64,000 bases of DNA from Paracoccus sp. SMMA_5_TC. GTDB lineage: Bacteria; Pseudomonadota; Alphaproteobacteria; Rhodobacterales; Rhodobacteraceae. The notes under the pieces were generated by a model that saw only the letters and a list, made by a program, of their open reading frames with translations, did no database searches and was not told the DNA's origin. Where the stretch lies: the NCBI RefSeq assembly GCF_009696685.2, contig NZ_CP102355.1:1-64000 (forward strand), in the 5' to 3' direction. The position numbers and the translations under genes are program-made. Numbering within the stretch: the stretch's first letter is position 1; the number at the start of each line of letters is the position of its first letter. Positions 1-64,000 of the stretch are shown here, piece after piece.

Positions 1-1350
1 ATGGACAAGATCTGGGGTCAGGCACGAGAGGAATTGCAGAAGATTGTCGGGGCTGACAGCTTCTCTACCTGGATCGAACCCCTCCGCCTGACCGAGGTCA
101 GCGAGGGCACGGCCGTGATTGCCTGCCCCACGCGGTTCCTGTCCGATTGGGTTTCCCGCCACTACAGCGACCATATCCTCAAGGTGCTTGACCGTCTGGA
201 CGGGCCCGTTCACCGGTTGAGCTTTGAAACGCACGCCCAGCCCCCGCGTCAGGCCAATGCCTCCAGCGCTCCCCGCGCCGCAACGCCTGCCCGGCCGGCG
301 GGCGATGACGAGCTGACCGCACCCCTGGACAGCCGCTTCACCTTCGAGAATTTCGTCGTCGGCAAGCCCAACGAGCTGGCCCATGCCGCCGCGCGCCGCG
401 TGGCCGAAGGCGGGCCGGTAACCTTTAACCCGCTGTTTCTTTATGGCGGCGTCGGCCTGGGCAAGACCCACCTGATGCATGCCATCGCGCGCGAGATCCA
501 GATCAGGCAGCCGGACGCCCGGGTGCTGTATCTTTCGGCGGAACAGTTCATGTATCGCTTTGTCCAGGCGCTGCGCGACCGCACGGTGATGGATTTCAAG
601 GAACTGTTCCGCACGGTGTCGGTGCTGATGGTCGATGACGTGCAGTTCATCGCCGGCAAGGACAGCACGCAAGAGGAATTCTTCCACACCTTCAATACCT
701 TGGTCGATCAGGGCAAGCAGATCGTGATTTCGGCCGACCGTGCGCCCGGCGAAATCAAGGACATGGAGGAACGCATCAAGTCGCGCCTGCAATGCGGCCT
801 GGTCGTGGACCTGCACCCGACCGATTACGAATTGCGGCTGGGCATCCTGCAAAGCAAGACCGACAGCTTCCGCCTGCAATATCCCGGATTGCAACTGGCG
901 CCGGGGGTTCTGGAATTCCTGGCCCACCGCATCACCTCGAACGTGCGGGTGCTGGAAGGGGCGTTGCAGCGGCTGTTCGCCTTTGCCAGCCTGATGGGGC
1001 GTGAAATCACCCTGGACATGACCCAGGAATGCCTGGCCGATATCCTGCGATCCAATGACCGCAAGGTTTCGATCGAGGAAATCCAGCGCAAGGTCGCCGA
1101 ACATTACAACATCCGCCTGTCCGACATGATCGGTCCCAAACGGGTGCGCACCGTCGCCCGTCCGCGTCAGATCGCCATGTATCTGTCCAAGCAGATGACC
1201 TCGCGCAGCCTGCCCGAGATCGGGCGCCGTTTCGGCGGGCGCGATCACACCACCATCATGCACGGCGTCAAGAAGATCGAGGAGCTGCGCGGTTCGGACC
1301 GCAGCCTCGCCGAGGATCTGGACCTGCTGCGCCGGCTGCTCGAAGCCTGA
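1..1350 (+). CDS. dnaA: Chromosomal replication initiator DnaA
   Basis: DnaA binds the origin, opens the duplex and loads the replicative helicase. The 449-residue product has the full domain order: an N-terminal helicase/DiaA-interaction domain, a variable Pro/Ala-rich linker (about 75-105), the AAA+ domain with Walker A GGVGLGKTH at 149-157 and Walker B MVDDVQF near 210-216, and the DNA-binding domain with the signature GGRDHTTIMHG from residue 412. The gene begins on base 1, so any promoter or origin upstream is outside the window. dnaN follows after about 90 bases. Confidence 0.98.
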   Translation: MDKIWGQAREELQKIVGADSFSTWIEPLRLTEVSEGTAVIACPTRFLSDWVSRHYSDHILKVLDRLDGPVHRLSFETHAQPPRQANASSAPRAATPARPAGDDELTAPLDSRFTFENFVVGKPNELAHAAARRVAEGGPVTFNPLFLYGGVGLGKTHLMHAIAREIQIRQPDARVLYLSAEQFMYRFVQALRDRTVMDFKELFRTVSVLMVDDVQFIAGKDSTQEEFFHTFNTLVDQGKQIVISADRAPGEIKDMEERIKSRLQCGLVVDLHPTDYELRLGILQSKTDSFRLQYPGLQLAPGVLEFLAHRITSNVRVLEGALQRLFAFASLMGREITLDMTQECLADILRSNDRKVSIEEIQRKVAEHYNIRLSDMIGPKRVRTVARPRQIAMYLSKQMTSRSLPEIGRRFGGRDHTTIMHGVKKIEELRGSDRSLAEDLDLLRRLLEA

Positions 1351-1442
1351 TTGCACGCGCTTGACGCTGCGGGGGAATCTGCCAAATTGGCCCCCCGCAC
1401 GGCCAGCCCTGACGCAGGCCAGAACGACAACAAGGGTTGACC

Positions 1443-2561
1443 ATGAAACTCTCGATCGAACGCGCCGATCTGGTGAAAGCCGTTTCGCAGGCCCAATCCG
1501 TGGTCGAGCGCCGCAACACCATTCCGATCCTGGCCAATGTGCTGATCGAGGCGACGGCCGATGGCGTCAGCTTCCGTGCCACCGATCTGGATACCGAAAT
1601 CGTCTATCGCACCAACGCCCAGGTCGATCGGCCGGGTGCGACCACGGTTCCGGCATCGATGCTGAACGACATCGCCCGCAAGCTGCCCGACGGTGCGCTG
1701 GTGCAACTGGGGCTGGATGCCGCCACCGAGCGGCTGGCGGTGCAGGCGGGGCGCTCGAACTTCAGCCTGGCGACCCTGCCGCGCGAGGATTTCCCGGTGA
1801 TGTCCTCGTCCGAATACAGCGCCAACTTCCGCGCGCCTGCCTCGGTCCTGCGGCGGCTGTTCGACAAGTCGAAATTCGCCATCTCGAACGAAGAGACGCG
1901 CTATTACCTGAACGGCGTTTACATGCATGTGGCGCAAGGCGACAGCGGCCCCACGCTGCGCTGCGTGGCCACCGACGGGCACCGGCTGGCGCGCATCGAC
2001 GCCCCCCTGCCCGAGGGTGCGGCCGATATGCCCGGCGTGATCGTGCCGCGCAAGACCGTGGCCGAGCTGCGCAAGCTGCTGGATGATGACGACACCGAAA
2101 TCGCCGTTTCTGTCAGCGAAACCAAGGTGCGCTTCGCCACCCCGACCATTACCCTGACCTCCAAGGTGATCGACGGCACCTTCCCGGATTATTCGCGCGT
2201 GATCCCTGCGGCCAATGCCCGCAAGCTGGAAGTGGATGCCGGAGATTTCGCCAAGGCGGTGGACCGCGTCGCGACTGTCAGCAGCGAAAGATCGCGGGCG
2301 GTCAAGATGTCGCTTGATGAGGATCGGCTGGTCCTGTCGGTGAACGCTCCCGATTCGGGCGCTGCCGAAGAGGAGCTGCCGGTGGCCTATGCCGACGATC
2401 CGCTGGAAATCGGGTTCAACGCCAAATACCTGCATGAAATCGCCAGCCAGATCGAACGCGAGAACGCGGTGTTCTTCTTCAATGGCGCGGGCGATGCGGC
2501 CCTGATCCGCGAGGGCGCGGACACCAGCGCCGTCTATGTCGTCATGCCGATGCGGGTGTGA
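1443..2561 (+). CDS. dnaN: DNA polymerase III beta subunit (sliding clamp)
   Basis: This is the ring-shaped processivity clamp of DNA polymerase III and a landing platform for other replication proteins. The 372-residue product starts MKLSIERADL and ends MPMRV, both typical of DnaN, and spans the usual three repeated clamp domains. The ATG at 1443 is preferred over an in-frame TTG six bases upstream because clamps normally begin at the MKLSI-type sequence. The stop codon overlaps the GTG start of recF in GTGA, which implies translational coupling. A GC-rich inverted repeat (1369-1375 with 1392-1398) lies between dnaA and dnaN. Confidence 0.97.
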   Translation: MKLSIERADLVKAVSQAQSVVERRNTIPILANVLIEATADGVSFRATDLDTEIVYRTNAQVDRPGATTVPASMLNDIARKLPDGALVQLGLDAATERLAVQAGRSNFSLATLPREDFPVMSSSEYSANFRAPASVLRRLFDKSKFAISNEETRYYLNGVYMHVAQGDSGPTLRCVATDGHRLARIDAPLPEGAADMPGVIVPRKTVAELRKLLDDDDTEIAVSVSETKVRFATPTITLTSKVIDGTFPDYSRVIPAANARKLEVDAGDFAKAVDRVATVSSERSRAVKMSLDEDRLVLSVNAPDSGAAEEELPVAYADDPLEIGFNAKYLHEIASQIERENAVFFFNGAGDAALIREGADTSAVYVVMPMRV

Positions 2562-3631
2562 GCCTTGTCCGGCTGCGTCTGACCCAGTTTCGCAGCTGGG
2601 AGCGGCTGGGCCTGGAGCTTGACCAGCGCCCGCTGGCGATTCACGGCCCGAACGGCGCCGGCAAGACCAATATTCTCGAGGCGGTGTCGATGTTGTCTCC
2701 CGGGCGTGGCATGCGCGGGGCCAACGCCGCCGATCAGGCCCGGCGTGGTCCGGGTGCGGGCTGGCAGATCCGGGCCGAGACCGACCAGCACCAGATCGTC
2801 ACCCGCGCCCTGCCCGGCCAGTCGCGCGAGGTCGAGATCGACGGCAAGCCCGCTGCGCAGGTTGCGCTGGGGCGGCTGTTGCGGGTGATCTGGCTGACAC
2901 CGGCCATGGACCGGCTGTGGACCGACGCACCCGAGGCACGACGCCGGTTTCTGGACCGGCTGACGCTGAGTTTTACCCCTGGCCATGCCGAGGACGCGCT
3001 GGCCTATGACAAGGCCATGCGCGAAAGAAACCGGCTGCTGCGCGACCAGATCCGGGATCCGGCCTGGTATCGGGCGCTTGAAATCCAGATGGCGGATGCC
3101 GGGGCGGCCGTGACCCGGAACCGGCTGGACGCGCTGGACCGGTTGATGGTGGCGCAACAGGGCGCGGCAACCAGTTTCCCTGCCGCCCGTCTGACGCTGC
3201 TGGCGGGCGAGGGTTTTGCCGATGACCCCGATCCGGACAGTATCGCGGCACGGCTGGCGCAGGGGCGCGGGCGCGACATGGCGGCCGGGCGCAGCCTGAC
3301 CGGGCCGCATCGCGCCGATCTGGGAGCGCATTGGGGACCGCAGGACATGCCGGCGGCGCTGTCCTCGACCGGCGAGCAAAAGGCGCTGCTGCTGTCGGTG
3401 ATTCTGGCCAATGCCAGGGCACTGGCGGGCCAGGGGCCGCTACTGCTTCTGGATGAGGTCGCAGCGCATCTGGACGCCGAACGGCGGGCGGCGCTTTACG
3501 ACGAAATCTGCGCGCTCCAGGCTCAGGCGCTGCTGACCGGCACCGGCCCCGAACTGTTCGAGCCCTTGCGCGGACGCGCGCAATTCCTGCCGGTCATCCG
3601 GCAGGATCAGGGCTCGGACCTGGCACGATAA
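2558..3631 (+). CDS. recF: DNA replication and repair protein RecF
   Basis: RecF is an SMC-like ATPase that helps load RecA at gaps with RecO and RecR. The 357-residue product has Walker A GPNGAGKT at 30-37, an ABC-type signature region STGEQKALLL and Walker B LLLLDEVAAHLD near the C-terminus. It starts with GTG inside the dnaN stop (four-base overlap). Its last 38 bases overlap the 3' end of the convergent adenine deaminase gene. gyrB, which often follows recF, is not next to it here. Confidence 0.95.
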   Translation: MSLVRLRLTQFRSWERLGLELDQRPLAIHGPNGAGKTNILEAVSMLSPGRGMRGANAADQARRGPGAGWQIRAETDQHQIVTRALPGQSREVEIDGKPAAQVALGRLLRVIWLTPAMDRLWTDAPEARRRFLDRLTLSFTPGHAEDALAYDKAMRERNRLLRDQIRDPAWYRALEIQMADAGAAVTRNRLDALDRLMVAQQGAATSFPAARLTLLAGEGFADDPDPDSIAARLAQGRGRDMAAGRSLTGPHRADLGAHWGPQDMPAALSSTGEQKALLLSVILANARALAGQGPLLLLDEVAAHLDAERRAALYDEICALQAQALLTGTGPELFEPLRGRAQFLPVIRQDQGSDLAR

Positions 3632-5396
3632 GATCGACCAGCCGGAACTCGCGCACATCGACGATGCCCAGATCCGAGATGCGCAGCTCCGGGATCACCA
3701 CCAGCGCCAGCAGCGAATGCTGCATATAGGCGTTGTTCAGCGTGCAGCCGCAATCGCGCATCGCCTGCACAATGGCCTGTGCGGCCACCGCGACTTCGGC
3801 GGCGGGCCGGTCCGACATCAGCCCGGCGATGGGCAGCGCCACCGTCGCCAGTTCTGCGCCGTCGCGAAACACCGTGACCCCGCCCCCGATGGCACCCAGA
3901 TGATTTGCCGCCGCGGCCATGTTGTCGCGATCGGTACCGACCACGATCATGTGATGGCTGTCATGAGCCACGGTCGAAGCCACGGCCACCCGTCCCTGAT
4001 AGCCGAAACCGGAAACAAAGCCGTTGACCACGCTGCCGGTGCCGCGGTGGCGCTCGACCAGCGCGATCTGGCAGACCTCGCCCTGGCCTTCGACCACACC
4101 GTCGCGGATTGGCAGTTCCGCCTGCAAGGCGCGGGTGGGCGCCTGGTTTTCCACCACGCCGATCACCCGCACCCGTGCGCTGTCGCCGCTGGCCCGCACC
4201 TGGAAATCCTGCGCGGTCAGGGTCTTGCCCAGATGCACGGAATCGCGCGCCCGCGCCGGCCAGTCGATGCGCGGGCAATCGACCAGCAATTGCCCGTCGC
4301 GGGCCACCACCTGCCCCTGGGCCACCACCAGTTCGATCGGCAATTGCCGCAGATCGGATGTCAGGATCACATCCGCGCGCCGGCCGGGGGTGATGCTGCC
4401 CAGTTCGCGCTCCAGCCCGAAATGCTGCGCGGCGTTGATGGTCGCCATCTGGATCGCCACCAGCGGATCGCAACCGCAATCGATGGCATGGCGCACCACC
4501 CGGTTCATGTGACCTTCGTTGACCAGCGTGCCGGAATGGCTGTCGTCGGTGCACAGGATGAAGAACCGCGGGTCCAGACCTTTTTCGGTGATGGCGGTGA
4601 TCTGCGGTTCGACATCATACCAGGCCGAGCCGTAACGCATCATGCAGCCCATGCCCTGGCGCACCCGGGCGATACCTTGTGCCTCGCTGGTGGTTTCGTG
4701 GTCATCGGCCGCGCCGCCGGCGACATAGGCATGAAACGGCCGCCCCAGGTCGGGGCTGGCATAATGGCCGCCCACGGTCTTGCCTGCGGCACGCGTCGCC
4801 GCGATTTCGGCCAGCATCTGGCGGTCTCCGGCGGCGACAGCCGGAAAGTTCATCATCTCGCCCAGGCCGATGATTCCGTCCCAGCCCATCGCCTGCGCCA
4901 CCTCGCCCTCGGTAATCGGGGCGCCGGTGGTTTCCAGCCCGGGGGCCGAGGGCGCACAGCTGGGCATCTGGGTGAACATGCTGATCGGCTGCAGCAGCGA
5001 TTCGTCGCGCATCAGCCGCACGCCTTCAAGGCCCAGCACATTGGCCACCTCGTGCGGATCGTGAAAAATGGTGGTGGTGCCATGCGGAATTACCGCCCCG
5101 GCAAAGCCGGCCGGCGTCAGCATCCCCGATTCGACATGCATATGCGCATCGATCAGCCCCGGCACCATGAACCGGCCGGCGGCCTCGATGACCTCGGTCT
5201 GCGGACCAATGGCTGGGCCGGCATCGGGCCCGACATAGGCCACGCGCCCGTCGGCGATGGCGATGTCGGTATCGGCGATCACCTCGCGGCTATGCACGTT
5301 CACCCACCGACCGCCGCGGATCACCAGATCGGCGGGCGCGCGCCCCGCGGCCACCTCGACCAGGCGCGGCTGCGATTCGATCCAGGGTTTCAGCAT
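3594..5396 (-). CDS. ade: Adenine deaminase
   Basis: This enzyme converts adenine to hypoxanthine and ammonia for purine salvage. The 600-residue product has the amidohydrolase metal site DAHMHVESGML about 85-95 residues in, a second metal/active-site stretch HDPHEVANVLG, and the C-terminal adenine deaminase domain. Length matches the family. The ATG at 5396 follows a good ribosome-binding site (AAGGAG). It is divergent from recO across about 60 bases and convergent with recF, with which it shares 38 bases. The name rests on whole-protein resemblance to Ade/AdeC; some relatives have other substrates. Confidence 0.9.
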   Translation of the reverse strand: MLKPWIESQPRLVEVAAGRAPADLVIRGGRWVNVHSREVIADTDIAIADGRVAYVGPDAGPAIGPQTEVIEAAGRFMVPGLIDAHMHVESGMLTPAGFAGAVIPHGTTTIFHDPHEVANVLGLEGVRLMRDESLLQPISMFTQMPSCAPSAPGLETTGAPITEGEVAQAMGWDGIIGLGEMMNFPAVAAGDRQMLAEIAATRAAGKTVGGHYASPDLGRPFHAYVAGGAADDHETTSEAQGIARVRQGMGCMMRYGSAWYDVEPQITAITEKGLDPRFFILCTDDSHSGTLVNEGHMNRVVRHAIDCGCDPLVAIQMATINAAQHFGLERELGSITPGRRADVILTSDLRQLPIELVVAQGQVVARDGQLLVDCPRIDWPARARDSVHLGKTLTAQDFQVRASGDSARVRVIGVVENQAPTRALQAELPIRDGVVEGQGEVCQIALVERHRGTGSVVNGFVSGFGYQGRVAVASTVAHDSHHMIVVGTDRDNMAAAANHLGAIGGGVTVFRDGAELATVALPIAGLMSDRPAAEVAVAAQAIVQAMRDCGCTLNNAYMQHSLLALVVIPELRISDLGIVDVREFRLVDLIVPGPSPDPAG

Positions 5397-5458
5397 CTCA
5401 CTCTCCTTGTTCCTGACCCCCAGATTGCGGCAGGGTGGCGGCGAAGGAAAGGCATCCG

Positions 5459-6190
5459 ATGGAATGGAGCGGCGACGCCAGCGTCATCACCCTGACCCGC
5501 CATGGCGAAAGCGCGGCGATCCTGACCGTGCTGTCGTCGGATGCGGGGCTGCTGCGCGGCCTGGTGCCGGGCGGCGCCAGCGCCCGACGCGCGGCGATGC
5601 TTCAGCCGGGAAACCGCGTCAGCCTGCGCTGGCGCGCCCGGCTCGAGGATCAGCTGGGCACCTTTGCCGCCGAGCCCCTGCGCGCGCGGCCGGGGTTGCT
5701 GGCCACGGCCGAAGCCTTGGCCGGGCTGAACGCCATCACCGCGCTGCTAAGCTATGCCCTGCCCGAACGTGACCCACACCCGCGCCTGGCGCAGAGGACC
5801 GAAAGCCTGCTGGACCGGATCGATCAGGCCGCGCCCTGGGCCGAGCATTATCTGCGTTGGGAGCTGTGCCTGCTGGACGAACTTGGATTTGGACTGGACC
5901 TGGATGCCTGCGCCATCACCGGCCGACGTCAGGGGCTGGCCTATGTCAGTCCGCGCAGCGGCCGCGCGGTATCGGCCGAGGCCGCAGGCGACTGGGCGCC
6001 ACGACTGCTGCCGCTACCCACCATGCTGGGCGGGTGCGGCAATGGCGGGCTGGCCGACGGGCTGCGCCTGACCGGCCATTTCCTGCACGCGCGCCTGGCC
6101 GAGGCCCACGCCGGCCGGCCCCTGCCCGCGGCCCGCGCCCGCCTGGTGGCGCGCCTGCTGGATCGGCCTGCGGACGCGGCTAGCGGCTGA
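5459..6190 (+). CDS. recO: DNA repair protein RecO
   Basis: RecO anneals single strands and loads RecA with RecF and RecR. The 243-residue product begins MEWSGDASVI, the OB-fold start typical of alphaproteobacterial RecO. The ATG at 5459 is chosen for that reason over an in-frame GTG at 5435, which would add eight residues. The C-terminal helical part contains the two long RecO helices but no obvious zinc-binding cysteine cluster. The last 11 bases overlap the stop region of the convergent lipoprotein gene. Confidence 0.92.
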   Translation: MEWSGDASVITLTRHGESAAILTVLSSDAGLLRGLVPGGASARRAAMLQPGNRVSLRWRARLEDQLGTFAAEPLRARPGLLATAEALAGLNAITALLSYALPERDPHPRLAQRTESLLDRIDQAAPWAEHYLRWELCLLDELGFGLDLDACAITGRRQGLAYVSPRSGRAVSAEAAGDWAPRLLPLPTMLGGCGNGGLADGLRLTGHFLHARLAEAHAGRPLPAARARLVARLLDRPADAASG

Positions 6191-6575
6191 CCGCGCGCCA
6201 GCGGATGGTGACCTCGGGGCCGGTCATGATCAGCTCATCACCCTCGCGCCGGGCTTCGCGCACGGCGGCGAGTGCGTCGAAGAACGCATTCTCGCCCCCT
6301 TCCTGGATGCAGGCGCGGCGGGTGGTGGCAAGCGCGCCCAGATCCAGCGCCGGCAGGGTGGCGCGGTTCTTGCCCATGTAATTGTTGCATGGCCCCTGGC
6401 CGGACACCGCCCCATCTGCTGCCAGGCTGAACGTGGGCTTGCCCGAAACCGTTACCCCCTCGATGGCGATCAGGTCGTAATCGCCCACCAGGGCAGCGGC
6501 CTTGTCCTCGGCCTCGCTGCATCCTGCCAGGCCGAAAGCCAGCGGCAGGCTCAGCGCCATCAGCATCTTGCGCAT
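6180..6575 (-). CDS. META-domain lipoprotein (first of a tandem pair)
   Basis: This is a 131-residue predicted lipoprotein. The signal peptide ends in the lipobox LAGC with the acylated Cys at residue 19. The rest is a META domain (HslJ-like), with the motif DGAVSGQGPCNNYMG and the later paired Cys in TTRRAC. HslJ-like proteins sit in the envelope and are linked to stress or novobiocin tolerance, but the molecular role is not known. The ATG at 6575 is chosen because it places the signal peptide correctly. The downstream neighbour on the genome (6618-7037) is a paralogue transcribed just ahead of it. Confidence 0.8.
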   Translation of the reverse strand: MRKMLMALSLPLAFGLAGCSEAEDKAAALVGDYDLIAIEGVTVSGKPTFSLAADGAVSGQGPCNNYMGKNRATLPALDLGALATTRRACIQEGGENAFFDALAAVREARREGDELIMTGPEVTIRWRAVSR

Positions 6576-6617
6576 CGCGACACTCCTTTTTGCGGACCGG
6601 TCACAGGCCACCCTTGG

Positions 6618-7037
6618 TTACTTGCGATAGCCGGGTTCATAGGTCAGATAGGTCGGGCCCATGATCGTCAGCACGCCACCTTCGTAGCTGATGCCGTTCG
6701 CCTGGCTCAGAGCCTGGAAATAGCGCCGCTCAAGTTCGCCTGCCTTGCCGGTGCAACCGATTTCGGTCTGGGTCAGCGGCCCCAGCTTGAACGCAGGCGG
6801 CTCGGCGGTTTGCGGGGCGGCATAGCTGTTGCAGGGCGCCTGCCCCGAAATCGAGCCATCGGCGGCGATGGTCATGCCGACATTGCGCTGCGGCACGGTA
6901 TCGGCGCCGATGCCGACCAGCACATAGGGACCGGTGGGCACGGCGCTGCCCGGGGTGCTGCTGGGCGGCACGGGTTCGCAGGCGGCAAGCCCAAGCGTCG
7001 CGGCAAGGGCCAGGCAAATCATCGGCATACGGGTCAT
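6618..7037 (-). CDS. META-domain lipoprotein (second of a tandem pair)
   Basis: This 139-residue protein has a signal peptide ending in LAAC, with lipid-modified Cys at residue 20, and a META domain with DGSISGQAPCNSY plus a later Cys in QTEIGC. The shared pattern (DG-x-SGQ-x-PCN) with the gene at 6180-6575 shows the two arose by duplication. They are 42 bases apart on the same strand, so probably one transcript. The start at 7037 gives a normal signal peptide; the longer reading to 7088 would not. Confidence 0.8.
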   Translation of the reverse strand: MTRMPMICLALAATLGLAACEPVPPSSTPGSAVPTGPYVLVGIGADTVPQRNVGMTIAADGSISGQAPCNSYAAPQTAEPPAFKLGPLTQTEIGCTGKAGELERRYFQALSQANGISYEGGVLTIMGPTYLTYEPGYRK

Positions 7038-7115
7038 GGCGGCAGCTCCGTTCAATCTGTTGCCGCCATAATGCCTGATCGGCCGCAACTGTCCAGCAGG
7101 CGCGGGAATTTCGCG

Positions 7116-8759
7116 TCAGTCCAGCAGCCTGCGTGCAATGACCTGCGCCTGGATCTCGGCCGCGCCCTCGAAGATGTTGAGGATGCGGGCATCGCACAGG
7201 ATCCTGCTGACCGGATATTCCAGCGCAAAGCCATTGCCGCCGTGGATCTGCAGGGCATTGTCGGCCGCCGCCCAGGCGACGCGCGCGCCCAAAAGCTTGG
7301 CCATCCCCGCCTCGAGGTCGCAGCGCCGGCCGTGATCCTTTTCCCAGGCGCTGAAATAGGTCAACTGCCGGGCGATCATGATTTCCACCGCCATCATCGC
7401 CAGCTTGTCGGCCACGCGCGGAAAGGCGGCCAGCGCCTTGCCGAACTGCTTGCGGTCCAGCGCATAGCGCAAACCCATCTCGCAGGCGGCCTGGGCCACG
7501 CCCACGGCGCGGGCGGCCGTCTGGATGCGCGCCGATTCAAAGGTCTCCATCAGCTGCTTGAAGCCGCGCCCCGGCGTGCCACCCAACAGGTTGTCGCCCC
7601 TGACGCGGAAGCCGTCAAAGCCCAGTTCGTATTCCTTCATCCCGCGATAGCCCAGAACGCCGATTTCACCGCCGGTCATGCCGGGGGTCGGGAACGGGTC
7701 CGCATCGGTGCCCGGCTGCTTTTCGGCCAGGAACATCGACAGCCCGCGCCAGTCGCTGCTGTCTGGATCGGTGCGAGCCAGCAGCGTCATCACATGGGTG
7801 CGTTGGGCGTGGGTGATCCAGGTCTTGTTGCCGGTAATCACCCAGTCGTCGCCATCGCGCACTGCACGCGTGCGCAGGCTGCCCAGGTCCGAGCCGGTGT
7901 TCGGTTCGGTGAATACGGCGGTGGACAGGATCTGCCCCGAGGCCAGACCGGGCAGCCATTTCTGCTTCTGTTCGTCGGTGCCGCCGCACAGGATCAGCTC
8001 GGCCGCGATCTCGCTGCGGGTGCCAAGGCTGCCGACGCCTATATAGCCGCGCGACAGTTCCTCGGTCACGACAACCATCGAGGCCTTGGACAGCCCAAGC
8101 CCGCCATATTCCTCGGGGATGGTCAGACCGAACACACCCAGCTCGGCCAGTTCCTCGATGATTTCCATCGGGATCAGCTGATCCTTCAGGTGCCATTCGT
8201 GGGCGTTCGGGATCACCCGTTCCTCGGCATAGCGGTGGAACTGGTCGCGGATCATGCCCAGATCCTCATCGAGGCCGGCATCGCCAAAGGTGGAACGGCC
8301 CAGCGCATCCTGCATCAGGCCGGCCAGTTCGGCGCGCGCGGCCGGCGTGTTGCCGCCCATCAGCGCAAGGGCGGCCGCGCCCGGCTGCCAGGCGATGCCC
8401 AGATCGGACAGGCGGGCAAATTCGTGCTGGCTCATCGGAATCCCGCCCTGGATCTGGGTCAGGTATTCGCCCAGGCCGATTTCCAGGATCCGCTGTTCCA
8501 TCGCGCCCAGCCGGCCCTGATCCTGCAATCGCGCCGCCCAGCCGGTCAGCTGGCGGATCGATTCCACATAGGTGGCCAGCCATGACAGCGCATGCGCGGC
8601 GTGCTGGTGCTGTTCCAGCAGATCCGCCTGCGGCTTGCCGTCGCGGCTGACCAGGGCGCGCAGCGCCTCGGTCGCGCGGGCCAGCAGATCGGACAGATCC
8701 GGCAGCGCCGCCTGGGCAGTGGTCATGATGTCGGGCGAATCGGCGGGCTTGTCCTTCAT
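7116..8759 (-). CDS. mcd: (2S)-methylsuccinyl-CoA dehydrogenase (probable)
   Basis: This 547-residue acyl-CoA dehydrogenase has an unusually long N-terminal extension of about 160 helical residues before the flavoprotein core, which fits Mcd of the ethylmalonyl-CoA pathway rather than ordinary 380-residue enzymes. In the core, TEPNTGSDLGSLRT is the FAD/substrate stretch, RKQFGKALAAF is the dimer/FAD signature, and IFEGAAEIQ near the C-terminus carries the presumed catalytic Glu. Mcd oxidises methylsuccinyl-CoA to mesaconyl-CoA during acetyl-CoA assimilation. The family is certain. The exact substrate is inferred from length and overall resemblance. Confidence 0.75.
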   Translation of the reverse strand: MKDKPADSPDIMTTAQAALPDLSDLLARATEALRALVSRDGKPQADLLEQHQHAAHALSWLATYVESIRQLTGWAARLQDQGRLGAMEQRILEIGLGEYLTQIQGGIPMSQHEFARLSDLGIAWQPGAAALALMGGNTPAARAELAGLMQDALGRSTFGDAGLDEDLGMIRDQFHRYAEERVIPNAHEWHLKDQLIPMEIIEELAELGVFGLTIPEEYGGLGLSKASMVVVTEELSRGYIGVGSLGTRSEIAAELILCGGTDEQKQKWLPGLASGQILSTAVFTEPNTGSDLGSLRTRAVRDGDDWVITGNKTWITHAQRTHVMTLLARTDPDSSDWRGLSMFLAEKQPGTDADPFPTPGMTGGEIGVLGYRGMKEYELGFDGFRVRGDNLLGGTPGRGFKQLMETFESARIQTAARAVGVAQAACEMGLRYALDRKQFGKALAAFPRVADKLAMMAVEIMIARQLTYFSAWEKDHGRRCDLEAGMAKLLGARVAWAAADNALQIHGGNGFALEYPVSRILCDARILNIFEGAAEIQAQVIARRLLD

Positions 8760-8958
8760 GGGCGTTCCTTGTCGGCAGCGGGGTGCGGCATTGCAGCATG
8801 ATTAACGCCTTTGCAGACGCAGCGCAACTATCATGCGCACAGACGACGCCTTTCGCACGATAATAACCCGCCCACCCTTGCAATGCCGACAACCACCGGC
8901 ACGGCGCTGGAACTGCGACCGGCTGCGGTGTAACCCCGACCCAGAACAGGAGAGTGCG

Positions 8959-10110
8959 ATGCCCCAGACCCCCGACCCCGCCGAATTGACCGCCCGGCTG
9001 ATCCGCTGCCCCTCGGTCACCCCCCAGGAAGGCGGCGCGCTGGAGTTGCTGCAGGAATTGCTGGGCGCGGCTGGTTTTGAATGCCACCGGGTCGATCGCA
9101 ACGGCACACCCAACCTGTTCGCGCGCTGGGGCGCCCGCGGGGCGGCGCGCAGCCTGGGCTTCAACGGCCACACCGATGTGGTGCCCCCGGGCGATGCCGC
9201 CAGCTGGACCCACCCGCCGTTTTCCGGCCACCAGGCCGACGGCTGGATCTGGGGGCGCGGCGCCACCGACATGAAATCCGGCGTCGCCGCCTTTGTCGCC
9301 GCCGCCATCGGCTTCGTGCGCGAAACCCCGCCCCGGGACGCGGCGCTGATCCTGACCATCACCGGCGACGAGGAAGGCCCCGGCAAGGACGGCACCCGCG
9401 CGCTGCTGGACTGGATGGCCGCGCAGGGCGAGCGCATGGATGCCTGCATCGTTGGCGAGCCCTCGAACCCCGACCGCCTGGGCGAGATGATCAAGATCGG
9501 GCGCCGCGGCTCGATGACGCTGAACATCGAGGCGCGCGGGGTTCAGGGCCATGCCGCCTACCCGCATCGCGCCCGCAACCCGATCCATGCGCTGATCGCG
9601 CTGCTGCACGATCTGACCAGCCAGCCGCTGGACCAGGGCACCGAACATTTCGACCCGTCGGGATTGCAGGTGACCACCGTCGATTGCGGCAACCCGGCCT
9701 CGAACGTGATCCCGGAACGGGCACGGGCGACCATCAACATCCGCTTCAACGATGCCCATGATTCGGCCAGCCTCGAACGGATGATCCGCGCCCGCGCGCA
9801 GGCCATCGCCGCCGAAACCGGCGTTGGCTTTGCCATCGACACCGATGTCTCGGGCGAAAGCTTCCTGACCGCGCCCGGCCCCTTTGTCGATCTGGTCGCC
9901 GATGTGGTGCGGCAGGAAACCGGCCTGACCCCGGTGCTGTCCACCTCGGGCGGAACCTCGGATGCGCGCTTCGTCAAGGATCACTGCCCGGTGCTTGAAT
10001 TCGGGCTGGTGGGGCATTTCATGCATCAGGTGGACGAGCGCGTGCCCGCCGAACAGGTGCGGCAGCTGTCCCGGATCTATCGCCGCATCCTGGAGCGTTA
10101 CTTCGCATGA
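8959..10110 (+). CDS. dapE: Succinyl-diaminopimelate desuccinylase
   Basis: DapE hydrolyses N-succinyl-LL-diaminopimelate in lysine and cell-wall precursor synthesis. The 383-residue product is an M20 metallopeptidase. [10 protein letters not shown] (His71, Asp73), the bridging Asp in GATDMKSG, the catalytic GDEEG (136-140) and [11 protein letters not shown] are all present. The ATG at 8959 is chosen because it follows GGAGAG at good spacing; the frame is open further upstream. It overlaps the next gene by four bases (ATGA), so dapE, the GNAT gene and the small membrane protein form one operon. Confidence 0.93.
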
Positions 10111-10526
10111 TCGAAACCACCCGCGACCTCGAGTCCTGCCGCGCCATCCGCCGCGCGGTGTTCATCGTCGAACAGAACGTCCCCGAGGCCGAGGAATGGG
10201 ACGGCCGCGATGGCGAGGCAACGCATCTGCTGGCCCGCGACGCAGAGGGCCGCGCCATCGGCACCGCGCGCATCCTGATCCAGGGCGAAACCGGCAAGAT
10301 CGGCCGCGTCGCAGTGCTGGCCGAGGCCCGTGGCACCGGCATCGGTGCGGCGCTGATCCGCGCCGCGCTGGACCATCTGCGCCGGACGCCCGGCATCACC
10401 CGCGCCAGTCTGGGCGCGCAAACCCATGCCATCGGCTTTTACGAAAAGCTGGGCTTTGTCGCCCATGGGCCGGAATATGACGATGCCGGCATCCCGCATC
10501 GCGACATGACGATGGAACTGCGATGA
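10107..10526 (+). CDS. GNAT family N-acetyltransferase
   Basis: This is a 139-residue single-domain acetyltransferase. The acetyl-CoA binding loop is [13 protein letters not shown] (matching R/Q-x-x-G-x-G/A), and the C-terminal [22 protein letters not shown] resembles the ElaA/YjcF type. Substrate cannot be read from sequence. It overlaps dapE by four bases upstream and the next gene by four bases downstream, so it is almost certainly cotranslated with them. Confidence 0.85.
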
Positions 10527-11038
10527 TCCGCCCGGAACTGGCCGAACGGCTGCGTCCCTGGGCCGAAACCGCCGCCGCTCTGGCGGCGACGGCGGCAGGG
10601 CTGTGGCTGTTCAGCCTGGGCGGCTGGCTGTTCTGGCCGCTGGGGGCATTGGTCGCGGGCGCAGCGGCGCTATGGGCGCTGGATGCGCGGCGACGGATGC
10701 GTTTTGCCCGCGACAGTCTGGGCCCGGGTCTGGTCGAACTGGACGAGGGCGCGATTCGCTACCTGTCGCCGAACCGGCTGCTGGGCGGCGAAATCGCCCT
10801 GCGCGACCTGTCCGAAATCCGGCTGATGCGGCTGAACGGCCAGTCGCACTGGCGCTTGAAAAGCATCGATGCTCAGGCCCTGCTGATCCCGGTGGACGCG
10901 CGCGGCGCGCCGGCGCTGGCCGGGGCTTTTGCAACCCTGCCCGGCATCGATATGGGTCGCGTTACCGCCGCGCTGGCGCCAGACCGCCCCGCGATCCAGA
11001 CCGTCTGGACGCGCCCCGCCTACGCCCGCTTGACTTGA
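10523..11038 (+). CDS. Small membrane protein of unknown function
   Basis: This 171-residue protein has two adjacent hydrophobic segments at about residues 13-33 and 35-52, then an arginine-rich turn and a soluble C-terminal domain of about 110 residues. The C-terminal part (LVELDEGAIRYLSP, then a mixed beta pattern) resembles small PH-like membrane-anchored domains, but I do not recognise a named family. It is the last gene of the dapE operon, with an ATGA overlap to the acetyltransferase. No function is proposed. Confidence 0.75.
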   Translation: MIRPELAERLRPWAETAAALAATAAGLWLFSLGGWLFWPLGALVAGAAALWALDARRRMRFARDSLGPGLVELDEGAIRYLSPNRLLGGEIALRDLSEIRLMRLNGQSHWRLKSIDAQALLIPVDARGAPALAGAFATLPGIDMGRVTAALAPDRPAIQTVWTRPAYARLT

Positions 11039-11088
11039 GCCGCCGCGCTTGTCACCTGTGACGCAGCAAGGCAGATGAAAGGCCCCCG

Positions 11089-12468
11089 ATGTCCATTCCC
11101 CAACAGGGCGGCGGCCCGATCGAACGTCCCGAACAACTGGCCGAATACATTGCCTCGGGCGAAAAGCCCAGGGAACGTTGGCGCATCGGAACCGAGCACG
11201 AGAAATTCGGCTATCGCCAGGCCGACCACATGCCGCTGCCCTATGACGCGCCGCCGGGCCAGCCCTCGGTCCGCGCCATGCTCGAGGGGCTGCGCGACCG
11301 CTTTGGCTGGACCCCGGTGCTCGAGGCCGGCAACATCATCGGTCTGGAACGCAACGGCGCCAATGTCAGCCTGGAGCCAGGCGGCCAGCTGGAACTGTCG
11401 GGCGCGCCGCTGGAAACCATCCACCAGACCTGCGACGAGGTGAACCAGCACCTGGCCGAGGTGCGCGAGATCGCCGAGCGCATGGGCGCGGGGTTCATCG
11501 GTCTGGGGGCCGCGCCGATCTGGCGGCAAGAGGACATGCCGATGATGCCCAAGGGGCGTTATCGGCTGATGACCGATTACATGGGCCGCGTCGGCACGCT
11601 GGGCACGCAGATGATGTATCGCACCTGCACGGTGCAGGTGAACCTGGACTTCGCCTCGGAAGCGGACATGGTGCAAAAGCTGCGGGTGGCGCTGGCGCTG
11701 CAACCGGTGGCCAATGCGCTGTTCGCCAATTCGCCGTTCCTCGACGGCAAGCCCAACGGCTGGAAAAGCTGGCGTGCGCATATCTGGCAGAACCTGGACG
11801 ATGCGCGCACCGGGCTGCTACCCTTTGCCTTCGAGCCGGGCATGGGCTATGAACGTTGGGTCGATTATGTTCTTGATGTGCCTATGTATTTTGTCTATCG
11901 TGACGGCAAGTACATCGACGCGCTGGGACAAAGCTTCCGCGATTTCATGCAGGGCCGGTTGCCGGCGCTGCCCGGCGAAATTCCCACCCTGTCCGACTGG
12001 GCCGATCACCTGACCACAGTATTTCCCGAAGCGCGGGTCAAGAAGTTCATCGAGATGCGCGGCGCCGACGGTGGGCCATGGCGGCGGCTGTGCGCCCTGC
12101 CCGCGTTCTGGGTCGGCCTGATCTATGACCAGACGGCACTGGATGCCGCCTGGGATCTGGTCAAGGGCTGGGATGCCCCCATGCGCGAGGCATGGCGCCA
12201 GGCCGCCGGGCGCGAGGCGTTGCAGGCGCAGGTCGACGGCCGGTCGATGCGCGATCTGGCGCGCGAGGTGCTGGCCATCGCCGAAGCCGGGCTGAAGGCG
12301 CGGGCGCGACCCGGCAATGGCGGCATGGTGCCCGACGAAAGCCATTTCCTGGACGCGCTGCGCGAAAGCGTCGACAGCGGCCAGGTGCCGGCGGATGAAT
12401 TGCTGGCCCGTTATCACGGCGACTGGGCTGGCGATCTGGATCGCATCTACGCCGAATATTCCTATTAG
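11089..12468 (+). CDS. gshA: Glutamate-cysteine ligase (alphaproteobacterial/plant type)
   Basis: This enzyme makes gamma-glutamylcysteine, the first step of glutathione synthesis. The 459-residue product belongs to the GCS2/plant-type family, with the nucleotide- and metal-binding stretch RIGTEHEKFGY at 32-42 and the conserved GRYRLMTDYM and MMYRTCTVQVNLDF blocks. Length fits alphaproteobacterial GshA (about 455). The ATG at 11089 is used; a GC-rich hairpin follows the stop (12492-12514). It stands about 50 bases beyond the dapE operon and may have its own promoter. Confidence 0.9.
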   Translation: MSIPQQGGGPIERPEQLAEYIASGEKPRERWRIGTEHEKFGYRQADHMPLPYDAPPGQPSVRAMLEGLRDRFGWTPVLEAGNIIGLERNGANVSLEPGGQLELSGAPLETIHQTCDEVNQHLAEVREIAERMGAGFIGLGAAPIWRQEDMPMMPKGRYRLMTDYMGRVGTLGTQMMYRTCTVQVNLDFASEADMVQKLRVALALQPVANALFANSPFLDGKPNGWKSWRAHIWQNLDDARTGLLPFAFEPGMGYERWVDYVLDVPMYFVYRDGKYIDALGQSFRDFMQGRLPALPGEIPTLSDWADHLTTVFPEARVKKFIEMRGADGGPWRRLCALPAFWVGLIYDQTALDAAWDLVKGWDAPMREAWRQAAGREALQAQVDGRSMRDLAREVLAIAEAGLKARARPGNGGMVPDESHFLDALRESVDSGQVPADELLARYHGDWAGDLDRIYAEYSY

Positions 12469-12491
12469 GCGCGGACAGCCTGCGGGCTTGC

Positions 12492-12514
12492 GCCGGGGGC
12501 AAGGCGCCCCCGGC
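12492..12514. terminator. GC-rich hairpin between gshA and the DUF2852 gene
   Basis: GCCGGGGGC (12492-12500) pairs perfectly with GCCCCCGGC (12506-12514) around a five-base loop, in the convergent gap between two genes. There is no T-run on either strand, so efficient intrinsic termination is uncertain. Confidence 0.4.
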
Positions 12515-12525
12515 TGCGGCCGGGA

Positions 12526-12957
12526 TCAGGCCTGCGGCTCTTGCGGGGCCTGCGGATCGCGGCGGCTTTGCATGAACTGGTCGAACTCGGCCTTGTCCTT
12601 GGCTTCGCGCAGCTTTTCCAGAAAGCTCAGGAACTCGCGGTGCTCGTCCTCGAGCCGGCGCAGCGTCTCGGCGCGATAGGCGTCAAAGGCGCTGTTGCCG
12701 GTGGGACGGGCAAAGCCCTGCCCCGAATGGCGATGCAGGTGGTTCATGTGATGGCGGTGGCGGCAGGAAAACATGCGTTTGCTCCAGATGACATAGGCCA
12801 GCAGGGCCAGACCCAGCGGCCAGCAGGCGACAAAGGCCAGGATGGTCGCGGCGATCCAGGCCCCCTTTCCCCGTTCGTCCAGCCAGTCCCGCATTGCGGC
12901 CGCAGCGGCCCAGATACGGTCCATGACCGAAGCGCGCGGAGCGATCTCGGTATTCAT
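12526..12957 (-). CDS. DUF2852 family membrane protein
   Basis: This 143-residue protein matches the alphaproteobacterial DUF2852 family. It has an N-terminal soluble stretch, one membrane segment at about 34-58, and a His/Arg-rich patch (RHRHHMNHLHRH) that could bind metal. A helical C-terminal region follows, rich in Glu and Lys (about 85-140). Function is unknown. It is convergent with gshA. The His-rich patch is the only clue to a role and is not diagnostic. Confidence 0.8.
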   Translation of the reverse strand: MNTEIAPRASVMDRIWAAAAAMRDWLDERGKGAWIAATILAFVACWPLGLALLAYVIWSKRMFSCRHRHHMNHLHRHSGQGFARPTGNSAFDAYRAETLRRLEDEHREFLSFLEKLREAKDKAEFDQFMQSRRDPQAPQEPQA

Positions 12958-13042
12958 GGTGATCCCTTTCCCATGTGAATGTTAATCACATTTACATAGA
13001 TGGGTCTGCGCTGGCGCCTTTCAAGCGTCCAGGTCGCAAATT

Positions 13043-13654
13043 TCATTCGGGGATCAGCCCCAGCCCACGCAGATAGATCAGCACACCGCTTTCCAGCATA
13101 TCGGCCGGTGCAATGGGCGAGCGGCTTCCGGGGGCACCCCGGCCGAACAATTCGACCACACCGTGACTGAGCGCCCAGATGTGATCGGCGATGATGCCGG
13201 CCGGGGGCCGGCGGTCTGGCGGCAGGCGATCGAACAAAGCCTCGGCCCCGCTCAGCAACACGTTGCGCGCCCGCGCCGACGCGAGTTGCAATCCGGCATT
13301 GCCGGCGATGGACAGGCCCGCCTCGAACATGGCGATGTAATAGCCACGGCGGTCGGCAGCAAAGTTCAGGTATTCCTGCCCCATGCGCAGGAATGCGGTC
13401 AGCGGCCGCGGCCGGCCGCCGTCAAACGCCGCCTCCAGCCGATCGGCAAATTCCTCGAAGCCCTGGCGCGCGACCTCCTCCAGCAATTCCTCGCGTCCGG
13501 TGAAATGGCGATAGGGCGCGGCGGCGCTGACGCCGGCCAGACGCGCGGCCTCGGCCAGGGTAAAGGCCTGGGGACCGCGTTCCTCGATCAGGCCCACGGT
13601 CGCCTCGACCAGCGCCTGACGCAGATTGCCGTGGTGATAGGATGATCGGGCCAT
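13043..13654 (-). CDS. TetR family transcriptional regulator
   Basis: This 203-residue regulator has an N-terminal TetR helix-turn-helix (residues 32-51, TLAEAARLAGVSAAAPYRHF) and a C-terminal ligand domain of the WHG type. It starts only nine bases after the HPr stop codon on the same strand, with AAGGG before the ATG, so it is probably the last gene of the hprK-rapZ-EIIA-HPr operon. That position is unusual for a TetR gene, which more often lies divergent from its target. The ligand and targets are unknown. Confidence 0.87.
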   Translation of the reverse strand: MARSSYHHGNLRQALVEATVGLIEERGPQAFTLAEAARLAGVSAAAPYRHFTGREELLEEVARQGFEEFADRLEAAFDGGRPRPLTAFLRMGQEYLNFAADRRGYYIAMFEAGLSIAGNAGLQLASARARNVLLSGAEALFDRLPPDRRPPAGIIADHIWALSHGVVELFGRGAPGSRSPIAPADMLESGVLIYLRGLGLIPE

Positions 13655-13663
13655 GCGCGGCCC

Positions 13664-13954
13664 TTACATGCCTTCGCCGAAATAATCGCCGACCAGCGCC
13701 GTCAAGGCCTCGGCCAGTTCCAGGGCCTGGGCGCCGCGAGTGGTGACGCGGATGGTGCTGCCGCGCGGCGCGGTCAGCATCAGCAGACCCATGATCGAAT
13801 CGCCTGAAACGCTCATCCCGTCCTTTTCGACGATGGCCTGGGCGTCGAAGCGTTCCACCGTCTCGACGAACTTGGCGCTGGCGCGCGCGTGCAGGCCCTT
13901 TTCGTTGATGATGGCCAGTTCGCGGGTCACGATCCCCGTGGTCAGGTCGTTCAT
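13664..13954 (-). CDS. ptsH: Phosphocarrier protein HPr
   Basis: HPr relays phosphate from EI (or EI-Ntr) to EIIA proteins. The 96-residue product has the active His22 in GLHARAS and a regulatory Ser53 in GDSIMGLLML, the target of HPr kinase. Both key residues are kept, so it can be phosphorylated at both sites. It overlaps the EIIA gene by four bases (ATGA). No EI or sugar permease is in the window, so the module looks regulatory rather than transport-related. Confidence 0.93.
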   Translation of the reverse strand: MNDLTTGIVTRELAIINEKGLHARASAKFVETVERFDAQAIVEKDGMSVSGDSIMGLLMLTAPRGSTIRVTTRGAQALELAEALTALVGDYFGEGM

Positions 13955-14376
13955 GATACTGCCCGTGTCGGCACCGGCAGCACATCCGCGGGCAGAACGT
14001 CGTAACTGTTGATGTATTTGCGCCCGGCATCCTTTGCCAGGGTCACGGCATCGGCCACCGGCAGCTTGCGCGACTTGGCCAGCTTGACCAGCATGGGCAG
14101 GTTGGCGCCATAAAGGATCGAACGGTTCTGGCAGGCACAAGCCATCAGGGACAGGTTCGAGGGCGAGCCGCCGAACAGATCGGTCACGACAACCACACCG
14201 TCGCCCGAATCCACCGCATCTGCAGCGGCGCAGATTTCGGCCTGTTTCGCGCCCCTGTCATGGTTTTCCTCTATCGTGACGGCCCGGATCCCGGTCTGAG
14301 GGCCCACGACATGCTCGACCGCGGAAAGATATTCCCGCGCGAGGCCACCATGCGCAACGATGACAATCCCGATCAA
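13951..14376 (-). CDS. PTS system mannose-type EIIA component
   Basis: This 141-residue EIIA-Man domain begins IGIVIVAHGG, with the phosphorylated His at position 9. The only sensible start is TTG at 14376, with TAGGA four bases upstream; no ATG precedes it. Such stand-alone EIIA proteins, without EIIB, EIIC or EIID partners, are found in alphaproteobacterial regulatory PTS operons next to hprK and rapZ. It lies 16 bases after rapZ and overlaps HPr by four bases. Confidence 0.9.
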   Translation of the reverse strand: MIGIVIVAHGGLAREYLSAVEHVVGPQTGIRAVTIEENHDRGAKQAEICAAADAVDSGDGVVVVTDLFGGSPSNLSLMACACQNRSILYGANLPMLVKLAKSRKLPVADAVTLAKDAGRKYINSYDVLPADVLPVPTRAVS

Positions 14377-14392
14377 TTCGTCCTACCACGCA

Positions 14393-15349
14393 TCAGCCGC
14401 TACCCCTGCGCCCGTGCTGTGCGAGAGGCCGATCTTGGCCTTCATCCCCAGGTGCCGGCGCCTTTTCGCGGCGTTCAAGTTCCCGGTGCCTAATTGACAC
14501 CTGCCAGCCTGCTTTCGCAAGCGCATCTGCCATTTTTTCCGCCATTGTGACGGAACGGTGCTGCCCCCCGGTGCATCCGAAGCCGATTGCCAGATGCGCC
14601 TTGCCCTCCTCAAGATGGGCAGGCAGGGTAAAAAGCACAAGATCCCTGACCTTTTCGAAAAAGGGCGCGAATCGTTCATCGGCCATCACATATCGCTGAA
14701 CGGCACTGTCCCGTCCGTCCAGGGCTCGCAGATCGCGATCCCAATGCGGGTTGGCCAGAAAGCGGCAGTCGAACATGACATCCAACCCTCGCGGCACGCC
14801 CCGCTTGTAGGAAAAGGATTGCACCGAAACGCCAAGCCTGCGCCCCGGCTGGGTTTCAAACCAGCGCGCCAGCTCTGCCTTCAGATCGTGTGGAGTCAGT
14901 TCCGATGTATCGACCAGCACATCTGCCCGCGCCCGGATCGGCGCCAGCAGGTCGCGTTCGGCAGTGATCGCCTCTAACGGCGAGCCCTCGGCCCGCAGCG
15001 GATGGCGGCGGCGCGTTTCGTTGAAGCGCCGCAACAGCACCTCGGTGCTGCAGTCCAGAAACAGCACCTCGGGCGCGTATTCGGGCAGGCGCGTCAGCTT
15101 GTCCAGAAGCTCGACCAGATTCGTGACGGAAAAATCACGGTTGCGCACATCAAGCCCCAAGGCCAAGGGCACCGGCCGCGCTGGCCCGTCCAGCAGACGC
15201 GGCACCAGCGACAGTGGCAGGTTGTCGATCGCCTCGTAACCCAGATCCTCCAGCACATTGATGGCGGTGGATCGGCCGGCGCCCGACGGGCCGGTAATCA
15301 GCACCAGCCGTTGGACATTTTCGTCAATCGTGGGCTGCACATCTGTCAT
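14393..15349 (-). CDS. rapZ: RNase adapter protein RapZ
   Basis: RapZ (YvcJ family) is a P-loop protein which in enteric bacteria guides RNase E to small RNAs controlling glucosamine-6-phosphate synthesis. The 318-residue product has Walker A GPSGAGRS at 20-27 and the C-terminal RNA-binding domain with [10 protein letters not shown]. It ends HRELERREK, a little longer than usual. The ATG at 15349 is chosen over upstream codons to match family length. It lies ten bases after hprK. The role in alphaproteobacteria is less well defined than in enterics. Confidence 0.9.
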
Positions 15350-15359
15350 CCTGGGGCCA

Positions 15360-15797
15360 TCATAGATCACATTGCCCTGAATCGTCCGTATCGGCCCGTC
15401 CTCCGTCGAGATATTGCAACAGTGCTGATGCAAGATGGTCACGCCCCTGCCCCAGGACCAGATCCAGCGGCACATCCAACAGCACGATCCGACGATGAGG
15501 GGGCAGCCGCAGCGGCTCGGGACGGGCCAGATCGACGGCCAGCGCCAGCGGTGCCGGGCCGCAAGGCCGCGCCGTCAGGATACCGATGCCGCGCGCCTCG
15601 ATCCGGCCGCGAATCGCGGTCGGCGCATCGGCGATCAGGCGTCCGCCGTCGCGGCGCAACAGCGTGCGGTCATCGGCCACCAGCCCGGAGCCGCGCGCCA
15701 TCATTTCCAGCGCCAGCGTGGATTTGCCCGATCCCGACGGCCCCAGGATCAACAGTCCCCGGCCGCAATGAACCACGCAAGAGGCGTGCAGGATCAT
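15360..15797 (-). CDS. hprK: HPr kinase/phosphorylase (short alphaproteobacterial form)
   Basis: HprK phosphorylates HPr on a serine in response to metabolic state. The 145-residue product has only the C-terminal catalytic domain, as is usual in Alphaproteobacteria: Walker [10 protein letters not shown] from residue 19 and the HprK signature region EARGIGIL. It heads the operon hprK-rapZ-EIIA-HPr-tetR. The ATG at 15797 is chosen to match short HprK proteins; the frame is open upstream. It is divergent from pckA, with about 230 bases between the two starts. Confidence 0.9.
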
Positions 15798-15896
15798 TCG
15801 GTGGCCCTTTCTGCAACGGCGAATCGTGTGACGCCGCGGCGGCTGCGGCTGAGGCGATGTGACAAAAACTTGACGCATCGACCATGTTTTCGTCAA

Positions 15897-15928
15897 TGTT
15901 TGCGCTAACCTTTTCTGGTGGCGCTAAC
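15897..15928. promoter_or_regulatory. Candidate LacI-type operator with a second half-site, upstream of pckA
   Basis: TGTTTGCGCTAACC (15897-15910) is a near-palindrome of the LacI-family form TGTTAGCGCTAACA (two mismatches). GCGCTAAC recurs at 15921-15928, 19 bases on. The region is about 100 bases before the pckA start and also lies in front of hprK. LacI-type regulators of central carbon metabolism (CceR in Rhodobacter) control gluconeogenic genes, so the location fits. The identity of the binding protein is inference. Confidence 0.4.
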
Positions 15929-16024
15929 TCTATCCTTAAGTGCGCTTTCTCTGGGGAAATGGCGTGTTATAGGACCGGCAACGGCCGGTTGTCGGCCCCG
16001 AAATCTTGCAGGAGCACAGGTGCC

Positions 16025-17623
16025 ATGTCCCACGCACGCGTCAATCCGAACTGCCGGCTCGAGGATCAGGGGATCACGGGGCTGGGGAAAGTTCACTACA
16101 ACCTGCTGGAGCCGGCCCTGATCGAGGCCGCACTGAAACGCGGCGAAGGCAAGCTGGGCCTGGGCGGCACCTTCCTGGCAACCACCGGCGCCCATACCGG
16201 CCGCTCGCCCAAGGACAAGCATGTCGTGCGCACGCCCTCGGTCGAAAACACCATCTGGTGGGACAACAACAAGCCGATGGCGCCCGATGCCTTCGACCGC
16301 CTTTATGACGACATGCTCGCTCACATGAAGGGCAAGGAATACTTCGTCCAGGATCTTTACGGCGGCGCCGACCCGGCCCTGCGTCTGGACGTGCGCGTGG
16401 TGACCGAACTGGCGTGGCACAACCTGTTCATCCGTCACCTGCTGCGCCGTCCCGCGGCCGAGGAACTGGCCAGTTTCGTTCCCGACTTCACCATCATCAA
16501 CTGCCCCTCGTTCAAGGCCGACCCCGAACGGCACGGTTGCCGGTCCGAAACCGTGATCGCGCTGAATTTCGACCGCAAGCTGATCCTGATCGCCAATACC
16601 GCCTATGCCGGCGAAAACAAGAAATCGGTGTTCACGCTGCTGAACTACATCCTGCCGGAAAAGGGTGTGATGCCGATGCATTGCTCGGCCAACCACGCCA
16701 TCGGCAACCCCGACGATTCGGCGATCTTCTTCGGCCTGTCGGGCACCGGCAAGACCACGCTGTCGGCCGACCCTTCGCGCACGCTGATCGGTGACGACGA
16801 ACACGGCTGGTCCGACAACGGTATCTTCAACTTCGAAGGCGGCTGCTACGCCAAGACCATCAACCTCTCGGCCGAGGCCGAACCGGAAATCTACGCCACC
16901 TGTTTCCGCTTCGGCACCGTGATCGAAAACATGGTCCATGATCCGGACACCCTGGAACTGGACTTCGACGACAATTCGATCACCGACAACATGCGCTGCG
17001 CCTACCCGCTCGAGCAGATCTCGAACGCCTCGCCCAGCTCGCTGGGCGGCAAGCCGCGCAACGTCATAATGCTGACCTGCGACGCCTATGGCGTGCTGCC
17101 GCCCATCGCCCGGCTGACCCCGGCGCAGGCGATGTATCACTTCCTGTCGGGCTTCACCTCCAAGACGCCGGGCACCGAACTGGGCGTGACCGAACCGACC
17201 CCGACCTTCTCGACCTGCTTCGGCGCCCCGTTCATGCCGCGTCGCCCCGAGGTTTACGGCAAGCTGCTGCAGGAAAAGATCGCCGCCTCGGGCGCGACCT
17301 GCTGGCTGGTCAACACCGGCTGGACCGGCGGCGCCTTCGGCACCGGCAAGCGCATGCCGATCAAGGCCACCCGCGCGCTGCTGACCGCGGCGCTGGACGG
17401 GTCGCTGAACAATGTCCAGTTCCGCAAGGATCCCAATTTCGGCTTCGACGTGCCGGTATCGGTCCCCGGGGTCGAGGACAAGTTGCTGGACCCGCGCCAG
17501 ACCTGGGCCGACCCGGCCGCCTATGACGCCCAGGCCCGCAAGCTGGTGGCGATGTTCAGCGACAATTTCGCCCAATACGCCGACAAGATCGACGACGACG
17601 TGCGCGCCGCCGCCATCGGCTAG
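16025..17623 (+). CDS. pckA: Phosphoenolpyruvate carboxykinase (ATP)
   Basis: PckA converts oxaloacetate and ATP to phosphoenolpyruvate, the entry to gluconeogenesis. The 532-residue product has the ATP-type P-loop [13 protein letters not shown] from residue 237, the kinase-1a region with GDDEHGWSD, and NTGWTGG. The ATG at 16025 follows GCAGGAGC and gives the usual N-terminus; the frame is open upstream. A good intrinsic terminator follows. Its divergence from the regulatory PTS operon suggests shared control by carbon state. Confidence 0.97.
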
Positions 17624-17649
17624 GCCGCAGCCGACCAGAAACTTCGATG

Positions 17650-17674
17650 GGGGCAGCATCGCGCTGCCCCTTTT
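17650..17674 (+). terminator. Intrinsic terminator of pckA
   Basis: GGGGCAGC (17650-17657) pairs with GCTGCCCC (17663-17670), loop ATCGC, followed by TTTT. It lies 27 bases after the pckA stop. Confidence 0.85.
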
Positions 17675-17730
17675 CGCATCAAGGTCACCGGTTTGTTTCC
17701 GCACCGGAAACAGACCGGGAAAAGGCGCAA

Positions 17731-17753
17731 AGCCGGGCGCGAGCCCGGCTTTT
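17731..17753 (-). terminator. Terminator hairpin downstream of rnr
   Basis: AGCCGGGC (17731-17738) pairs with GCCCGGCT (17743-17750) around a GCGA loop, with three T residues on each strand. It lies about 20 bases beyond the rnr stop and could act in both directions, insulating the convergent pckA and rnr. Confidence 0.7.
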
Positions 17754-17773
17754 CCGCTGGATTGACGGTCCGG

Positions 17774-20032
17774 TCAGTCGCGCCGGCGCTTGCGTTTTTG
17801 CGCGCGCTTGACCTCGGCCAGGCGGGCCTGCACGGCGCGCTTGCGCATCGGTCCCTTGCCGCGGCGGGCCGATCCGCCCTGCGGCAGCGGCCGGCCCTCG
17901 ATCTCCAGCAGTTCCAGCATCAAGCCGCCGGTCAGCGGCACCGCCTCGGACAGGCGCACGGTCACGCGTTGGCCGATGCCGATTTCCAGCCCGGTTTCCG
18001 ACCCCATCAACACCTGGGCATCCGGGTCGTAATGGAAATATTCGCGCCCGATCTCGCGGATGGGCAGCAGCCCGTCGGCGCCGGTCTCGTCCAGCCGCAC
18101 GAAGGCGCCGAATTTCTGCACGCCCGAGATGCGGCCGGTGAATTCGGCCCCGACGCGTTCGGACAGATAGGCGGCCAGGTAGCGGTCGGTGGTGTCGCGT
18201 TCCGCCGCCATCGAGCGGCGCTCGGTTTCGGAAATCTGCTTGGCGGTCTCGGAAAGGTTCTCGATATCCCATTGCGACAGACCATCCTTGCCCCACTTAT
18301 GCGCCAGAATCAGCGCGCGGTGCACGATCAGGTCCGAATAGCGGCGGATGGGCGAGGTGAAATGCGCATAGGACCGCAGCGCCAGCCCGAAATGGCCAAA
18401 ATTCTCGGGGTTGTAATAGGCCTGCTGCATCGAACGCAGCGCGGTCATGTTGATCAGCTCGTCGAAATCCGAACCCTCGGCCTGTTCCAGCAACCGGTTC
18501 AGATGTCGCGTCTGCAGCACCTGCCCCTTGGCCAGCGTGAACCCCGAGGCCTCGGCCACCTCGCGCAGCGCGTCCAGCTTTTCGGCGCTGGGTTCTTCAT
18601 GCACCCGATAGAGCAGCGGCCGCCGCAGCCGTTCCAGTTCCTCGGCGGCGGCCACATTGGCCAGAACCATGAACTCCTCGATCAGCTTGTGGGCATCGAA
18701 GCGCTCGCGAAAGTTCACCGATTTCACCCGGCCGTCGTCACCCAGCACGATGCGGCGTTCCGGCAGATCCAGCTCCAGCGGCTGGCGACGGTCACGCGCC
18801 GCCTTCAGCAGGCCATAGGCATGCCACAGGGGCCGGATCACCCGATCCAGCAGCGGCGCGGTCTGGTCATCGGGCCGGCCGTCGGCCGCCGCCTGCGCCT
18901 GTTCATAGGACAGGCTGGCGGCGGACCGGATCATGCCGCGATGAAAGCTGTGGCCGACCTTGTTGCCCTGGGCGTCCAGACGCATCCGCACCGCGATCAC
19001 CGCCCGATCCACGCCCTGATGCAGCGAACACAGATCGCCCGACAGGATGTCGGGCAGCATCGGCACCACCCGGTCCGGGAAATAGGTCGAGTTGCCGCGC
19101 CGGCGCGCCTCGCGGTCCAGCGCGCTGCCCGGGCGGACGTAATGGGCAACATCGGCGATCGCCACCCAGATATCGGCACCACCATCCTCGGCGATGCGGG
19201 CGCCCACCGCATCGTCGCGGTCGCGGGCATCGGAAGGGTCGATGGTGACCAGGGCCAGATCGCGCAGATCCTCGCGCCCCTGCATCGTCGCGGGTCGGGC
19301 GGCATCGGCCTCGGCCATCACCTCGTCGGGGAAATCGTCGGGAATGCCATGCTGATGAATGGCGATCAGGCTGACCGCCCGCGGCGCCGAAGGATCGCCC
19401 AGCCGTTCGGTGATCCGCGCCAGCGGCAGGCCCAGCCGGCCGCGCGGACCGATCTGCTCGGCCTCGACCAGCTCGCCATTGCGCGCGCCATGCACCTCGC
19501 GCGCGGGGACCGACCATTCCTTGTCGGCGCCCTTGTCGATGGGCAGGATGCGACCGCCGGCATCGCTTCCCGGCGCGGCGGCGCGAAAGATGCCGACGAT
19601 CTTGTGGCTGGTGGCGCCGATCCGGCGGATCAGCCGCGCCTGATAGTCGTGGTCCTGCCCCCGCACCTCGATCAGCCGGGCCAGGATGCGTTCGCCGGGC
19701 GCCAGCGCCGGATCCGATTTCAGCGGCGCATAAAGGACGCGCGGCATCGGCCCCTGCCCCTGCCATTCCATCGGCCTGGCAAAGATGTCGCCGTCCTTGT
19801 CGGGCGGCAGCAATTGCAGCACCGTGACCGGCGGCAGCCGTTCGGCGTCGTGGTAATGGCGGCGGCGGCGCTCCAGCAGCCCTTCGGCCTCAAGCTCTTT
19901 CAGCAGGCGCTTCAGCTCGATGCGGGCGGCACCCTTGATGCCGAATGCCTTGGCGATATCGCGCTTGGCGGTTGCGTCGGGATGGGCGGAAACCCAGTCC
20001 AGGATCTCGGTGCGGGAAGGTAGCTGTGCCAT
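17774..20032 (-). CDS. rnr: Ribonuclease R
   Basis: RNase R is a 3'-5' exoribonuclease that degrades structured RNA. The 752-residue product has an N-terminal winged-helix and cold-shock regions, the RNB catalytic domain with the Asp-rich metal site (IDPSDARDRDDAV), and a C-terminal S1 domain. A basic tail (KRAQKRKRRRD) is typical of RNase R. The start is ATG at 20032. It is convergent with pckA, with two hairpins between them, and lies 44 bases downstream of fdsD on the same strand. Confidence 0.96.
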   Translation of the reverse strand: MAQLPSRTEILDWVSAHPDATAKRDIAKAFGIKGAARIELKRLLKELEAEGLLERRRRHYHDAERLPPVTVLQLLPPDKDGDIFARPMEWQGQGPMPRVLYAPLKSDPALAPGERILARLIEVRGQDHDYQARLIRRIGATSHKIVGIFRAAAPGSDAGGRILPIDKGADKEWSVPAREVHGARNGELVEAEQIGPRGRLGLPLARITERLGDPSAPRAVSLIAIHQHGIPDDFPDEVMAEADAARPATMQGREDLRDLALVTIDPSDARDRDDAVGARIAEDGGADIWVAIADVAHYVRPGSALDREARRRGNSTYFPDRVVPMLPDILSGDLCSLHQGVDRAVIAVRMRLDAQGNKVGHSFHRGMIRSAASLSYEQAQAAADGRPDDQTAPLLDRVIRPLWHAYGLLKAARDRRQPLELDLPERRIVLGDDGRVKSVNFRERFDAHKLIEEFMVLANVAAAEELERLRRPLLYRVHEEPSAEKLDALREVAEASGFTLAKGQVLQTRHLNRLLEQAEGSDFDELINMTALRSMQQAYYNPENFGHFGLALRSYAHFTSPIRRYSDLIVHRALILAHKWGKDGLSQWDIENLSETAKQISETERRSMAAERDTTDRYLAAYLSERVGAEFTGRISGVQKFGAFVRLDETGADGLLPIREIGREYFHYDPDAQVLMGSETGLEIGIGQRVTVRLSEAVPLTGGLMLELLEIEGRPLPQGGSARRGKGPMRKRAVQARLAEVKRAQKRKRRRD

Positions 20033-20076
20033 GGCCGCAAGCTAGCACGCGGGCCCGGCGGGCGGCAGGGGCAAAA

Positions 20077-20298
20077 TCAGGCCGCCGGCACCCGCACGAA
20101 TGCCGCGGCGTCGCGCACCACCGGGTCCGCCGCCGCCCCCTGGCGGATCATTTCGACAAAGTCGCGGCGCATCTGCGGCGCCCAGTTGTCGTTGATATGG
20201 GCCGCGACCGCCTCGGCCGGTGGGCGGTCGGGCTGGTGGCGAAAGAAATCGGCCATCTGGCCGGCCATGCGGATCAGCTTGCTGCGGTCTTGGGTCAT
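20077..20298 (-). CDS. fdsD: Formate dehydrogenase delta subunit FdsD
   Basis: This 73-residue protein matches FdsD, the small subunit of cytosolic NAD-dependent formate dehydrogenases. It has the conserved MAGQMADFFRHQP opening and the INDNWAPQMRRDF motif. FdsD is a minor subunit linked to enzyme stability or maturation. It overlaps fdhD by four bases and is the last gene of the fds operon. Confidence 0.9.
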   Translation of the reverse strand: MTQDRSKLIRMAGQMADFFRHQPDRPPAEAVAAHINDNWAPQMRRDFVEMIRQGAAADPVVRDAAAFVRVPAA

Positions 20299-21095
20299 GG
20301 GGTTTCGATGATGCGCCAGGGATGGGTGTAAAGATCGAATTCGGCGCCGCGGGCGCGGCCGATCAGGGTGATGCCCGCCCGTTCGGCCCAGTCCAGCGCC
20401 AGGGCGGTGGGGGCGCTGGCGCCGATCAGGATGGGCACCCCCAGCCGGGCGGCCTTTTGCACCAGATCGACCGACAGGCGCGAGGACATCACCACCGCCC
20501 CCGCCGAGGCATCCATGCCCTGCCGCGCCAGCGCCCCGGCCAGCTTGTCCAGCGCATTGTGGCGTCCGACGTCTTCGCGCACCAGCACCGCGGCGCCGTC
20601 CCAGAAACCTGCGCCATGCATCGCCGGGGTGGCCTGGCGCAGCACCTGCCCGGCGCCCAGCGCCGCCATGGCGCGCGCCACGTCGGCGGCCGGCATCCGC
20701 CAGTCCGAGCCGACCGCGACGACCCGCGGCAGGGCGGCGGCGATGCTGTCCACCCCGCACAGGCCGCAGCCCACCGGGCCGATCATGCTACGCCGCCGTT
20801 CGGTCAGCGCCGCGGACAGGCCCGGCCGCAGCCACAGCCGCGCCTCATGCGCGGCAAAGCCGCGCACCTCGACCTGCGCCTGGTCAAAGCCCAGCACATC
20901 GTCGGGTGCGGCAATCACCCCTTCGGTCAGAGCAAAGCCCAGCGCCAGATCGTGCAGATCGGCGGGCGTCGCCATCAGCACCGCCTGGCTCATACCGTCG
21001 ATGACGATGGCGACCGGCGCCTCGGCAGGTTCGGGCGGCGGCGCGGCGGGCTGCCAGGCCCCCGCCCAGCGCATGGCTCCGGTCATGTCGCGCAT
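20295..21095 (-). CDS. fdhD: Formate dehydrogenase accessory sulfurtransferase FdhD (FdsC)
   Basis: FdhD/FdsC moves sulfur from a cysteine desulfurase to the molybdenum cofactor so that formate dehydrogenase is active. The 266-residue product has the essential Cys loop CGLCG (Cys110, Cys113) and the conserved REDVGRHNALDK and SSRLSVDLVQKA blocks. It begins three bases after the fdsA stop and overlaps fdsD by four bases. In fds operons it is often called fdsC. Confidence 0.92.
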   Translation of the reverse strand: MRDMTGAMRWAGAWQPAAPPPEPAEAPVAIVIDGMSQAVLMATPADLHDLALGFALTEGVIAAPDDVLGFDQAQVEVRGFAAHEARLWLRPGLSAALTERRRSMIGPVGCGLCGVDSIAAALPRVVAVGSDWRMPAADVARAMAALGAGQVLRQATPAMHGAGFWDGAAVLVREDVGRHNALDKLAGALARQGMDASAGAVVMSSRLSVDLVQKAARLGVPILIGASAPTALALDWAERAGITLIGRARGAEFDLYTHPWRIIETP

Positions 21096-21098
21096 CGC

Positions 21099-23978
21099 CT
21101 ATTCCGCCGCCGCGGGCAGGATGCGCCGCGCCAGGTCCGCGTGCTGGCGATAGCTTTCCTGCCAGTCCGACGGACCGTTCGAGGGGCTGACCTGCACCGC
21201 CGTCACCTTGAATTCCGGGCAATTGGTGGCCCAGTCGGAGTTTTCGGTGGTCACCACATTGGCCTGGGTCGTCGGGTGGTGGAAGGTGGTATAGACCACC
21301 CCCGGCGCCACCCGTTCGGTGATCTGCGCCCGCAATGTGGTTTCGCCGGCGCGCGAGGTCACGCGCACCAGATCGCCGTCACGAATACCCCGGTTTTCCG
21401 CGTCCGAGGGGTGGATTTCCAGCAGATCCTCGGGGTGCCACAGGCTGTTGTCGGTGCGCCGGGTCTGGGCGCCGACATTGTATTGCGACAGGATGCGGCC
21501 GGTGGTCAGCAGCAGCGGGAAACGGGCGCCGGTGCGTTCCTCGGTCGCGACATATTCGGTGTGGATGAACTTGCCCTTGCCGCGCACGAAACCATCGACA
21601 TGCATCACCGGCGTGCCCAGCGGCGCATCGGCATTGCAGGGCCATTGCACCGATCCCTCGCGGTCCAGCAGGTCATAGCTGACCCCGGCAAAGCTGGGCG
21701 TGGTCAGGGCGATTTCGTCCATGATCTCGCGCGGGTGGCGGTAATCCCAGGCGGCGCCCATGCGGTTGGCCAGCATCTGGGTGATCTGCCAGTCCTGATA
21801 GCCGTTGCGCGGGGTCATGGCGCGGCGCACCATGTTGATGCGGCGCTCGGCATTGGTGAAGGTGCCGTCCTTTTCCAGAAAGCTCGAGCCAGGCAGGAAC
21901 ACATGCGCATAGTTCGAGGTCTCGTTCAGGAACAGGTCCTGGACGATGACGATGTCCATGGCCGAAAGCGCGCTGGTGACATGGCGGGTGTCGGGGTCGG
22001 ACTGCACGACATCCTCGCCCTGGCAATACAGTCCGCGAAAGCGGCCGGCCAAGGCCTCGTCGAACATGTTGGGGATGCGCAACCCGGGTTCGGGCGACAG
22101 CTCCACCCCCCAGACCCGCTGGTAAAGCGCCCGCGTCTCGGGGTCCGAGACATGGCGATAGCCGGGGTATTCATGCGGAAACGACCCCATGTCGCAGCTG
22201 CCCTGCACGTTGTTCTGCCCGCGCAAGGGGTTCACGCCGGTGCCCGGCCGGCCGATGTTGCCGCACAGCATCGCCAGGTTCGCAATCGCCATCACCGTGG
22301 TCGAACCCTGCGAATGTTCGGTCACGCCCAGACCGTAATAGATACTGGCGCGCGGCGCGGCGGCATAGGCGCGGGCGGCCTGGCGGATCAGGTCGGCGGG
22401 CACCTGTGAAAGTTTCTCGACCTCCTCCGGCGCATGGCGCGGATCCCGCACGAAATCGGCATAGGCCAGGAATTCGTCCCAGTCGCAGCGTTCGCGGATG
22501 AAATCGGCGTCATACAGCCGTTCGGATACGATGACATGGGCCATCGCCGTCAGCACCGCGACATTGGTGCCCGGCCGCAGCGGCAGATGCAGCCCCGGCC
22601 GCATGTGGGGCGTCGCCAGCAGATCGATTTCGCGCGGGTCCAGCACGATCAGCCCCGCCCCCTGGCGCAACCGCCGACGCAGGCGGCTGGCAAAGACCGG
22701 GTGGCCATCGGTCGGATTGGCGCCGATGATCAGCGCCAGATCGGTTTCGTCCACCGAATCGAAGTCATGCGTCCCGGCCGAGGTGCCGAAGGCGGTCTTG
22801 AGCCCGTAGCCGGTCGGCGAATGGCAGACCCGGGCGCAGGTGTCGGTGTTGTTGTTGCCGAACACCGCCCGCGCCAGCTTCTGGACCAGATAGGTTTCCT
22901 CATTGGTGCAGCGCGACGAGGTGATGACCCCGATGCTGTCGCGGCCATGATCGGCTTGGGCGCGGCGCAGCCGGCTGGCGGCGAAATCCAGCGCCTCGTC
23001 CCAGCTGACCACCCGCCAGGGGTCGGTGATGCGCTCGCGGACCATCGGTTGCAGAATCCGGTCCTGATGGGTGACATAGCCCCAGGCAAAACGGCCCTTG
23101 ACGCAGCTGTGGCCGCGATTGGCCTTGCCATCGCGGCTGGGCACCATGCGCACCACCTCTTCGCCGCGCATATGGGCGTCGAAGGAACAGCCGACGCCGC
23201 AATAGGCGCAGGTGGTCTTGACCACATGTTCGGGGGTGCCGATCTGGATCACCTTGTTTTCGATCAGCGTCGCGGTCGGACAGACCTGCACGCAGGCCCC
23301 GCAGCTGACGCAATCCGAGGACAGGAAGTCGTCGCTGGCCATGCCGGCGCTGACACGGCTGTCGAAGCCGCGCCCCTCGATCGTCAGGGCAAAGGTGCCC
23401 TGCACCTCTTCGCAGGCGCGCACGCAACGCGAACAGACAATGCATTTCGCCGGATCGAAGGTGAAATAGGGGTTCGACTGGTCCTGCGGCCGGTATTCGG
23501 GGTTCGGGCCATCGGAATCGCGGCGGGCGAAATGATTGGCGCCGGGTTCATAGCGCACCTCGCGCAAGCCGACGGCGCCGGCCATGTCCTGCAATTCGCA
23601 ATCGCCATTGGCGGCGCAGGTCAGGCAATCAAGCGGATGGTCGCTGATGTAAAGCTCCATCACGCCGCGGCGGATGCGGGCGATCTCGTCCGTCTGGGTG
23701 CGCACGACCATGCCTTCGGCGACAGGGGTGGTGCAGGACGCCGGCGTGCCGCGCATGCCGTCGATCTGCACCACGCACAGCCGGCAGGAACCGAAGGCGC
23801 TGACGTGATCGGTCGCGCAGAGTTTCGGCACCGTGATCCCGGCCAGGGCGGCGGCGCGCATCACGCTGGTGCCGGCCGGCACGCTGACCGCGATGCCGTC
23901 GACCGTCAGGGTAACGGTCACGTCCGAAACGGCGGCGGGCGTGCCGAGGTCGCGGTCGGGAATGATGAAATCCTTCAT
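21099..23978 (-). CDS. fdsA: Formate dehydrogenase alpha subunit (molybdenum catalytic subunit)
   Basis: FdsA oxidises formate to CO2 at a molybdenum bis-MGD centre. The 959-residue product has, in order: an N-terminal [2Fe-2S] domain (Cys54, 65, 68, 82), a His/Cys-type cluster (HPLDCLTCAANGDC), two [4Fe-4S] ferredoxin motifs (CIVCSRCVRAC; CVSCGACVQVC), a further cluster motif (CAYCGVGC), and the molybdopterin domain, where Cys385-His386 in VCHSPTGYG supply the Mo ligand and proton relay. All cluster residues are intact. It overlaps fdsB by four bases. Confidence 0.96.
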   Translation of the reverse strand: MKDFIIPDRDLGTPAAVSDVTVTLTVDGIAVSVPAGTSVMRAAALAGITVPKLCATDHVSAFGSCRLCVVQIDGMRGTPASCTTPVAEGMVVRTQTDEIARIRRGVMELYISDHPLDCLTCAANGDCELQDMAGAVGLREVRYEPGANHFARRDSDGPNPEYRPQDQSNPYFTFDPAKCIVCSRCVRACEEVQGTFALTIEGRGFDSRVSAGMASDDFLSSDCVSCGACVQVCPTATLIENKVIQIGTPEHVVKTTCAYCGVGCSFDAHMRGEEVVRMVPSRDGKANRGHSCVKGRFAWGYVTHQDRILQPMVRERITDPWRVVSWDEALDFAASRLRRAQADHGRDSIGVITSSRCTNEETYLVQKLARAVFGNNNTDTCARVCHSPTGYGLKTAFGTSAGTHDFDSVDETDLALIIGANPTDGHPVFASRLRRRLRQGAGLIVLDPREIDLLATPHMRPGLHLPLRPGTNVAVLTAMAHVIVSERLYDADFIRERCDWDEFLAYADFVRDPRHAPEEVEKLSQVPADLIRQAARAYAAAPRASIYYGLGVTEHSQGSTTVMAIANLAMLCGNIGRPGTGVNPLRGQNNVQGSCDMGSFPHEYPGYRHVSDPETRALYQRVWGVELSPEPGLRIPNMFDEALAGRFRGLYCQGEDVVQSDPDTRHVTSALSAMDIVIVQDLFLNETSNYAHVFLPGSSFLEKDGTFTNAERRINMVRRAMTPRNGYQDWQITQMLANRMGAAWDYRHPREIMDEIALTTPSFAGVSYDLLDREGSVQWPCNADAPLGTPVMHVDGFVRGKGKFIHTEYVATEERTGARFPLLLTTGRILSQYNVGAQTRRTDNSLWHPEDLLEIHPSDAENRGIRDGDLVRVTSRAGETTLRAQITERVAPGVVYTTFHHPTTQANVVTTENSDWATNCPEFKVTAVQVSPSNGPSDWQESYRQHADLARRILPAAAE

Positions 23979-25501
23979 TCGGCGGCCTCCTGGCGGGGCT
24001 GGTTGCGCCCGTTGAAATCCTGGGGGAAATGGGTCAGCGCCGACATCACCGGAAACGGCGCAAACCCGCCCAGCGCGCAAAGCGAGCCCCATTTCATCGT
24101 GTGGCAAAGGTCGGTCAGCAGCTCGATGGCCTGCGGATCGCCCGCGGCAATGCGGTCGATGGTCTCGACCCCCCGCACCGAACCGATGCGGCAGGGGGTG
24201 CATTTGCCGCAGCTTTCGGCAGCGCAGAATTCCATGGCGAAACGCGCCAGCTTCAACATGTCGGCGCTGTCGTCAAAGACCGTGATCCCGGCATGACCCA
24301 GCAGACCATCGCGCCCGGCCAGTTCCTCGTAGCCGAAGGGCACGTCGAAATTCCAATGGGGCACATAGGCGCCCAGCGGCCCGCCGACCTGTGCCGCCTT
24401 GACCGGACGGCCGCTGGCCGTGCCGCCGCCGATGTCGTTGATGATCTGGCCCAGGGTCATGCCGAAAGGCGCCTCGAACAGGCCGGCATGGCGAACATTG
24501 CCCGACAGCTGGATCGGAATCGTGCCCTTGGACCGGCCGATGCCCAGCCGGGCGTATTCCGCGCCGCCATGGGTCAGGATCCATGGCACCGTGCCCAGCG
24601 AGATCACGTTGTTGACCACGGTCGGCCGGCCCAGAAACCCTTCCAACGCCGGGATCGGGGGCTTGGCGCGCACGGTGCCGCGCCGCCCCTCAAGGCTGTT
24701 GAGCAGACTGGTTTCCTCGCCGCAGATATAGGCGCCGGCGCCGACGCGCAGCTCGATCTCGAAGGCGTGTTCGGACCCCAGGACCGAGGGGCCCAGAATC
24801 CCCGCCTGCCGCGCCTTGCCGATCGCGGCCTCAAGGACGCGGATCGCATCGGGATATTCGCTGCGCACATAGACATAGCCCTGGACCGCGCCGGTGGCGA
24901 TGCCGGCGATCACCATGCCCTCGATCAGGGTCAGGGGGTCGCCCTCCATCAGCATGCGGTCGGCGAAGCTGCCGGAATCGCCTTCGTCGGCGTTGCAGAC
25001 GATGTATTTGCGCGCGCCCGGCGCATCGGCCACCGTCTGCCACTTGATCCCGGTGGGAAAGCCTGCGCCGCCGCGGCCGCGCAGGCCGGATTGCGTCAAC
25101 TCGTCAATGATGCGCCGGGGGCCGATCTCGATGGCGCGCACCAGACCGGCCAGCCCGCCATGGGCCTCGAATTCCGACAGCGACAGCGGGTCGATGATGC
25201 CGACGCGGGCAAAGGTCAGCCGCTGCTGTGCCTGCATCCAGGGCAGATCTTCGACCGGGCCCAGGGCCAGCGGGTGATCGTTGCCGCTGCGGATTGCCTG
25301 CATCAGACCTTCGACATCCTGCGCGGCGACGGGGCCATAGCCGTAGCGGATGCCGTCGCGCTCGACCTCGACCAGCGGTTCCAGCCAGATCATGCCGCGG
25401 GTGCCGTTGCGGGTGACGGTGAAATCGCGCGCCAGGGCCGCGGCCACCTCGTCGGCGCCCAGGGCCCTGGCGGCCGCGTCCAGAGGAACCCATACCCTCA
25501 T
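23975..25501 (-). CDS. fdsB: Formate dehydrogenase beta subunit (NAD- and FMN-binding)
   Basis: FdsB passes electrons from formate to NAD, and is homologous to NuoF. The 508-residue product has an N-terminal thioredoxin-like domain (about 1-95), the glycine-rich FMN/NADH site GRGGAGFPTGIKW, a second nucleotide motif GAYICGEETSLLNS, and the C-terminal [4Fe-4S] motif ESCGKCTPCR. It overlaps both fdsG and fdsA by four bases, so the three are translated together. Confidence 0.95.
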   Translation of the reverse strand: MRVWVPLDAAARALGADEVAAALARDFTVTRNGTRGMIWLEPLVEVERDGIRYGYGPVAAQDVEGLMQAIRSGNDHPLALGPVEDLPWMQAQQRLTFARVGIIDPLSLSEFEAHGGLAGLVRAIEIGPRRIIDELTQSGLRGRGGAGFPTGIKWQTVADAPGARKYIVCNADEGDSGSFADRMLMEGDPLTLIEGMVIAGIATGAVQGYVYVRSEYPDAIRVLEAAIGKARQAGILGPSVLGSEHAFEIELRVGAGAYICGEETSLLNSLEGRRGTVRAKPPIPALEGFLGRPTVVNNVISLGTVPWILTHGGAEYARLGIGRSKGTIPIQLSGNVRHAGLFEAPFGMTLGQIINDIGGGTASGRPVKAAQVGGPLGAYVPHWNFDVPFGYEELAGRDGLLGHAGITVFDDSADMLKLARFAMEFCAAESCGKCTPCRIGSVRGVETIDRIAAGDPQAIELLTDLCHTMKWGSLCALGGFAPFPVMSALTHFPQDFNGRNQPRQEAAE

Positions 25502-25977
25502 GCGCCCACCTCGGCCACCATGCGCCTGACCTTTTCCAGGGTGGCCCGACCCAGCAGCCGATCGCCCAGTTGCGCAGAGGGCGCACAGGCGCACAGACCC
25601 AGGCAGAACACCGGCTCAAGCGTCAGCCGACCATCGGCGCTGGTCTGGTGCCAGTCGAGGCCCAGCGCGGCGCGCAGCTGATCGGCCAGCGCATCGGCGC
25701 CCATGGACTGGCACGCCTCGGCCCGGCACAGCCGCAGCACATGCCGACCGGCGGGGCGTTCGCGGAAATCGTGGTAGAAGCTGACGACCCCATGCACCTC
25801 GGCCCGGGTCATGCCCAGTGCGACGGCGATCAGCGGCTGCGCCTGTTCGGGGATATGGCCCCATTCGGCCTGGACATCGTGCAGGATCGGCAGCAGCGGC
25901 CCCTCGCGGTCGCGATGGGCGGCGATGATGTCGTCAAGACGTTGGCGGAAATCAGCGTCGCGCGCTGCAAGGGTCAT
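25498..25977 (-). CDS. fdsG: Formate dehydrogenase gamma subunit (NuoE-like)
   Basis: This 159-residue NuoE homologue carries one [2Fe-2S] cluster ligated by Cys84 and Cys89 (CRAEAC) and Cys125 and Cys129 (CLGLC). It forms the diaphorase module with FdsB. It is the first gene of fdsGBA-fdhD-fdsD. About 100 bases separate it from the upstream LysR gene and hold a candidate promoter and operator. Confidence 0.94.
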   Translation of the reverse strand: MTLAARDADFRQRLDDIIAAHRDREGPLLPILHDVQAEWGHIPEQAQPLIAVALGMTRAEVHGVVSFYHDFRERPAGRHVLRLCRAEACQSMGADALADQLRAALGLDWHQTSADGRLTLEPVFCLGLCACAPSAQLGDRLLGRATLEKVRRMVAEVGA

Positions 25978-26012
25978 GGCTGGGTGGGTCCGGGCTTGTG
26001 ATCTGTCGCCGC

Positions 26013-26041
26013 AGACTAGTCGCGAGCGATAGACACAGCAA
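26013..26041 (-). promoter_or_regulatory. Candidate promoter of the fds operon
   Basis: On the minus strand, TTGCTG (26041-26036) and TAGTCT (26018-26013) are spaced by 17 bases. The -10 match is modest (three of six), as expected for an activator-dependent promoter. Predicted transcription would begin about 30 bases before fdsG. The LysR-type dyad at 26063-26079 is centred about 65 bases upstream of the predicted start, the usual LysR recognition position. Confidence 0.45.
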
Positions 26042-26062
26042 TCCTGAACTCCCGTTTATCGA

Positions 26063-26079
26063 TTGATAGATTCTATCAA
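26063..26079. promoter_or_regulatory. Candidate LysR-type operator for the fds operon
   Basis: TTGATAG (26063-26069) and CTATCAA (26073-26079) form a perfect 7-bp dyad with a three-base spacer. It contains the T-N11-A core of LysR boxes (ATAG-N3-CTAT). It overlaps the stop codon of the LysR gene (26076-26078) and lies just upstream of the candidate fdsG promoter. Confidence 0.6.
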
Positions 26080-26942
26080 GCTGTGGCCAGAGTCGCCGCC
26101 GATTTCAACAGCGCATCGACCAGCGGCGGATGCGGCTCGCGCCGGGCAGTGACCAGCCCGACCAGATGCCCGCGCCCGGTCAGGTCGCGCGCCCGCACAC
26201 CATCGGGCAGCGGCAGACCCTGCGCCAGTGCGCGCGGCAGGATCGCCGCCCATTCCCCCGTCGCCACATGCGACAGGATCGCCAGCATCGATGTCGATTC
26301 GACCCGCGGCATCGCATCCGCCCCGGCCTCGACCAGGTGGCGGGTGACGATGCGGCGGTTCTGCATGTCGGGGGTCAGCAGGCACAGCGGCCGCGTCGCC
26401 GCCTCGGCCCAACCCACGGGCCCGCGCGCCTCGCTGCGGTCGATCAGGCAATAGGTTTCACGATAAAGGGCAAGGCTATGCACCCGGCCCAGGGGCTCGC
26501 TGTCCAGGTAGGTGACGCCCGCATCCAGTTCCAGCGCCTCGATCTGGTCGCGGATCTCGTCGGAAGAACGCGACAGGATCGAGACCGCAGCATTTGGGTG
26601 ACGGCGCAGGAACGGGCCGGTCAGTTCGGCTATGCGCGGCATCGCCGTGGGGATGACGCCGATGCGCAGCCGCCCAGAAACGCCCTTGCGCCGGGCCTGC
26701 ATCTCGGCCTGCATGGCGCGGGCATCGCCGACGATGCGCCGGGCCCAGTCCAGCACCCGCTCGCCCTCGGGCGTCAGCCCCTGATAGCGCGAGCCGCGCC
26801 GCACCAGCTGCACGCCCAGCTGTTCCTCGAGCGCCTTGATGGCCGATGACAGCGAGGGTTGGGTGATGCCCAGTTCCTCGGCCGCGCGACCGAAATGGCC
26901 GGCGCGCGCCAGGACCATGAACATCGACAGCTTGTCGATCAC
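26076..26942 (-). CDS. LysR family regulator, probably of formate dehydrogenase
   Basis: This 288-residue regulator has an N-terminal winged helix-turn-helix (GHFGRAAEELGITQPSLSSA region, residues 16-35) and a C-terminal substrate-binding domain. The start is GTG at 26942. It is transcribed in the same direction as fdsG and ends in the candidate operator, so it may share regulation with the operon. LysR genes commonly accompany fds operons, and the effector is probably formate or a related signal. That role is inferred from position. Confidence 0.88.
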   Translation of the reverse strand: MIDKLSMFMVLARAGHFGRAAEELGITQPSLSSAIKALEEQLGVQLVRRGSRYQGLTPEGERVLDWARRIVGDARAMQAEMQARRKGVSGRLRIGVIPTAMPRIAELTGPFLRRHPNAAVSILSRSSDEIRDQIEALELDAGVTYLDSEPLGRVHSLALYRETYCLIDRSEARGPVGWAEAATRPLCLLTPDMQNRRIVTRHLVEAGADAMPRVESTSMLAILSHVATGEWAAILPRALAQGLPLPDGVRARDLTGRGHLVGLVTARREPHPPLVDALLKSAATLATA

Positions 26943-26996
26943 CCGTCACCCCTTGTTGGCGCGGCCGAGGCGTCGATCGGGCGCCGGACCGGCCGG

Positions 26997-27248
26997 TCAG
27001 ACGATCTCGACGGCGTATTTCTCGATCACGGTATTGGCCAGCAGGCCTTCGCACATGCGCGCGACCTCGGCCCGCGCCGCCTCGGCATCGGTGGCGTCCA
27101 GGTCCAGTTCGATGATCTTGCCCTGGCGCACCCCGCTTACCCCGGAAAAGCCCAGCCCGCCCAGGGCGTGGCGGATCGCCTCGCCCTGCGGGTCCAGAAC
27201 CCCATCCTTGAGCATGATGGTGACACGGGCTTTCAGCGGGACGGTCAT
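26997..27248 (-). CDS. purS: Phosphoribosylformylglycinamidine synthase subunit PurS
   Basis: PurS is the small linker subunit of FGAM synthase with PurQ and PurL. The 83-residue product has the family pattern VTIMLKDGVLDPQGEAI and the C-terminal EGLLANTVIEKYAVE. It begins 11 bases after the purC stop. purQ, which commonly follows purS, is not here; a LysR gene and the fds operon follow instead. Confidence 0.92.
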   Translation of the reverse strand: MTVPLKARVTIMLKDGVLDPQGEAIRHALGGLGFSGVSGVRQGKIIELDLDATDAEAARAEVARMCEGLLANTVIEKYAVEIV

Positions 27249-27259
27249 GAGGTGGTCCT

Positions 27260-28024
27260 TCAGTTGATAAGCGTGGGCTTGGTAAGCGAGGTGGTGTTGG
27301 CGGGCATCAACCCCAGCCGGCGGGCGACCTCGGTATAGGCGTCGGTCAGGCTGCCCAGGTCGCGGCGGAATACGTCCTTGTCCAGCTTTTGCCCGGTCTT
27401 GACATCCCACAGCCGGCAGCTGTCGGGGCTGATTTCATCGGCAACGATCAGGCGCATGAAATCGCCATCCCAGATGCGGCCGACCTCGATCTTGAAATCG
27501 ATCAGCTTGATGCCGACCCCGAAGAATACACCCGACAGGAAGTCGTTCACCCGCAGGGCCAGGCTGACGATATCGTCCAGATCCTGCTGGCTGGCCCAGC
27601 CAAAGGCGATGATATATTCCTCGGACACGAAGGGATCGCCCAGTTCGTCGTTCTTGAAGCTGTATTCGACGATCGGCCGGGGAAGCGGCGTCCCCTCCTC
27701 CATGCCCAGGCGCTTGGCGATCGAGCCGGCGGCGAAATTGCGCACGATCACCTCGAGCGGGATGATCTCGACCTGGCGCACCAGCTGTTCGCGCATGTTG
27801 ATGCGGCGGATGAAATGGTTCGGCACGCCGATATTGCTCAGCCCGGTCATGAAGAACTCGGACAGGCGGTTGTTCAGCACGCCCTTGCCCTCGACGGTCG
27901 CCTTCTTCTGTGCGTTGAAGGCGGTAGCGTCATCCTTGAAATACTGGATCAGAGTGCCGGGCTCGGTGCCTTCATACAGGATCTTGGCCTTGCCTTCGTA
28001 GATTTTCTTGCGCCTTGGTGCCAT
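27260..28024 (-). CDS. purC: Phosphoribosylaminoimidazole-succinocarboxamide synthase
   Basis: PurC joins CAIR and aspartate to make SAICAR in purine synthesis. The 254-residue product begins [14 protein letters not shown] and has the SAICAR synthetase blocks [22 protein letters not shown] and [12 protein letters not shown]. The ATG at 28024 is chosen to match family starts; the frame is open upstream. It heads purC-purS and is divergent from the zeta gene. Confidence 0.95.
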
Positions 28025-28063
28025 GCTGCGCGTCTCCGGTCTGCAAGGTGACAACTTTCTTGG

Positions 28064-28093
28064 GCTATAGGCCAGAAACGGGGTCAGGGGCAA
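28064..28093 (-). promoter_or_regulatory. Candidate promoter of purC
   Basis: TTGCCC (28093-28088) and TATAGC (28069-28064) on the minus strand are spaced by 18 bases, about 40 bases before the purC start. The match is moderate. Confidence 0.4.
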
Positions 28094-28158
28094 TACGGGC
28101 TTGCGATAAGCCCACTTCCTGATCATATCCTTGATCAGAAACGCAAGCAGAGGCCGCC

Positions 28159-28473
28159 ATGACCACCTTTGACGACCGTGAACGCGCCTATGAGGCCAAA
28201 TTCGCACATGATGCCGAACTGAACTTTCGGGCCGAGGCGCGGCGAAACCGCCTTCTGGGCGAATGGGCGGCAGGACTTCTGGGCAAAAGCGGGGACGAGG
28301 CGCGCGCCTATGCGCTGACGGTCGTATCGTCGGATTTCGAGCGTCCGGGCGACGAGGACGTGTTTGAAAAGATCAGCGCCGATCTGGCGGGCAAGGCCGA
28401 TGCCGACACCATTCGCCAGAAGATGATCGAATTGCGCCATACCGCCCGCGAACAGATCCTGGCGGAATCCTGA
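28159..28473 (+). CDS. F1-ATPase inhibitor zeta (DUF1476 family)
   Basis: This 104-residue protein belongs to DUF1476, whose Paracoccus denitrificans member is the zeta subunit that blocks ATP hydrolysis by F1-ATPase. The N-terminal inhibitory stretch [17 protein letters not shown] and the following [11 protein letters not shown] closely fit that protein, and the rest is the conserved helical bundle ([11 protein letters not shown]). It lies divergent from purC and convergent with the MATE gene. The F0 part of its target enzyme is encoded at 41030-43719. Confidence 0.9.
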
Positions 28474-28483
28474 TCCATTCTTC

Positions 28484-28506
28484 GGGCGCCCGCCACCCGG
28501 GCGCCC
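28484..28506. terminator. Bidirectional hairpin between zeta and the MATE gene
   Basis: GGGCGCCCG (28484-28492) pairs perfectly with CGGGCGCCC (28498-28506) around five bases. It fills most of the 35-base convergent gap. There is no T-run, so termination strength is uncertain. Confidence 0.5.
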
Positions 28507-28508
28507 GC

Positions 28509-29840
28509 TCAGCCCGCCGCCGCCTCGACCCGCGGGTAGAGGCGCCACATGGTCAGGCCGCGCAGCGTGTTCAGCCCCATCAGCGCCGCCCACAGGCCAT
28601 GATTGCCCCAGCCCAGCGGCAGCACCATCACCAGCAGCGCATAGATTGCAACGGATACCAGCATGGCGTTGCGCATCTCGCGCGTGCGGGTGGCGCCGAT
28701 GAAGATGCCGTCCAGCATCCATGAGGCAATGCCGATCAGCGGCGCCGCCACCAGCCAGGGCAGATAGGTGCGCGCCTCGGCCCGGACATCGGGCGCCGTG
28801 GTCAGCACATCGATCAGCGCCGGCCCGCCGATCAGGAAGGCGGCCGAAAACAGCCCGGCCCCGGCCACGCCCCAGGTCGTCGTCAGCTGCGCGGCCCGGC
28901 GCAGCCGGTCGCGGCGGCGCGCGCCCACCGCCTGCCCCACCAGCGATTCGGCGGCAAAGGCAAAGCCGTCCAGCCCGTAGGCGGTGATTTCCAGGAACTG
29001 CAACAGCACCTGATTGGCAGCCAGCGTCACATCGCCCTGCCCCGCGCCCAGAAAGATGAAGGTGGTGAACGAACCTTGCAGCAGCACCGAACGGATCAGG
29101 ATGTCGCCGTTGACCCGCACCAGCTCCTCGATCCGCTCGCGCGCCATCAGCCCGCCACGGCGCAGCGCGGCGACCAGGGCATGGCGCGCAAACCACAGCC
29201 CCAGGGCCAGCCCGGACCATTCCGCGATCAGCGTCGCGGCAGCCACCCCGCGCACGCCCCAGCCCAGTCCCAGCACGAACCAGACATCCAGCAGGATGTT
29301 CAGACCGTTCATCAGCAGCTGCAACACCAGCAGCGCGCGGGTGCGTTCCAGGGCGATCAGCCAGCCGGTCAGCGCGTAAAGCGCGATGGTGGCCGGCGCG
29401 CCCCAGATGCGCAGCCCCAGATACTGCCGCGCCAGCGCCTCGACCTCGGCCGAGGCCGGCGCCAGCATGAAGGCACCGGCAAAGATCGGCAGCTGCAACG
29501 CGATGAAGCCCAGCCCGGCGGCCAGGCCGATGCCCAGCGCCCGTGCCAGATGCGCGCCCGCCTCGGGCGTGTCGCCCGCGCCATGCGCCTGCGCCACCAG
29601 ACCCGAGGTGCCCATGCGCAGAAAACCGAAGATCCAGTAGATCGAGGCCAGGATCACCGCCCCGATCCCCACCGCGCCGATGGGTTCGGCCCGGCCCAGT
29701 TGGCCGACAACCCCGGTATCGACCGCGCCCAGGATCGGGATGGTGGCATTTGACAGCACCACCGGCAGCGCGATGGCCAGCACGCGGCGGTGCGTCAGGT
29801 CGCGCCCCGCCCCCGGCGCCGCCGCAGTCGCCTCAGCCAT
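28509..29840 (-). CDS. MATE family efflux transporter
   Basis: This 443-residue inner-membrane protein has about 12 hydrophobic segments and the internal two-fold arrangement of MATE antiporters (DinF branch), with conserved GAVDTGVVGQLG in the first helix pair. MATE proteins export cationic or other small compounds using proton or sodium gradients; the substrate is unknown. It starts eight bases inside the 3' end of the upstream thioesterase gene, so the three minus-strand genes to 30781 are probably one operon. Confidence 0.88.
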   Translation of the reverse strand: MAEATAAAPGAGRDLTHRRVLAIALPVVLSNATIPILGAVDTGVVGQLGRAEPIGAVGIGAVILASIYWIFGFLRMGTSGLVAQAHGAGDTPEAGAHLARALGIGLAAGLGFIALQLPIFAGAFMLAPASAEVEALARQYLGLRIWGAPATIALYALTGWLIALERTRALLVLQLLMNGLNILLDVWFVLGLGWGVRGVAAATLIAEWSGLALGLWFARHALVAALRRGGLMARERIEELVRVNGDILIRSVLLQGSFTTFIFLGAGQGDVTLAANQVLLQFLEITAYGLDGFAFAAESLVGQAVGARRRDRLRRAAQLTTTWGVAGAGLFSAAFLIGGPALIDVLTTAPDVRAEARTYLPWLVAAPLIGIASWMLDGIFIGATRTREMRNAMLVSVAIYALLVMVLPLGWGNHGLWAALMGLNTLRGLTMWRLYPRVEAAAG

Positions 29841-30336
29841 TCTGCGGCATCAGGAAATGGCCGGTCGCCTGCGCGAAAAGCTTCTGGCGATGATCCTGCC
29901 AGGCCTCGACATGGACGCTGGCATAACGCCGGCCCGAGCGCACCACGCGCGCGCGGGCATAGGCATCGCGCGGCAGGCCGGAACGCAGGTAATCGACTGT
30001 GAAATCGATGGTCTTGGGCAGGCGCGGCAGGCTTTCGGGCACCTCTGCATCAGGGGTCAGCCGACCTTCCTCCATATCCTCCCAGATCGCGGTCCAGGTC
30101 AGTTCGACCATGGCGGACACCTCTAGGAAGGCGGCCGTGACCCCGCCGTGGATCGCCGGCAGCATCGGGTTGCCGATCAGTTTCTGATCAAATGGCAGAA
30201 TGGCGGTCAGCTCGTCCCCGCGCCGGTCGAAGGTGATGCCCAGCCAGCGGATATAGGGCACATGCGCGACCAGGGCCTTCAGCGTGCTGTCGCGGCGGCT
30301 CTTGATCGCGGTCAGCGATTCGTTTCGGTCGGGCAT
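29833..30336 (-). CDS. PaaI-type hotdog thioesterase
   Basis: This 167-residue hotdog-fold protein has the PaaI-type pattern GNPMLPAIHGGVTAAFLE, in which the HGG motif carries the active-site loop. Such enzymes hydrolyse acyl- or phenylacetyl-CoA thioesters. It lies one base after the stop of a second thioesterase (30338-30781) and overlaps the MATE gene by eight bases. The ATG at 30336 is chosen by spacing and family length. Confidence 0.83.
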   Translation of the reverse strand: MPDRNESLTAIKSRRDSTLKALVAHVPYIRWLGITFDRRGDELTAILPFDQKLIGNPMLPAIHGGVTAAFLEVSAMVELTWTAIWEDMEEGRLTPDAEVPESLPRLPKTIDFTVDYLRSGLPRDAYARARVVRSGRRYASVHVEAWQDHRQKLFAQATGHFLMPQNG

Positions 30337-30337
30337 G

Positions 30338-30781
30338 TCAGCGCTCGATGGTAAAGGTGCCGGTCGCGGTAGCCACCGGCAGGGTTTCGTCGTCATCCAT
30401 CGCCCAGGCGCGCACGAAGGCGACCGACCGGGTCAGATGATAGCATTCCGCGCGTGCCTTTATGCGCTGGCGCGGCGTGGCCCCGCGCATATAGTCGATG
30501 CGCAGGTCGATGGTGGCGGTGGCGCGCGCATCGCGGGCCCGCGCCATGACCGAAGCCCCGCAGCAGGTATCCATCAGCGCCGACACCACACCGCCATGGA
30601 TGACGCCGCTGCGCGGATCGCCGACAAGATCCTCGCGCCAGTCCAGCGAAATCTCGGCCCCTTCGGGCGACAGGACATCCAGGCTCATGCCCAGGGCACT
30701 GGCATGGGGGATCGCCTCGATGAACTGGCGGGTGATGCGTCCGCGCTGTTCGTTCAAATCGTCGTCCGTGGGCTCGGTCAT
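30338..30781 (-). CDS. PaaI-type hotdog thioesterase
   Basis: This 147-residue hotdog-fold protein has VGDPRSGVIHGGVVSALMDTC as its active-site helix region. It is the first gene of a three-gene minus-strand unit with a second thioesterase and a MATE transporter. The two thioesterases share the fold but are clearly different in sequence, so may act on different acyl-CoAs. It is divergent from the MerR and beta-oxidation genes, consistent with a role in acyl-CoA turnover (inference). Confidence 0.83.
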   Translation of the reverse strand: MTEPTDDDLNEQRGRITRQFIEAIPHASALGMSLDVLSPEGAEISLDWREDLVGDPRSGVIHGGVVSALMDTCCGASVMARARDARATATIDLRIDYMRGATPRQRIKARAECYHLTRSVAFVRAWAMDDDETLPVATATGTFTIER

Positions 30782-30921
30782 CGGGGGCTCCGCGCTGGCT
30801 GGTGTCGGCAGATCGTAACAGCCCATCCGGCCCAGACAAGTGCGCGCGCCCGAAGGTTGAGTTTGCCGTGACGCCGGGTTACGCTGATCCGAACGTGGGG
30901 TTGCGAGCCGAGTTTTTCCCG

Positions 30922-31338
30922 ATGCCCGAAAGCGAATACATCAGTTTCAAGGACATGTGCGCGCGGTTCGACGTTACGCCGCGCACCCTGCGCTATTACG
31001 AATACATCGAACTGCTCAGCCCCCGCAAAGAGGGTCGCGCCCGCTTTTACGGCCCGCGCGAGATCGCACGGATGAAGCTGATCCTGCGCGGCCGACGCTT
31101 CGGATTCTCGCTCGAGGACATTCGCCAGTGGTTGCTGATCTATGGCGAAAAGGGCTCGCGCGAACAGTATCGCGTCTGGATCGAACTGGCCGACCGGCAG
31201 CTCGAGGTCTTGCGCCAGCAGAAGGCAGAGCTTGAAGCCTCGATGAGCGAATTGCTCAAGCTGCGCGAGGATACCGCGGCGCTGCTGCGCGACATGGATG
31301 CGGCCCCCGAACAGGCCAGTCAGAGCGCCGAAGGCTAG
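30922..31338 (+). CDS. MerR family regulator (first of a tandem pair)
   Basis: This 138-residue regulator has a MerR winged helix at the N-terminus (FKDMCARFDVTPRTLRYYE) and a coiled-coil dimerisation helix (about 85-130). It has no cysteine pattern for metal sensing. It resembles MerR regulators placed in front of acyl-CoA degradation genes (LiuR/PsrA-like in role). It is divergent from the thioesterase unit and lies upstream of a second, related MerR gene. Confidence 0.85.
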   Translation: MPESEYISFKDMCARFDVTPRTLRYYEYIELLSPRKEGRARFYGPREIARMKLILRGRRFGFSLEDIRQWLLIYGEKGSREQYRVWIELADRQLEVLRQQKAELEASMSELLKLREDTAALLRDMDAAPEQASQSAEG

Positions 31339-31380
31339 CCCCCCGCCCTTTTGCCAGGTTCCCTGACGCGACGTTCCCCC

Positions 31381-31408
31381 TTACGTGAACGTCAACTTGC
31401 CCTATATT
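31381..31408 (+). promoter_or_regulatory. Candidate MerR-type operator and -10 element
   Basis: Two ACGT tetramers separated by two bases (TTACGTGAACGTCAA, 31381-31395) form a dyad just upstream of a good -10 element, TATATT (31403-31408). The -35 element would lie near 31380, so the dyad sits between -35 and -10, the usual MerR position. ACGTTC (31371-31376) and GAACGT (31387-31392) form an overlapping repeat. Binding by either tandem MerR protein is inference. Confidence 0.45.
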
Positions 31409-31444
31409 TCCCCTGCACGGCGCAAGGGAAAAGGGGGACCAGGC

Positions 31445-31834
31445 GTGAGCGACGATCTGATGACCATAAGGCAGATGTGCGATGCCTTTGACGTCACGCC
31501 CCGCACCCTGCGCTTTTACGAATCCCGCGAATTGCTGTTTCCGCTGCGCCAGGGACAGCATCGGCTTTACGGCCGTGCCGATCGCGCGCGCCTGACGCTG
31601 ATCCTGCGCGGCAAGCGCTTCGGCTTTTCGCTGGAACAGATTCGCCAGTTGCTGGAACTTTACGATCCCGCCAGCCGCAACATTGCCCAGACCGAGGCCG
31701 CGCTGATTACCGCGCGCGAGCGGCTGGCCGACATGGAGCGCCAGCAGATCGAACTGGCGGCCGCAATCACCGACCTGCGCGCCCAGATCGCCGAAGGCGA
31801 GGCCGCGCTGCAACAGCTGAAATCCGACGCCTGA
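31445..31834 (+). CDS. MerR family regulator (second of a tandem pair)
   Basis: This 129-residue MerR protein has an N-terminal helix region, TIRQMCDAFDVTPRTLRFYE, closely similar to the neighbouring MerR at 30922-31338, followed by LILRGKRFGFSLEQIRQLL and a coiled coil. The GTG at 31445 is preferred because GGGGGA lies six bases upstream; an ATG at 31460 is an alternative. It ends 24 bases before the acyl-CoA dehydrogenase gene and probably controls that operon. Confidence 0.85.
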   Translation: MSDDLMTIRQMCDAFDVTPRTLRFYESRELLFPLRQGQHRLYGRADRARLTLILRGKRFGFSLEQIRQLLELYDPASRNIAQTEAALITARERLADMERQQIELAAAITDLRAQIAEGEAALQQLKSDA

Positions 31835-31858
31835 CGGCGCCAATCTTCGGGAGGACCG

Positions 31859-33637
31859 ATGACCACCTATACCCCGCCTGTCGCCGACATGCAGTATATC
31901 CTGCACGAAGTCCTGCAGATCTCGCAGCAGGATCTGCCGGGATACGCCGATCTGGAACCCGAATTCACCGAAGCGGTGCTGGACGCTGCCGGCAAGCTGG
32001 CCTCCGAGGTGCTGGCGCCGCTGAACGCGGTTGGTGACCGTCAGGGCTGCCGGCTGGAAAACGGTGTCGTGCGCACACCCGACGGGTTCAAGGCGGCCTT
32101 CGACCAGATGCGCGAAGGCGGCTGGACGGCGCTGGATTGCGACCCAGAATACGGCGGCCAGGGCATGCCCTATGTCATCGGCCTGGCGGCGGGCGAGATG
32201 TTTTCGGGCGCCAACATGGCCTTCACCATGTATCAAGGCCTGACCCACGGCGCCTATTCCGCGATCCACGCCCATGGCACCGAGGCACAAAAGGCCCTGT
32301 ATCTGCCCCGGATGGTCAGTTGCGAATGGACCGGCACCATGAACCTGACCGAGCCGCATTGCGGCACCGATCTGGGGCTGCTGCGCACCCGCGCCGAACC
32401 CCAGGACGACGGCAGCTATCTGATCACCGGGCAAAAGATCTTCATTTCCGCCGGCGACCACGACATGTCGGAAAACGTCATCCACCTGGTGCTGGCCAAG
32501 GCCCCCGGCGGGGGCGAAGGCACGCGCGGCATTTCCCTGTTCATTGTGCCCAAGTTCCTTGTCAATGACGACGGCACCCTGGGCGAGGCGAATGCGCTCA
32601 GCGTCGGTAAGCTGGAAGAAAAGATGGGCATTCACGGCAATGCCACCTGCGTGATGAACTATGACGGTGCGCGCGGCTGGCTGCTGGGCGATCTGCACAA
32701 GGGCATGCGCGCGATGTTCACCATGATGAACGAGGCCCGCATCGGCGTCGGCCTGCAAGGCTATGCGGTCGCCGAAGCCGCCTATCAGAACGCCGTCGCC
32801 TATGCCAAGGACCGGTTGCAGGGCCGGGCGGTGACCGGCAACGCCAACCCCTCGGGGCCGGCCGATCCCCTGATCGTGCATCCCGACATCCGCCGCAACC
32901 TGATGGATCAGAAAAGCTTTCTGGAAGGCGCGCGGGCGCTGGCGCTGTGGGGCGCGCATCTGATCGACCGCAGCCATCTGGGCCAGGACAAGGCCGCCGA
33001 GGATCTGGTGTCGCTGCTGACCCCGGTCATCAAGGGTTTTCTGACCGACAAGGGCTTCGACTGCACCGTGCAGGCCCAGCAGGTCTATGGCGGACACGGC
33101 TATATCGAGGAACAGGGCATGTCGCAATTCGTGCGCGACAGCCGCATCGCCATGATCTACGAAGGCGCCAATGGCGTGCAGGCGCTGGACCTGGTCGGGC
33201 GAAAGCTGGCGGCCGAAGGCGGCAAGCCCATCATGGCCTTCTTTGATCTGGTCAAGCAGACCGTCAAGGCGCACGAGGACGACCCCATGCTGGGCGCCGA
33301 TTTCTGCGCGCCGCTGAAGGCCGCCTCCAAGGATCTGCAAGCCGCGGCCATGGTGTTCATGGAACAGGGGATGAAGAATCCGAATGCCGCGCTGGCCGGC
33401 TCATACGACTTCATGCATCTGTTCGGCCATGTCGCGCTGGGCCTGATGTGGACCCGCATGGCTGCGGCCGCCGCCAAGGCCCTGGCCGAAGGCCGCGGCG
33501 ATCCGGGCTTTTACGAAACCAAGCTGGCGACCGGGCGCTATTACATGTCGCGGCAACTGCCGGCCACGGCGCTGCATCTGGCGCGCATCCGCACCGGCGC
33601 CCAGCCGGTCATGGCACTGGAGGCTGATCGTTTCTGA
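31859..33637 (+). CDS. Acyl-CoA dehydrogenase, long form (FadE/DmdC-like)
   Basis: This 592-residue FAD enzyme catalyses the first step of acyl-CoA beta-oxidation. The N-terminus [16 protein letters not shown] is typical of the roughly 590-residue group that includes 3-methylmercaptopropionyl-CoA dehydrogenase (DmdC). Further features are [16 protein letters not shown] (FAD/substrate), [12 protein letters not shown], and [12 protein letters not shown] with the likely catalytic Glu, then a C-terminal extension of about 130 residues. GGAGG precedes the ATG. With thiolase and FadB downstream, fatty acyl-CoA degradation is most likely; DmdC activity cannot be excluded. Confidence 0.85.
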
Positions 33638-33657
33638 TCGCGCGCCCATCACCCAGC

Positions 33658-33681
33658 GTTCCGGCGGTCCGCCGCCGGAAC
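33658..33681 (+). other. Perfect hairpin inside the beta-oxidation operon
   Basis: GTTCCGGCGG (33658-33667) and CCGCCGGAAC (33672-33681) form a 10-bp stem with a TCCG tetraloop between the dehydrogenase and GST genes. There is no T-run, so it is more likely an mRNA-stabilising or processing element than a terminator. Confidence 0.5.
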
Positions 33682-33706
33682 CCGGCCACTGATACAGGAC
33701 ACGTCC

Positions 33707-34348
33707 ATGACCGCTGAACTGCATTGCTTTGGTGAATCGGGCCATTCCTACAAGGTCGCGCTGATGATGCAGCTGACCGGCTATCCCTGGCGTCCGGTCT
33801 TTGTCGATTTCTTCGCCGGCGCCACCCGCAGCGCGCAGTTCCGCACCCTGAACCCGATGGCCGAGGCCCCGGTCCTGGTCGAGCACGGCCGCGTGCTAAC
33901 CCAATCGGGGGCAATCCTGCTGCATCTGGCCGAACGCACCGGGCGCTTCATGGACGGCGACCGCGACCAGATCCTGCGCTGGCTGTTCTGGGACAACCAC
34001 AAGGGCTCGGCCCAGTTCGGCGCGCTGCGGTTTCTGATGAACTTCGTGCCGGCCGACAAGCGCCCGGCCGAGGTCATCGGCTTCATGCAGGCGCGCGCGC
34101 AATCGGCGCTGAAAACCCTGGACGCGGCGCTGCAGGGGCGCGACTGGCTGGCGGGAACCGCGCCCAGCATCGCCGACCTGTCCTGCTGCGGTTATCTTTT
34201 CTATCCCGAACCCTTCGGGTTCGACCGGCCTGCCTGGCCCCATATCGACGCCTGGCTGACCCGCATCCAGTCCCTGCCGGGCTGGAAACATCCCTATGAC
34301 CTGATGCCCGGAAACCCCGCGGACCGGGCCGCGAAGGAGGACGCATGA
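33707..34348 (+). CDS. Glutathione S-transferase family protein
   Basis: This 213-residue protein has an N-terminal thioredoxin-like GST domain (about 1-78, with EAPVLVEHGRVLTQSGAIL covering the glutathione-binding cis-Pro/Ser region) and an all-helical C-terminal domain. The substrate is unknown. It sits inside the beta-oxidation operon and overlaps the thiolase start by four bases, so it is co-expressed with it. Its job there is unclear; a detoxifying or acyl-CoA-handling role is inference. Confidence 0.85.
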   Translation: MTAELHCFGESGHSYKVALMMQLTGYPWRPVFVDFFAGATRSAQFRTLNPMAEAPVLVEHGRVLTQSGAILLHLAERTGRFMDGDRDQILRWLFWDNHKGSAQFGALRFLMNFVPADKRPAEVIGFMQARAQSALKTLDAALQGRDWLAGTAPSIADLSCCGYLFYPEPFGFDRPAWPHIDAWLTRIQSLPGWKHPYDLMPGNPADRAAKEDA

Positions 34349-35556
34349 CCGAAGCCTATATCTATGATGCCGCCCGCACGCCCCGCGGCAAGGGCCGCCC
34401 CGACGGCAGCCTGCACGAAGTCACCTCGGTCGCGCTTTCCGCACGGCTTCTGAATGCGGTCAAGGAACGCAACGGCCTGGAAGGCCACGCGGTCGAGGAT
34501 GTGATCTGGGGCAATGTCACCCAGGTCAAGGAACAGGGCGGCTGCCTTGCACGCTCGGCCGTGCTGGCCTCGGACCTGGACGAATCGATCCCCGGTCTTG
34601 CCATCAACCGCTTCTGCGCCAGCGGCATGGAGGCGGTGAACCTGGCCGCCAACCAGGTCAAGGGCGGCGCCGGCCACGCCTATATCGCCGGCGGTGTCGA
34701 GATGATGGGCCGCGTGCCCATGGGCAGCGACGGCGCCGCCATCGCCGTCGATCCCAGCCTGGCCTTCAAGACCTATTTCGTCCCCCAGGGGATCAGCGCC
34801 GACATCATCGCCACCGAATACGGCTTCAGCCGCGAACAGGCCGATGCGCTGGCGGTGGAAAGCCAGCGCCGCGCCGCCCTGGCCTGGCAGGAAAACCGCT
34901 TTGCCAGATCCATCGTGCCGGTGCTGGACCAGAACGGGCTGACCATTCTGGACCGCGACGAATACATGCGCCCCGGCACCAGCATCGAGGATCTGGCCAA
35001 GCTGAAGCCCAGCTTCAAGGACATGGGCGAAACCATGCCCGGCTTTGACAAGGTGGCGCTGCTGAAATACCCGCATCTCGACCATATCGAGCACATCCAC
35101 CACGCCGGCAACAGCTCGGGCATCGTGGACGGGGCGGCGGCGGTGCTGATCGGCAATGCCGAATTCGGCAAGGCCCACGGGCTGAAGCCGCGCGCGCGCA
35201 TCCGCGCCACCGCCAAGATCGGCACCGATCCCACGATCATGCTGACCGGCCCGGTGCCGGTGACCGAAAAGATCCTGAAGGACAGCGGCATGTCGATTTC
35301 CGACATCGACCTGTTCGAGGTGAACGAGGCCTTCGCTTCGGTCGTCCTGCGCTTCATGCAGGCCTTCAACGTCGATCCGGCCATCGTCAATCCGAACGGC
35401 GGCTCGATCGCCATGGGCCACCCGCTGGGCGCCACCGGCGCCATCATCATCGGCACCCTGCTTGATGAGCTTGAGCGGCAGGACAAGACCGTGGGCCTGG
35501 CCACGTTGTGCATTGCCTCGGGCATGGGCGCGGCCACCATCATCGAGAGGGTGTGA
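34345..35556 (+). CDS. fadA: Acetyl-CoA acyltransferase (thiolase)
   Basis: This thiolase makes acetyl-CoA by cleaving 3-ketoacyl-CoA in the last step of beta-oxidation. The 403-residue product has the nucleophile Cys91 in NRFCASGMEAV, GGSIAMGHPLGATGA with the active His, and the second Cys389 in CIASGMGAA. It overlaps GST (ATGA) and the cupin gene (TGATG). A broad-specificity degradative role is inferred from the neighbouring FadB. Confidence 0.92.
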   Translation: MTEAYIYDAARTPRGKGRPDGSLHEVTSVALSARLLNAVKERNGLEGHAVEDVIWGNVTQVKEQGGCLARSAVLASDLDESIPGLAINRFCASGMEAVNLAANQVKGGAGHAYIAGGVEMMGRVPMGSDGAAIAVDPSLAFKTYFVPQGISADIIATEYGFSREQADALAVESQRRAALAWQENRFARSIVPVLDQNGLTILDRDEYMRPGTSIEDLAKLKPSFKDMGETMPGFDKVALLKYPHLDHIEHIHHAGNSSGIVDGAAAVLIGNAEFGKAHGLKPRARIRATAKIGTDPTIMLTGPVPVTEKILKDSGMSISDIDLFEVNEAFASVVLRFMQAFNVDPAIVNPNGGSIAMGHPLGATGAIIIGTLLDELERQDKTVGLATLCIASGMGAATIIERV

Positions 35557-36053
35557 TGCCCAAGCTTGACCTTGATGCGGCGCCGCTCAAGACCGGCTCG
35601 ATCTATCCCGAACCCTATGCCAGCCAGATGGCCGGGCGTTCGTCGCGGCGGCTGGGCGATCTGGCGGGGCTGACGCAGTTCGGCGTCAACATCGTGACGC
35701 TGGAACCCGGCGCCGTCGCCTCGCTGCGTCACTGGCACCTGCGCGAGGACGAATTCGCCATGGTGCTGGAGGGCGATCTGATCCTGGTCGAGGACGAGGG
35801 CGAGGTGCCGATGGGCCCCGGCGATTGCGCCGCCTGGAAAGCCGGGGTGGCCAATGGCCATCGCTTCGTCAACCGCTCGGACCGCGTCGGCCGCTTTCTG
35901 ATCGTCGGCAGCAAGGCCCCCGAAGAGGTGGCGACCTATTCCGACGTGGACCTGCAGATCCATCTGGCGGGCGGTCAGGCCCGCTTCACCTATCACGACG
36001 GCAGCGACTGGACCGGACCGCGGGACCTTTCGCCCAAGGGAGACAAGGCATGA
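35556..36053 (+). CDS. Cupin domain protein
   Basis: This 165-residue protein has a single cupin barrel. Cupin motif 1 is SLRHWHLREDEFAMVLEG, which supplies the His and Glu metal ligands, and motif 2 includes PGDCAAWKAG and NGHRFVNRS. It may be an enzyme or a small-molecule sensor; no reaction can be assigned. It is tightly coupled between thiolase and FadB (TGATG and ATGA overlaps), an unusual partner for this operon. Confidence 0.85.
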   Translation: MPKLDLDAAPLKTGSIYPEPYASQMAGRSSRRLGDLAGLTQFGVNIVTLEPGAVASLRHWHLREDEFAMVLEGDLILVEDEGEVPMGPGDCAAWKAGVANGHRFVNRSDRVGRFLIVGSKAPEEVATYSDVDLQIHLAGGQARFTYHDGSDWTGPRDLSPKGDKA

Positions 36054-38227
36054 CCGATTTCACCATGGAAAAGGGCGCCGACGGCGTCGCCATCATCCGC
36101 TGGGACGTGCCCGGCAAGTCGATGAACGTGCTGTCGCTGACCGGCGCCGCGGAACTTGATGCGCTGATCGATCAGGCGCTGGCCGATGACGCGGTCAAGG
36201 GCATCGTCATCACCAGCGGCAAGGCCGATTTCGCCGCCGGCATGGATCTGAACGTGATCGCCGCGATGAAGGAAGGCGGCGCGCAAGAGGTGTTCGAGGG
36301 CGTGATGAGCCTGCACCACCTGCTGCGCAAGATCGAACTGGCGGGCATGGACTTCAAGACCAAACAGGGGGGCAAGCCCATCGCCGCCGCCCTGCCCGGC
36401 ACCGCGCTGGGCATCGGCCTGGAATTGCCGCTGGCCACGCATCGCATCTTTGCCGCCGAAAACCCCAAGGCCAAGATCGGCCTGCCGGAAATCATGGTCG
36501 GCATCTTTCCGGGCGCCGGCGGCACCACCCGCCTGGTGCGCAAGCTGGGCGCGATGGGCGCCGCCCCCTTCCTGCTGGAAGGCAAGCTCAGCGATCCGGC
36601 CAAGGCCAAGGCCGCCGGCCTGATCGACGAGGTGGTCGCCGATCCCGTCGCCGCCGCACGCGCCTGGGTGTTGCAGGCCAGCGCCGCCGATCTGGTCAAG
36701 CCCTGGGATGCCAAGGGCTACAAGATGCCCGGCGGCGAACCCTATCACCCCGCGGGCTTCATGACTTTTGTCGGCGCCAGTGCCATGGTGCATGGCAAGA
36801 CGCTGGGGGTCTATCCGGCGGCCAAAGCGCTGCTGTCGGCCGTCTATGAAGGCGCGATGGTGCCCTTCGACACCGCGCTGAAGGTCGAGGCACGCTGGTT
36901 CACCAAGGTGCTGATGAATCCCAGCGCCACGGCGATGATCCGCAGCCTGTTCATCAACAAGGAAGCACTGGAAAAAGGCGCGAACCGCCCCCAGGCCCCG
37001 GACCAGAGCGTCAAGAAACTGGGCATCCTGGGCGCGGGGATGATGGGCGCGGGCATTGCCCATGTCAGCGCCATGGCAGGGATCGAGGTGGTGCTGATCG
37101 ATGCCACGGTCGAGGCCGCCGAACGCGGCAAGTCCCATTCCGCCGGCCTGCTGGACAAGGCGATCAGCCGCCGCAAGGCGACCGAGGAGAAGAAGGCCGA
37201 GGTTCTGGGCCGCATCACCGCCACCGACGACTATGCCGCCCTGACCGGCTGCGACCTGATCGTCGAGGCGGTGTTCGAGGATCCCGCCGTCAAGGCCGAC
37301 GTGACCCGCAAGGCCGAGGCGGTGATCCCCGCCGATGCCATCTTTGCCACCAACACCTCGACGCTGCCGATCACCGAACTGGCCAAGGCCAGCGCCCGGC
37401 CCGAGCAGTTCATCGGCATCCACTTCTTTTCGCCGGTGGACAAGATGCTGCTCGTGGAAATCATCAAGGGCAAGGCCACCGGCCCGCGCGCCGTGGCCAA
37501 GGCGCTGGATTTCGTGCGCCAGATCCGCAAGACGCCCATCGTGGTCAATGACGCGCGCTTCTTCTATGCCAACCGCTGCATCATCCCCTATCTGAACGAA
37601 GGCATCCGCATGGTGGCCGAAGGCGTCAGCCCGACGCTGATCGAAAACGCCGCCAAGCTGATGGGGATGCCCCTGGGGCCGCTGCAACTGGTCGATGAGA
37701 CCTCGATCGACCTGGGCGTCAAGATCGCCAAGGCCACGCGCGCGGCGATGGGCGACGCCTATCCCGATGCGGCCGTCGACAGCGTGATCTTCAAGCTGGC
37801 CGATCAGGGGCGGCTGGGGCGCAAGGCCAAGGCGGGCTTTTACGATTATGACGATGCCGGCAAGCGCCAGGGCTTCTGGCCCGGCCTGGCCCGCGAATGG
37901 CCCGAGGCCGCGACCCAGCCCGACCTGACCGAGATCCAGCACCGGCTGATGTTCGCCCAGACGCTCGAGGCCGTGCGCGCGCTGGAGCAAGGCGTGCTCG
38001 AGGACATCCGCGAAGGCGATGTGGGCGCCATCCTGGGCTGGGGCTTTGCGCCCTGGTCGGGCGGCCCCTTCGGCTGGCTGGACATGCTGGGCGCGGCGCG
38101 CGCCGTCGAGATCGCCGATCATCTGGCCCAGGCGCATGGCCCGCGCTTTGCCGCGCCGCAGTTGCTGCGCGACATGGCAGCCAGGGGCGAAACCTTCTAC
38201 GGCAAGACCGCCCGCAAGGCCGCCTGA
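36050..38227 (+). CDS. fadB: Fatty acid oxidation multifunctional protein FadB-type
   Basis: This 725-residue enzyme hydrates enoyl-CoA and oxidises 3-hydroxyacyl-CoA. The N-terminal crotonase domain (about 1-190) holds GTALGIGLELPLA. The 3-hydroxyacyl-CoA dehydrogenase domain starts near residue 322 with the NAD motif GILGAGMMGAGIAHV and includes NTSTLPITELA and FFSPVDKMLLVEI. The ATG at 36050 overlaps the cupin stop. It works with the thiolase and dehydrogenase of the same operon. Confidence 0.93.
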   Translation: MTDFTMEKGADGVAIIRWDVPGKSMNVLSLTGAAELDALIDQALADDAVKGIVITSGKADFAAGMDLNVIAAMKEGGAQEVFEGVMSLHHLLRKIELAGMDFKTKQGGKPIAAALPGTALGIGLELPLATHRIFAAENPKAKIGLPEIMVGIFPGAGGTTRLVRKLGAMGAAPFLLEGKLSDPAKAKAAGLIDEVVADPVAAARAWVLQASAADLVKPWDAKGYKMPGGEPYHPAGFMTFVGASAMVHGKTLGVYPAAKALLSAVYEGAMVPFDTALKVEARWFTKVLMNPSATAMIRSLFINKEALEKGANRPQAPDQSVKKLGILGAGMMGAGIAHVSAMAGIEVVLIDATVEAAERGKSHSAGLLDKAISRRKATEEKKAEVLGRITATDDYAALTGCDLIVEAVFEDPAVKADVTRKAEAVIPADAIFATNTSTLPITELAKASARPEQFIGIHFFSPVDKMLLVEIIKGKATGPRAVAKALDFVRQIRKTPIVVNDARFFYANRCIIPYLNEGIRMVAEGVSPTLIENAAKLMGMPLGPLQLVDETSIDLGVKIAKATRAAMGDAYPDAAVDSVIFKLADQGRLGRKAKAGFYDYDDAGKRQGFWPGLAREWPEAATQPDLTEIQHRLMFAQTLEAVRALEQGVLEDIREGDVGAILGWGFAPWSGGPFGWLDMLGAARAVEIADHLAQAHGPRFAAPQLLRDMAARGETFYGKTARKAA

Positions 38228-38248
38228 ACCACGCTCGCCCATGATCGC

Positions 38249-38279
38249 AACGGCCGCGCCCGCCCTGGGCGCGGCCGTT
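38249..38279. terminator. Strong hairpin after fadB
   Basis: AACGGCCGCGCCC (38249-38261) pairs perfectly with GGGCGCGGCCGTT (38267-38279) around a five-base loop, in the convergent gap between fadB and the PfkB kinase. Only a short T-run follows (GCGTTT). Confidence 0.65.
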
Positions 38280-38292
38280 CGCGTTTCGGGCG

Positions 38293-39300
38293 CTAGATCA
38301 GCCCCTCGGCGCGAAAGGCCGCCAGCAGATCGCTTTCCGGGCGGGCGCCGACATGCGAAATCACCTCGGCCGCGGCGATGCAGCCCATGCGTCCGGCCAC
38401 CGCCAGCGGCAAGCCGCGCGCCAGCCCGTGGATCAGCCCGGCGGCGAACTGATCCCCGGCCCCGGTGGCATCGACCGGCACCACCCGATTCACCGGCACC
38501 GTCACCCGTTCCGCGCCGCGGATCAGGATCGCATCCTCGCCCGAGCGGGTGCAGATCACGGTGCCGCAATCGGCACTGGCCAGCCGCAGCGCCTCGTCCA
38601 GATCCTCGACCTGATAGAGCGATTGCCATTCGTGGACATTGCCGATCACGTAATCCATCGGCCCCGCGACCAGGCGGCGGAAATCGGCGCGGTGCCGGTC
38701 GACGCAGAACGGGTCCGACAGCGCGATCCCCGCCTGGCCGCCGGCGTCATGACAGGCGCGCGCAGCCTTCAGAAAGGCCGCCTTGCCGGCATCCTTGTCG
38801 AACAGGTAACCTTCCAGGAACAGCCAGTCAGCACCGCTGAAGGTGGCGGGGTTCACGTCCTCGGGGCCCAGTTCACCGGAAATGCCCAGATAGGTGTTCA
38901 TCGACCGCTCGCCATCCGGCGTGACGAAGATGATCGAGCGCGACGTGGGCAGCACCTCGCCCGCCACCGGCGGATTGACGAAGATCGTGCCCTGGGCCTC
39001 GGTCTGTTCGGCATAGGACAGACCCAGCGGATCGCCGGCCACCCGACCGATGAAGGCCGTGCGCAGCCCCATCATCCCCAGTCCCGCCAGCGTATTGGCG
39101 ACCGAACCGCCCGGCACCAGCCGCGCCTTGCCGGCCTCGGCATCCGCGGCCTGGGCAGCCATCAGATATTCCGACCTTTCGCGGTCGATCAGCTGCATGA
39201 TCCCCTTTTCCACCCCCAATCGTGCCAGACTGGCGTCGGATGCCGGCGCGATCACATCCATCACGGCATTGCCGATGCCGATCACATAGGGGGTGGTCAT
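38293..39300 (-). CDS. PfkB family kinase, adenosine kinase-like
   Basis: This 335-residue PfkB/ribokinase-fold protein has the N-terminal GNAVMDV, the substrate motif PGGSVANTLAGL and the catalytic/anion-hole motif DATGAGDQFAAG. The overall pattern resembles bacterial adenosine kinases, which convert adenosine to AMP, but sugar kinase activity cannot be ruled out. It overlaps the nth stop by four bases, so the two are cotranscribed. Confidence 0.85.
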   Translation of the reverse strand: MTTPYVIGIGNAVMDVIAPASDASLARLGVEKGIMQLIDRERSEYLMAAQAADAEAGKARLVPGGSVANTLAGLGMMGLRTAFIGRVAGDPLGLSYAEQTEAQGTIFVNPPVAGEVLPTSRSIIFVTPDGERSMNTYLGISGELGPEDVNPATFSGADWLFLEGYLFDKDAGKAAFLKAARACHDAGGQAGIALSDPFCVDRHRADFRRLVAGPMDYVIGNVHEWQSLYQVEDLDEALRLASADCGTVICTRSGEDAILIRGAERVTVPVNRVVPVDATGAGDQFAAGLIHGLARGLPLAVAGRMGCIAAAEVISHVGARPESDLLAAFRAEGLI

Positions 39301-39959
39301 TCGGTTTTCTCCTCATGGGGGCACAGGTCGGCGATAGGACAGATGCGGCAACGTGGGCGCCGGGCCTGACAGAGATAGCGCCCGTGCAGGATCAGCCAGT
39401 GATGCGCATTCTGCTGGAAGGGCACGGGGACGTTGTCCTCGATCGCGCGCTCGACCTCGTCCACGTTGCGGCCGGGCGCGATGCGGGTGCGGTTTGCGAC
39501 GCGGAAGATATGCGTATCCACCGCCTGAGCGGGAAAATGAAAGGCGCTGTTCAGCACCACATTGGCGGTCTTGCGCCCCACGCCCGGCAAGGTCATCAGC
39601 GCGGCGCGCGACTGGGGCACCTCGCCGCCGAACTCATCGACCAGAATCCGCGACAGGGCGATGACGTTCCGGGCCTTTTGCCGGAACAGGCCGATGGTCT
39701 TGATCTCCTCGGTCAGCGCGTCGAGCCCCAGATCCAGCATCTGCTGCGGAGTGGATATTCGCGCAAACAGGTCGCGCGTGGCGCGATTGACCCCGACATC
39801 CGTGGCCTGCGCCGAAAGCGCGACGGCGACCAGCAGGGTATAGGCATTGGTATATTCCAGCTCGGTCAGCGGCTGCGGGTTGGCCGCCTGCAGGCGCGAG
39901 AAAATCTGCACCTGATCGGCATAGGGCAAGGGTTTGGGACGTTGTGCTGCGCGGGTCAT
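39297..39959 (-). CDS. nth: Endonuclease III (DNA glycosylase/AP lyase)
   Basis: Nth removes oxidised pyrimidines from DNA. The 220-residue product has the helix-hairpin-helix TLPGVGRKTANVVL with the catalytic Lys, the catalytic Asp in VDTHIFRVANR, and the C-terminal [4Fe-4S] motif C-X6-C-X2-C-X5-C (CQARRPRCRICPIADLC). The ATG at 39959 gives the family length; the frame is open further upstream. Confidence 0.95.
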   Translation of the reverse strand: MTRAAQRPKPLPYADQVQIFSRLQAANPQPLTELEYTNAYTLLVAVALSAQATDVGVNRATRDLFARISTPQQMLDLGLDALTEEIKTIGLFRQKARNVIALSRILVDEFGGEVPQSRAALMTLPGVGRKTANVVLNSAFHFPAQAVDTHIFRVANRTRIAPGRNVDEVERAIEDNVPVPFQQNAHHWLILHGRYLCQARRPRCRICPIADLCPHEEKTE

Positions 39960-40091
39960 GCCGACCTGATGCCGTGCCTGCGCCCAAGGTGCAAGCACCG
40001 AGACCATTCCGCCTATCGTCGAGGTTACTGCCATCTCCGGCTTGTGACCTGCGGGACAGGTAATTATCGCGTGTTTCTGTGGTGTTGGCGG

Positions 40092-40117
40092 GGAACTCAT
40101 GCCATGGTCGCGGTGTT
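40092..40117 (+). promoter_or_regulatory. Possible EcfG-type stress promoter before the OmpA lipoprotein
   Basis: GGAAC (40092-40096) and TGTT (40114-40117) are spaced by 17 bases, close to the GGAAC-N16/17-CGTT pattern of alphaproteobacterial general-stress promoters (one mismatch). The element lies about 85 bases before the gene start. Confidence 0.3.
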
Positions 40118-40202
40118 TGGGCTCAGTCGTGCCGGGGCCGGCGACCGCGTCAGGCGGTGTCACCTCGGCCAAGCACACGCCCCGTTAGGAAAGGTGAAAA
40201 GA

Positions 40203-40874
40203 ATGAAAACCCGTATTGCCTTGCTTGCTGCTTCGGCCGGCGTTCTGGCGCTGACCGCGTGCGCACCGACCGACCCCTATGGCACGACCGGCAGCACCCA
40301 GCCCAGCCGCGCCCAGCAGGGTGCCGTCGCCGGGGCCGTGGTTGGCGGGATTCTTGGCGCAACCCGCGACAAGGACAAGAACAATCAGGGCATGGATGCG
40401 ATCAAGGGCGCGATCGTGGGGGCGGCCATCGGCGGTGCCGGCGGCGCCATTCTGGATCAGCAGCAGCGCGCGCTGCAGCAATCGCTGAACAACCCCAACA
40501 TCCGTGTGGTGAACAATGGCAACCACCTGTCGGTGATCATGCCGGAATCGACCCTGTTCGCGACCGATTCGGCCGCGGTGGGCGCCCAGGGCCAGAACGA
40601 TCTTTATGTGATCGCACGCAACCTGAACCAGTATCCCAACAGCACGATCCAGGTGATCGGCCACACCGACAGCACCGGATCGGCCGCTTACAACCAGGAC
40701 CTGTCGCAGCGCCGGGCGCGCTCGGTCGCCGGTATCCTGGCAGCCGGTGGCGTCTCGCAAAGCCGCATCACCACCACCGGCCGCGGCGCCAGCCAGCCGA
40801 TCGCCTCGAACGACACTGCCGCCGGGCGCGCGCAGAACCGCCGGGTCGAAATCCTGATCTTCCCGACCCGCTAA
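40203..40874 (+). CDS. OmpA family lipoprotein with glycine zipper
   Basis: This 223-residue lipoprotein has a lipobox (LTAC) with acylated Cys at residue 20. A glycine-zipper region of two GxxxG-rich stretches (about 40-82) follows, and then a C-terminal OmpA domain with VIGHTDSTGSAAYNQDLSQR, which binds peptidoglycan. This is the YiaD/Pal-like outer-membrane anchor type. AGGAAAG lies ahead of the ATG at 40203; the frame is open upstream. A strong terminator follows. Confidence 0.9.
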   Translation: MKTRIALLAASAGVLALTACAPTDPYGTTGSTQPSRAQQGAVAGAVVGGILGATRDKDKNNQGMDAIKGAIVGAAIGGAGGAILDQQQRALQQSLNNPNIRVVNNGNHLSVIMPESTLFATDSAAVGAQGQNDLYVIARNLNQYPNSTIQVIGHTDSTGSAAYNQDLSQRRARSVAGILAAGGVSQSRITTTGRGASQPIASNDTAAGRAQNRRVEILIFPTR

Positions 40875-40899
40875 GCGCATCCTGGCGTGCAGAGACCCT

Positions 40900-40923
40900 G
40901 GGGCCGGCTTTGCCGGCCCCTTT
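40900..40923 (+). terminator. Intrinsic terminator of the OmpA lipoprotein gene
   Basis: GGGGCCGGC (40900-40908) pairs with GCCGGCCCC (40912-40920), loop TTT, followed by TTT, 25 bases after the stop. Confidence 0.8.
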
Positions 40924-40955
40924 GCTTTCGCGCCTTCGATGGGGGCGAAAGCAAA
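40921..40955. terminator. Long AT-ended inverted repeat between convergent genes
   Basis: TTTGCTTTCGC (40921-40931) and GCGAAAGCAAA (40945-40955) form an 11-bp perfect stem. The T-rich arms can act as terminator tails for the hairpins on either side. Confidence 0.55.
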
Positions 40956-40980
40956 GACCCCGGCATTGCCTGCCGGGGTC
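40956..40980 (-). terminator. Intrinsic terminator of the atp F0 operon
   Basis: Read on the minus strand, GACCCCGGCA pairs with TGCCGGGGTC around a five-base loop (40980-40956), followed by TTTGCTTT. It lies about 50 bases beyond the atpF stop. Confidence 0.75.
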
Positions 40981-41029
40981 TCATCACTGTCCCAAGGAAC
41001 GGCATGCGCCATTCCGCTTTTCATGATTT

Positions 41030-41584
41030 TCAGTTCAGACGGCGGGCCACTTCGTCGATGGCCTTGTCGATCCCGGCCGAACGCTGCTCGGCCGTGGCCT
41101 GCTTGCCCAGAATCTCGGTTGCGGCAGCAACCGCCGTCTGGATTGCCCGGTTGCGCACGGCGCGCACCGCCTCGCCTTCGGCGCTGGCGATCTGATCTTC
41201 GGCCGCCTTCAGGCGACGTTCGATGGACAGTTGCAGCGCCTTCTTGGCCTTTTCGGCTTCCAGCATTGCCTCTCGCCGTGCATTGGCGACGATGTCATCG
41301 GCTTGCGACTTCACTTCGCGCTGGCGGCGTTCATAGCTGGCATAGATTTCCTGCGCTTCCTCACGCAGGCGCCGCGCCTCGGCCAGATCGTTGCGGATGC
41401 CTTCGGCACGCTTGTCCAGCAGGCCACCGACAATCTGCGGCACACGGAAATAGACAAGGAGGCCCACGAACAGCAGAAACGCCAGCGTAACAACGAAATC
41501 GGTGTTGCGCAGCGAAAAGAACGGACCGCTGGCGGCCAGCGCCGGGCTGGCGATCAGGGCGAAAAGCACGCTCAGACGTTTCAT
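41030..41584 (-). CDS. atpF: ATP synthase F0 subunit b
   Basis: Subunit b is part of the peripheral stalk. The 184-residue product starts with a signal-like leader ending SPALAAS, then [11 protein letters not shown], a membrane helix (about 30-48) and a long charged coiled coil (50-180). The leader is common in Rhodobacteraceae b subunits and may be cleaved. It overlaps atpF' by four bases and is the last gene of atpIBEF'F. F1 genes are not in the window. Confidence 0.93.
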
Positions 41585-42258
41585 TGCAGCGCCCCCTTCA
41601 GTCGCTGATCGACCGCCGCATTGATGGCCGCGGCATCGGCCGAGCCGCCGAAATTCTCGATCAGGGCTGCTGTGACATCACGCGCGACCAGTCGCGCATC
41701 TTCGACAGCCGAGGCGCGGATTTCGCCGATGCGCTTTTCCGATTCCGCCGCACGTGCGGCGATTTCGGCATCCGCATGGGCGATGGCGGCATCCAGTTCC
41801 TTCTGGATTTCGGCCTTGTTCGCAGCCACGATCTTGTTGGCTTCCGCGCGCGCGTCGGCCAGCGCCTTGTCATAGGCAGCCTCGGCCTCTTTGGCCTTCT
41901 GCTTGAACTCTTCGGCCGCCATCAGATCGCCCGTAATGGCGCCCTGCCGGTCCGAGATGACCCCGCCGATGCGCGGCAGCGCCACACGCGACAGAACCCA
42001 GTAGATGACGGCCAGCACCACGATAAGCCAGAAGATCTGGTTGCCAAAGGTGCTGACGTCCAGCTGCGGCATGCCCGGCGCGCTGGCGGCGTGACCAGCC
42101 GCCGCATGAGCGGCATCCGCAGCCCCGGCCACGGCGTGTCCGGCAGCGGCACCGGCCGCATCGGCCCCGTGAGCCGCCGCTTCGGCGGATTCGGTGACGA
42201 CCACCGTCTCAGTTTCTTCGACCACGACGGGCGCGGTCTGTTGCAACAGGCTGAACAT
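41581..42258 (-). CDS. atpF': ATP synthase F0 subunit b' with Ala/His-rich extension
   Basis: This is the second stalk subunit of alphaproteobacterial ATP synthase. From Met63 ([16 protein letters not shown]) the protein is a normal b', with one membrane helix and a long coiled coil. Residues 1-62 are a low-complexity extension made of Ala, Gly and regularly spaced His. Met63 (nt 42072) is an alternative start that would give 163 residues, but the ATG at 42258 has an AGGA upstream. It overlaps atpF by four bases. Confidence 0.9.
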
Positions 42259-42288
42259 ATCCTACCCCATGCCGGTCGTTTCACAATC

Positions 42289-42313
42289 GGGTGGGCGCCT
42301 CATGCCCCCACCC
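42289..42313 (-). other. Hairpin between atpE and atpF'
   Basis: GGGTGGG (42289-42295) pairs with CCCACCC (42307-42313) around 11 bases, in the 77-base gap after the c-subunit gene. There is no T-run. It may favour uneven expression of c (many copies) and b' (one copy). Confidence 0.4.
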
Positions 42314-42335
42314 AACCGCAAGGATGGCAACAGGA

Positions 42336-42569
42336 TCAGACTGCGAACAGCAGCAGCAGCGCAACCAGGAACGAGAAGATGCCCAGGGCTTCGGCGAAGG
42401 CCATGCCGATGAACAGGGTCGCGGTTTGCGAAGCGGCCGCCGACGGGTTGCGCAGCGCGCCCGCCAGATAGTTGCCGGCAACATTGCCCACCCCCATGGC
42501 CGCACCGGCCATGCCGACGCAAGCCAGACCGGCGCCGAGATACTGTCCCAGTTGACCCAGATTTTCCAT
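42336..42569 (-). CDS. atpE: ATP synthase F0 subunit c
   Basis: Subunit c forms the rotating proton ring. The 77-residue hairpin protein has two membrane helices joined by the polar loop RNPSAAASQ, and the proton-carrying Glu60 in [11 protein letters not shown]. The start at 42569 (MENLGQ) is preferred to an ATG six bases upstream: AGGAG is then seven bases away and the length matches Rhodobacteraceae c subunits. A hairpin follows the gene. Confidence 0.94.
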
Positions 42570-42625
42570 ATTCATGCTCCTTGAGGCTTTGGAAAGGGTT
42601 TCGATTCAGACCAGATGCAGGCGGC

Positions 42626-43381
42626 TCAGTGCGCCGGATGCAGCGCGTCCTTCAGATAGACGCAGGTCAGGATGGTAAAGACATAGGCCTGGATCAGCGC
42701 CACCAACACCTCCAGCCCATAGACTGCGGTGATGGCCACGACCGATACCGGCGCCAGCGCGGCGATGGCGGCAAAGGCCGCGAACACCTTGATCACCGCA
42801 TGGCCGGCCATGATGTTGCCCGCAAGTCGAATCGAGTGGCTGACCGGGCGAACGAAATACGAAATCAGTTCGATCACCGCCAGAACCGGACGCAACGCCA
42901 GCGGGGCAGAGCTCACCCAGAACAGGCCCAGGAAATGGGCGCCGTTCTTGACAAAGCCCAGGATGGTCACGCCCAGAAACACCAGCAGCGCCAGCACTGC
43001 CGTCACCGCGATATGCGAGGTGGGCGAAAAGCTTTTCGGCAGCAGCGCGAGGAAGTTGGCAAACAGGATGAAGCAGAACAGCGTCATCACATAGGGGAAA
43101 TACTTCACCCCTTCCTTGCCGGCCACATCCTCGACCATCTTGCGCACCATGCCGTAAAGCAGCTCGGCGATAGATTGCACGCGATTTGGCACGATCGCCC
43201 GACCACGGGTGCCAAAGACCAGCAGAGCGGTGATGGCCAGGGCAGCAAGTGCCATCCACAGTGTCGCATTCGTGGGGGTATACCAGTGCACCGGCCCGTC
43301 GCCAAACAGCGGCTTGACGACAAACTGATCCATCGGATGGAAAACCAGACCACCTGCTTCTTCTTGCGTCGCCATCGTCAT
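42626..43381 (-). CDS. atpB: ATP synthase F0 subunit a
   Basis: Subunit a supplies the proton half-channels. The 251-residue product has five to six membrane helices, with the essential Arg185 in [14 protein letters not shown] and the acidic/His residues of the last helices ([12 protein letters not shown]). The ATG at 43381 gives an ATGA overlap with atpI; an ATG two codons on (43375) is also possible. Confidence 0.95.
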
Positions 43382-43719
43382 TCACCCTTGTCGTCGCCGG
43401 GCGCTCCCGGAGTCCGGCCAATTTCACTTGCGGTTCTCATCATGGTCCTGATCCCTGCCACCAATCCCAGCAGCACGAAAACCACCATGAAAACCGGTTG
43501 CAGGCCGGTCAGATAGTCCAGCCCGTATCCGATTCCGAAGCCCAGGCCCAGTCCGGCCACCAGCTCCGTCACCATGCGCCAGGCGATATTGGCCTGGCTG
43601 AAATGCTCTTCCCCGCGCGAAGCCTGGTTTTGCGTCGACCGGGCGTCCAGTCTGGCCTCCAATTCACGCAGCCGTTCCGCATCCCGGGTTCGCGCCGCCT
43701 CATGGTCATCTTCGGCCAT
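43378..43719 (-). CDS. atpI: ATP synthase accessory protein AtpI
   Basis: AtpI helps assemble the c-ring. The 113-residue product has a charged N-terminus (1-45) and two membrane helices separated by a short loop; [17 protein letters not shown] is the conserved glycine-rich helix. It is the first gene of atpIBEF'F, behind a good promoter, and overlaps atpB by four bases. Confidence 0.88.
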
Positions 43720-43748
43720 GGCTCACACCCCCGTGTTCGGTTGGCGCG

Positions 43749-43777
43749 GTGATAGGGATTCACCTCCCCCGAGTCAA
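43749..43777 (-). promoter_or_regulatory. Candidate promoter of the atpIBEF'F operon
   Basis: On the minus strand, TTGACT (43777-43772) and TATCAC (43754-43749) are spaced by exactly 17 bases, about 30 bases before the atpI start. The -35 element differs from consensus by one base. Confidence 0.6.
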
Positions 43778-43878
43778 GCAACCAACCTGCGCTTGAAAAT
43801 CATTTTATTACAGCGCCTTGCAAAAGTTGGCAGCACAAAGGTCGGCGGGGTTGCGGGGTGACTGCCATCCGGGGCATA

Positions 43879-43896
43879 TTCAACTATCGAGTTAAG
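43879..43896. promoter_or_regulatory. Candidate ArsR-type operator
   Basis: TTCAACT (43879-43885), ATCG, AGTTAAG (43890-43896) is an imperfect dyad of the TTCAACT-N4-AGTTGAA type, ten bases before the ArsR start. It suggests autoregulation. Confidence 0.45.
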
Positions 43897-43905
43897 CGAT
43901 CCGGT

Positions 43906-44310
43906 ATGACCAGCCCCACGCCCAGTTTGGACCTGATCTTCAGCGCATTGGCCGACCCGACGCGGCGGGCAATTCTGGCCATGCTGCTCGAGGATGACAT
44001 GACGGTGACCGATGTCGCTCAACCGTTCCAGGTCAGTCTGGCGGCGATTTCCAAGCATCTGACCGTCCTGGCCAGTGCCGGCCTGATCCGGCAAGAGCGG
44101 CGAGGTCGCATCATCTGGTGCAAGCTGGAGCCCGAGGGTCTGCGCAGCGCCTCGGTCTGGATGCAGGGGTTTGGGCAGTTCGAGCCTGTCGATCTGGACG
44201 ATTTCGAACGTTTTCTGCGCTGCGCATTACCCGAACTGCACGTCGACGAGGAAGGCGCCGCGGATACCGCCGAAACGGCATCCGAAGCGCCGGGCCTCAC
44301 TTCACGGTGA
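43906..44310 (+). CDS. ArsR family transcriptional regulator
   Basis: This 134-residue regulator has a winged helix of the ArsR type: DPTRRAILAMLLEDDMTVTDVA, then VSLAAISKHLTVLASAGLI as the recognition region. It lacks the cysteine cluster of metal sensors and resembles the SdpR-like group that often pairs with a START-domain gene, but no such partner is here. The ATG at 43906 is preferred because the operator-like dyad lies just before it. Its last 14 bases overlap the convergent 5'-nucleotidase gene. Confidence 0.85.
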   Translation: MTSPTPSLDLIFSALADPTRRAILAMLLEDDMTVTDVAQPFQVSLAAISKHLTVLASAGLIRQERRGRIIWCKLEPEGLRSASVWMQGFGQFEPVDLDDFERFLRCALPELHVDEEGAADTAETASEAPGLTSR

Positions 44311-45898
44311 TACGACCGTCGGTGCGCGCCTCGAAATCGGGGCCCTGCCTGGCCAGATATTCAGCCAGCACATCGGCCAGATCGGGACCAAAATCATAGG
44401 CGTTCATGGCCTTGTCGGCAAACACCTTGTAGCCATCGCCGCCGCTTCGCATGTAATTGTGCGACACCACGCCATAGACGGCCTGCGGGTCGATCGGCAC
44501 CCAGTCATTGCCGTTGCGCACCTGAACCTCGCTGATGCGGTTTCCTGCCGGCGCGCCAGTGTCCAGAGTGTAGCGCAGTCCCGCCACCTGGGCGAAACGG
44601 CCAGCACCCTCCTCGATCTGGCTGGCGCCGTTTTCCAGCGCGGCGACGACATCTTCGCCCTTCAACTGAAAGGTGGACAGCGTGTTCTGGAAAGGCAGCA
44701 CGGAAAGCACATCCCCCATCGTCACCTCGCCCGCATCGATCGAGGCACGCAGGCCGCCGCCGTTCTGGATCGCGATGGTGATGCCCTGATCGCGCACCCG
44801 TGCCAGCATCGCATCGGCGACCAGGCTGCCCATCGCGCACTCGCGCACCCGGCAATTGCTGCGGTCGCCATCGATGGGCGCCTTGATCTCGGCCACACGC
44901 TTCTGCTTCAGCGCCTCGATCGGGGCGGCCATCTCCTTGACCCGCGCCGCCAGCTTCGGATCCGGCTCGACCGAACTGTCCAGCAGGATCGGCTGACCCT
45001 CGGCGCGTATCAGCTTGCCATCATCGTCCCATGTCAGCACCAGATGGCCAAGATACTTGCCATAGGCATAGGCCTGAGCCACCGGAACGTCCACGCCATC
45101 GGCGTTCTTGACCATGGTCGGATACGCGCCCTCGGCGCCCTCGAACTGACCCAGCAAGGTATGGCTGTGGCCACCGATGACTGCATCAATCCCGGTGACT
45201 TCGGCCGCGACCTGCTGATCGCGCTTGTAGCCGTGATGGGTCAGCGCGATGATCTTGTTGACGCCCGCCTCGGTCAGTTCCTGCACATCACCGCGCAGGC
45301 TTTCCATGTCGTCCATGAAGATGACCTTGTCGCCCGGCGATGCGGTCTCGGGCGTATCCATAGCCAGAGCAGAGACAATTCCGATCTTTTCCCCACCGAC
45401 ATCAAGCGTCAGCTTGTCGCCGATCTTGCCGTTAAGCTCGGGCGATTGCGACAGGTCGAGGTTGCCCGAAATCACCGGAAACCTGACGCCCTCGGCCAGA
45501 ATCTGCAGCCCCTCGGGGCCATCGTCGAATTCGTGATTGCCCACGGCCATGGCGTCAAAGCCGATGGCGTTCATGAACTCGACCGTGTCCTTGCCCTTGT
45601 AGGTGGTGTAGAAAAGGCTGCCCTGATACTGGTCGCCAGCATCCAGAACAATCACGTTCTGCCCCTCGGCCTTCAGACTGTCGCGCAATTCGTTGATCTT
45701 GGTGGCCAGACGGGCCACACCGCCGAAACATTCGTTCTTGGCCTCGGTTTCGGCGTCGCAGGTGCTGTCGTATTTGTTGATCGGTTCGATGCGGCTGTGA
45801 AAATCGTTTATGTGCAGCACGTGCAGCGTGTATTCCGCCTGCGCCGCACCCGTCGACAGGGCCAGCATCGCCGCCGAGACCAATAGCCAGCGTTTCAT
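44297..45898 (-). CDS. Periplasmic 5'-nucleotidase / 2',3'-cyclic phosphodiesterase family
   Basis: This 533-residue exported metallophosphoesterase would release phosphate and nucleosides from external nucleotides. It has a signal peptide (1-21, ending GAAQA). The dimetal site is in HINDFHSRIEP, DAGDQYQG, GNHEFD and GGHSH, and the C-terminal 5'-nucleotidase domain holds QNGGGLRASIDAG and the substrate-stacking region near SHNYMRSGGDGY. The ATG at 45898 places the signal peptide properly. Exact substrate specificity is not certain. Confidence 0.9.
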   Translation of the reverse strand: MKRWLLVSAAMLALSTGAAQAEYTLHVLHINDFHSRIEPINKYDSTCDAETEAKNECFGGVARLATKINELRDSLKAEGQNVIVLDAGDQYQGSLFYTTYKGKDTVEFMNAIGFDAMAVGNHEFDDGPEGLQILAEGVRFPVISGNLDLSQSPELNGKIGDKLTLDVGGEKIGIVSALAMDTPETASPGDKVIFMDDMESLRGDVQELTEAGVNKIIALTHHGYKRDQQVAAEVTGIDAVIGGHSHTLLGQFEGAEGAYPTMVKNADGVDVPVAQAYAYGKYLGHLVLTWDDDGKLIRAEGQPILLDSSVEPDPKLAARVKEMAAPIEALKQKRVAEIKAPIDGDRSNCRVRECAMGSLVADAMLARVRDQGITIAIQNGGGLRASIDAGEVTMGDVLSVLPFQNTLSTFQLKGEDVVAALENGASQIEEGAGRFAQVAGLRYTLDTGAPAGNRISEVQVRNGNDWVPIDPQAVYGVVSHNYMRSGGDGYKVFADKAMNAYDFGPDLADVLAEYLARQGPDFEARTDGRITVK

Positions 45899-46031
45899 TC
45901 CGTTTCCTCTTGTCACGACCATGGGGACAAGGGGCAGATTGGGCGAAGCGGCCGGACAGGTCAATCAACCGCGTTGCCCTGGCGGCATCTTGCCGCTTGA
46001 CGCCTCGCTGCATGGGCCGCATGAACCGGGC

Positions 46032-46364
46032 ATGCTGATCTACAAGGTTTTCCGTCCGGCCGAGTTTGCGGCCCTCGAACAGCACGGCAGCAGTCGCGGC
46101 TCGGCCGCGGATCTGGCTGACGGCTATATTCATCTGTCCACCGCCGGCCAGCTGCCCGGCACCCTGGCCCGCCATTTCGCCGGCGAAACGCCTTTGCATC
46201 TGCTTGCGCTGGACAGCCAGAGCCTTGCCGAACTGCGGTGGGAGCCATCGCGCGGCGGCGATCTGTTCCCCCATCTTTACCGGGAACTGCGCCAGCAGGA
46301 CATCGCCTTCAGCCGCGTCCTGACCCTGGGACCGGATGGCCACGACATCGGAGCGCTGCCATGA
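46032..46364 (+). CDS. DUF952 family protein
   Basis: This 110-residue protein belongs to DUF952. It starts [14 protein letters not shown] and has the conserved [10 protein letters not shown] motif and [19 protein letters not shown]. Function is unknown; the fold is related to ADP-ribosyl-type domains, which is only weak evidence. It overlaps pyrD by four bases (ATGA) and is cotranscribed with it. Confidence 0.85.
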
Positions 46365-47422
46365 CCACCATTGAACGCCTGGGGCTGGCCGCCCTGCACC
46401 GGCTTGACCCCGAACGTGCGCATGATCTGTCGATTCGGGCATTGCGCCAAGGACTGGTGCCTCTGCACGGGCAGCCTTTCACCTCGGAACGGTTGCGTCT
46501 GGATCTGGCGGGGATGGAGCTGCCCAATCCGGTCGGGCTGGCGGCCGGCTATGACAAGAATGCGCTTGTGATCGACCAACTGGGCCGCGCCGGCTTCGGC
46601 TTTGTCGAGGTGGGGGCGGCGACACCGCGGCCACAGCCGGGCAATCCCCGCCCGCGCCTGTTCCGCCTGACGCGCGACCGCGCCGTCATCAACCGCTTCG
46701 GCTTCAACAACGATGGTGCGCAGGTGATCGCGCGTCGTCTGGCCGGTCGCAAGCCGGGGCCGGTTCCGGTCGGGTTGAACATCGGTGCAAACAAGGACAG
46801 CAGCGACCGCAGCGCCGATTTTGCCGAGGTCGTGCGCACCGCGGGCGCTTTCGTCGATTTCCTGACCGTGAACGTCTCTTCGCCCAATACCGAAAGATTG
46901 CGCGACCTGCAGGGCGCCGAGGCGCTGACCATGTTGCTGCAAAATGTGCTGGACGCGCGCGATGCCCTGGTCAACCGGCCGGCGGTTTTTGTCAAGATCG
47001 CACCGGATCTGGACGACGCCGGGCTGGCCGACATCGCGACCGTGGCGCTGAACCTGCAGCTGGACGGGATCATCGCCACCAACACCACCCTGGCGCGCGA
47101 GGGGCTGGTGTCGGCCCAGGCGGGCGAGGCAGGCGGCCTGTCCGGCGCGCCGCTGTTTCGCAAATCGACCCGGGTGCTGGCGCGGCTTTACCGCGAGACC
47201 GGCGGGCGCATCCCCCTGATCGGGGTGGGCGGGATCAGCTCGGCCGATGAAGCTTGGCAAAAGTTGCGCGCCGGGGCGTCGGCGGTGCAGATCTATTCCG
47301 CGCTGGTCTATCAGGGTTTTTCGCTCGCGGCCCGAATCGCGCAGGATATCGACCAGCGCCTGCAACAGGAACGCATCACGCTGGCAGAACTGACCGGCAG
47401 CGGCCACGCTGACTGGGTCTGA
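46361..47422 (+). CDS. pyrD: Dihydroorotate dehydrogenase (quinone), class 2
   Basis: PyrD oxidises dihydroorotate to orotate in pyrimidine synthesis and passes electrons to quinone. The 353-residue product has the N-terminal membrane-associating helices of class 2 (about 1-40), FMN-binding [10 protein letters not shown], the catalytic Ser in VNVSSPNT, and the FMN phosphate site [11 protein letters not shown]. It is translationally coupled to the DUF952 gene and convergent with cysE, only four bases apart. Confidence 0.95.
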
Positions 47423-47426
47423 TTCC

Positions 47427-48266
47427 TCAGAACAGTTCGCTGCGCCCCAAAAGCTGGTTCATGCTGGTCGAGGGTTCGGGACAGCCGGCATCGCCGACGA
47501 TGCGCGCCGGCACCCCGGCCACGGTCTTGCAGGGCGGCACGTCGCTCAGGACCACCGACCCCGCGGCGATACGCGAATGGTGGCCCACATGGATATTGCC
47601 CAGAACCTTGGCGCCAGCACCGATCATCACCCCGTTGCCGATCTTGGGGTGACGGTCGCCGTCCTCCTTGCCGGTGCCGCCCAGCGTCACCGAATGCAGC
47701 ATCGACACGTCATTGCCGACCACCGCAGTTTCCCCGATGACGATGGAATGGGCGTGGTCGATCATCACGCCGGTGCCGATGCGCGCGGCAGGGTGGATAT
47801 CGACGCCGAAAACTTCCGAACAGCGCATCTGCACGAAATAGGCCATGTCCTTGCGATCCTGCTGCCACAGCCAATGGCCTATGCGATAGGCTTGCAGTGC
47901 CTGATAACCCTTGAAGAACAGGATGGGCTGCATCAACCGATGCGTTGCCGGATCACGTTCATAAACCGCCAGCAGATCGGCCTGCGCCGCAGCCGAGAGT
48001 TCCGGGGCACGCGCAAAGGCATCATCGGCAATCTCGCGCAGGATCTGCTCGCTCATCTCGCGCGAACCCAGTTTCAGCGAAAAGCGATAGGCCAGCGCCG
48101 CCTCGAACGTCGCATGATGCAGCAGGCCGGCGTGAATCAGCGCCCCCAGCAACGGCTCGTCCCGGACGGCCACGCGACCTTCGCGCTGAATCCGGCTCCA
48201 GACCGCTTCGCGCGACAGATCGCCGGCGTCGGCCAAAGGCTCGATCAGATCTTTTTGCAGATTCAT
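47427..48266 (-). CDS. cysE: Serine O-acetyltransferase
   Basis: CysE acetylates serine with acetyl-CoA, the committed step to cysteine. The 279-residue product has the N-terminal helical domain (1-140) and a left-handed beta-helix of hexapeptide repeats (about 150-255) with MLHSVTLGGTG and HPKIGNGVMIGAGAKVLG. The C-terminus ends in Phe rather than the Ile that anchors cysteine synthase in E. coli, so complex formation may differ. A perfect 15-bp inverted repeat lies just before its start, between it and the GTA cluster. Confidence 0.94.
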   Translation of the reverse strand: MNLQKDLIEPLADAGDLSREAVWSRIQREGRVAVRDEPLLGALIHAGLLHHATFEAALAYRFSLKLGSREMSEQILREIADDAFARAPELSAAAQADLLAVYERDPATHRLMQPILFFKGYQALQAYRIGHWLWQQDRKDMAYFVQMRCSEVFGVDIHPAARIGTGVMIDHAHSIVIGETAVVGNDVSMLHSVTLGGTGKEDGDRHPKIGNGVMIGAGAKVLGNIHVGHHSRIAAGSVVLSDVPPCKTVAGVPARIVGDAGCPEPSTSMNQLLGRSELF

Positions 48267-48273
48267 CGTGGTT

Positions 48274-48318
48274 CGCCCGTCGGTTTCACACCCCATTCTT
48301 ACCTGAAACCGACGGGCG
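48274..48318 (-). terminator. Perfect 15-bp inverted repeat between the GTA cluster and cysE
   Basis: CGCCCGTCGGTTTCA (48274-48288) and TGAAACCGACGGGCG (48304-48318) form a perfect stem with a 15-base loop. It fills the gap between the last GTA-cluster gene and cysE and ends seven bases before the cysE ATG. No T-run follows on the minus strand. Confidence 0.6.
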
Positions 48319-48327
48319 CGAAAAGTG

Positions 48328-49050
48328 TCAGTCTGGCAGACGCAATTCCCACCAATGCAGCACGACCCGCACCCTTCCAGCCTGGAACTGGCCGCCGGTC
48401 GCGGTCAGTCGCAGCGGCGTGGGTGTCCAGAACACCATGGGGGGCGACAGCAGGCCGCGTGCCCAGGACCCCTGCGCCTTGCCCAGCCCCTGGCCGAACC
48501 GGGTCAGCGACGCGCTGTCGCCGGGGGTGCCCAGCGACCATGATGTCGCGCTGCCGGTGATGGCCTGCACCACCCGCGCCGTCGCCCCGATCACCAGCGC
48601 GCCCGACGGGATCACCATTTCGGTCTCGGCCTGGCCCGCCGCTGTCAGCGTGACATCCTCGACCGCTTGCCGCGCGATCATGCCCGAGCCATGGGCGCCC
48701 AGGGTGACGGCGCCGGCCACCCAGCCGTTGCCGTCATGGACAGCCACCGCCCCCTGATCGATGACAAAGGCGCGCCGTCCGCGCCGCGGCTGAACGAAAA
48801 TCCAGCCGCCATTGGCCGCGATCGCAACCCGTCCCTGCTGTCCCTGCCAGGCATTGACAGGGTTTGCCCCGACCGCCCAGCACTGCCCATCAACTGCTGT
48901 TGCAGGCGGGGCGTTCTGCCCCAATCCTTGCAAAACCAGGTCCACCTGACCGTCGAGACGCAACAGCGCTTCGTTGACCGTCACATGTTTTTGCGCCTGT
49001 GCCGGCATCAGCAGCGGCAGCTCGCAATTGGCGGTGATGCTGTCAGGCAT
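48328..49050 (-). CDS. DUF2793 protein at the end of the GTA cluster
   Basis: This 240-residue protein of the DUF2793 family begins ITANCELPLLMPAQAQKHVTVNEAL, the family signature. It has a repeated beta-rich C-terminal half (from about 100) of the kind seen in tail-fibre or receptor-binding proteins. It starts eight bases inside the end of the tail host-specificity gene, so it belongs to the GTA transcript. The role is inferred to be at the tail tip or fibre; there is no direct evidence of structure. Confidence 0.8.
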   Translation of the reverse strand: MPDSITANCELPLLMPAQAQKHVTVNEALLRLDGQVDLVLQGLGQNAPPATAVDGQCWAVGANPVNAWQGQQGRVAIAANGGWIFVQPRRGRRAFVIDQGAVAVHDGNGWVAGAVTLGAHGSGMIARQAVEDVTLTAAGQAETEMVIPSGALVIGATARVVQAITGSATSWSLGTPGDSASLTRFGQGLGKAQGSWARGLLSPPMVFWTPTPLRLTATGGQFQAGRVRVVLHWWELRLPD

Positions 49051-52000
49051 TGAACTCACTCCTTGCATAGGGACCAGGCCCGAAGGTTTCGGAAATTTGA
49101 GCGACCTCGACGGCATAGGGGCCGCCCGCCCGCGCCAGCGCCCAGGGCGCAGGCGGGATCGTCCAGCGCGGCTCGGCCACGATGGCCTGAGCCAGCACCG
49201 AGCCGTTCTGGATCAGGCGCACGCTATAGCGTTCGCCAGCCTCGCCCAATGGCACGTCCAGCCCGTCCCAATCGTCGCCCTGAACGCGGGTGCGACGGAT
49301 CCAGGTGACCAGGCCGTCCTGAACGCGCAGGTGGCATGGCGTCAACGGCCGCAGCCCCGCACCCCGAAACGCAGCCGACGCGGCGCGATAACTGTCATCG
49401 CCGGGTGGACGCGCTGAGGGCCCAATGCGCCAGTGCCGGATCTGATTGCGCGCCGAAGGCGACAGATCGACCTGGCGCGCAGCACCGTCCAGCAGCACGA
49501 CGCGACTGCCCGCAGGCCAGACCTCGGGCATGAAGGCATCGGTGCCGGCCTGACCGCGCAGACGCATGGCGATTTCCCATTCGCCGGTTGCCACAAGCCG
49601 TGCTTCGGCAAACTGGAACAGTTCCCAGCCTTCGGGGGTGCCATCGCCGATGGCCATCAGATTTGCGCCGGACAACAGCGCCTGCTGGTTGGCCGATTCC
49701 AGAACGCCCCCCTTGATGCGCAGCCGCAGCGGTGCGCCGCGATCCCAGACACCGGGCCTCGCGGCGGCCAGCGGACTGGTGGTCACCCCGATGATAGAAC
49801 GGCGCGCGATGGTGGTATTCAGCGCATAGCCACCCTGCTGGGTTGCCGACATCCATACTGCAGCCGCTCCCGGCCATGGCGTCGCCGTCACCGCCAGATA
49901 GGGCGCGTGGGGCTCTTCGTCCCCGCGCAGCAACGGCAGGTCCAGAAACACCGGCAGCATCGGCACCGGCGGCACGAATGGCCGGATCGGGGCATCCTCG
50001 AGGCTCGTCCCGGTCACACGATAGGGGCCGGGTTCGACCCGAACCGTATCGAGGATGATCGCCCCTGCGCGCTCGACCCGGTCGATCCGCCACAGCCGGC
50101 TGTCGCTTTGCCCGTGTGATAGCCGCAGCACCTGCCCAGGGACCAGATTGCCCCGCGACGGCGGCAAGGCCAGGCGTAAAGTTTCACGGGCAATGCCGCT
50201 TTCGGCGAGCCACCGCTGAGCCAGCGCCTGACCTTCGGCACGCGTCAGCGCCATGGGCAGCTCGCTATCCGCAACAGAGAGAAATGCGCCTCCAGGCTGG
50301 CTGGCCTCGGTGGTGCGCAGCGCATAATCGCCACCCGCCTCGACATGACTCAGCCGGATGCGACCAGCGATGTCGGCATCGGGCATGCGCGTGATCTCGG
50401 GGCCCGACAGGTCTTCGGCCATGGCCAGATCATCGGCACCCAGGTTGATGTCTGCCCGACCTGTGCGCATGACGAACCGCAGGACGCCATCGCTTTCGAC
50501 CGCATCAAACCCATGCGTCACCATTAGCGCCTGCAAGGCCGCGCGGCCGGATTCGCCGCCGTTCAGCACGTAACCCCGAACCAAGCCCGACAGCGCGCTG
50601 GCATCATGGGCGCGCACCCCGGCCTCGGTGCAGATTTCCGATACCACGTCCTCCAGCGGCACGGCGCCCGCACGCCCGTTAAGCCAGTGGCCGCGTTGCC
50701 AGGCCGGACCGTCCGACCACAGATCGGTGCGCGCAGGAAACGCCGGGAACGGCCGCGCGTCCCAGCACCAGACATGGGCGCGGGATACGTCGACCATGCG
50801 CCCGGCAGGCATGCGCGCGCTGGCCGCGCAGGGGGGATTGTTGCGCAGGTCCGACCAGTATTCGGTCATCGCCCGCACATAGGCAGCCTGCATCGCATCG
50901 TCCCGCCGGCCCTCGGAGAAGTAGGGCAGCATCGATTCCGAACTCATCGCGTCCAAGAACTTGTTGGGTTGGTTCGTGCCCTTGTCCAGCGCCGCGCATC
51001 CCATCTCGGTAAACCATATGGGCTTCGAGCGCGGCACCCAGGCCGTCGCTTGCGCCTGCCGCACGCCGCCGATGCGGTTGTGATGCGGGTTCTGCCACCA
51101 GTTCCGAATGTCCTTGTAACGCCACAACCAATGTTCGTGATGGGCGCCGTCACGGATCGGGGTCCGGACCTGGGCCTGACGGTCGGCCTCGGTCGCATAA
51201 TACCAGTCGTAGCCTTCGCCCCCGGCGACATTGGCACGCAGATAATCCGGGTTGTCGATGCGGCCCCAATGCGCGTCCAGATGATCTTCGCCATCGCGCC
51301 AGTCCGACAGCGGCATGTAGTTGTCGATGCCGATATAGTCGATGTTGTCATCGGCCCACAGCGGGTCCAGATGGAAATAGGCATCGCCATTGCCCGGCTG
51401 ATAGCCGAAATACTCCGACCAGTCGGCGGCATAGCTCAGCTTGACCTGTGGCCCCAGAATGGCACGCACATCCGCCGCCAGCCGCCGAAGATGTTCCACG
51501 GCAGGAAAGCTGCGACCTTCGGCCATGATCTGGGTCAGGCCGACCATTTCCGAACCGATCAGAAAACTGTCGATGCCACCGGCGCGTGCGCACAGGTGCG
51601 CATAATGCAGGATGAAGCGACGATACGACCATTCGTCTGGGCCCTGATAGACCAGACTGTCCCCCTGCCAGACGAAGTCGCCGGCCTCGGCCGCACCAAA
51701 GAAACGATCGACCTCGGCCCGCGCGGCGGCGGTTCCAAAGGGCGTGCCGGGCCGACCAGGGGCCACGCTGGTGGTGATGCGCCCGCGCCAGGGCATCACC
51801 GGCTGACTGGTGGCGCCGGTCCAGGGATCGGGCCGCAGGTTTCCGGCCAGCTGCTCCATCAGGATAAAGGGATAGAACACTGCCTTGCGACCGCTGTCGG
51901 CAATCGCCCGCAGCGCCTGAATGACCGCGCCGTCGGCGGGCGTGCCGCCATAGATCGGCCGCCCGCCGACGCGGGCCACCTCGGTCGCGGCATCGCGGCC

Positions 52001-52933
52001 GATTCCGCCCGCGCGCCACGCCATTTCGCGCCCGTCGCGGCCGGCATCCTCGACCTTGGGACGGACGGTGCAATGCCCCACCCGCATGTCATCGCCGAAC
52101 CACGACACCACCAGCGACACCGACCCCACGCGCGGCAGTTCGCGCCCCAACGTCCGCAACGAGGCCTCGAAATCCGTGCGCCCCAGCGCGGTGTTGCGAT
52201 TGACGATCGCGGTTTCGCCCAGGCCCAGATCATAGCTGACGGCCGAGGTCGCCAGCGAATATTCGCCCGTTCCCGGGATCATCGCCACCGCCTGCACCTG
52301 ACGCGACAGGCCACGCCCAGCCTTGGCCGCGCGGGTAACCTCGAACGAAAGCTGCGGGACGCGATTGCCCCATTTCTCCAGCGCCAGGTCCTCCATCACG
52401 ACATAGGCCAGACCGCGATATGCTGGCGCCTCGTCGCCTTCCTGGGCAGCGATGGCCGGGTCTGGCAACTGGGTTTCGTCGCCAAGGTAGACGCGCAGGT
52501 TCAGATCATCGGGCGAAACTTCCTCGCCGTCGGCCCAGATGCGCCCGACGCCCAGAATCGGGCCTTCGCACAGGGCCAGCGCAAAGCTCAGTCGATAACT
52601 GATTTCTGTGACCGAGGTCGATGTGCCCTTGCCGCCACCATGCTTGCGCTGAACCTCTTGCAACGGACCGGCCCAGATGGCGTGACCGGGCACGCGCATC
52701 TGTCCCCACAAGCGGGGGATAGGGGTGCCTTCGCCTGCGGTCTGAATGCGGATGCGGTCCAGCCGGCCGGTTTCCACCGCCTTGGACCCCGCGCCCAGCA
52801 GGCGCTGATCGATGACCCGCCCCAGCGTCGCCCCGACCGCCCGCCCGATCACCGCCCCGGACAGCCCCAGCACGGTGCCGCCAAAGCCAGCCCCCAAAGA
52901 TGCACCGGCCGCAGCCAGCAGAATCGTCGCCAT
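49043..52933 (-). CDS. GTA tail tip / host-specificity protein (orfg15-like)
   Basis: This 1296-residue protein is the largest GTA component and corresponds to RcGTA g15. The N-terminal hydrophobic region (about 1-40) is followed by beta-rich tail domains. A TIM-barrel-like domain lies at about residues 430-740, with acidic residues in IGIDNYMPLSDW and IWFTEMGCAALD that resemble glycoside hydrolase sites. A phage tail-3 domain and C-terminal beta domains complete it. It starts 18 bases after g14 and overlaps the DUF2793 gene. It probably contacts the recipient cell envelope. Confidence 0.93.
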   Translation of the reverse strand: MATILLAAAGASLGAGFGGTVLGLSGAVIGRAVGATLGRVIDQRLLGAGSKAVETGRLDRIRIQTAGEGTPIPRLWGQMRVPGHAIWAGPLQEVQRKHGGGKGTSTSVTEISYRLSFALALCEGPILGVGRIWADGEEVSPDDLNLRVYLGDETQLPDPAIAAQEGDEAPAYRGLAYVVMEDLALEKWGNRVPQLSFEVTRAAKAGRGLSRQVQAVAMIPGTGEYSLATSAVSYDLGLGETAIVNRNTALGRTDFEASLRTLGRELPRVGSVSLVVSWFGDDMRVGHCTVRPKVEDAGRDGREMAWRAGGIGRDAATEVARVGGRPIYGGTPADGAVIQALRAIADSGRKAVFYPFILMEQLAGNLRPDPWTGATSQPVMPWRGRITTSVAPGRPGTPFGTAAARAEVDRFFGAAEAGDFVWQGDSLVYQGPDEWSYRRFILHYAHLCARAGGIDSFLIGSEMVGLTQIMAEGRSFPAVEHLRRLAADVRAILGPQVKLSYAADWSEYFGYQPGNGDAYFHLDPLWADDNIDYIGIDNYMPLSDWRDGEDHLDAHWGRIDNPDYLRANVAGGEGYDWYYATEADRQAQVRTPIRDGAHHEHWLWRYKDIRNWWQNPHHNRIGGVRQAQATAWVPRSKPIWFTEMGCAALDKGTNQPNKFLDAMSSESMLPYFSEGRRDDAMQAAYVRAMTEYWSDLRNNPPCAASARMPAGRMVDVSRAHVWCWDARPFPAFPARTDLWSDGPAWQRGHWLNGRAGAVPLEDVVSEICTEAGVRAHDASALSGLVRGYVLNGGESGRAALQALMVTHGFDAVESDGVLRFVMRTGRADINLGADDLAMAEDLSGPEITRMPDADIAGRIRLSHVEAGGDYALRTTEASQPGGAFLSVADSELPMALTRAEGQALAQRWLAESGIARETLRLALPPSRGNLVPGQVLRLSHGQSDSRLWRIDRVERAGAIILDTVRVEPGPYRVTGTSLEDAPIRPFVPPVPMLPVFLDLPLLRGDEEPHAPYLAVTATPWPGAAAVWMSATQQGGYALNTTIARRSIIGVTTSPLAAARPGVWDRGAPLRLRIKGGVLESANQQALLSGANLMAIGDGTPEGWELFQFAEARLVATGEWEIAMRLRGQAGTDAFMPEVWPAGSRVVLLDGAARQVDLSPSARNQIRHWRIGPSARPPGDDSYRAASAAFRGAGLRPLTPCHLRVQDGLVTWIRRTRVQGDDWDGLDVPLGEAGERYSVRLIQNGSVLAQAIVAEPRWTIPPAPWALARAGGPYAVEVAQISETFGPGPYARSEFNA

Positions 52934-52951
52934 TGCGCCTTGTCCTTCTTG

Positions 52952-53377
52952 CTACACTGACGGGAATCGAAAGCGCCCGGCGATGCGGGCGCGCCAGGGA
53001 TCCGACAGCGGGCTTTCCACCACCCCATGCCGGTCATAGGCATGGACAAAGCTGGCCCGGCTGCCGGTTTGCGCCAGAATTCCCATATGCTTGGCGATTG
53101 CGCCGGTGCGCATGCGGAACACCAGCACATCGCCCGGCGCCTCACCTTCCGCAGGCACCAGAAAGCGCGCGGCGCCGCGCAACAGCAGCTCCTCGTCGCC
53201 CTGTTCGCCCCAATCGGCGGTATAGGGCGGCAGGCCCTGCGGTTCCGGCCCGCACAGTTCCCGCCACACCCCGCGCACCAGGCCCAGACAATCCGTGCCT
53301 GCACCGCGCGTCGAGGCCTGGTGCACATAGGGTGTTCCGATCCAGCCGCGCGCCAGTTCGACCACGCGCGCCGTCAT
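52952..53377 (-). CDS. GTA NlpC/P60 cell-wall peptidase (orfg14-like)
   Basis: This 141-residue NlpC/P60 cysteine peptidase has Cys30 in GTDCLGLV and His97 in KHMGIL as the catalytic pair. In RcGTA this protein sits in the tail tip and is thought to open peptidoglycan during DNA delivery. The ATG at 53377 is chosen because it gives an ATGA overlap with g13; the frame is open upstream. Confidence 0.92.
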   Translation of the reverse strand: MTARVVELARGWIGTPYVHQASTRGAGTDCLGLVRGVWRELCGPEPQGLPPYTADWGEQGDEELLLRGAARFLVPAEGEAPGDVLVFRMRTGAIAKHMGILAQTGSRASFVHAYDRHGVVESPLSDPWRARIAGRFRFPSV

Positions 53378-54195
53378 CGGTTCACCTGCGGCGCCATTAG
53401 CCAATCTTCGGGCGGCAAGTGCGGAAAACCACGAAAGTTCAGGTAATTCTGAAACTTCATCCGACAGGTTTGCGCCCGCTTGTCGCAACCCGCGATCAAA
53501 CGCACCCGATCACCAGCGGCGGGCGCAACACCCAGACCCGCCCACAGTACCAGCCGGCGCCTACCCCCGGGCAAGGGTTCGTCCGACCGGACCATCGCCT
53601 TCAACCCGGCCGCAGCACCGGACAGGATCGTGATCTGCCCGTCCTTGAACCAGCCGGCGTCATGTCCCGGGACCGAGGCCAGTACCAGTGTCTGATCCTG
53701 TGTCAATTGCTGGATCACGCCGTGGGCCGAATAACCCTCTCGCCCGGTGTCGAAGCCGCATTGGCCGTCGCCCAGCGCCGCCGAGCAGCGGCTGTGATAC
53801 ACCCTGCCCTGCGCACGGTTCAGCGGTTCGGACAGGCCGCGCAGTTCGGCGCGAAATGCGCCGTTGCTGTGGGTGATTTCACCCAACTGGCCACGAAAGA
53901 CCAGGCGCCGCTGGGCCGGGCGTGTCCAGTCCACCTCCCACAGCCGGACATCGGCGCCATCCCAGCGACCGGCCAGCAGATCGGTTTCGGTAATCGCGGC
54001 ATCCGACAGCGCGCCAATCGCCTCGCTGTTGTCCACCGACAGACCCAACCCCTGCACCACAGCCCTCGCCGTCAACCCGCTTTCAGGCCGAAAGGTGATG
54101 CCTTCAAAATTCAGCACCTGGTCGTGGTCGGTAAAGCCCAGCACCATTCCGTCCTGACGCGCGATGGCCCATGCCCTTGCGAGATGCTCGCTCAT
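53374..54195 (-). CDS. GTA tail hub protein, DUF2163 (orfg13-like)
   Basis: This 273-residue DUF2163 protein forms the tail hub. Four cysteines (Cys137, Cys146, Cys237, Cys244) are placed to bind a metal cluster. The RcGTA hub is reported to carry an iron-sulfur cluster, so the set is likely functional. It overlaps both g12 and g14 by four bases. Confidence 0.92.
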   Translation of the reverse strand: MSEHLARAWAIARQDGMVLGFTDHDQVLNFEGITFRPESGLTARAVVQGLGLSVDNSEAIGALSDAAITETDLLAGRWDGADVRLWEVDWTRPAQRRLVFRGQLGEITHSNGAFRAELRGLSEPLNRAQGRVYHSRCSAALGDGQCGFDTGREGYSAHGVIQQLTQDQTLVLASVPGHDAGWFKDGQITILSGAAAGLKAMVRSDEPLPGGRRRLVLWAGLGVAPAAGDRVRLIAGCDKRAQTCRMKFQNYLNFRGFPHLPPEDWLMAPQVNR

Positions 54196-54824
54196 GCCCG
54201 CACCTCGATCACCGGAATCTGGGGCAGATCGCCGGCCTGGAAGGAGGCCACCGAAACGGCGATGCGGTCGGTGTCGAACCGCACCGGGACGTCGAACTCG
54301 AATCCGGCCGTGACGACGCCACCAGGCTCGGGCGGCGCGGCAAAGGTGATGATGCCCGTCGCAGTATCAACCTGGAAATCCAGCCCGTCGCGCAGTTCGA
54401 CATTGCCGACCCCTGCCAGAACCGTGCCCTGCACGGGTTTTTTCACCGGCCGCCAGTAGCGCGCAGGCCCCGAGGCATAGGCCTTGCGCAACGCGAACTG
54501 CTTGCGCACACCGTCGCCCGTGCCAAGCACCTGGTCCTGGAACGTCGGGTTCGCGCTGGGGGTGGACGATTTGAAGTCTGCCCAATCCTTCCAGCGGAAA
54601 CCGTGCAACTGGCCTGCGCGGGCCTCGAAAAAGGCGATCAGCACCGCCACGTCATCCAGCGACCGCAGCCCCAGACCGGCATCATAGCGGCGCCGGGAAT
54701 GGGCCCAGGGGGTGCTGCGCTCTTCGTGCCCGTTCATCAGCGCAACGATCTCGGTGCGCCGTTCGGGGCCGCCGACGCAGCCAAAGGACAGGTTCGCCGG
54801 AAACCTGATTTCGTGAAAGCCCAT
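54192..54824 (-). CDS. GTA distal tail protein, DUF2460 (orfg12-like)
   Basis: This 210-residue DUF2460 protein forms the distal tail ring. Recognisable features are GFHEIRFPANLSFGCVGGPERRTEI at the N-terminus (motif about residues 2-26) and the conserved GFRWKDWADF and VLAGVGNVEL. It starts three bases after the tape-measure stop codon and overlaps g13 by four bases. Confidence 0.92.
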   Translation of the reverse strand: MGFHEIRFPANLSFGCVGGPERRTEIVALMNGHEERSTPWAHSRRRYDAGLGLRSLDDVAVLIAFFEARAGQLHGFRWKDWADFKSSTPSANPTFQDQVLGTGDGVRKQFALRKAYASGPARYWRPVKKPVQGTVLAGVGNVELRDGLDFQVDTATGIITFAAPPEPGGVVTAGFEFDVPVRFDTDRIAVSVASFQAGDLPQIPVIEVRA

Positions 54825-54827
54825 GGA

Positions 54828-55496
54828 TCACCCGTTTCTTTCGCCACGCGCCAGCAGCCGGCTCAATTGCGCCGCCATCTGGCTCTGGCTGCGCTGGAAC
54901 CCCGCGACATCCGGGGTGGAAATGTTGAAGGTCACGTTGACCGGCCGCGTGCCACTGCCCGCCGCGGCCACGCCCAATCGCCCGTCAGCGCCCCGTCGCA
55001 ACGGCATGATCGCCTCGGGCCCCGCCTCGCCCATCAGCCCGGTGGCGCCGCGCATGGGGAAATAGGTGGGCTGGCTGACCACGCCGCCCTTGGCAAACGG
55101 CATCACCCGCCCTTGCGCAAAGGCCCCGCCATTCGCAAAGGGCAGGATGCCCGACATCATCCCGTTCACCCCCTGCGCCATCGCCCCCGCCAGCGCCTGC
55201 TGGATCGGGCGCATGGCCACGGCAAAGGCGCTGTCGGCCATGCTGCGCGCCACGCCCTTCAGCGCATCGCTCAGCTTCATGCCGTCAAAGACCAGCCCCT
55301 CGAAGGCCCGCCGCAGCCCCGTGCCGATGCCCGAAGTCAGACTGGTGACCTCGCGATTGGTGAACAGCATGGCATCGCGCAGACGCGACAACTCGGCCTC
55401 GAAGGCCGCCGTCACGCGCGCGCCCTGGTCGAATCCCTGCGCCAGATTGCCTTGGCCATCCTCGTCCGACCGGTCAAACCCGTTCCTGTCCGTCAC
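54828..55496 (-). CDS. GTA tail tape measure protein (orfg11-like)
   Basis: This 222-residue protein sets tail length. It has an N-terminal charged helix region, a central amphipathic and hydrophobic stretch (about 75-125) and a C-terminal GPEAIMPLRRGADGRLGV motif shared by lambdoid tape measures. The small size fits the short RcGTA tail. The start codon is GTG at 55496. Confidence 0.88.
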   Translation of the reverse strand: MTDRNGFDRSDEDGQGNLAQGFDQGARVTAAFEAELSRLRDAMLFTNREVTSLTSGIGTGLRRAFEGLVFDGMKLSDALKGVARSMADSAFAVAMRPIQQALAGAMAQGVNGMMSGILPFANGGAFAQGRVMPFAKGGVVSQPTYFPMRGATGLMGEAGPEAIMPLRRGADGRLGVAAAGSGTRPVNVTFNISTPDVAGFQRSQSQMAAQLSRLLARGERNG

Positions 55497-55514
55497 GACA
55501 ACGCCCCTTTTCGC

Positions 55515-55739
55515 TTAGGTTGAATTATGTCCCGGCCGGTCCGGGTAACGCGCCGCCAGTTCGGCAAGCCGGTCGCGGGTCATCACCCCGCCGCCGCCCG
55601 GATCGATGCCCAGCATCAGCGACAATTCGGCCGGCGTCAGCGCCCAGAACTGCGCAGGCGTCAGGCCCAGACCGCCCAGACGCGGCGGCCCGATCCCCAC
55701 GCGCAGCAGGCCGGGCCAGTCCAGCCCGCCGCGCATCAT
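55515..55739 (-). CDS. GTA tail assembly chaperone (orfg10.1-like)
   Basis: This 74-residue protein has the phage tail assembly chaperone pattern (GLTPAQFWALTPAELSLML), a short helical domain. It is coupled to g10 by an ATGA overlap (55736-55739) and lies directly before the tape measure gene, the usual chaperone position. Confidence 0.85.
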   Translation of the reverse strand: MMRGGLDWPGLLRVGIGPPRLGGLGLTPAQFWALTPAELSLMLGIDPGGGGVMTRDRLAELAARYPDRPGHNST

Positions 55740-56053
55740 GTCCCCTCGATCCGGAATGCCCGCGCCAGCAGCAGTGCCGCGGCCTGCGCCGCCGCCACCG
55801 GCCCGCCGCGCAGGTCCGATCCCATCAACCGCGCCATGTCCCCCGTCCAGCCGCAGGCACGTAGCCCCGCCAACAGCACGGCGGCCACATCCCGGCTGGA
55901 AAACCGGCCGCTCTCGAACCGCTCGACCAGCGCGACCATGCTTTCCGCGCCAAGCTCGGTTTCAAGTTCGACCAGCGCGCCCAGTGTCAGCCGCGCCTGA
56001 TGCGGCTGATCGTCCAGCCACAGCTGCACCTCGCCCTGAAACGGATTGGCCAT
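55736..56053 (-). CDS. GTA gp10 family protein
   Basis: This 105-residue protein of the GTA gp10 family begins MANPFQGEVQLWLDDQPH and has the conserved LTLGALVELETELG. It probably works with the following chaperone gene as a tail assembly factor. It starts one base after the g9 stop. The ATG at 56053 is chosen for that spacing. Confidence 0.87.
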   Translation of the reverse strand: MANPFQGEVQLWLDDQPHQARLTLGALVELETELGAESMVALVERFESGRFSSRDVAAVLLAGLRACGWTGDMARLMGSDLRGGPVAAAQAAALLLARAFRIEGT

Positions 56054-56054
56054 C

Positions 56055-56468
56055 TCAGTGCGCAACGAAGCTGATCGCGCCGGCACTGGCCATCGAAATT
56101 TCATAAGTTGCCTCGCCATTATAACTGCCTGCATACTCGAGCGAGGTGATCTGGAACGGCCCCTCGACCGTCCCGAAATCGGGGATCACCACCTGAAAGC
56201 GCGGCACCTCGCCATCAAAGAACACCTGACGCGCGCGCTCGTCGGTGGTGCCGTCGCGAAACACCCCCGACCCCGAAATCGAGGCCGAGCGCACCCCCGC
56301 GCCCCCCAGCAATTCGCGCCAGCGCCCCTGGCTTTCGATGCTGGTCACATCGACCGTTTCCGCATTGAACCCCAGCCGGGTCGCCCGCAAACCAGCGATG
56401 GTCTCGAACTGGCCGTCGCCGGTCATGTCCATCTTGATAAGCAGATCGCGTCCGTTCTGAACCGCCAT
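56055..56468 (-). CDS. GTA major tail protein (orfg9-like)
   Basis: This 137-residue major tail (tube) protein of the TP901-1 type begins AVQNGRDLLIKMDMTGDGQFETI and has GLRATRLGFNAETVDVTS. It forms stacked rings of the tail tube. The gene lies between g8 (12 bases) and g10 (one base), in the RcGTA order. Confidence 0.92.
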   Translation of the reverse strand: MAVQNGRDLLIKMDMTGDGQFETIAGLRATRLGFNAETVDVTSIESQGRWRELLGGAGVRSASISGSGVFRDGTTDERARQVFFDGEVPRFQVVIPDFGTVEGPFQITSLEYAGSYNGEATYEISMASAGAISFVAH

Positions 56469-56480
56469 GTCCCTGTCTCC

Positions 56481-56900
56481 TCAACCCAGATCAATGCGGG
56501 CGCGAAAGGTCAGATCGACCCGCCGGCCCGTGCCATTTCCCGTCCGGCGCGCCTTGGCGCGCAGAAACCACATTCCGACCAGTCGCCCCTGGGCCAGTGC
56601 GATGTCGGCCCCGTCCAGGGCATCCGACACCGCGGCGGCCGCCGCCTTCAGCGCGTGAAAGCCGCTGCTGTCGCTGCCCTCGCTCAGCACCGAAACGACG
56701 AATTCATGCACTGCGCCGCCGGCTGTGATGTCGCCGGCATCGCGCACCTCTTCGGGGCCCAGCGAGACATAGGGGCCCGGCGGCGCCTGCACGGGCATGG
56801 CGTCATAGATCGCATCACCCACCAATGCGGACAGTTCAGTGTCGCCGCACAGGCGTTCATAGACCGCAGCCTGCAGGGCCACCGTCGCGGCATAGCTCAT
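56481..56900 (-). CDS. GTA tail terminator, DUF3168 (orfg8-like)
   Basis: This 139-residue DUF3168 protein is the probable tail terminator or completion protein. Motifs are VYERLCGDTELSALVGDAIYD and PPGPYVSLGPEEVRD. It overlaps g7 by four bases. The ATG at 56900 is chosen for this ATGA overlap. Confidence 0.88.
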   Translation of the reverse strand: MSYAATVALQAAVYERLCGDTELSALVGDAIYDAMPVQAPPGPYVSLGPEEVRDAGDITAGGAVHEFVVSVLSEGSDSSGFHALKAAAAAVSDALDGADIALAQGRLVGMWFLRAKARRTGNGTGRRVDLTFRARIDLG

Positions 56901-57247
56901 GACAACATCTCCTCTTTCGCCAGGCAAAGCAGCCAGCGACCAGCCGGATCGGCCTCAGCCACGGCTTCGATGCGAAAACAGCGGGCGCGGCTGTCGCTGC
57001 CGGTGCGAAAGCGTTGACCTGGCCGCGGTCGGCGCGGATCGCCGGGCGGCGCCGCGCGCACGGTGATGCGCCAGGCCACCACGCTTTGCGCGCCCACCTC
57101 ATCGGCGCGCTCGCCAGCGGTGCCGGCGTGCAACTCGGCCCAGTGCCGCGCCAACGCCCGCCAGACCATGGCATAGCCGCCCATGCCATCGGGGGCGCGC
57201 TGTGCCGCTTCCAGCATCAGCGGCACCCGCAGGCGCGGCGCCCTCAT
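56897..57247 (-). CDS. GTA head-tail adaptor (orfg7-like)
   Basis: This 116-residue protein resembles phage head-tail adaptors (stoppers), with MRAPRLRVPLMLEAAQR at the N-terminus and the conserved RFRIEAVAEAD-type C-terminal strand (CFRIEAVAEAD here). The ATG at 57247 is chosen because it overlaps the g6 stop (ATGA); the frame is open upstream without other support. Confidence 0.87.
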   Translation of the reverse strand: MRAPRLRVPLMLEAAQRAPDGMGGYAMVWRALARHWAELHAGTAGERADEVGAQSVVAWRITVRAAPPGDPRRPRPGQRFRTGSDSRARCFRIEAVAEADPAGRWLLCLAKEEMLS

Positions 57248-57861
57248 GCCCGGCCGCGCGATGGCCCGCGCCCCCCCAGCATCCGCACCGACCGCCAGCG
57301 TTCGATCAGCGCGCTCACGCCAAACGGCAGCGCCGATTGGCTGCCCTCGAAACTCCGGTCCTCGTGATAACGGGTCGCCAGCAGCATCACCGCCTGCGCC
57401 AGATCGGCCGGCACCGCCTCCCAGGCCGCACCGAAACCCGCAGTAAAGGTTATCGTCACAAATCCCGCTTCGGGCACCGCGGGCAACCATGCCGTGCGCG
57501 GCACCAGCAAGGGCCGCTGCATATCGGGCACCAGCCGCCAGCTTGCTGCATCCAGCGCCCGGACACCCCCAGCGCCGTCGTCGATCTCGACAGTTTCCAC
57601 TGCCGTCACCGGCGCCAGCGGCAGAGGCTGCGCGGTCGGATCGCGCCAATCCTCCAGCCGCAGGCGAAAGCGCCGCGACAGCAGAACCTTGCCGGTGCGC
57701 GCCTCGACCGTGGCGATGGAGGCGCGCAGAAACCCGGCCAGGGCGGCCGTTTCCGCGGCATCCTCGGCCATGTCAAATCCGCTCGCCAGCCGCAAATGCT
57801 CTCGCAGCCCGGCGACCGGCAGCGCCCCCACTGCGGGCGCCGTCAATTCCACAAGCATCAT
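57244..57861 (-). CDS. GTA head-tail connector (orfg6-like)
   Basis: This 205-residue head-tail connector of the gp6 type has REHLRLASGFDMAEDAAETAAL-type opening (residues 20-41) and DLAQAVMLLATRYHEDRS in the C-terminal helix. It follows the capsid gene after a 136-base gap that contains a long stem-loop. It is coupled to g7 by an ATGA overlap. Confidence 0.9.
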   Translation of the reverse strand: MMLVELTAPAVGALPVAGLREHLRLASGFDMAEDAAETAALAGFLRASIATVEARTGKVLLSRRFRLRLEDWRDPTAQPLPLAPVTAVETVEIDDGAGGVRALDAASWRLVPDMQRPLLVPRTAWLPAVPEAGFVTITFTAGFGAAWEAVPADLAQAVMLLATRYHEDRSFEGSQSALPFGVSALIERWRSVRMLGGRGPSRGRA

Positions 57862-57907
57862 TCCTGAACCTCCGGTCCGTCCACCGACGCTGCCCTTTGG
57901 AAAATCC

Positions 57908-57983
57908 GGGGATCGCGCGTGCCCGCCCTTGCGCGTGCGGACAGCAGCTTGCCGGTCGGGCGGACAATGGCCGCGCGATCCCC
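57908..57983 (-). terminator. Long stem-loop after the capsid gene
   Basis: GGGGATCGCGCG (57908-57919) and CGCGCGATCCCC (57972-57983) form a perfect 12-bp outer stem. Inner segments can add about nine further pairs with one G-U. On the minus strand it is followed by GGATTTTCC, so it can act as a partial terminator between capsid and connector genes. Confidence 0.6.
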
Positions 57984-57997
57984 GCCTCGGCCGTGGA

Positions 57998-59164
57998 TCA
58001 GCCGAAGACCATCAGCTTGATGGCACGTGCGTCGGTCACGCCGCCGCCCACGCGCTTGGTGGCATAGAACAGCACATGCGGCTTGGCCGAATAGGGATCA
58101 CGCAGCACGCGCAGGTCCGGACGTTCGACGATGGTATAGCCCGAGCGGAAGTCACCAAAGGCGATCGCGGCCGAGCCATTGGCAATGTCGGGCATGTCCT
58201 CGCACAGCAGCACCGGATAGCCCAGCAGCTGCGGCGGCTGCCCCATGGCCAGCGAATCGGTCCACAGGAAGCGGCCGTCGGTGTCGCGCATCTTGCGCAC
58301 CGCCGCTGCCGTCTTGGAATTCATCACGAAGCTGGCGTTGGCCCGATATTGCGCGCCCAGCGCATAGACCAGGTCGATCAGCGCATTGGCCGGGTTGGTG
58401 GCGGCGAAATCGCCGGTTGCGCCCGAGGCGATGGTGCCGATCTGCACATTCGTGGCCGCGGCATTGGCGGCACGCGGGTGGGTCAGGAAGCCCTTGGGCT
58501 TGTTCACGCCGTCGCCGTTGATGAAGGCAGTGGCCTCGGCGCGGATGAAACGGTCGGCGATGCGGCCCGCCAGCCAGGTTTCCACGTCGAAGGCCGCATC
58601 GTCCAGCAGGCGCTGGCTGGCCTTGGGCATCGCCGACAGCTCATGCACGGGAATGACCACGCGCTGCACCGTGGGGGTCGCCGTCTCGGCCTGGTTGGCG
58701 GCTTCGGTCGACCAGCCGCTGGCAATGTCGCCCATGTCCACCAGCATCTCGAAGGTGGCCGATTCGACCGTGACGACATTGGCGATCTTGCGCAGCGAGG
58801 CCATGCCGTTCAGCGCCTCTTGCACCTGCATGGCGACCGTGGGCGCAGCCAGGAAACCGCCGTCCGAGGTAGAGGTCATCGCCTTGCCTTCCAGCGGCAG
58901 ACCGCGCAGCGCCGAATCGTCGCCGTGGCGGATATAGGCGTCGAACGCCTTCTGATGCGGCGCGGCCGCATCGGCCTCGACCGACAGGGGGACGCGGGCG
59001 CGGGAAATGGTCTTGCGGTCCAGCAGGGTCATGCGGTCTTCCTGTGCTTGCAGTTGCTTCTGAATATCGGCGCGGAAAGATTTGAGTTCGTTTACGAAAC
59101 CCATCATCTCGGCCCCCAGGTCGCCGGGCATGTCCGCCCCGGCCGCGGCTTTCACCTCGGTCAT
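57998..59164 (-). CDS. GTA major capsid protein (orfg5-like)
   Basis: This 388-residue HK97-fold capsid protein has an N-terminal coiled-coil scaffolding region (about 15-60) that the prohead protease probably removes. It continues with SDGGFLAAPTVAMQVQEAL and the HK97 core to GVTDARAIKLMVFG. The ATG at 59164 sits 23 bases after the protease stop. Longer readings overlap the protease gene and are not supported. A strong stem-loop lies downstream. Confidence 0.94.
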   Translation of the reverse strand: MTEVKAAAGADMPGDLGAEMMGFVNELKSFRADIQKQLQAQEDRMTLLDRKTISRARVPLSVEADAAAPHQKAFDAYIRHGDDSALRGLPLEGKAMTSTSDGGFLAAPTVAMQVQEALNGMASLRKIANVVTVESATFEMLVDMGDIASGWSTEAANQAETATPTVQRVVIPVHELSAMPKASQRLLDDAAFDVETWLAGRIADRFIRAEATAFINGDGVNKPKGFLTHPRAANAAATNVQIGTIASGATGDFAATNPANALIDLVYALGAQYRANASFVMNSKTAAAVRKMRDTDGRFLWTDSLAMGQPPQLLGYPVLLCEDMPDIANGSAAIAFGDFRSGYTIVERPDLRVLRDPYSAKPHVLFYATKRVGGGVTDARAIKLMVFG

Positions 59165-59187
59165 GGTCCTCTCCGTTACGGTGAAAC

Positions 59188-59724
59188 TCACTCGGCGCGC
59201 AGCGCCTGCGTCGCGGCCCGGAAGGCCGCCGCCAGCTCCAGCACCGTGTCGGATTTGCGTCCGACCTTGGCCTCGGCCAGCATGGGGAAGGTCACCAGCG
59301 ACACCTCCCACAATTCCACTTCGCTCAGCAGCCTGCGGCCCTTGGCGTCGCGCTCGGCGGCAATGGTGCGATAGCCGATGGACAGCCCGTCGATGGCGCC
59401 CGCCGCGATCAACGCCGCCGCCTCGCGCGCCTGGGCGACGTCGGGCAGCAACCGGCCCTTGACCCACAGGCCCTTGTCATCCTCGCGGATCTCGTCCCAG
59501 ACGCCGATGGGCCGCGCCGGGTCGTGCTGCCACAGCATGCGCACCTTGTCGCCGCGGGCGGCCAGACGTTTCAGGCTGGCATCATAGGCGCCGCGCAGCA
59601 CGATGTCGCCGCCCTGGTCGGTCACGCCGAACAGGCTGGCATAGCCTTCGATCTGCGTGCCGTCCGAGACCAGCGCCGCGCCGGCCGCGTATTTCAGCTC
59701 CAGCCCGTGAATGGTTGAAGTCAC
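59188..59724 (-). CDS. GTA prohead protease (orfg4-like)
   Basis: This 178-residue HK97-family prohead protease has the N-terminal IEGYASLFGVTDQGGDIV, His in MLWQHDPARPIG and Ser in IDGLSIGY, matching the catalytic set of the U35 family. The start is GTG at 59724, one base from the g3.5 stop. It would mature the capsid encoded next. Confidence 0.92.
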   Translation of the reverse strand: MTSTIHGLELKYAAGAALVSDGTQIEGYASLFGVTDQGGDIVLRGAYDASLKRLAARGDKVRMLWQHDPARPIGVWDEIREDDKGLWVKGRLLPDVAQAREAAALIAAGAIDGLSIGYRTIAAERDAKGRRLLSEVELWEVSLVTFPMLAEAKVGRKSDTVLELAAAFRAATQALRAE

Positions 59725-59725
59725 C

Positions 59726-59959
59726 TCATCCTCCTTTTGGCGTAAAGGTCAGGATCGACTGCACCGCCTGGGTCAGGATCACCGCGACGACGCCATAGAC
59801 GGTCATCCACAGCCGACGCTCCAGCCCCTCGATCAGCCCCTCGATCCGTTCAAGCCGGCGTTCCACCTGGCCGAACTGCAGCGCCATGATCCGCTCCTGC
59901 GTGTCGAAGCGCTGGTCGTGCCAGGCAAAGGGCTCCTTGACGAAGCGCGAGCCCTCCAT
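59726..59959 (-). CDS. GTA head formation protein (orfg3.5-like)
   Basis: This 77-residue protein has a helical, charged N-terminus with a heptad-like region (FGQVERRLERIEGLIEGLER, residues about 29-48) and one C-terminal membrane-like helix (about 51-70). It matches the small gene between portal and protease in RcGTA (g3.5), which is needed for head formation. It is one base from both neighbours. Confidence 0.85.
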   Translation of the reverse strand: MEGSRFVKEPFAWHDQRFDTQERIMALQFGQVERRLERIEGLIEGLERRLWMTVYGVVAVILTQAVQSILTFTPKGG

Positions 59960-59960
59960 C

Positions 59961-61148
59961 TCAGTCCTCCGCGGCCAGCGGCGGCAGGCCCAGCGCCTGC
60001 CGCTTTTCGGCCTGGGTCAGGAAATCCGCCTGGGCGATGCGCTGCCATTGCTGATCGCGCTCTTCGGCCAGGGCCGGCACCTGATCGGGATCGGCCCGCA
60101 GATCGATTTCCGTGCCAAGATGTTCACTCAGCCACCAGGCCACCGCGCTGGCCACGCGCGACACCAGCGGCAACACCGTCAACCGATAGAAGGCCCGGTG
60201 CGCCTCGGCGTAATTGGCATAGGTCGCCTCGCCGGGGATACCCATCAGCATCGGCGGCACACCGAAGGCCTGGGCGATTTCGCGCGCGGCGGCCAGCTTG
60301 GTCTGGTGGAACTCCATGTCGCTGGGGCTGAAACCCATCGGCTTCCAGTCCAGCCCGCCCTCCAGCAGCATCGGCCGACCGGCGTTGCGCGCACCCTGAT
60401 GGTTCAGCTCGATTTCGCTGACCAGGCGATCATACTGGTCGGGCGACAGGCTGCCCTGGCCGTCCGCGCCCTTGTAGACGATCGCGCCCGAGGGCCGGGC
60501 GGCGTTGTCCAGCAACGCCTTGGACCAGGCCGAGGCGCTGTTGTGGACATCGATCGCCACCGCCGCCGCCTGCATCGGTGACAACCCATAGTGATCGTCC
60601 AGCGGGTGAAAACTGCGGATGTGACAGATCGGGTCGGGGCTGCCGGCCATGTCGAAGCGGAACTTGCGCCCGCCCACGGCGTATTCGTAGGCAATCGGCC
60701 AGCCATCCGGACCGGGAACCACCGCCATCCGATCCGATCGCAGCACATGCAGTTCGGCCGGCAGGCGCCGGGCGCCTTCGCCCACCGCCTCGAGATAGCC
60801 GTTCCCGCTCAGCAGGATCTGGCCGAACAGCGCCTCGAACAACTCGGCCCGGCCCTGGCCGGGATTGGGGCGGCGCAGCAGATCCAGCACCGGATGCACG
60901 TCATAGCGCCGGTCGCGGTCCTGGCAGATCAGCGGCACGGCGGCAGCGGCCTCGGCGATCAGGCGCACGGCGCGAAAACCGACCGGGTTGGCGACAAAGC
61001 CGCTGCGCGTCAGCGAAGCGGGGTCGCGCGCCGACCACACGACCCGTCCCGAACCGGCGGCCAGCGCGACCACCTTGCCGGTGGCGCTGGCCTTCTGTTC
61101 GCTTGCGGGGGCAGGCGTGCCGGCCCGCCCGAACCACGGAAATGCCAT
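59961..61148 (-). CDS. GTA portal protein (orfg3-like)
   Basis: The portal is a ring through which DNA enters the head. The 395-residue HK97-type portal has NPVGFRAVRLIAEAAAAVPL at its N-terminus (about 52-71) and DVHPVLDLLRRPNPGQ and YANYAEAHRAFYR as typical blocks. AGGAGG precedes the ATG at 61148. A GC-rich, structured 154-base gap separates it from the large terminase gene. Confidence 0.94.
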   Translation of the reverse strand: MAFPWFGRAGTPAPASEQKASATGKVVALAAGSGRVVWSARDPASLTRSGFVANPVGFRAVRLIAEAAAAVPLICQDRDRRYDVHPVLDLLRRPNPGQGRAELFEALFGQILLSGNGYLEAVGEGARRLPAELHVLRSDRMAVVPGPDGWPIAYEYAVGGRKFRFDMAGSPDPICHIRSFHPLDDHYGLSPMQAAAVAIDVHNSASAWSKALLDNAARPSGAIVYKGADGQGSLSPDQYDRLVSEIELNHQGARNAGRPMLLEGGLDWKPMGFSPSDMEFHQTKLAAAREIAQAFGVPPMLMGIPGEATYANYAEAHRAFYRLTVLPLVSRVASAVAWWLSEHLGTEIDLRADPDQVPALAEERDQQWQRIAQADFLTQAEKRQALGLPPLAAED

Positions 61149-61252
61149 AGGTTCCTCCTAAAATTTCAAGGAAAAGGGACGCCCGATGCGCCCGCTTGCG
61201 GACCCCAGGGCCCATGTTTGCATCAAGGCGGCGGCAGCGCCCCGGGGGGCAC

Positions 61253-61285
61253 GCCGGCCCGCCCCCATCGAAGGGGCGGCCCGGC
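61253..61285 (-). other. GC-rich stem-loop between terminase and portal genes
   Basis: A 13-bp stem with one mismatch (61253-61265 with 61273-61285) has a CATCGAA-type loop. Two more GC-rich hairpins flank it (GCCCCGGGGGGC at 61239-61250; GGGGGCG/CGCCCCC at 61287-61303), making the 154-base gap highly structured. No T-run is present. Confidence 0.5.
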
Positions 61286-61302
61286 GGGGGGCGGATCGCC
61301 CC

Positions 61303-62712
61303 CTAAAGCCCCCGCACCGAAGGCCGCAGATGCTGCGCCGCCGGCGCGATCATCAGTTCGTGCAGCGCCCAGACCAGCGCATCCAGCCGGTCGGGCGAGC
61401 CCTTGCCGTCATAACCGGCCACGGTCATGCGGCACATCTGATCCTCGAGCAGGCCGAGGCCACGCAGGTGATGGATGCGCCCCTGTTCGTAAAGTGCGGC
61501 AACAGGTTCGGCCCTGAGCCCCTTGCCGCGCCCAGCCCGCAGCGGCCGGAACGGCACCAGCGGATCGATCTGGCGGATCACGCTTTCGATCAGATCGCCG
61601 CCCTGGTTCACCTCGGCCACAAGACGCTCGGCCCCGTGGCGATGCATGGCGGCGATGGCGGCGCGCGCCCAATCGGTGGGGCTGCCCCGGACCGACGCGT
61701 CCTCAAGCACATAGGCGCGCCAGTCGGTCACCGGACCGTCGCTGACCACGCCCGCGACAATGATCCCGCATTCGTCCGATGCCGCGCCGGCGGTCACCGC
61801 CGGGTCCACCGCCACCACGATCCGCGACAACCGCGGCGGCGCATCGACCCGGCAGCGTTCGAGCATCGCCGTGCTCCACAACGCACCCTCGACATCCTCG
61901 AGCAGCAGGCCTTGCAACTCTTGCCGGCCCAGTCGGGTGCCGGCATAGCGCGCCTCGACCTCGGTCAGGAAGCTTTCCGCCAGATAGGCGCGGTTGGCGT
62001 CGGTCGGCGCATGGGTGGTCACGGTCGAGGCATTGCCCAGAATCCGCTTGAGCACGCCGACATTGCGCGGGGTGGTGGTGACCACCTGCTGGGGATGTTC
62101 GCCCAGGCGCAGCGCGAATTGCAGCATGTCCCAAGTGTCCTCGGCCTTCTTCCACTTGGCCAGTTCGTCCACCCAGGCCGCGTCGAACTGCGGACCGCGC
62201 AAGGCTTCGGGCTCATGGGCCGAAAACACCTGCGCGGTGGCGCCGTTGGGCCAGACCAGCCGCCGCCGACCCGCCTCCCATTGCGGGCGGCGGTCCGGGG
62301 GCGAACAGGCCAGAATGCCGGATTCGCCAAAGACCATGACATCGCGCGCCTGGTCGAAGGTCTCGCTGACCAGCGCCACGCGATGGGCGCGGCCCGGCAT
62401 CTCGGGGCCAGCGCCCTCGACCTGGGCGCGCACCCATTCGGCGCCGGCGCGCGTCTTGCCCGCGCCGCGCCCGCCCATGATGACCCAGGTTTTCCAGTCC
62501 CCCGCAGGCGGCAGCTGATGCGGCAGCGCCCAGAACTCGAACAGCCATGGCAGCGCGGCCAAGGCATTGTCGCTGAGCCCGCCCAGGAACGCGTCAACCT
62601 CCTCCGGCTCGGCGCAGGCAAGCCAGGCGGCGCCCGATCTCGTCTCGTGCCGCGACAAGGTCGAGTGCGCCTGCACCGACCTGTCCGGCAGCATCCTTGC
62701 GAAGCTTGTCAA
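61303..62712 (-). CDS. GTA terminase large subunit (orfg2-like)
   Basis: TerL is the packaging motor and nuclease. The 469-residue product has Walker A GGRGAGKT at 80-87, Walker B FDAAWVDELAKW, and the nuclease Asp in VVAVDPAV. The start is set to TTG at 62712, which has AAGGAG five bases upstream; the first ATG (62694) has no proper ribosome site. With this start, 119 bases overlap the small terminase gene in another frame. The start is the least certain part. Confidence 0.92.
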   Translation of the reverse strand: MTSFARMLPDRSVQAHSTLSRHETRSGAAWLACAEPEEVDAFLGGLSDNALAALPWLFEFWALPHQLPPAGDWKTWVIMGGRGAGKTRAGAEWVRAQVEGAGPEMPGRAHRVALVSETFDQARDVMVFGESGILACSPPDRRPQWEAGRRRLVWPNGATAQVFSAHEPEALRGPQFDAAWVDELAKWKKAEDTWDMLQFALRLGEHPQQVVTTTPRNVGVLKRILGNASTVTTHAPTDANRAYLAESFLTEVEARYAGTRLGRQELQGLLLEDVEGALWSTAMLERCRVDAPPRLSRIVVAVDPAVTAGAASDECGIIVAGVVSDGPVTDWRAYVLEDASVRGSPTDWARAAIAAMHRHGAERLVAEVNQGGDLIESVIRQIDPLVPFRPLRAGRGKGLRAEPVAALYEQGRIHHLRGLGLLEDQMCRMTVAGYDGKGSPDRLDALVWALHELMIAPAAQHLRPSVRGL

Positions 62713-62953
62713 CCTTGCTCCTTTCCTCCAGCACCAACTGGGCGGCGTCCCGCAGGGCGCGCACCAGCTTGCCGGATTCCTTCAGTTCGTCGGTATTGCC
62801 TGCCTCGATCTTGCGACGCAGGCGGTCCAGGTCCGCGGCATAGGACCGGAACAGCCCGTCCGCGATGTCCAGCACGCTCGTGTCCGGCGCTGCATCGCCG
62901 GGCATGAATGGTCCTTCCGGCGGTTCGCACCCCGGGTCGAAACTGATCGTCAT
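62594..62953 (-). CDS. GTA terminase small subunit (orfg1-like)
   Basis: This 119-residue protein is the first gene of the cluster. It has a disordered N-terminus (about 1-40) and a helical core (LFRSYAADLDRLRRKIEAGN, then KLVRALRDAAQLVLEERSK) like RcGTA g1, recognised as a small terminase. The ATG at 62953 is preferred to a GTG at 62989. It lies 48 bases after an intrinsic terminator and overlaps the large terminase gene by 119 bases. Confidence 0.85.
   Translation of the reverse strand: MTISFDPGCEPPEGPFMPGDAAPDTSVLDIADGLFRSYAADLDRLRRKIEAGNTDELKESGKLVRALRDAAQLVLEERSKVDKLRKDAAGQVGAGALDLVAARDEIGRRLACLRRAGGG
62718..62723 (-). promoter_or_regulatory. Ribosome-binding site for the TTG start of terL
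   Basis: AAGGAG (minus strand, 62723-62718) is five bases from the TTG at 62712. It lies inside the terS coding region. It is the reason for choosing TTG over the downstream ATG at 62694, whose upstream bases (CAAGG, no spacing) are unsuitable. Confidence 0.55.
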
Positions 62954-63001
62954 TCGCTTGTTGCCCTGCCCTCGTGTGTCTGTCCGCACGAGCGAGACAT
63001 G

Positions 63002-63037
63002 AAAAAAGCGGCCTCAGGTCCGACGACCTGGCCGCTT
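63002..63037 (-). terminator. Intrinsic terminator just upstream of the GTA operon
   Basis: On the minus strand, AAGCGGCC (63037-63030) pairs with GGCCGCTT (63013-63006), and an inner AGGTC (63029-63025) pairs with GACCT (63020-63016) around a GTCG loop, with a two-base bulge. Six T residues close it (63007-63002). It lies 48 bases before the small terminase start and 176 bases after mltG. It is the strongest terminator in the window by structure. Confidence 0.85.
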
Positions 63038-63055
63038 GCCCACCTCTCCCAGCAT
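63014..63055 (-). CDS. Candidate 13-residue leader peptide before the GTA operon
   Basis: The mini-ORF reads MLGEVGKRPGRRT and stops. Its ATG (63055-63053) lies at or within two bases of the predicted transcription start, so it could be translated as a leaderless message. Its stop codon (63016-63014) is in the terminator stem. A ribosome reaching the stop would cover the 3' arm and T-tract and could prevent termination. Coding status is inferred from position only. The codons also form the 5' arm of the hairpin, so the sequence could equally be conserved as RNA. Confidence 0.35.
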   Translation of the reverse strand: MLGEVGKRPGRRT

Positions 63056-63061
63056 GTAAAC

Positions 63062-63090
63062 TTTCTACCCCAGGGCGTTCGCAGAGTCAA
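63062..63090 (-). promoter_or_regulatory. Candidate sigma-70 promoter upstream of the GTA operon
   Basis: On the minus strand, TTGACT (63090-63085) and TAGAAA (63067-63062) are spaced by exactly 17 bases. The predicted start is near 63055-63057. A dyad AACCA-A-TGGTT (63096-63106) lies just upstream of the -35 element and could bind a regulator. The transcript would run into the mini-ORF and terminator before terS. Confidence 0.6.
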
Positions 63091-63176
63091 CGCAAAACCA
63101 ATGGTTGCGAAGGGATTGCTTAATCATCCTGCATTATCAATGACTTGCCAGACGCAACACCCCGGCGCGCGCTGAT

Positions 63177-63203
63177 GCAACGGGGCGGGAATCGCCCCGT
63201 TGC
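63177..63203 (-). terminator. Hairpin after mltG
   Basis: GCAACGGGGCG (63177-63187) pairs perfectly with CGCCCCGTTGC (63193-63203) around GGAAT. It lies ten bases beyond the mltG stop. There is no T-run on the minus strand, so it may act as an RNA 3'-end stabiliser or a weak terminator. Confidence 0.55.
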
Positions 63204-63212
63204 GCGCCCTCT

Positions 63213-64000
63213 TCAGTCGCCCTGAACCGGCGACAACGGCTGACCGCGCTGTCTTTCGATCTCGCGCCAGCGGGCCACGTTGCGATTGTGTTCATCAAGC
63301 GTGCGGGCGAATGCGTGCCCGCCCGAACCATCGGCCACAAAGAACACGTATTGCGTATCCTCGGGGTTCAGCGCCGCCTCGATCGCGGCCTTGCCGGGAT
63401 TGGCGATCGGCGTCGGCGGCAGGCCGTCGATCTGATAGGTGTTGTAAGGTGTGCGACGGCGCAATTCGCTGGCGCGGATGCCGCGATCAAGCACCCCCTG
63501 ACCGTTGGTGATGCCATAGATCACCGTCGGATCGGTTTCCAGCCGCATGCCCTGGCGCAAGCGGTTGACAAAGACGCTGGCGACGACGCGCCTTTCGTCC
63601 GGCACTGCCGTCTCCTTCTCGATGATCGACGCCATGATCAGCGCTTCCTCGGGTGTCTGATAGGGCAGACCGGGCGCGCGTCGTTCCCAGGCATCGGCAA
63701 GGATTCGCGACTGGCGCTGGCTCATTTCCTCCAGCAGCTTGGCGCGCTCGGCGCCGCGGGTCACGTCATAGGTGTCGGGGGCAAGGCTGCCTTCGGGCGG
63801 CACGGCGCGCACATCGCCGGCCAGGAAACCGGCCTGGCGCAACCCCTCGACCACCTGCCAGCTGGTCACCCCTTCGGCGATCAGGATGCGCAGCCGGGCG
63901 TCGGGCTTCTGCTCGGCGGCGGCTATCGCCTCAGGCGCGGGTTCCTTGGCGGGATCGTATTTCGCCTGTTCGGCAAAAACCCCGGTCTGCGGGTCCAGAT
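63213..64000 (-). CDS. mltG: Endolytic transglycosylase MltG (3' part)
   Basis: MltG cleaves nascent glycan strands and sets their length. The visible C-terminal part of about 260 residues continues off the window edge. It shows IAEGVTSWQVVEGL, the active-site block ASIIEKETAVPDERRVVASVF with the catalytic Glu, and RLETDPTVIYGITNGQG. The N-terminal membrane anchor is not in view. It is on the same strand as, and just upstream of, the GTA cluster. Confidence 0.93.
   Translation of the reverse strand, partial: LDPQTGVFAEQAKYDPAKEPAPEAIAAAEQKPDARLRILIAEGVTSWQVVEGLRQAGFLAGDVRAVPPEGSLAPDTYDVTRGAERAKLLEEMSQRQSRILADAWERRAPGLPYQTPEEALIMASIIEKETAVPDERRVVASVFVNRLRQGMRLETDPTVIYGITNGQGVLDRGIRASELRRRTPYNTYQIDGLPPTPIANPGKAAIEAALNPEDTQYVFFVADGSGGHAFARTLDEHNRNVARWREIERQRGQPLSPVQGD

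Follow-up and report, generated by a model that had tools for sequence, protein, structure and literature searches.

In the window, the 64,000-nucleotide stretch of Paracoccus sp. SMMA_5_TC analysed here (contig NZ_CP102355.1, positions 1 to 64,000), the gene transfer agent (GTA) operon is headed by a compact module in which a hairpin and a T-tract, of the form of an intrinsic terminator, stand between a promoter and the first gene. GTAs are domesticated phages that package random host DNA, and the programme that produces them is self-destructive. The module is conserved in most genera of the family, its stem covaries, its occurrence is confined to the heads of GTA operons, and in the model species Rhodobacter capsulatus it coincides with the GTA promoter and with the site bound by the regulator GafA. 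Our preferred reading, to which we give a probability of roughly one half, is that the promoter depends on GafA and that the intrinsic terminator close behind it forms a second lock, which antitermination would open.

Anatomy of the leader

The order on the minus strand is mltG, promoter, hairpin with six T residues, second hairpin, terS and terL (Table 1). A first-pass annotation of this DNA had proposed a TTGACT-N17-TAGAAA promoter whose predicted start falls at an ATG, and a 13-bp hairpin with six T residues ending 48 nt before terS, at the head of a GTA operon. All of these are present, and promoter, terminator-like structure and location are each conserved in relatives. The ATG (63055-63053) begins at the seventh base after the -10 element, which is without the final T and was rated poor. 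By sequence and conservation, the hairpin and T-tract correspond to an intrinsic terminator lying 3' of a promoter within a regulated unit.

Folding of the window RNA gave a z-score of -3.09, one of 200 shuffles being as good. Among hairpins with a T-tract on this strand between 46000 and 63250, that of the leader has the lowest energy (-21.8 kcal/mol, T6), and the runner-up (-20.9 kcal/mol) stands before TTTCTG. A simple promoter and terminator scanner listed neither the leader promoter nor the leader terminator, a miss that fits its printed rules, by which a T is required as the last base of the -10 element and the stem must stand directly before the T-run. Rfam contained no family above its gathering cut-off (best 17.4 bits versus 45), and terS had no match in Pfam. 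After the mltG stop codon lies a GC-rich inverted repeat (about 63177-63203), which has no T-run and is distinct from the leader terminator.

Table 1. Coordinates of the leader elements and neighbouring genes in the window
Feature	Position	Strand	Basis or remark
-35 element TTGACT	63090-63085	-	TTGAC almost unvaried in both the genus and the family sets
-35/-10 spacer, 17 nt	between 63085 and 63067	-	sequence
CGnnCG box in the -35/-10 spacer	63076..63081	-	conserved; candidate GafA loading site
-10 element TAGAAA	63067-63062	-	often TATAcc in other genera
Predicted transcription start	63055, +/- 1-2 nt	-	spacing; R. capsulatus start site reported inside the homologous fragment
Start box CATGCTGGGAGAGGTG	63041..63056	-	conserved; family form CAnGCTRGRAGARRTG
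Putative intrinsic terminator hairpin, 13 pairs, 2-nt bulge	63037-63006	-	folding, covariation
T-tract, six T	63007-63002	-	sequence
3' arm of extended stem (partner about 63048-63041)	62994..63001	-	covariation, pairing tests
Second hairpin CTCGTG...CACGAG	62992-62971	-	shortly upstream of terS
terS (GTA g1), first gene of the operon	62594..62953, ATG at 62953	-	homologues 3' of the element in many relatives
terL (GTA g2)	61303..62712	-	Pfam Terminase_6N/6C
mltG (YceG-like), upstream gene whose 5' end lies beyond the window	63213..63998	-	ORF list, Pfam
13-codon mini-ORF MLGEVGKRPGRRT, then stop	63055-63014	-	judged non-functional as a conserved peptide

Conservation in the genus, the family and viral catalogues

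A 637-nt query found a DNA match in 78 of the 81 genus genomes, own genome counted, and the noncoding block at about 63099-62962 was often a separate match where the start of terS failed to align. The genus alignment of 78 sequences (A1, 77 rows) keeps TTGAC, the CGAACG spacer box, TAGAA, CATGCTGGGAGAnnTGGGCAAGCGGCC, the hairpin and the T-run, and then GCTCGTGCGGACAG...CACGAG; the loop and the inner stem vary and the outer arms are almost unchanged. Conservation runs past the terminator as far as the second hairpin. An upstream CAACC/CAACT motif that looked conserved by eye was counted in just 21 of 57 and 34 of 135 sequences and is not claimed as part of the module; nor is a promoter-proximal pause in the start box, which was weighed as well. 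No second copy was found in the own genome, where the search gave a single match at E 1e-3. The genome (G000, contig C1) carries three more GTA_TIM matches beyond the GTA of the window, near 675443, 812081 and 1864549, which are probably GTA-like prophages; the leader model described below matches the genome once.

BLASTN with the window leader reached 38 of 198 family genomes. Diverse leaders picked by hand (R1, 38 in number) served to build a covariance model, which matched 203 of 295 family genomes, or 202 of 294 genera, at E 1e-3 or better, with one match per positive genome except for two in G326. In a draw at the level of the order, 101 of 149 genomes matched, all those listed belonging to the same family and one of them (G415) having two matches. 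The draw at class level comprised 210 genomes, of which two matched, both being family members; one family member (G289) was negative, and the 207 other genomes were without a match under stricter filters, 188 of them not itemised singly.

GTA-type TerL is encoded just downstream in 56 of the 58 model matches examined, the exceptions being the weak matches L176 and L177. Named loci, 80 in total, were retrieved with a capsid sequence from a PDB search. Of these, 68 were testable, in that they include terL and 450 nt or more of upstream sequence; searched with the model (E up to 1), 65 of them gave a match no further than 700 nt ahead of terL, and L234, L263 and L270 gave none. When eight low-scoring or negative named leaders were read by eye, a clear hairpin and T-run stood before terS in L214, L236 and L252, in which the start box has diverged, the model is weak or negative, and the hairpin and T-run are retained; L234, L263 and L269 showed no clear hairpin and T-run. 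Outside the genus, each C and G of the CGnnCG box is kept in 85-94% of 135 sequences. In one locus (L109:1509-1636) the promoter and start box are intact, and the hairpin end and what follows it have apparently been replaced, perhaps in a rearranged GTA head.

The INPHARED cultured phages gave no blastn match to the window leader, a search that a distant copy could escape. In IMG/VR, 97 stretches (L271-L367) match the leader pattern, and 94 of these have GTA-type TerL downstream, which indicates that GTA clusters are catalogued there as viruses. Among the exceptions, L319 ends too soon, and the match in L339, which lies within a coding stretch, is apparently due to chance. The intact-looking leader at L292:1725-1778 is followed by no TerL in 7.7 kb, and apparently belongs to a broken or invaded cluster that keeps the promoter module.

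Pairing in the leader and the frame of the mini-ORF

A hairpin below -6 kcal/mol with a T-tract occurs in 79 of 79 genus sequences and 132 of 139 others, compared with three of 100 mononucleotide-shuffled controls, and the mean hairpin energy is about -21 to -22 kcal/mol. Covariation in the stem, which the first-pass annotation had proposed looking for in relatives, is present. With the structure taken from one row of the set, which biases the comparison in its favour, 92.3% of cells are paired in set A2 (38 rows), versus 90.3% in shuffled versions (0 of 500 as high) and 44.5-59.1% when the structure is slid; both-side changes occur in seven pairs, versus 2.5 in shuffled and 1-5 in slid versions. 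In A5, a second set of 39 named leaders aligned without structure and subject to the same bias, 93.5% of cells are paired (shuffled 88.9%, 0 of 500 as high; slid 40.3-59.5%) and 28 cells have both-side changes (shuffled 6.4, slid 3-14); counted by pairs with both-side changes, one slid version (10) beats the structure (9). The second hairpin before terS is also supported by the covariation analyses.

Eight outer pairs form an extended stem between the start box and sequence lying beyond the T-tract; in the window's own sequence this stem has a mismatch. In the extended stem 95.5% of cells are paired, versus 50.7-72.7% when slid, and its covariation score was reached by one of 500 shuffles; just two pairs have both-side changes, a number reached by 13 of 500 shuffles and equalled, in pairs or cells, by slid versions. 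When partners were permuted among 211 sequences, none of 1000 permutations reached the observed pairing, and the gain is small (5.91 versus 5.66 of seven pairs, and 4.62 with shuffled letters). The most telling cases are AGACrTG opposite CrTGTC in L175, L256, L152 and L242, and AGAATTG opposite CAATTC in L218. RNA polymerase reaches the far arm only once it is past the T-tract, so that this pairing, if selected, acts in read-through RNA, and persistent G-U pairs argue against a mere DNA palindrome. On these alignments, part of the element probably works in the read-through RNA.

The first-pass annotation had placed control in translation of the 13-codon ORF, a ribosome on its stop codon blocking the hairpin, and had looked to conservation of the ORF in relatives. 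The ATG at the predicted start is present in 78 of 79 genus sequences, which favours such a leader-peptide attenuator, but neither start, length nor stop is kept more widely. Outside the genus the ATG occurs in 76 of 139 distinct sequences (seven of 225 could not be anchored and were excluded) and is missing in 63, where it is replaced by AAG (44), ACG (10), AGG (5), TGG (3) or TCG (1). Read from the conserved ATG in the 78 genus genomes, the frame is 13 codons long in nine, 11 in 24 and 8-10 in four; it passes the hairpin (28 amino acids or more) in the other 41, with 11 in frame to the terS end. The third positions are near-frozen in the genus (CTG 100%, GGA 100%, GTG/ATG 100%, GGC 97%, AAG 98% and CGG 100%), GAA/GAG having the sole third position that varies, and first or second positions change in three codons. 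No repeated regulatory codon was seen in the genus translations. Frozen third positions beside varying first and second ones indicate selection on nucleotides and not on a peptide, and a stalled-ribosome mechanism thus fails across the family. A short ORF conserved in both start and stop was not found, and the leader peptide was rejected on the loss of ATG outside the genus, the wandering stop and the frozen third positions; we regard translational attenuation by this route as extremely improbable.

GafA, antitermination and other readings of the module

The element is present in R. capsulatus SP108 and DSM 1710 (covariance model, E 1.3e-24 and 1.9e-24), where the ATG of g1 lies 129 nt after TTGAC. 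In the passages of Mercer and Lang (2014, PMC3999984) covered here, a reporter with a deletion from -129 to -100 gave 2.8 versus 14.0, with 3.2 for the no-promoter control; this essential region corresponds to module positions 0-29, that is, to the module promoter. The same passages mention, between -74 and -51 upstream of RcGTA orfg1, a putative RNA stem-loop, which is the module's terminator hairpin, and report that deletion of -73 to -46, which takes in the hairpin, left mean fluorescence 'very similar' in two replicates. So similar a mean implies that the terminator is not a limiting gate in wild-type stationary cultures. GafA is reported to bind one of five probes, 76-125 nt upstream and with the transcription start inside it (Fogg 2019, in part), a probe equivalent to module positions 4-53; its C-terminal domain has been placed at that promoter region, with specific N-terminal binding on both flanks (Sherlock and Fogg 2022, in part). 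R. capsulatus also has a separate hairpin with a T-run upstream of the promoter.

The own genome has a single DUF6456 gene, of 396 amino acids from its ATG, and a sequence search up to E 1 found no solved structure of GafA. DUF6456 is present in 269 of 295 family genomes, and the element occurs in 199 of these 269 versus four of the 26 without DUF6456, as counted from lists in which six of the 26 negatives were deduced from gaps. The four are G193, G239, G275 and G371, assemblies of 50-460 contigs. The remaining 70 of the 269 had no detected element under stricter filters. Shared ancestry and genome incompleteness may account for the co-occurrence.

Parts of this layout recur in known systems. 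Caulobacter GafZ, which is homologous to the C-terminus of GafA, has been described as an antiterminator, and a putative binding element for it was placed between -35 and -10; the possibility that GafA has this activity too was raised in 2024 by the same authors (PMC11150451, in the passages covered); the published RcGafA model, as far as covered, has activation through the omega subunit, which counts against an antitermination reading. According to the same passages, C. crescentus PgtaT (GafYZ) is alike in being a GTA late-type promoter with a homologous regulator, an element between -35 and -10, and a terminator that the regulator passes, but there three 150-bp repeats that follow the first gene make up the terminator, whereas here a single hairpin precedes that gene. 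The CGnnCG box of the window is conserved, yet it is not the near-palindromic ZBE of Caulobacter. In the AlpA/alpBCDE system of P. aeruginosa (PMC7969949, in part) the binding element also lies between -35 and -10 and an intrinsic terminator between promoter and first gene, and a lysis programme runs in a subset of cells under the influence of ppGpp. Antitermination was demonstrated for AlpA and is putative for GafA here, and the likeness drawn here is one of layout. Lambda Q at pR'-tR' likewise loads at a promoter that has its terminator downstream (partly from PMC11150451).

In the mechanism that we propose, the module would be the family's GTA promoter, of the sigma-70 type and in need of GafA. 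The intrinsic terminator, whose T-tract begins about 45-53 nt after the start, would halt stray transcripts before terS. GafA would be made in the few GTA-producing cells, and its DUF6456 C-terminal domain would bind the -35/-10/start region, the CGnnCG box being a candidate loading site by analogy with the ZBE of Caulobacter and the ABE of AlpA, which are placed likewise. Bound GafA would aid initiation and then stay with RNA polymerase as an antiterminator, and the loaded polymerase would transcribe past the terminator and on into the operon. A long hairpin would then form as the read-through RNA refolds, its 5' end pairing with sequence on the other side of the former T-tract; together with the second hairpin before terS, this long hairpin would probably cap or stabilise the mRNA.

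We favour this two-lock model on account of GafZ antitermination, the AlpA layout, the presence of a DUF6456 gene and its co-occurrence with the element. A second lock predicts the 2014 deletion result, since producers would be unchanged and non-producers silent with the promoter off; the same result is equally expected from a hairpin without regulatory effect, and our confidence is therefore moderate. The first-pass annotation had mentioned a regulator or antiterminator as an alternative to the ribosome, and of its proposals on mechanism this is the one that survives best.

The put-type antitermination RNA of phage HK022 offers a further parallel. There too, a phage-type operon transcript opens with two hairpins, and the difference is that the first hairpin of the present leader bears a terminator T-tract. 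It is conceivable, though in our judgement unlikely, that the module is a dual-state RNA switch, in which the 5' sequence flanks a short terminator and then, once a GafA-loaded polymerase has passed, becomes an arm of the longer hairpin, forming with the second hairpin a put-like cis RNA for processivity or mRNA protection across the operon in most genera of the family.

Other readings assign the hairpin a different role. The module could be a structured 5' leader whose main selected function lies in the read-through mRNA (shielding of the 5' end, control over the translation of terS, or a site for RNase III), with termination a by-product. The extended stem, which spans the T-tract, has a larger share of paired cells than slid versions and pairs better than permuted partners, agrees with this, as do the support for the second hairpin and the similar mean expression after hairpin deletion in R. 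capsulatus; but such a leader needs neither a T-run kept nearly everywhere nor a conserved spacer, the extension signal is modest, and we consider this reading rather unlikely. The first-pass annotation had also offered a small RNA, roughly 55 nt long, which in the form weighed here would run to the T-tract and act in trans. Promoter, hairpin and T-tract do make a complete transcription unit and the start box is highly conserved. A purely trans-acting RNA has nevertheless lost ground, and is quite improbable, given that sequence conservation, with some covariation, extends past the T-tract to the second hairpin, that the element stays before terL, and that 'gene transfer' and 'terminase' are absent from the main texts, as far as covered, of the P. 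denitrificans and R. pomeroyi small-RNA papers.

The remaining two readings concern the promoter and what lies upstream. Lambda pR' is constitutive, and a strict equivalent would have the terminator as the only gate behind a constitutive promoter. The near-consensus -35 element points that way, as does the statement, in passages on Caulobacter, that a near-consensus -35 makes the GTA promoter active regardless of GafYZ, at about sixfold lower strength. Against it stand the poor -10 element and, in the part of the 2014 paper covered, the absence of any derepression of the reporter mean on hairpin deletion, in which R. capsulatus differs from lambda; we hold this strict reading to be highly improbable. 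A terminator serving solely to insulate the operon would, from its place just upstream, block read-through from mltG. It lies, however, downstream of the operon's own promoter, and separate structures stand above the R. capsulatus promoter (a hairpin and T-run) and after mltG in the window (an inverted repeat); we consider a purely insulating role quite improbable.

The hairpin of Mercer and Lang (2014) is the same hairpin in the same place, seen there in one species and used in a deletion control; the word 'terminator' is absent from the main text, and the passages covered do not trace the structure in relatives. Among open-licence full texts we found no prior description of the conserved promoter-proximal terminator or of the extended stem, the hairpin itself appearing only in the covered part of PMC3999984. 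Neither 'phage' nor 'terminase' occurs in the main text, as far as covered, of PMC2965389, a paper about premature terminators, and the passages of PMC11150451 name no cis terminator for R. capsulatus. What was already known, on these partial texts, is the hairpin, reported from one species in 2014 and uninterpreted there, and the idea of RcGafA antitermination, published in 2024.

With the combined sequence and structure model, GTA heads can be located in viral catalogues and in genomes that lack annotation. The suggestion of antitermination by RcGafA becomes directly testable through the terminator placed immediately after the promoter, present in R. capsulatus as it is in 202 of the 294 family genera. 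As far as comparative data can tell, the conserved post-promoter terminator suggests a second lock on the self-destructive GTA programme.
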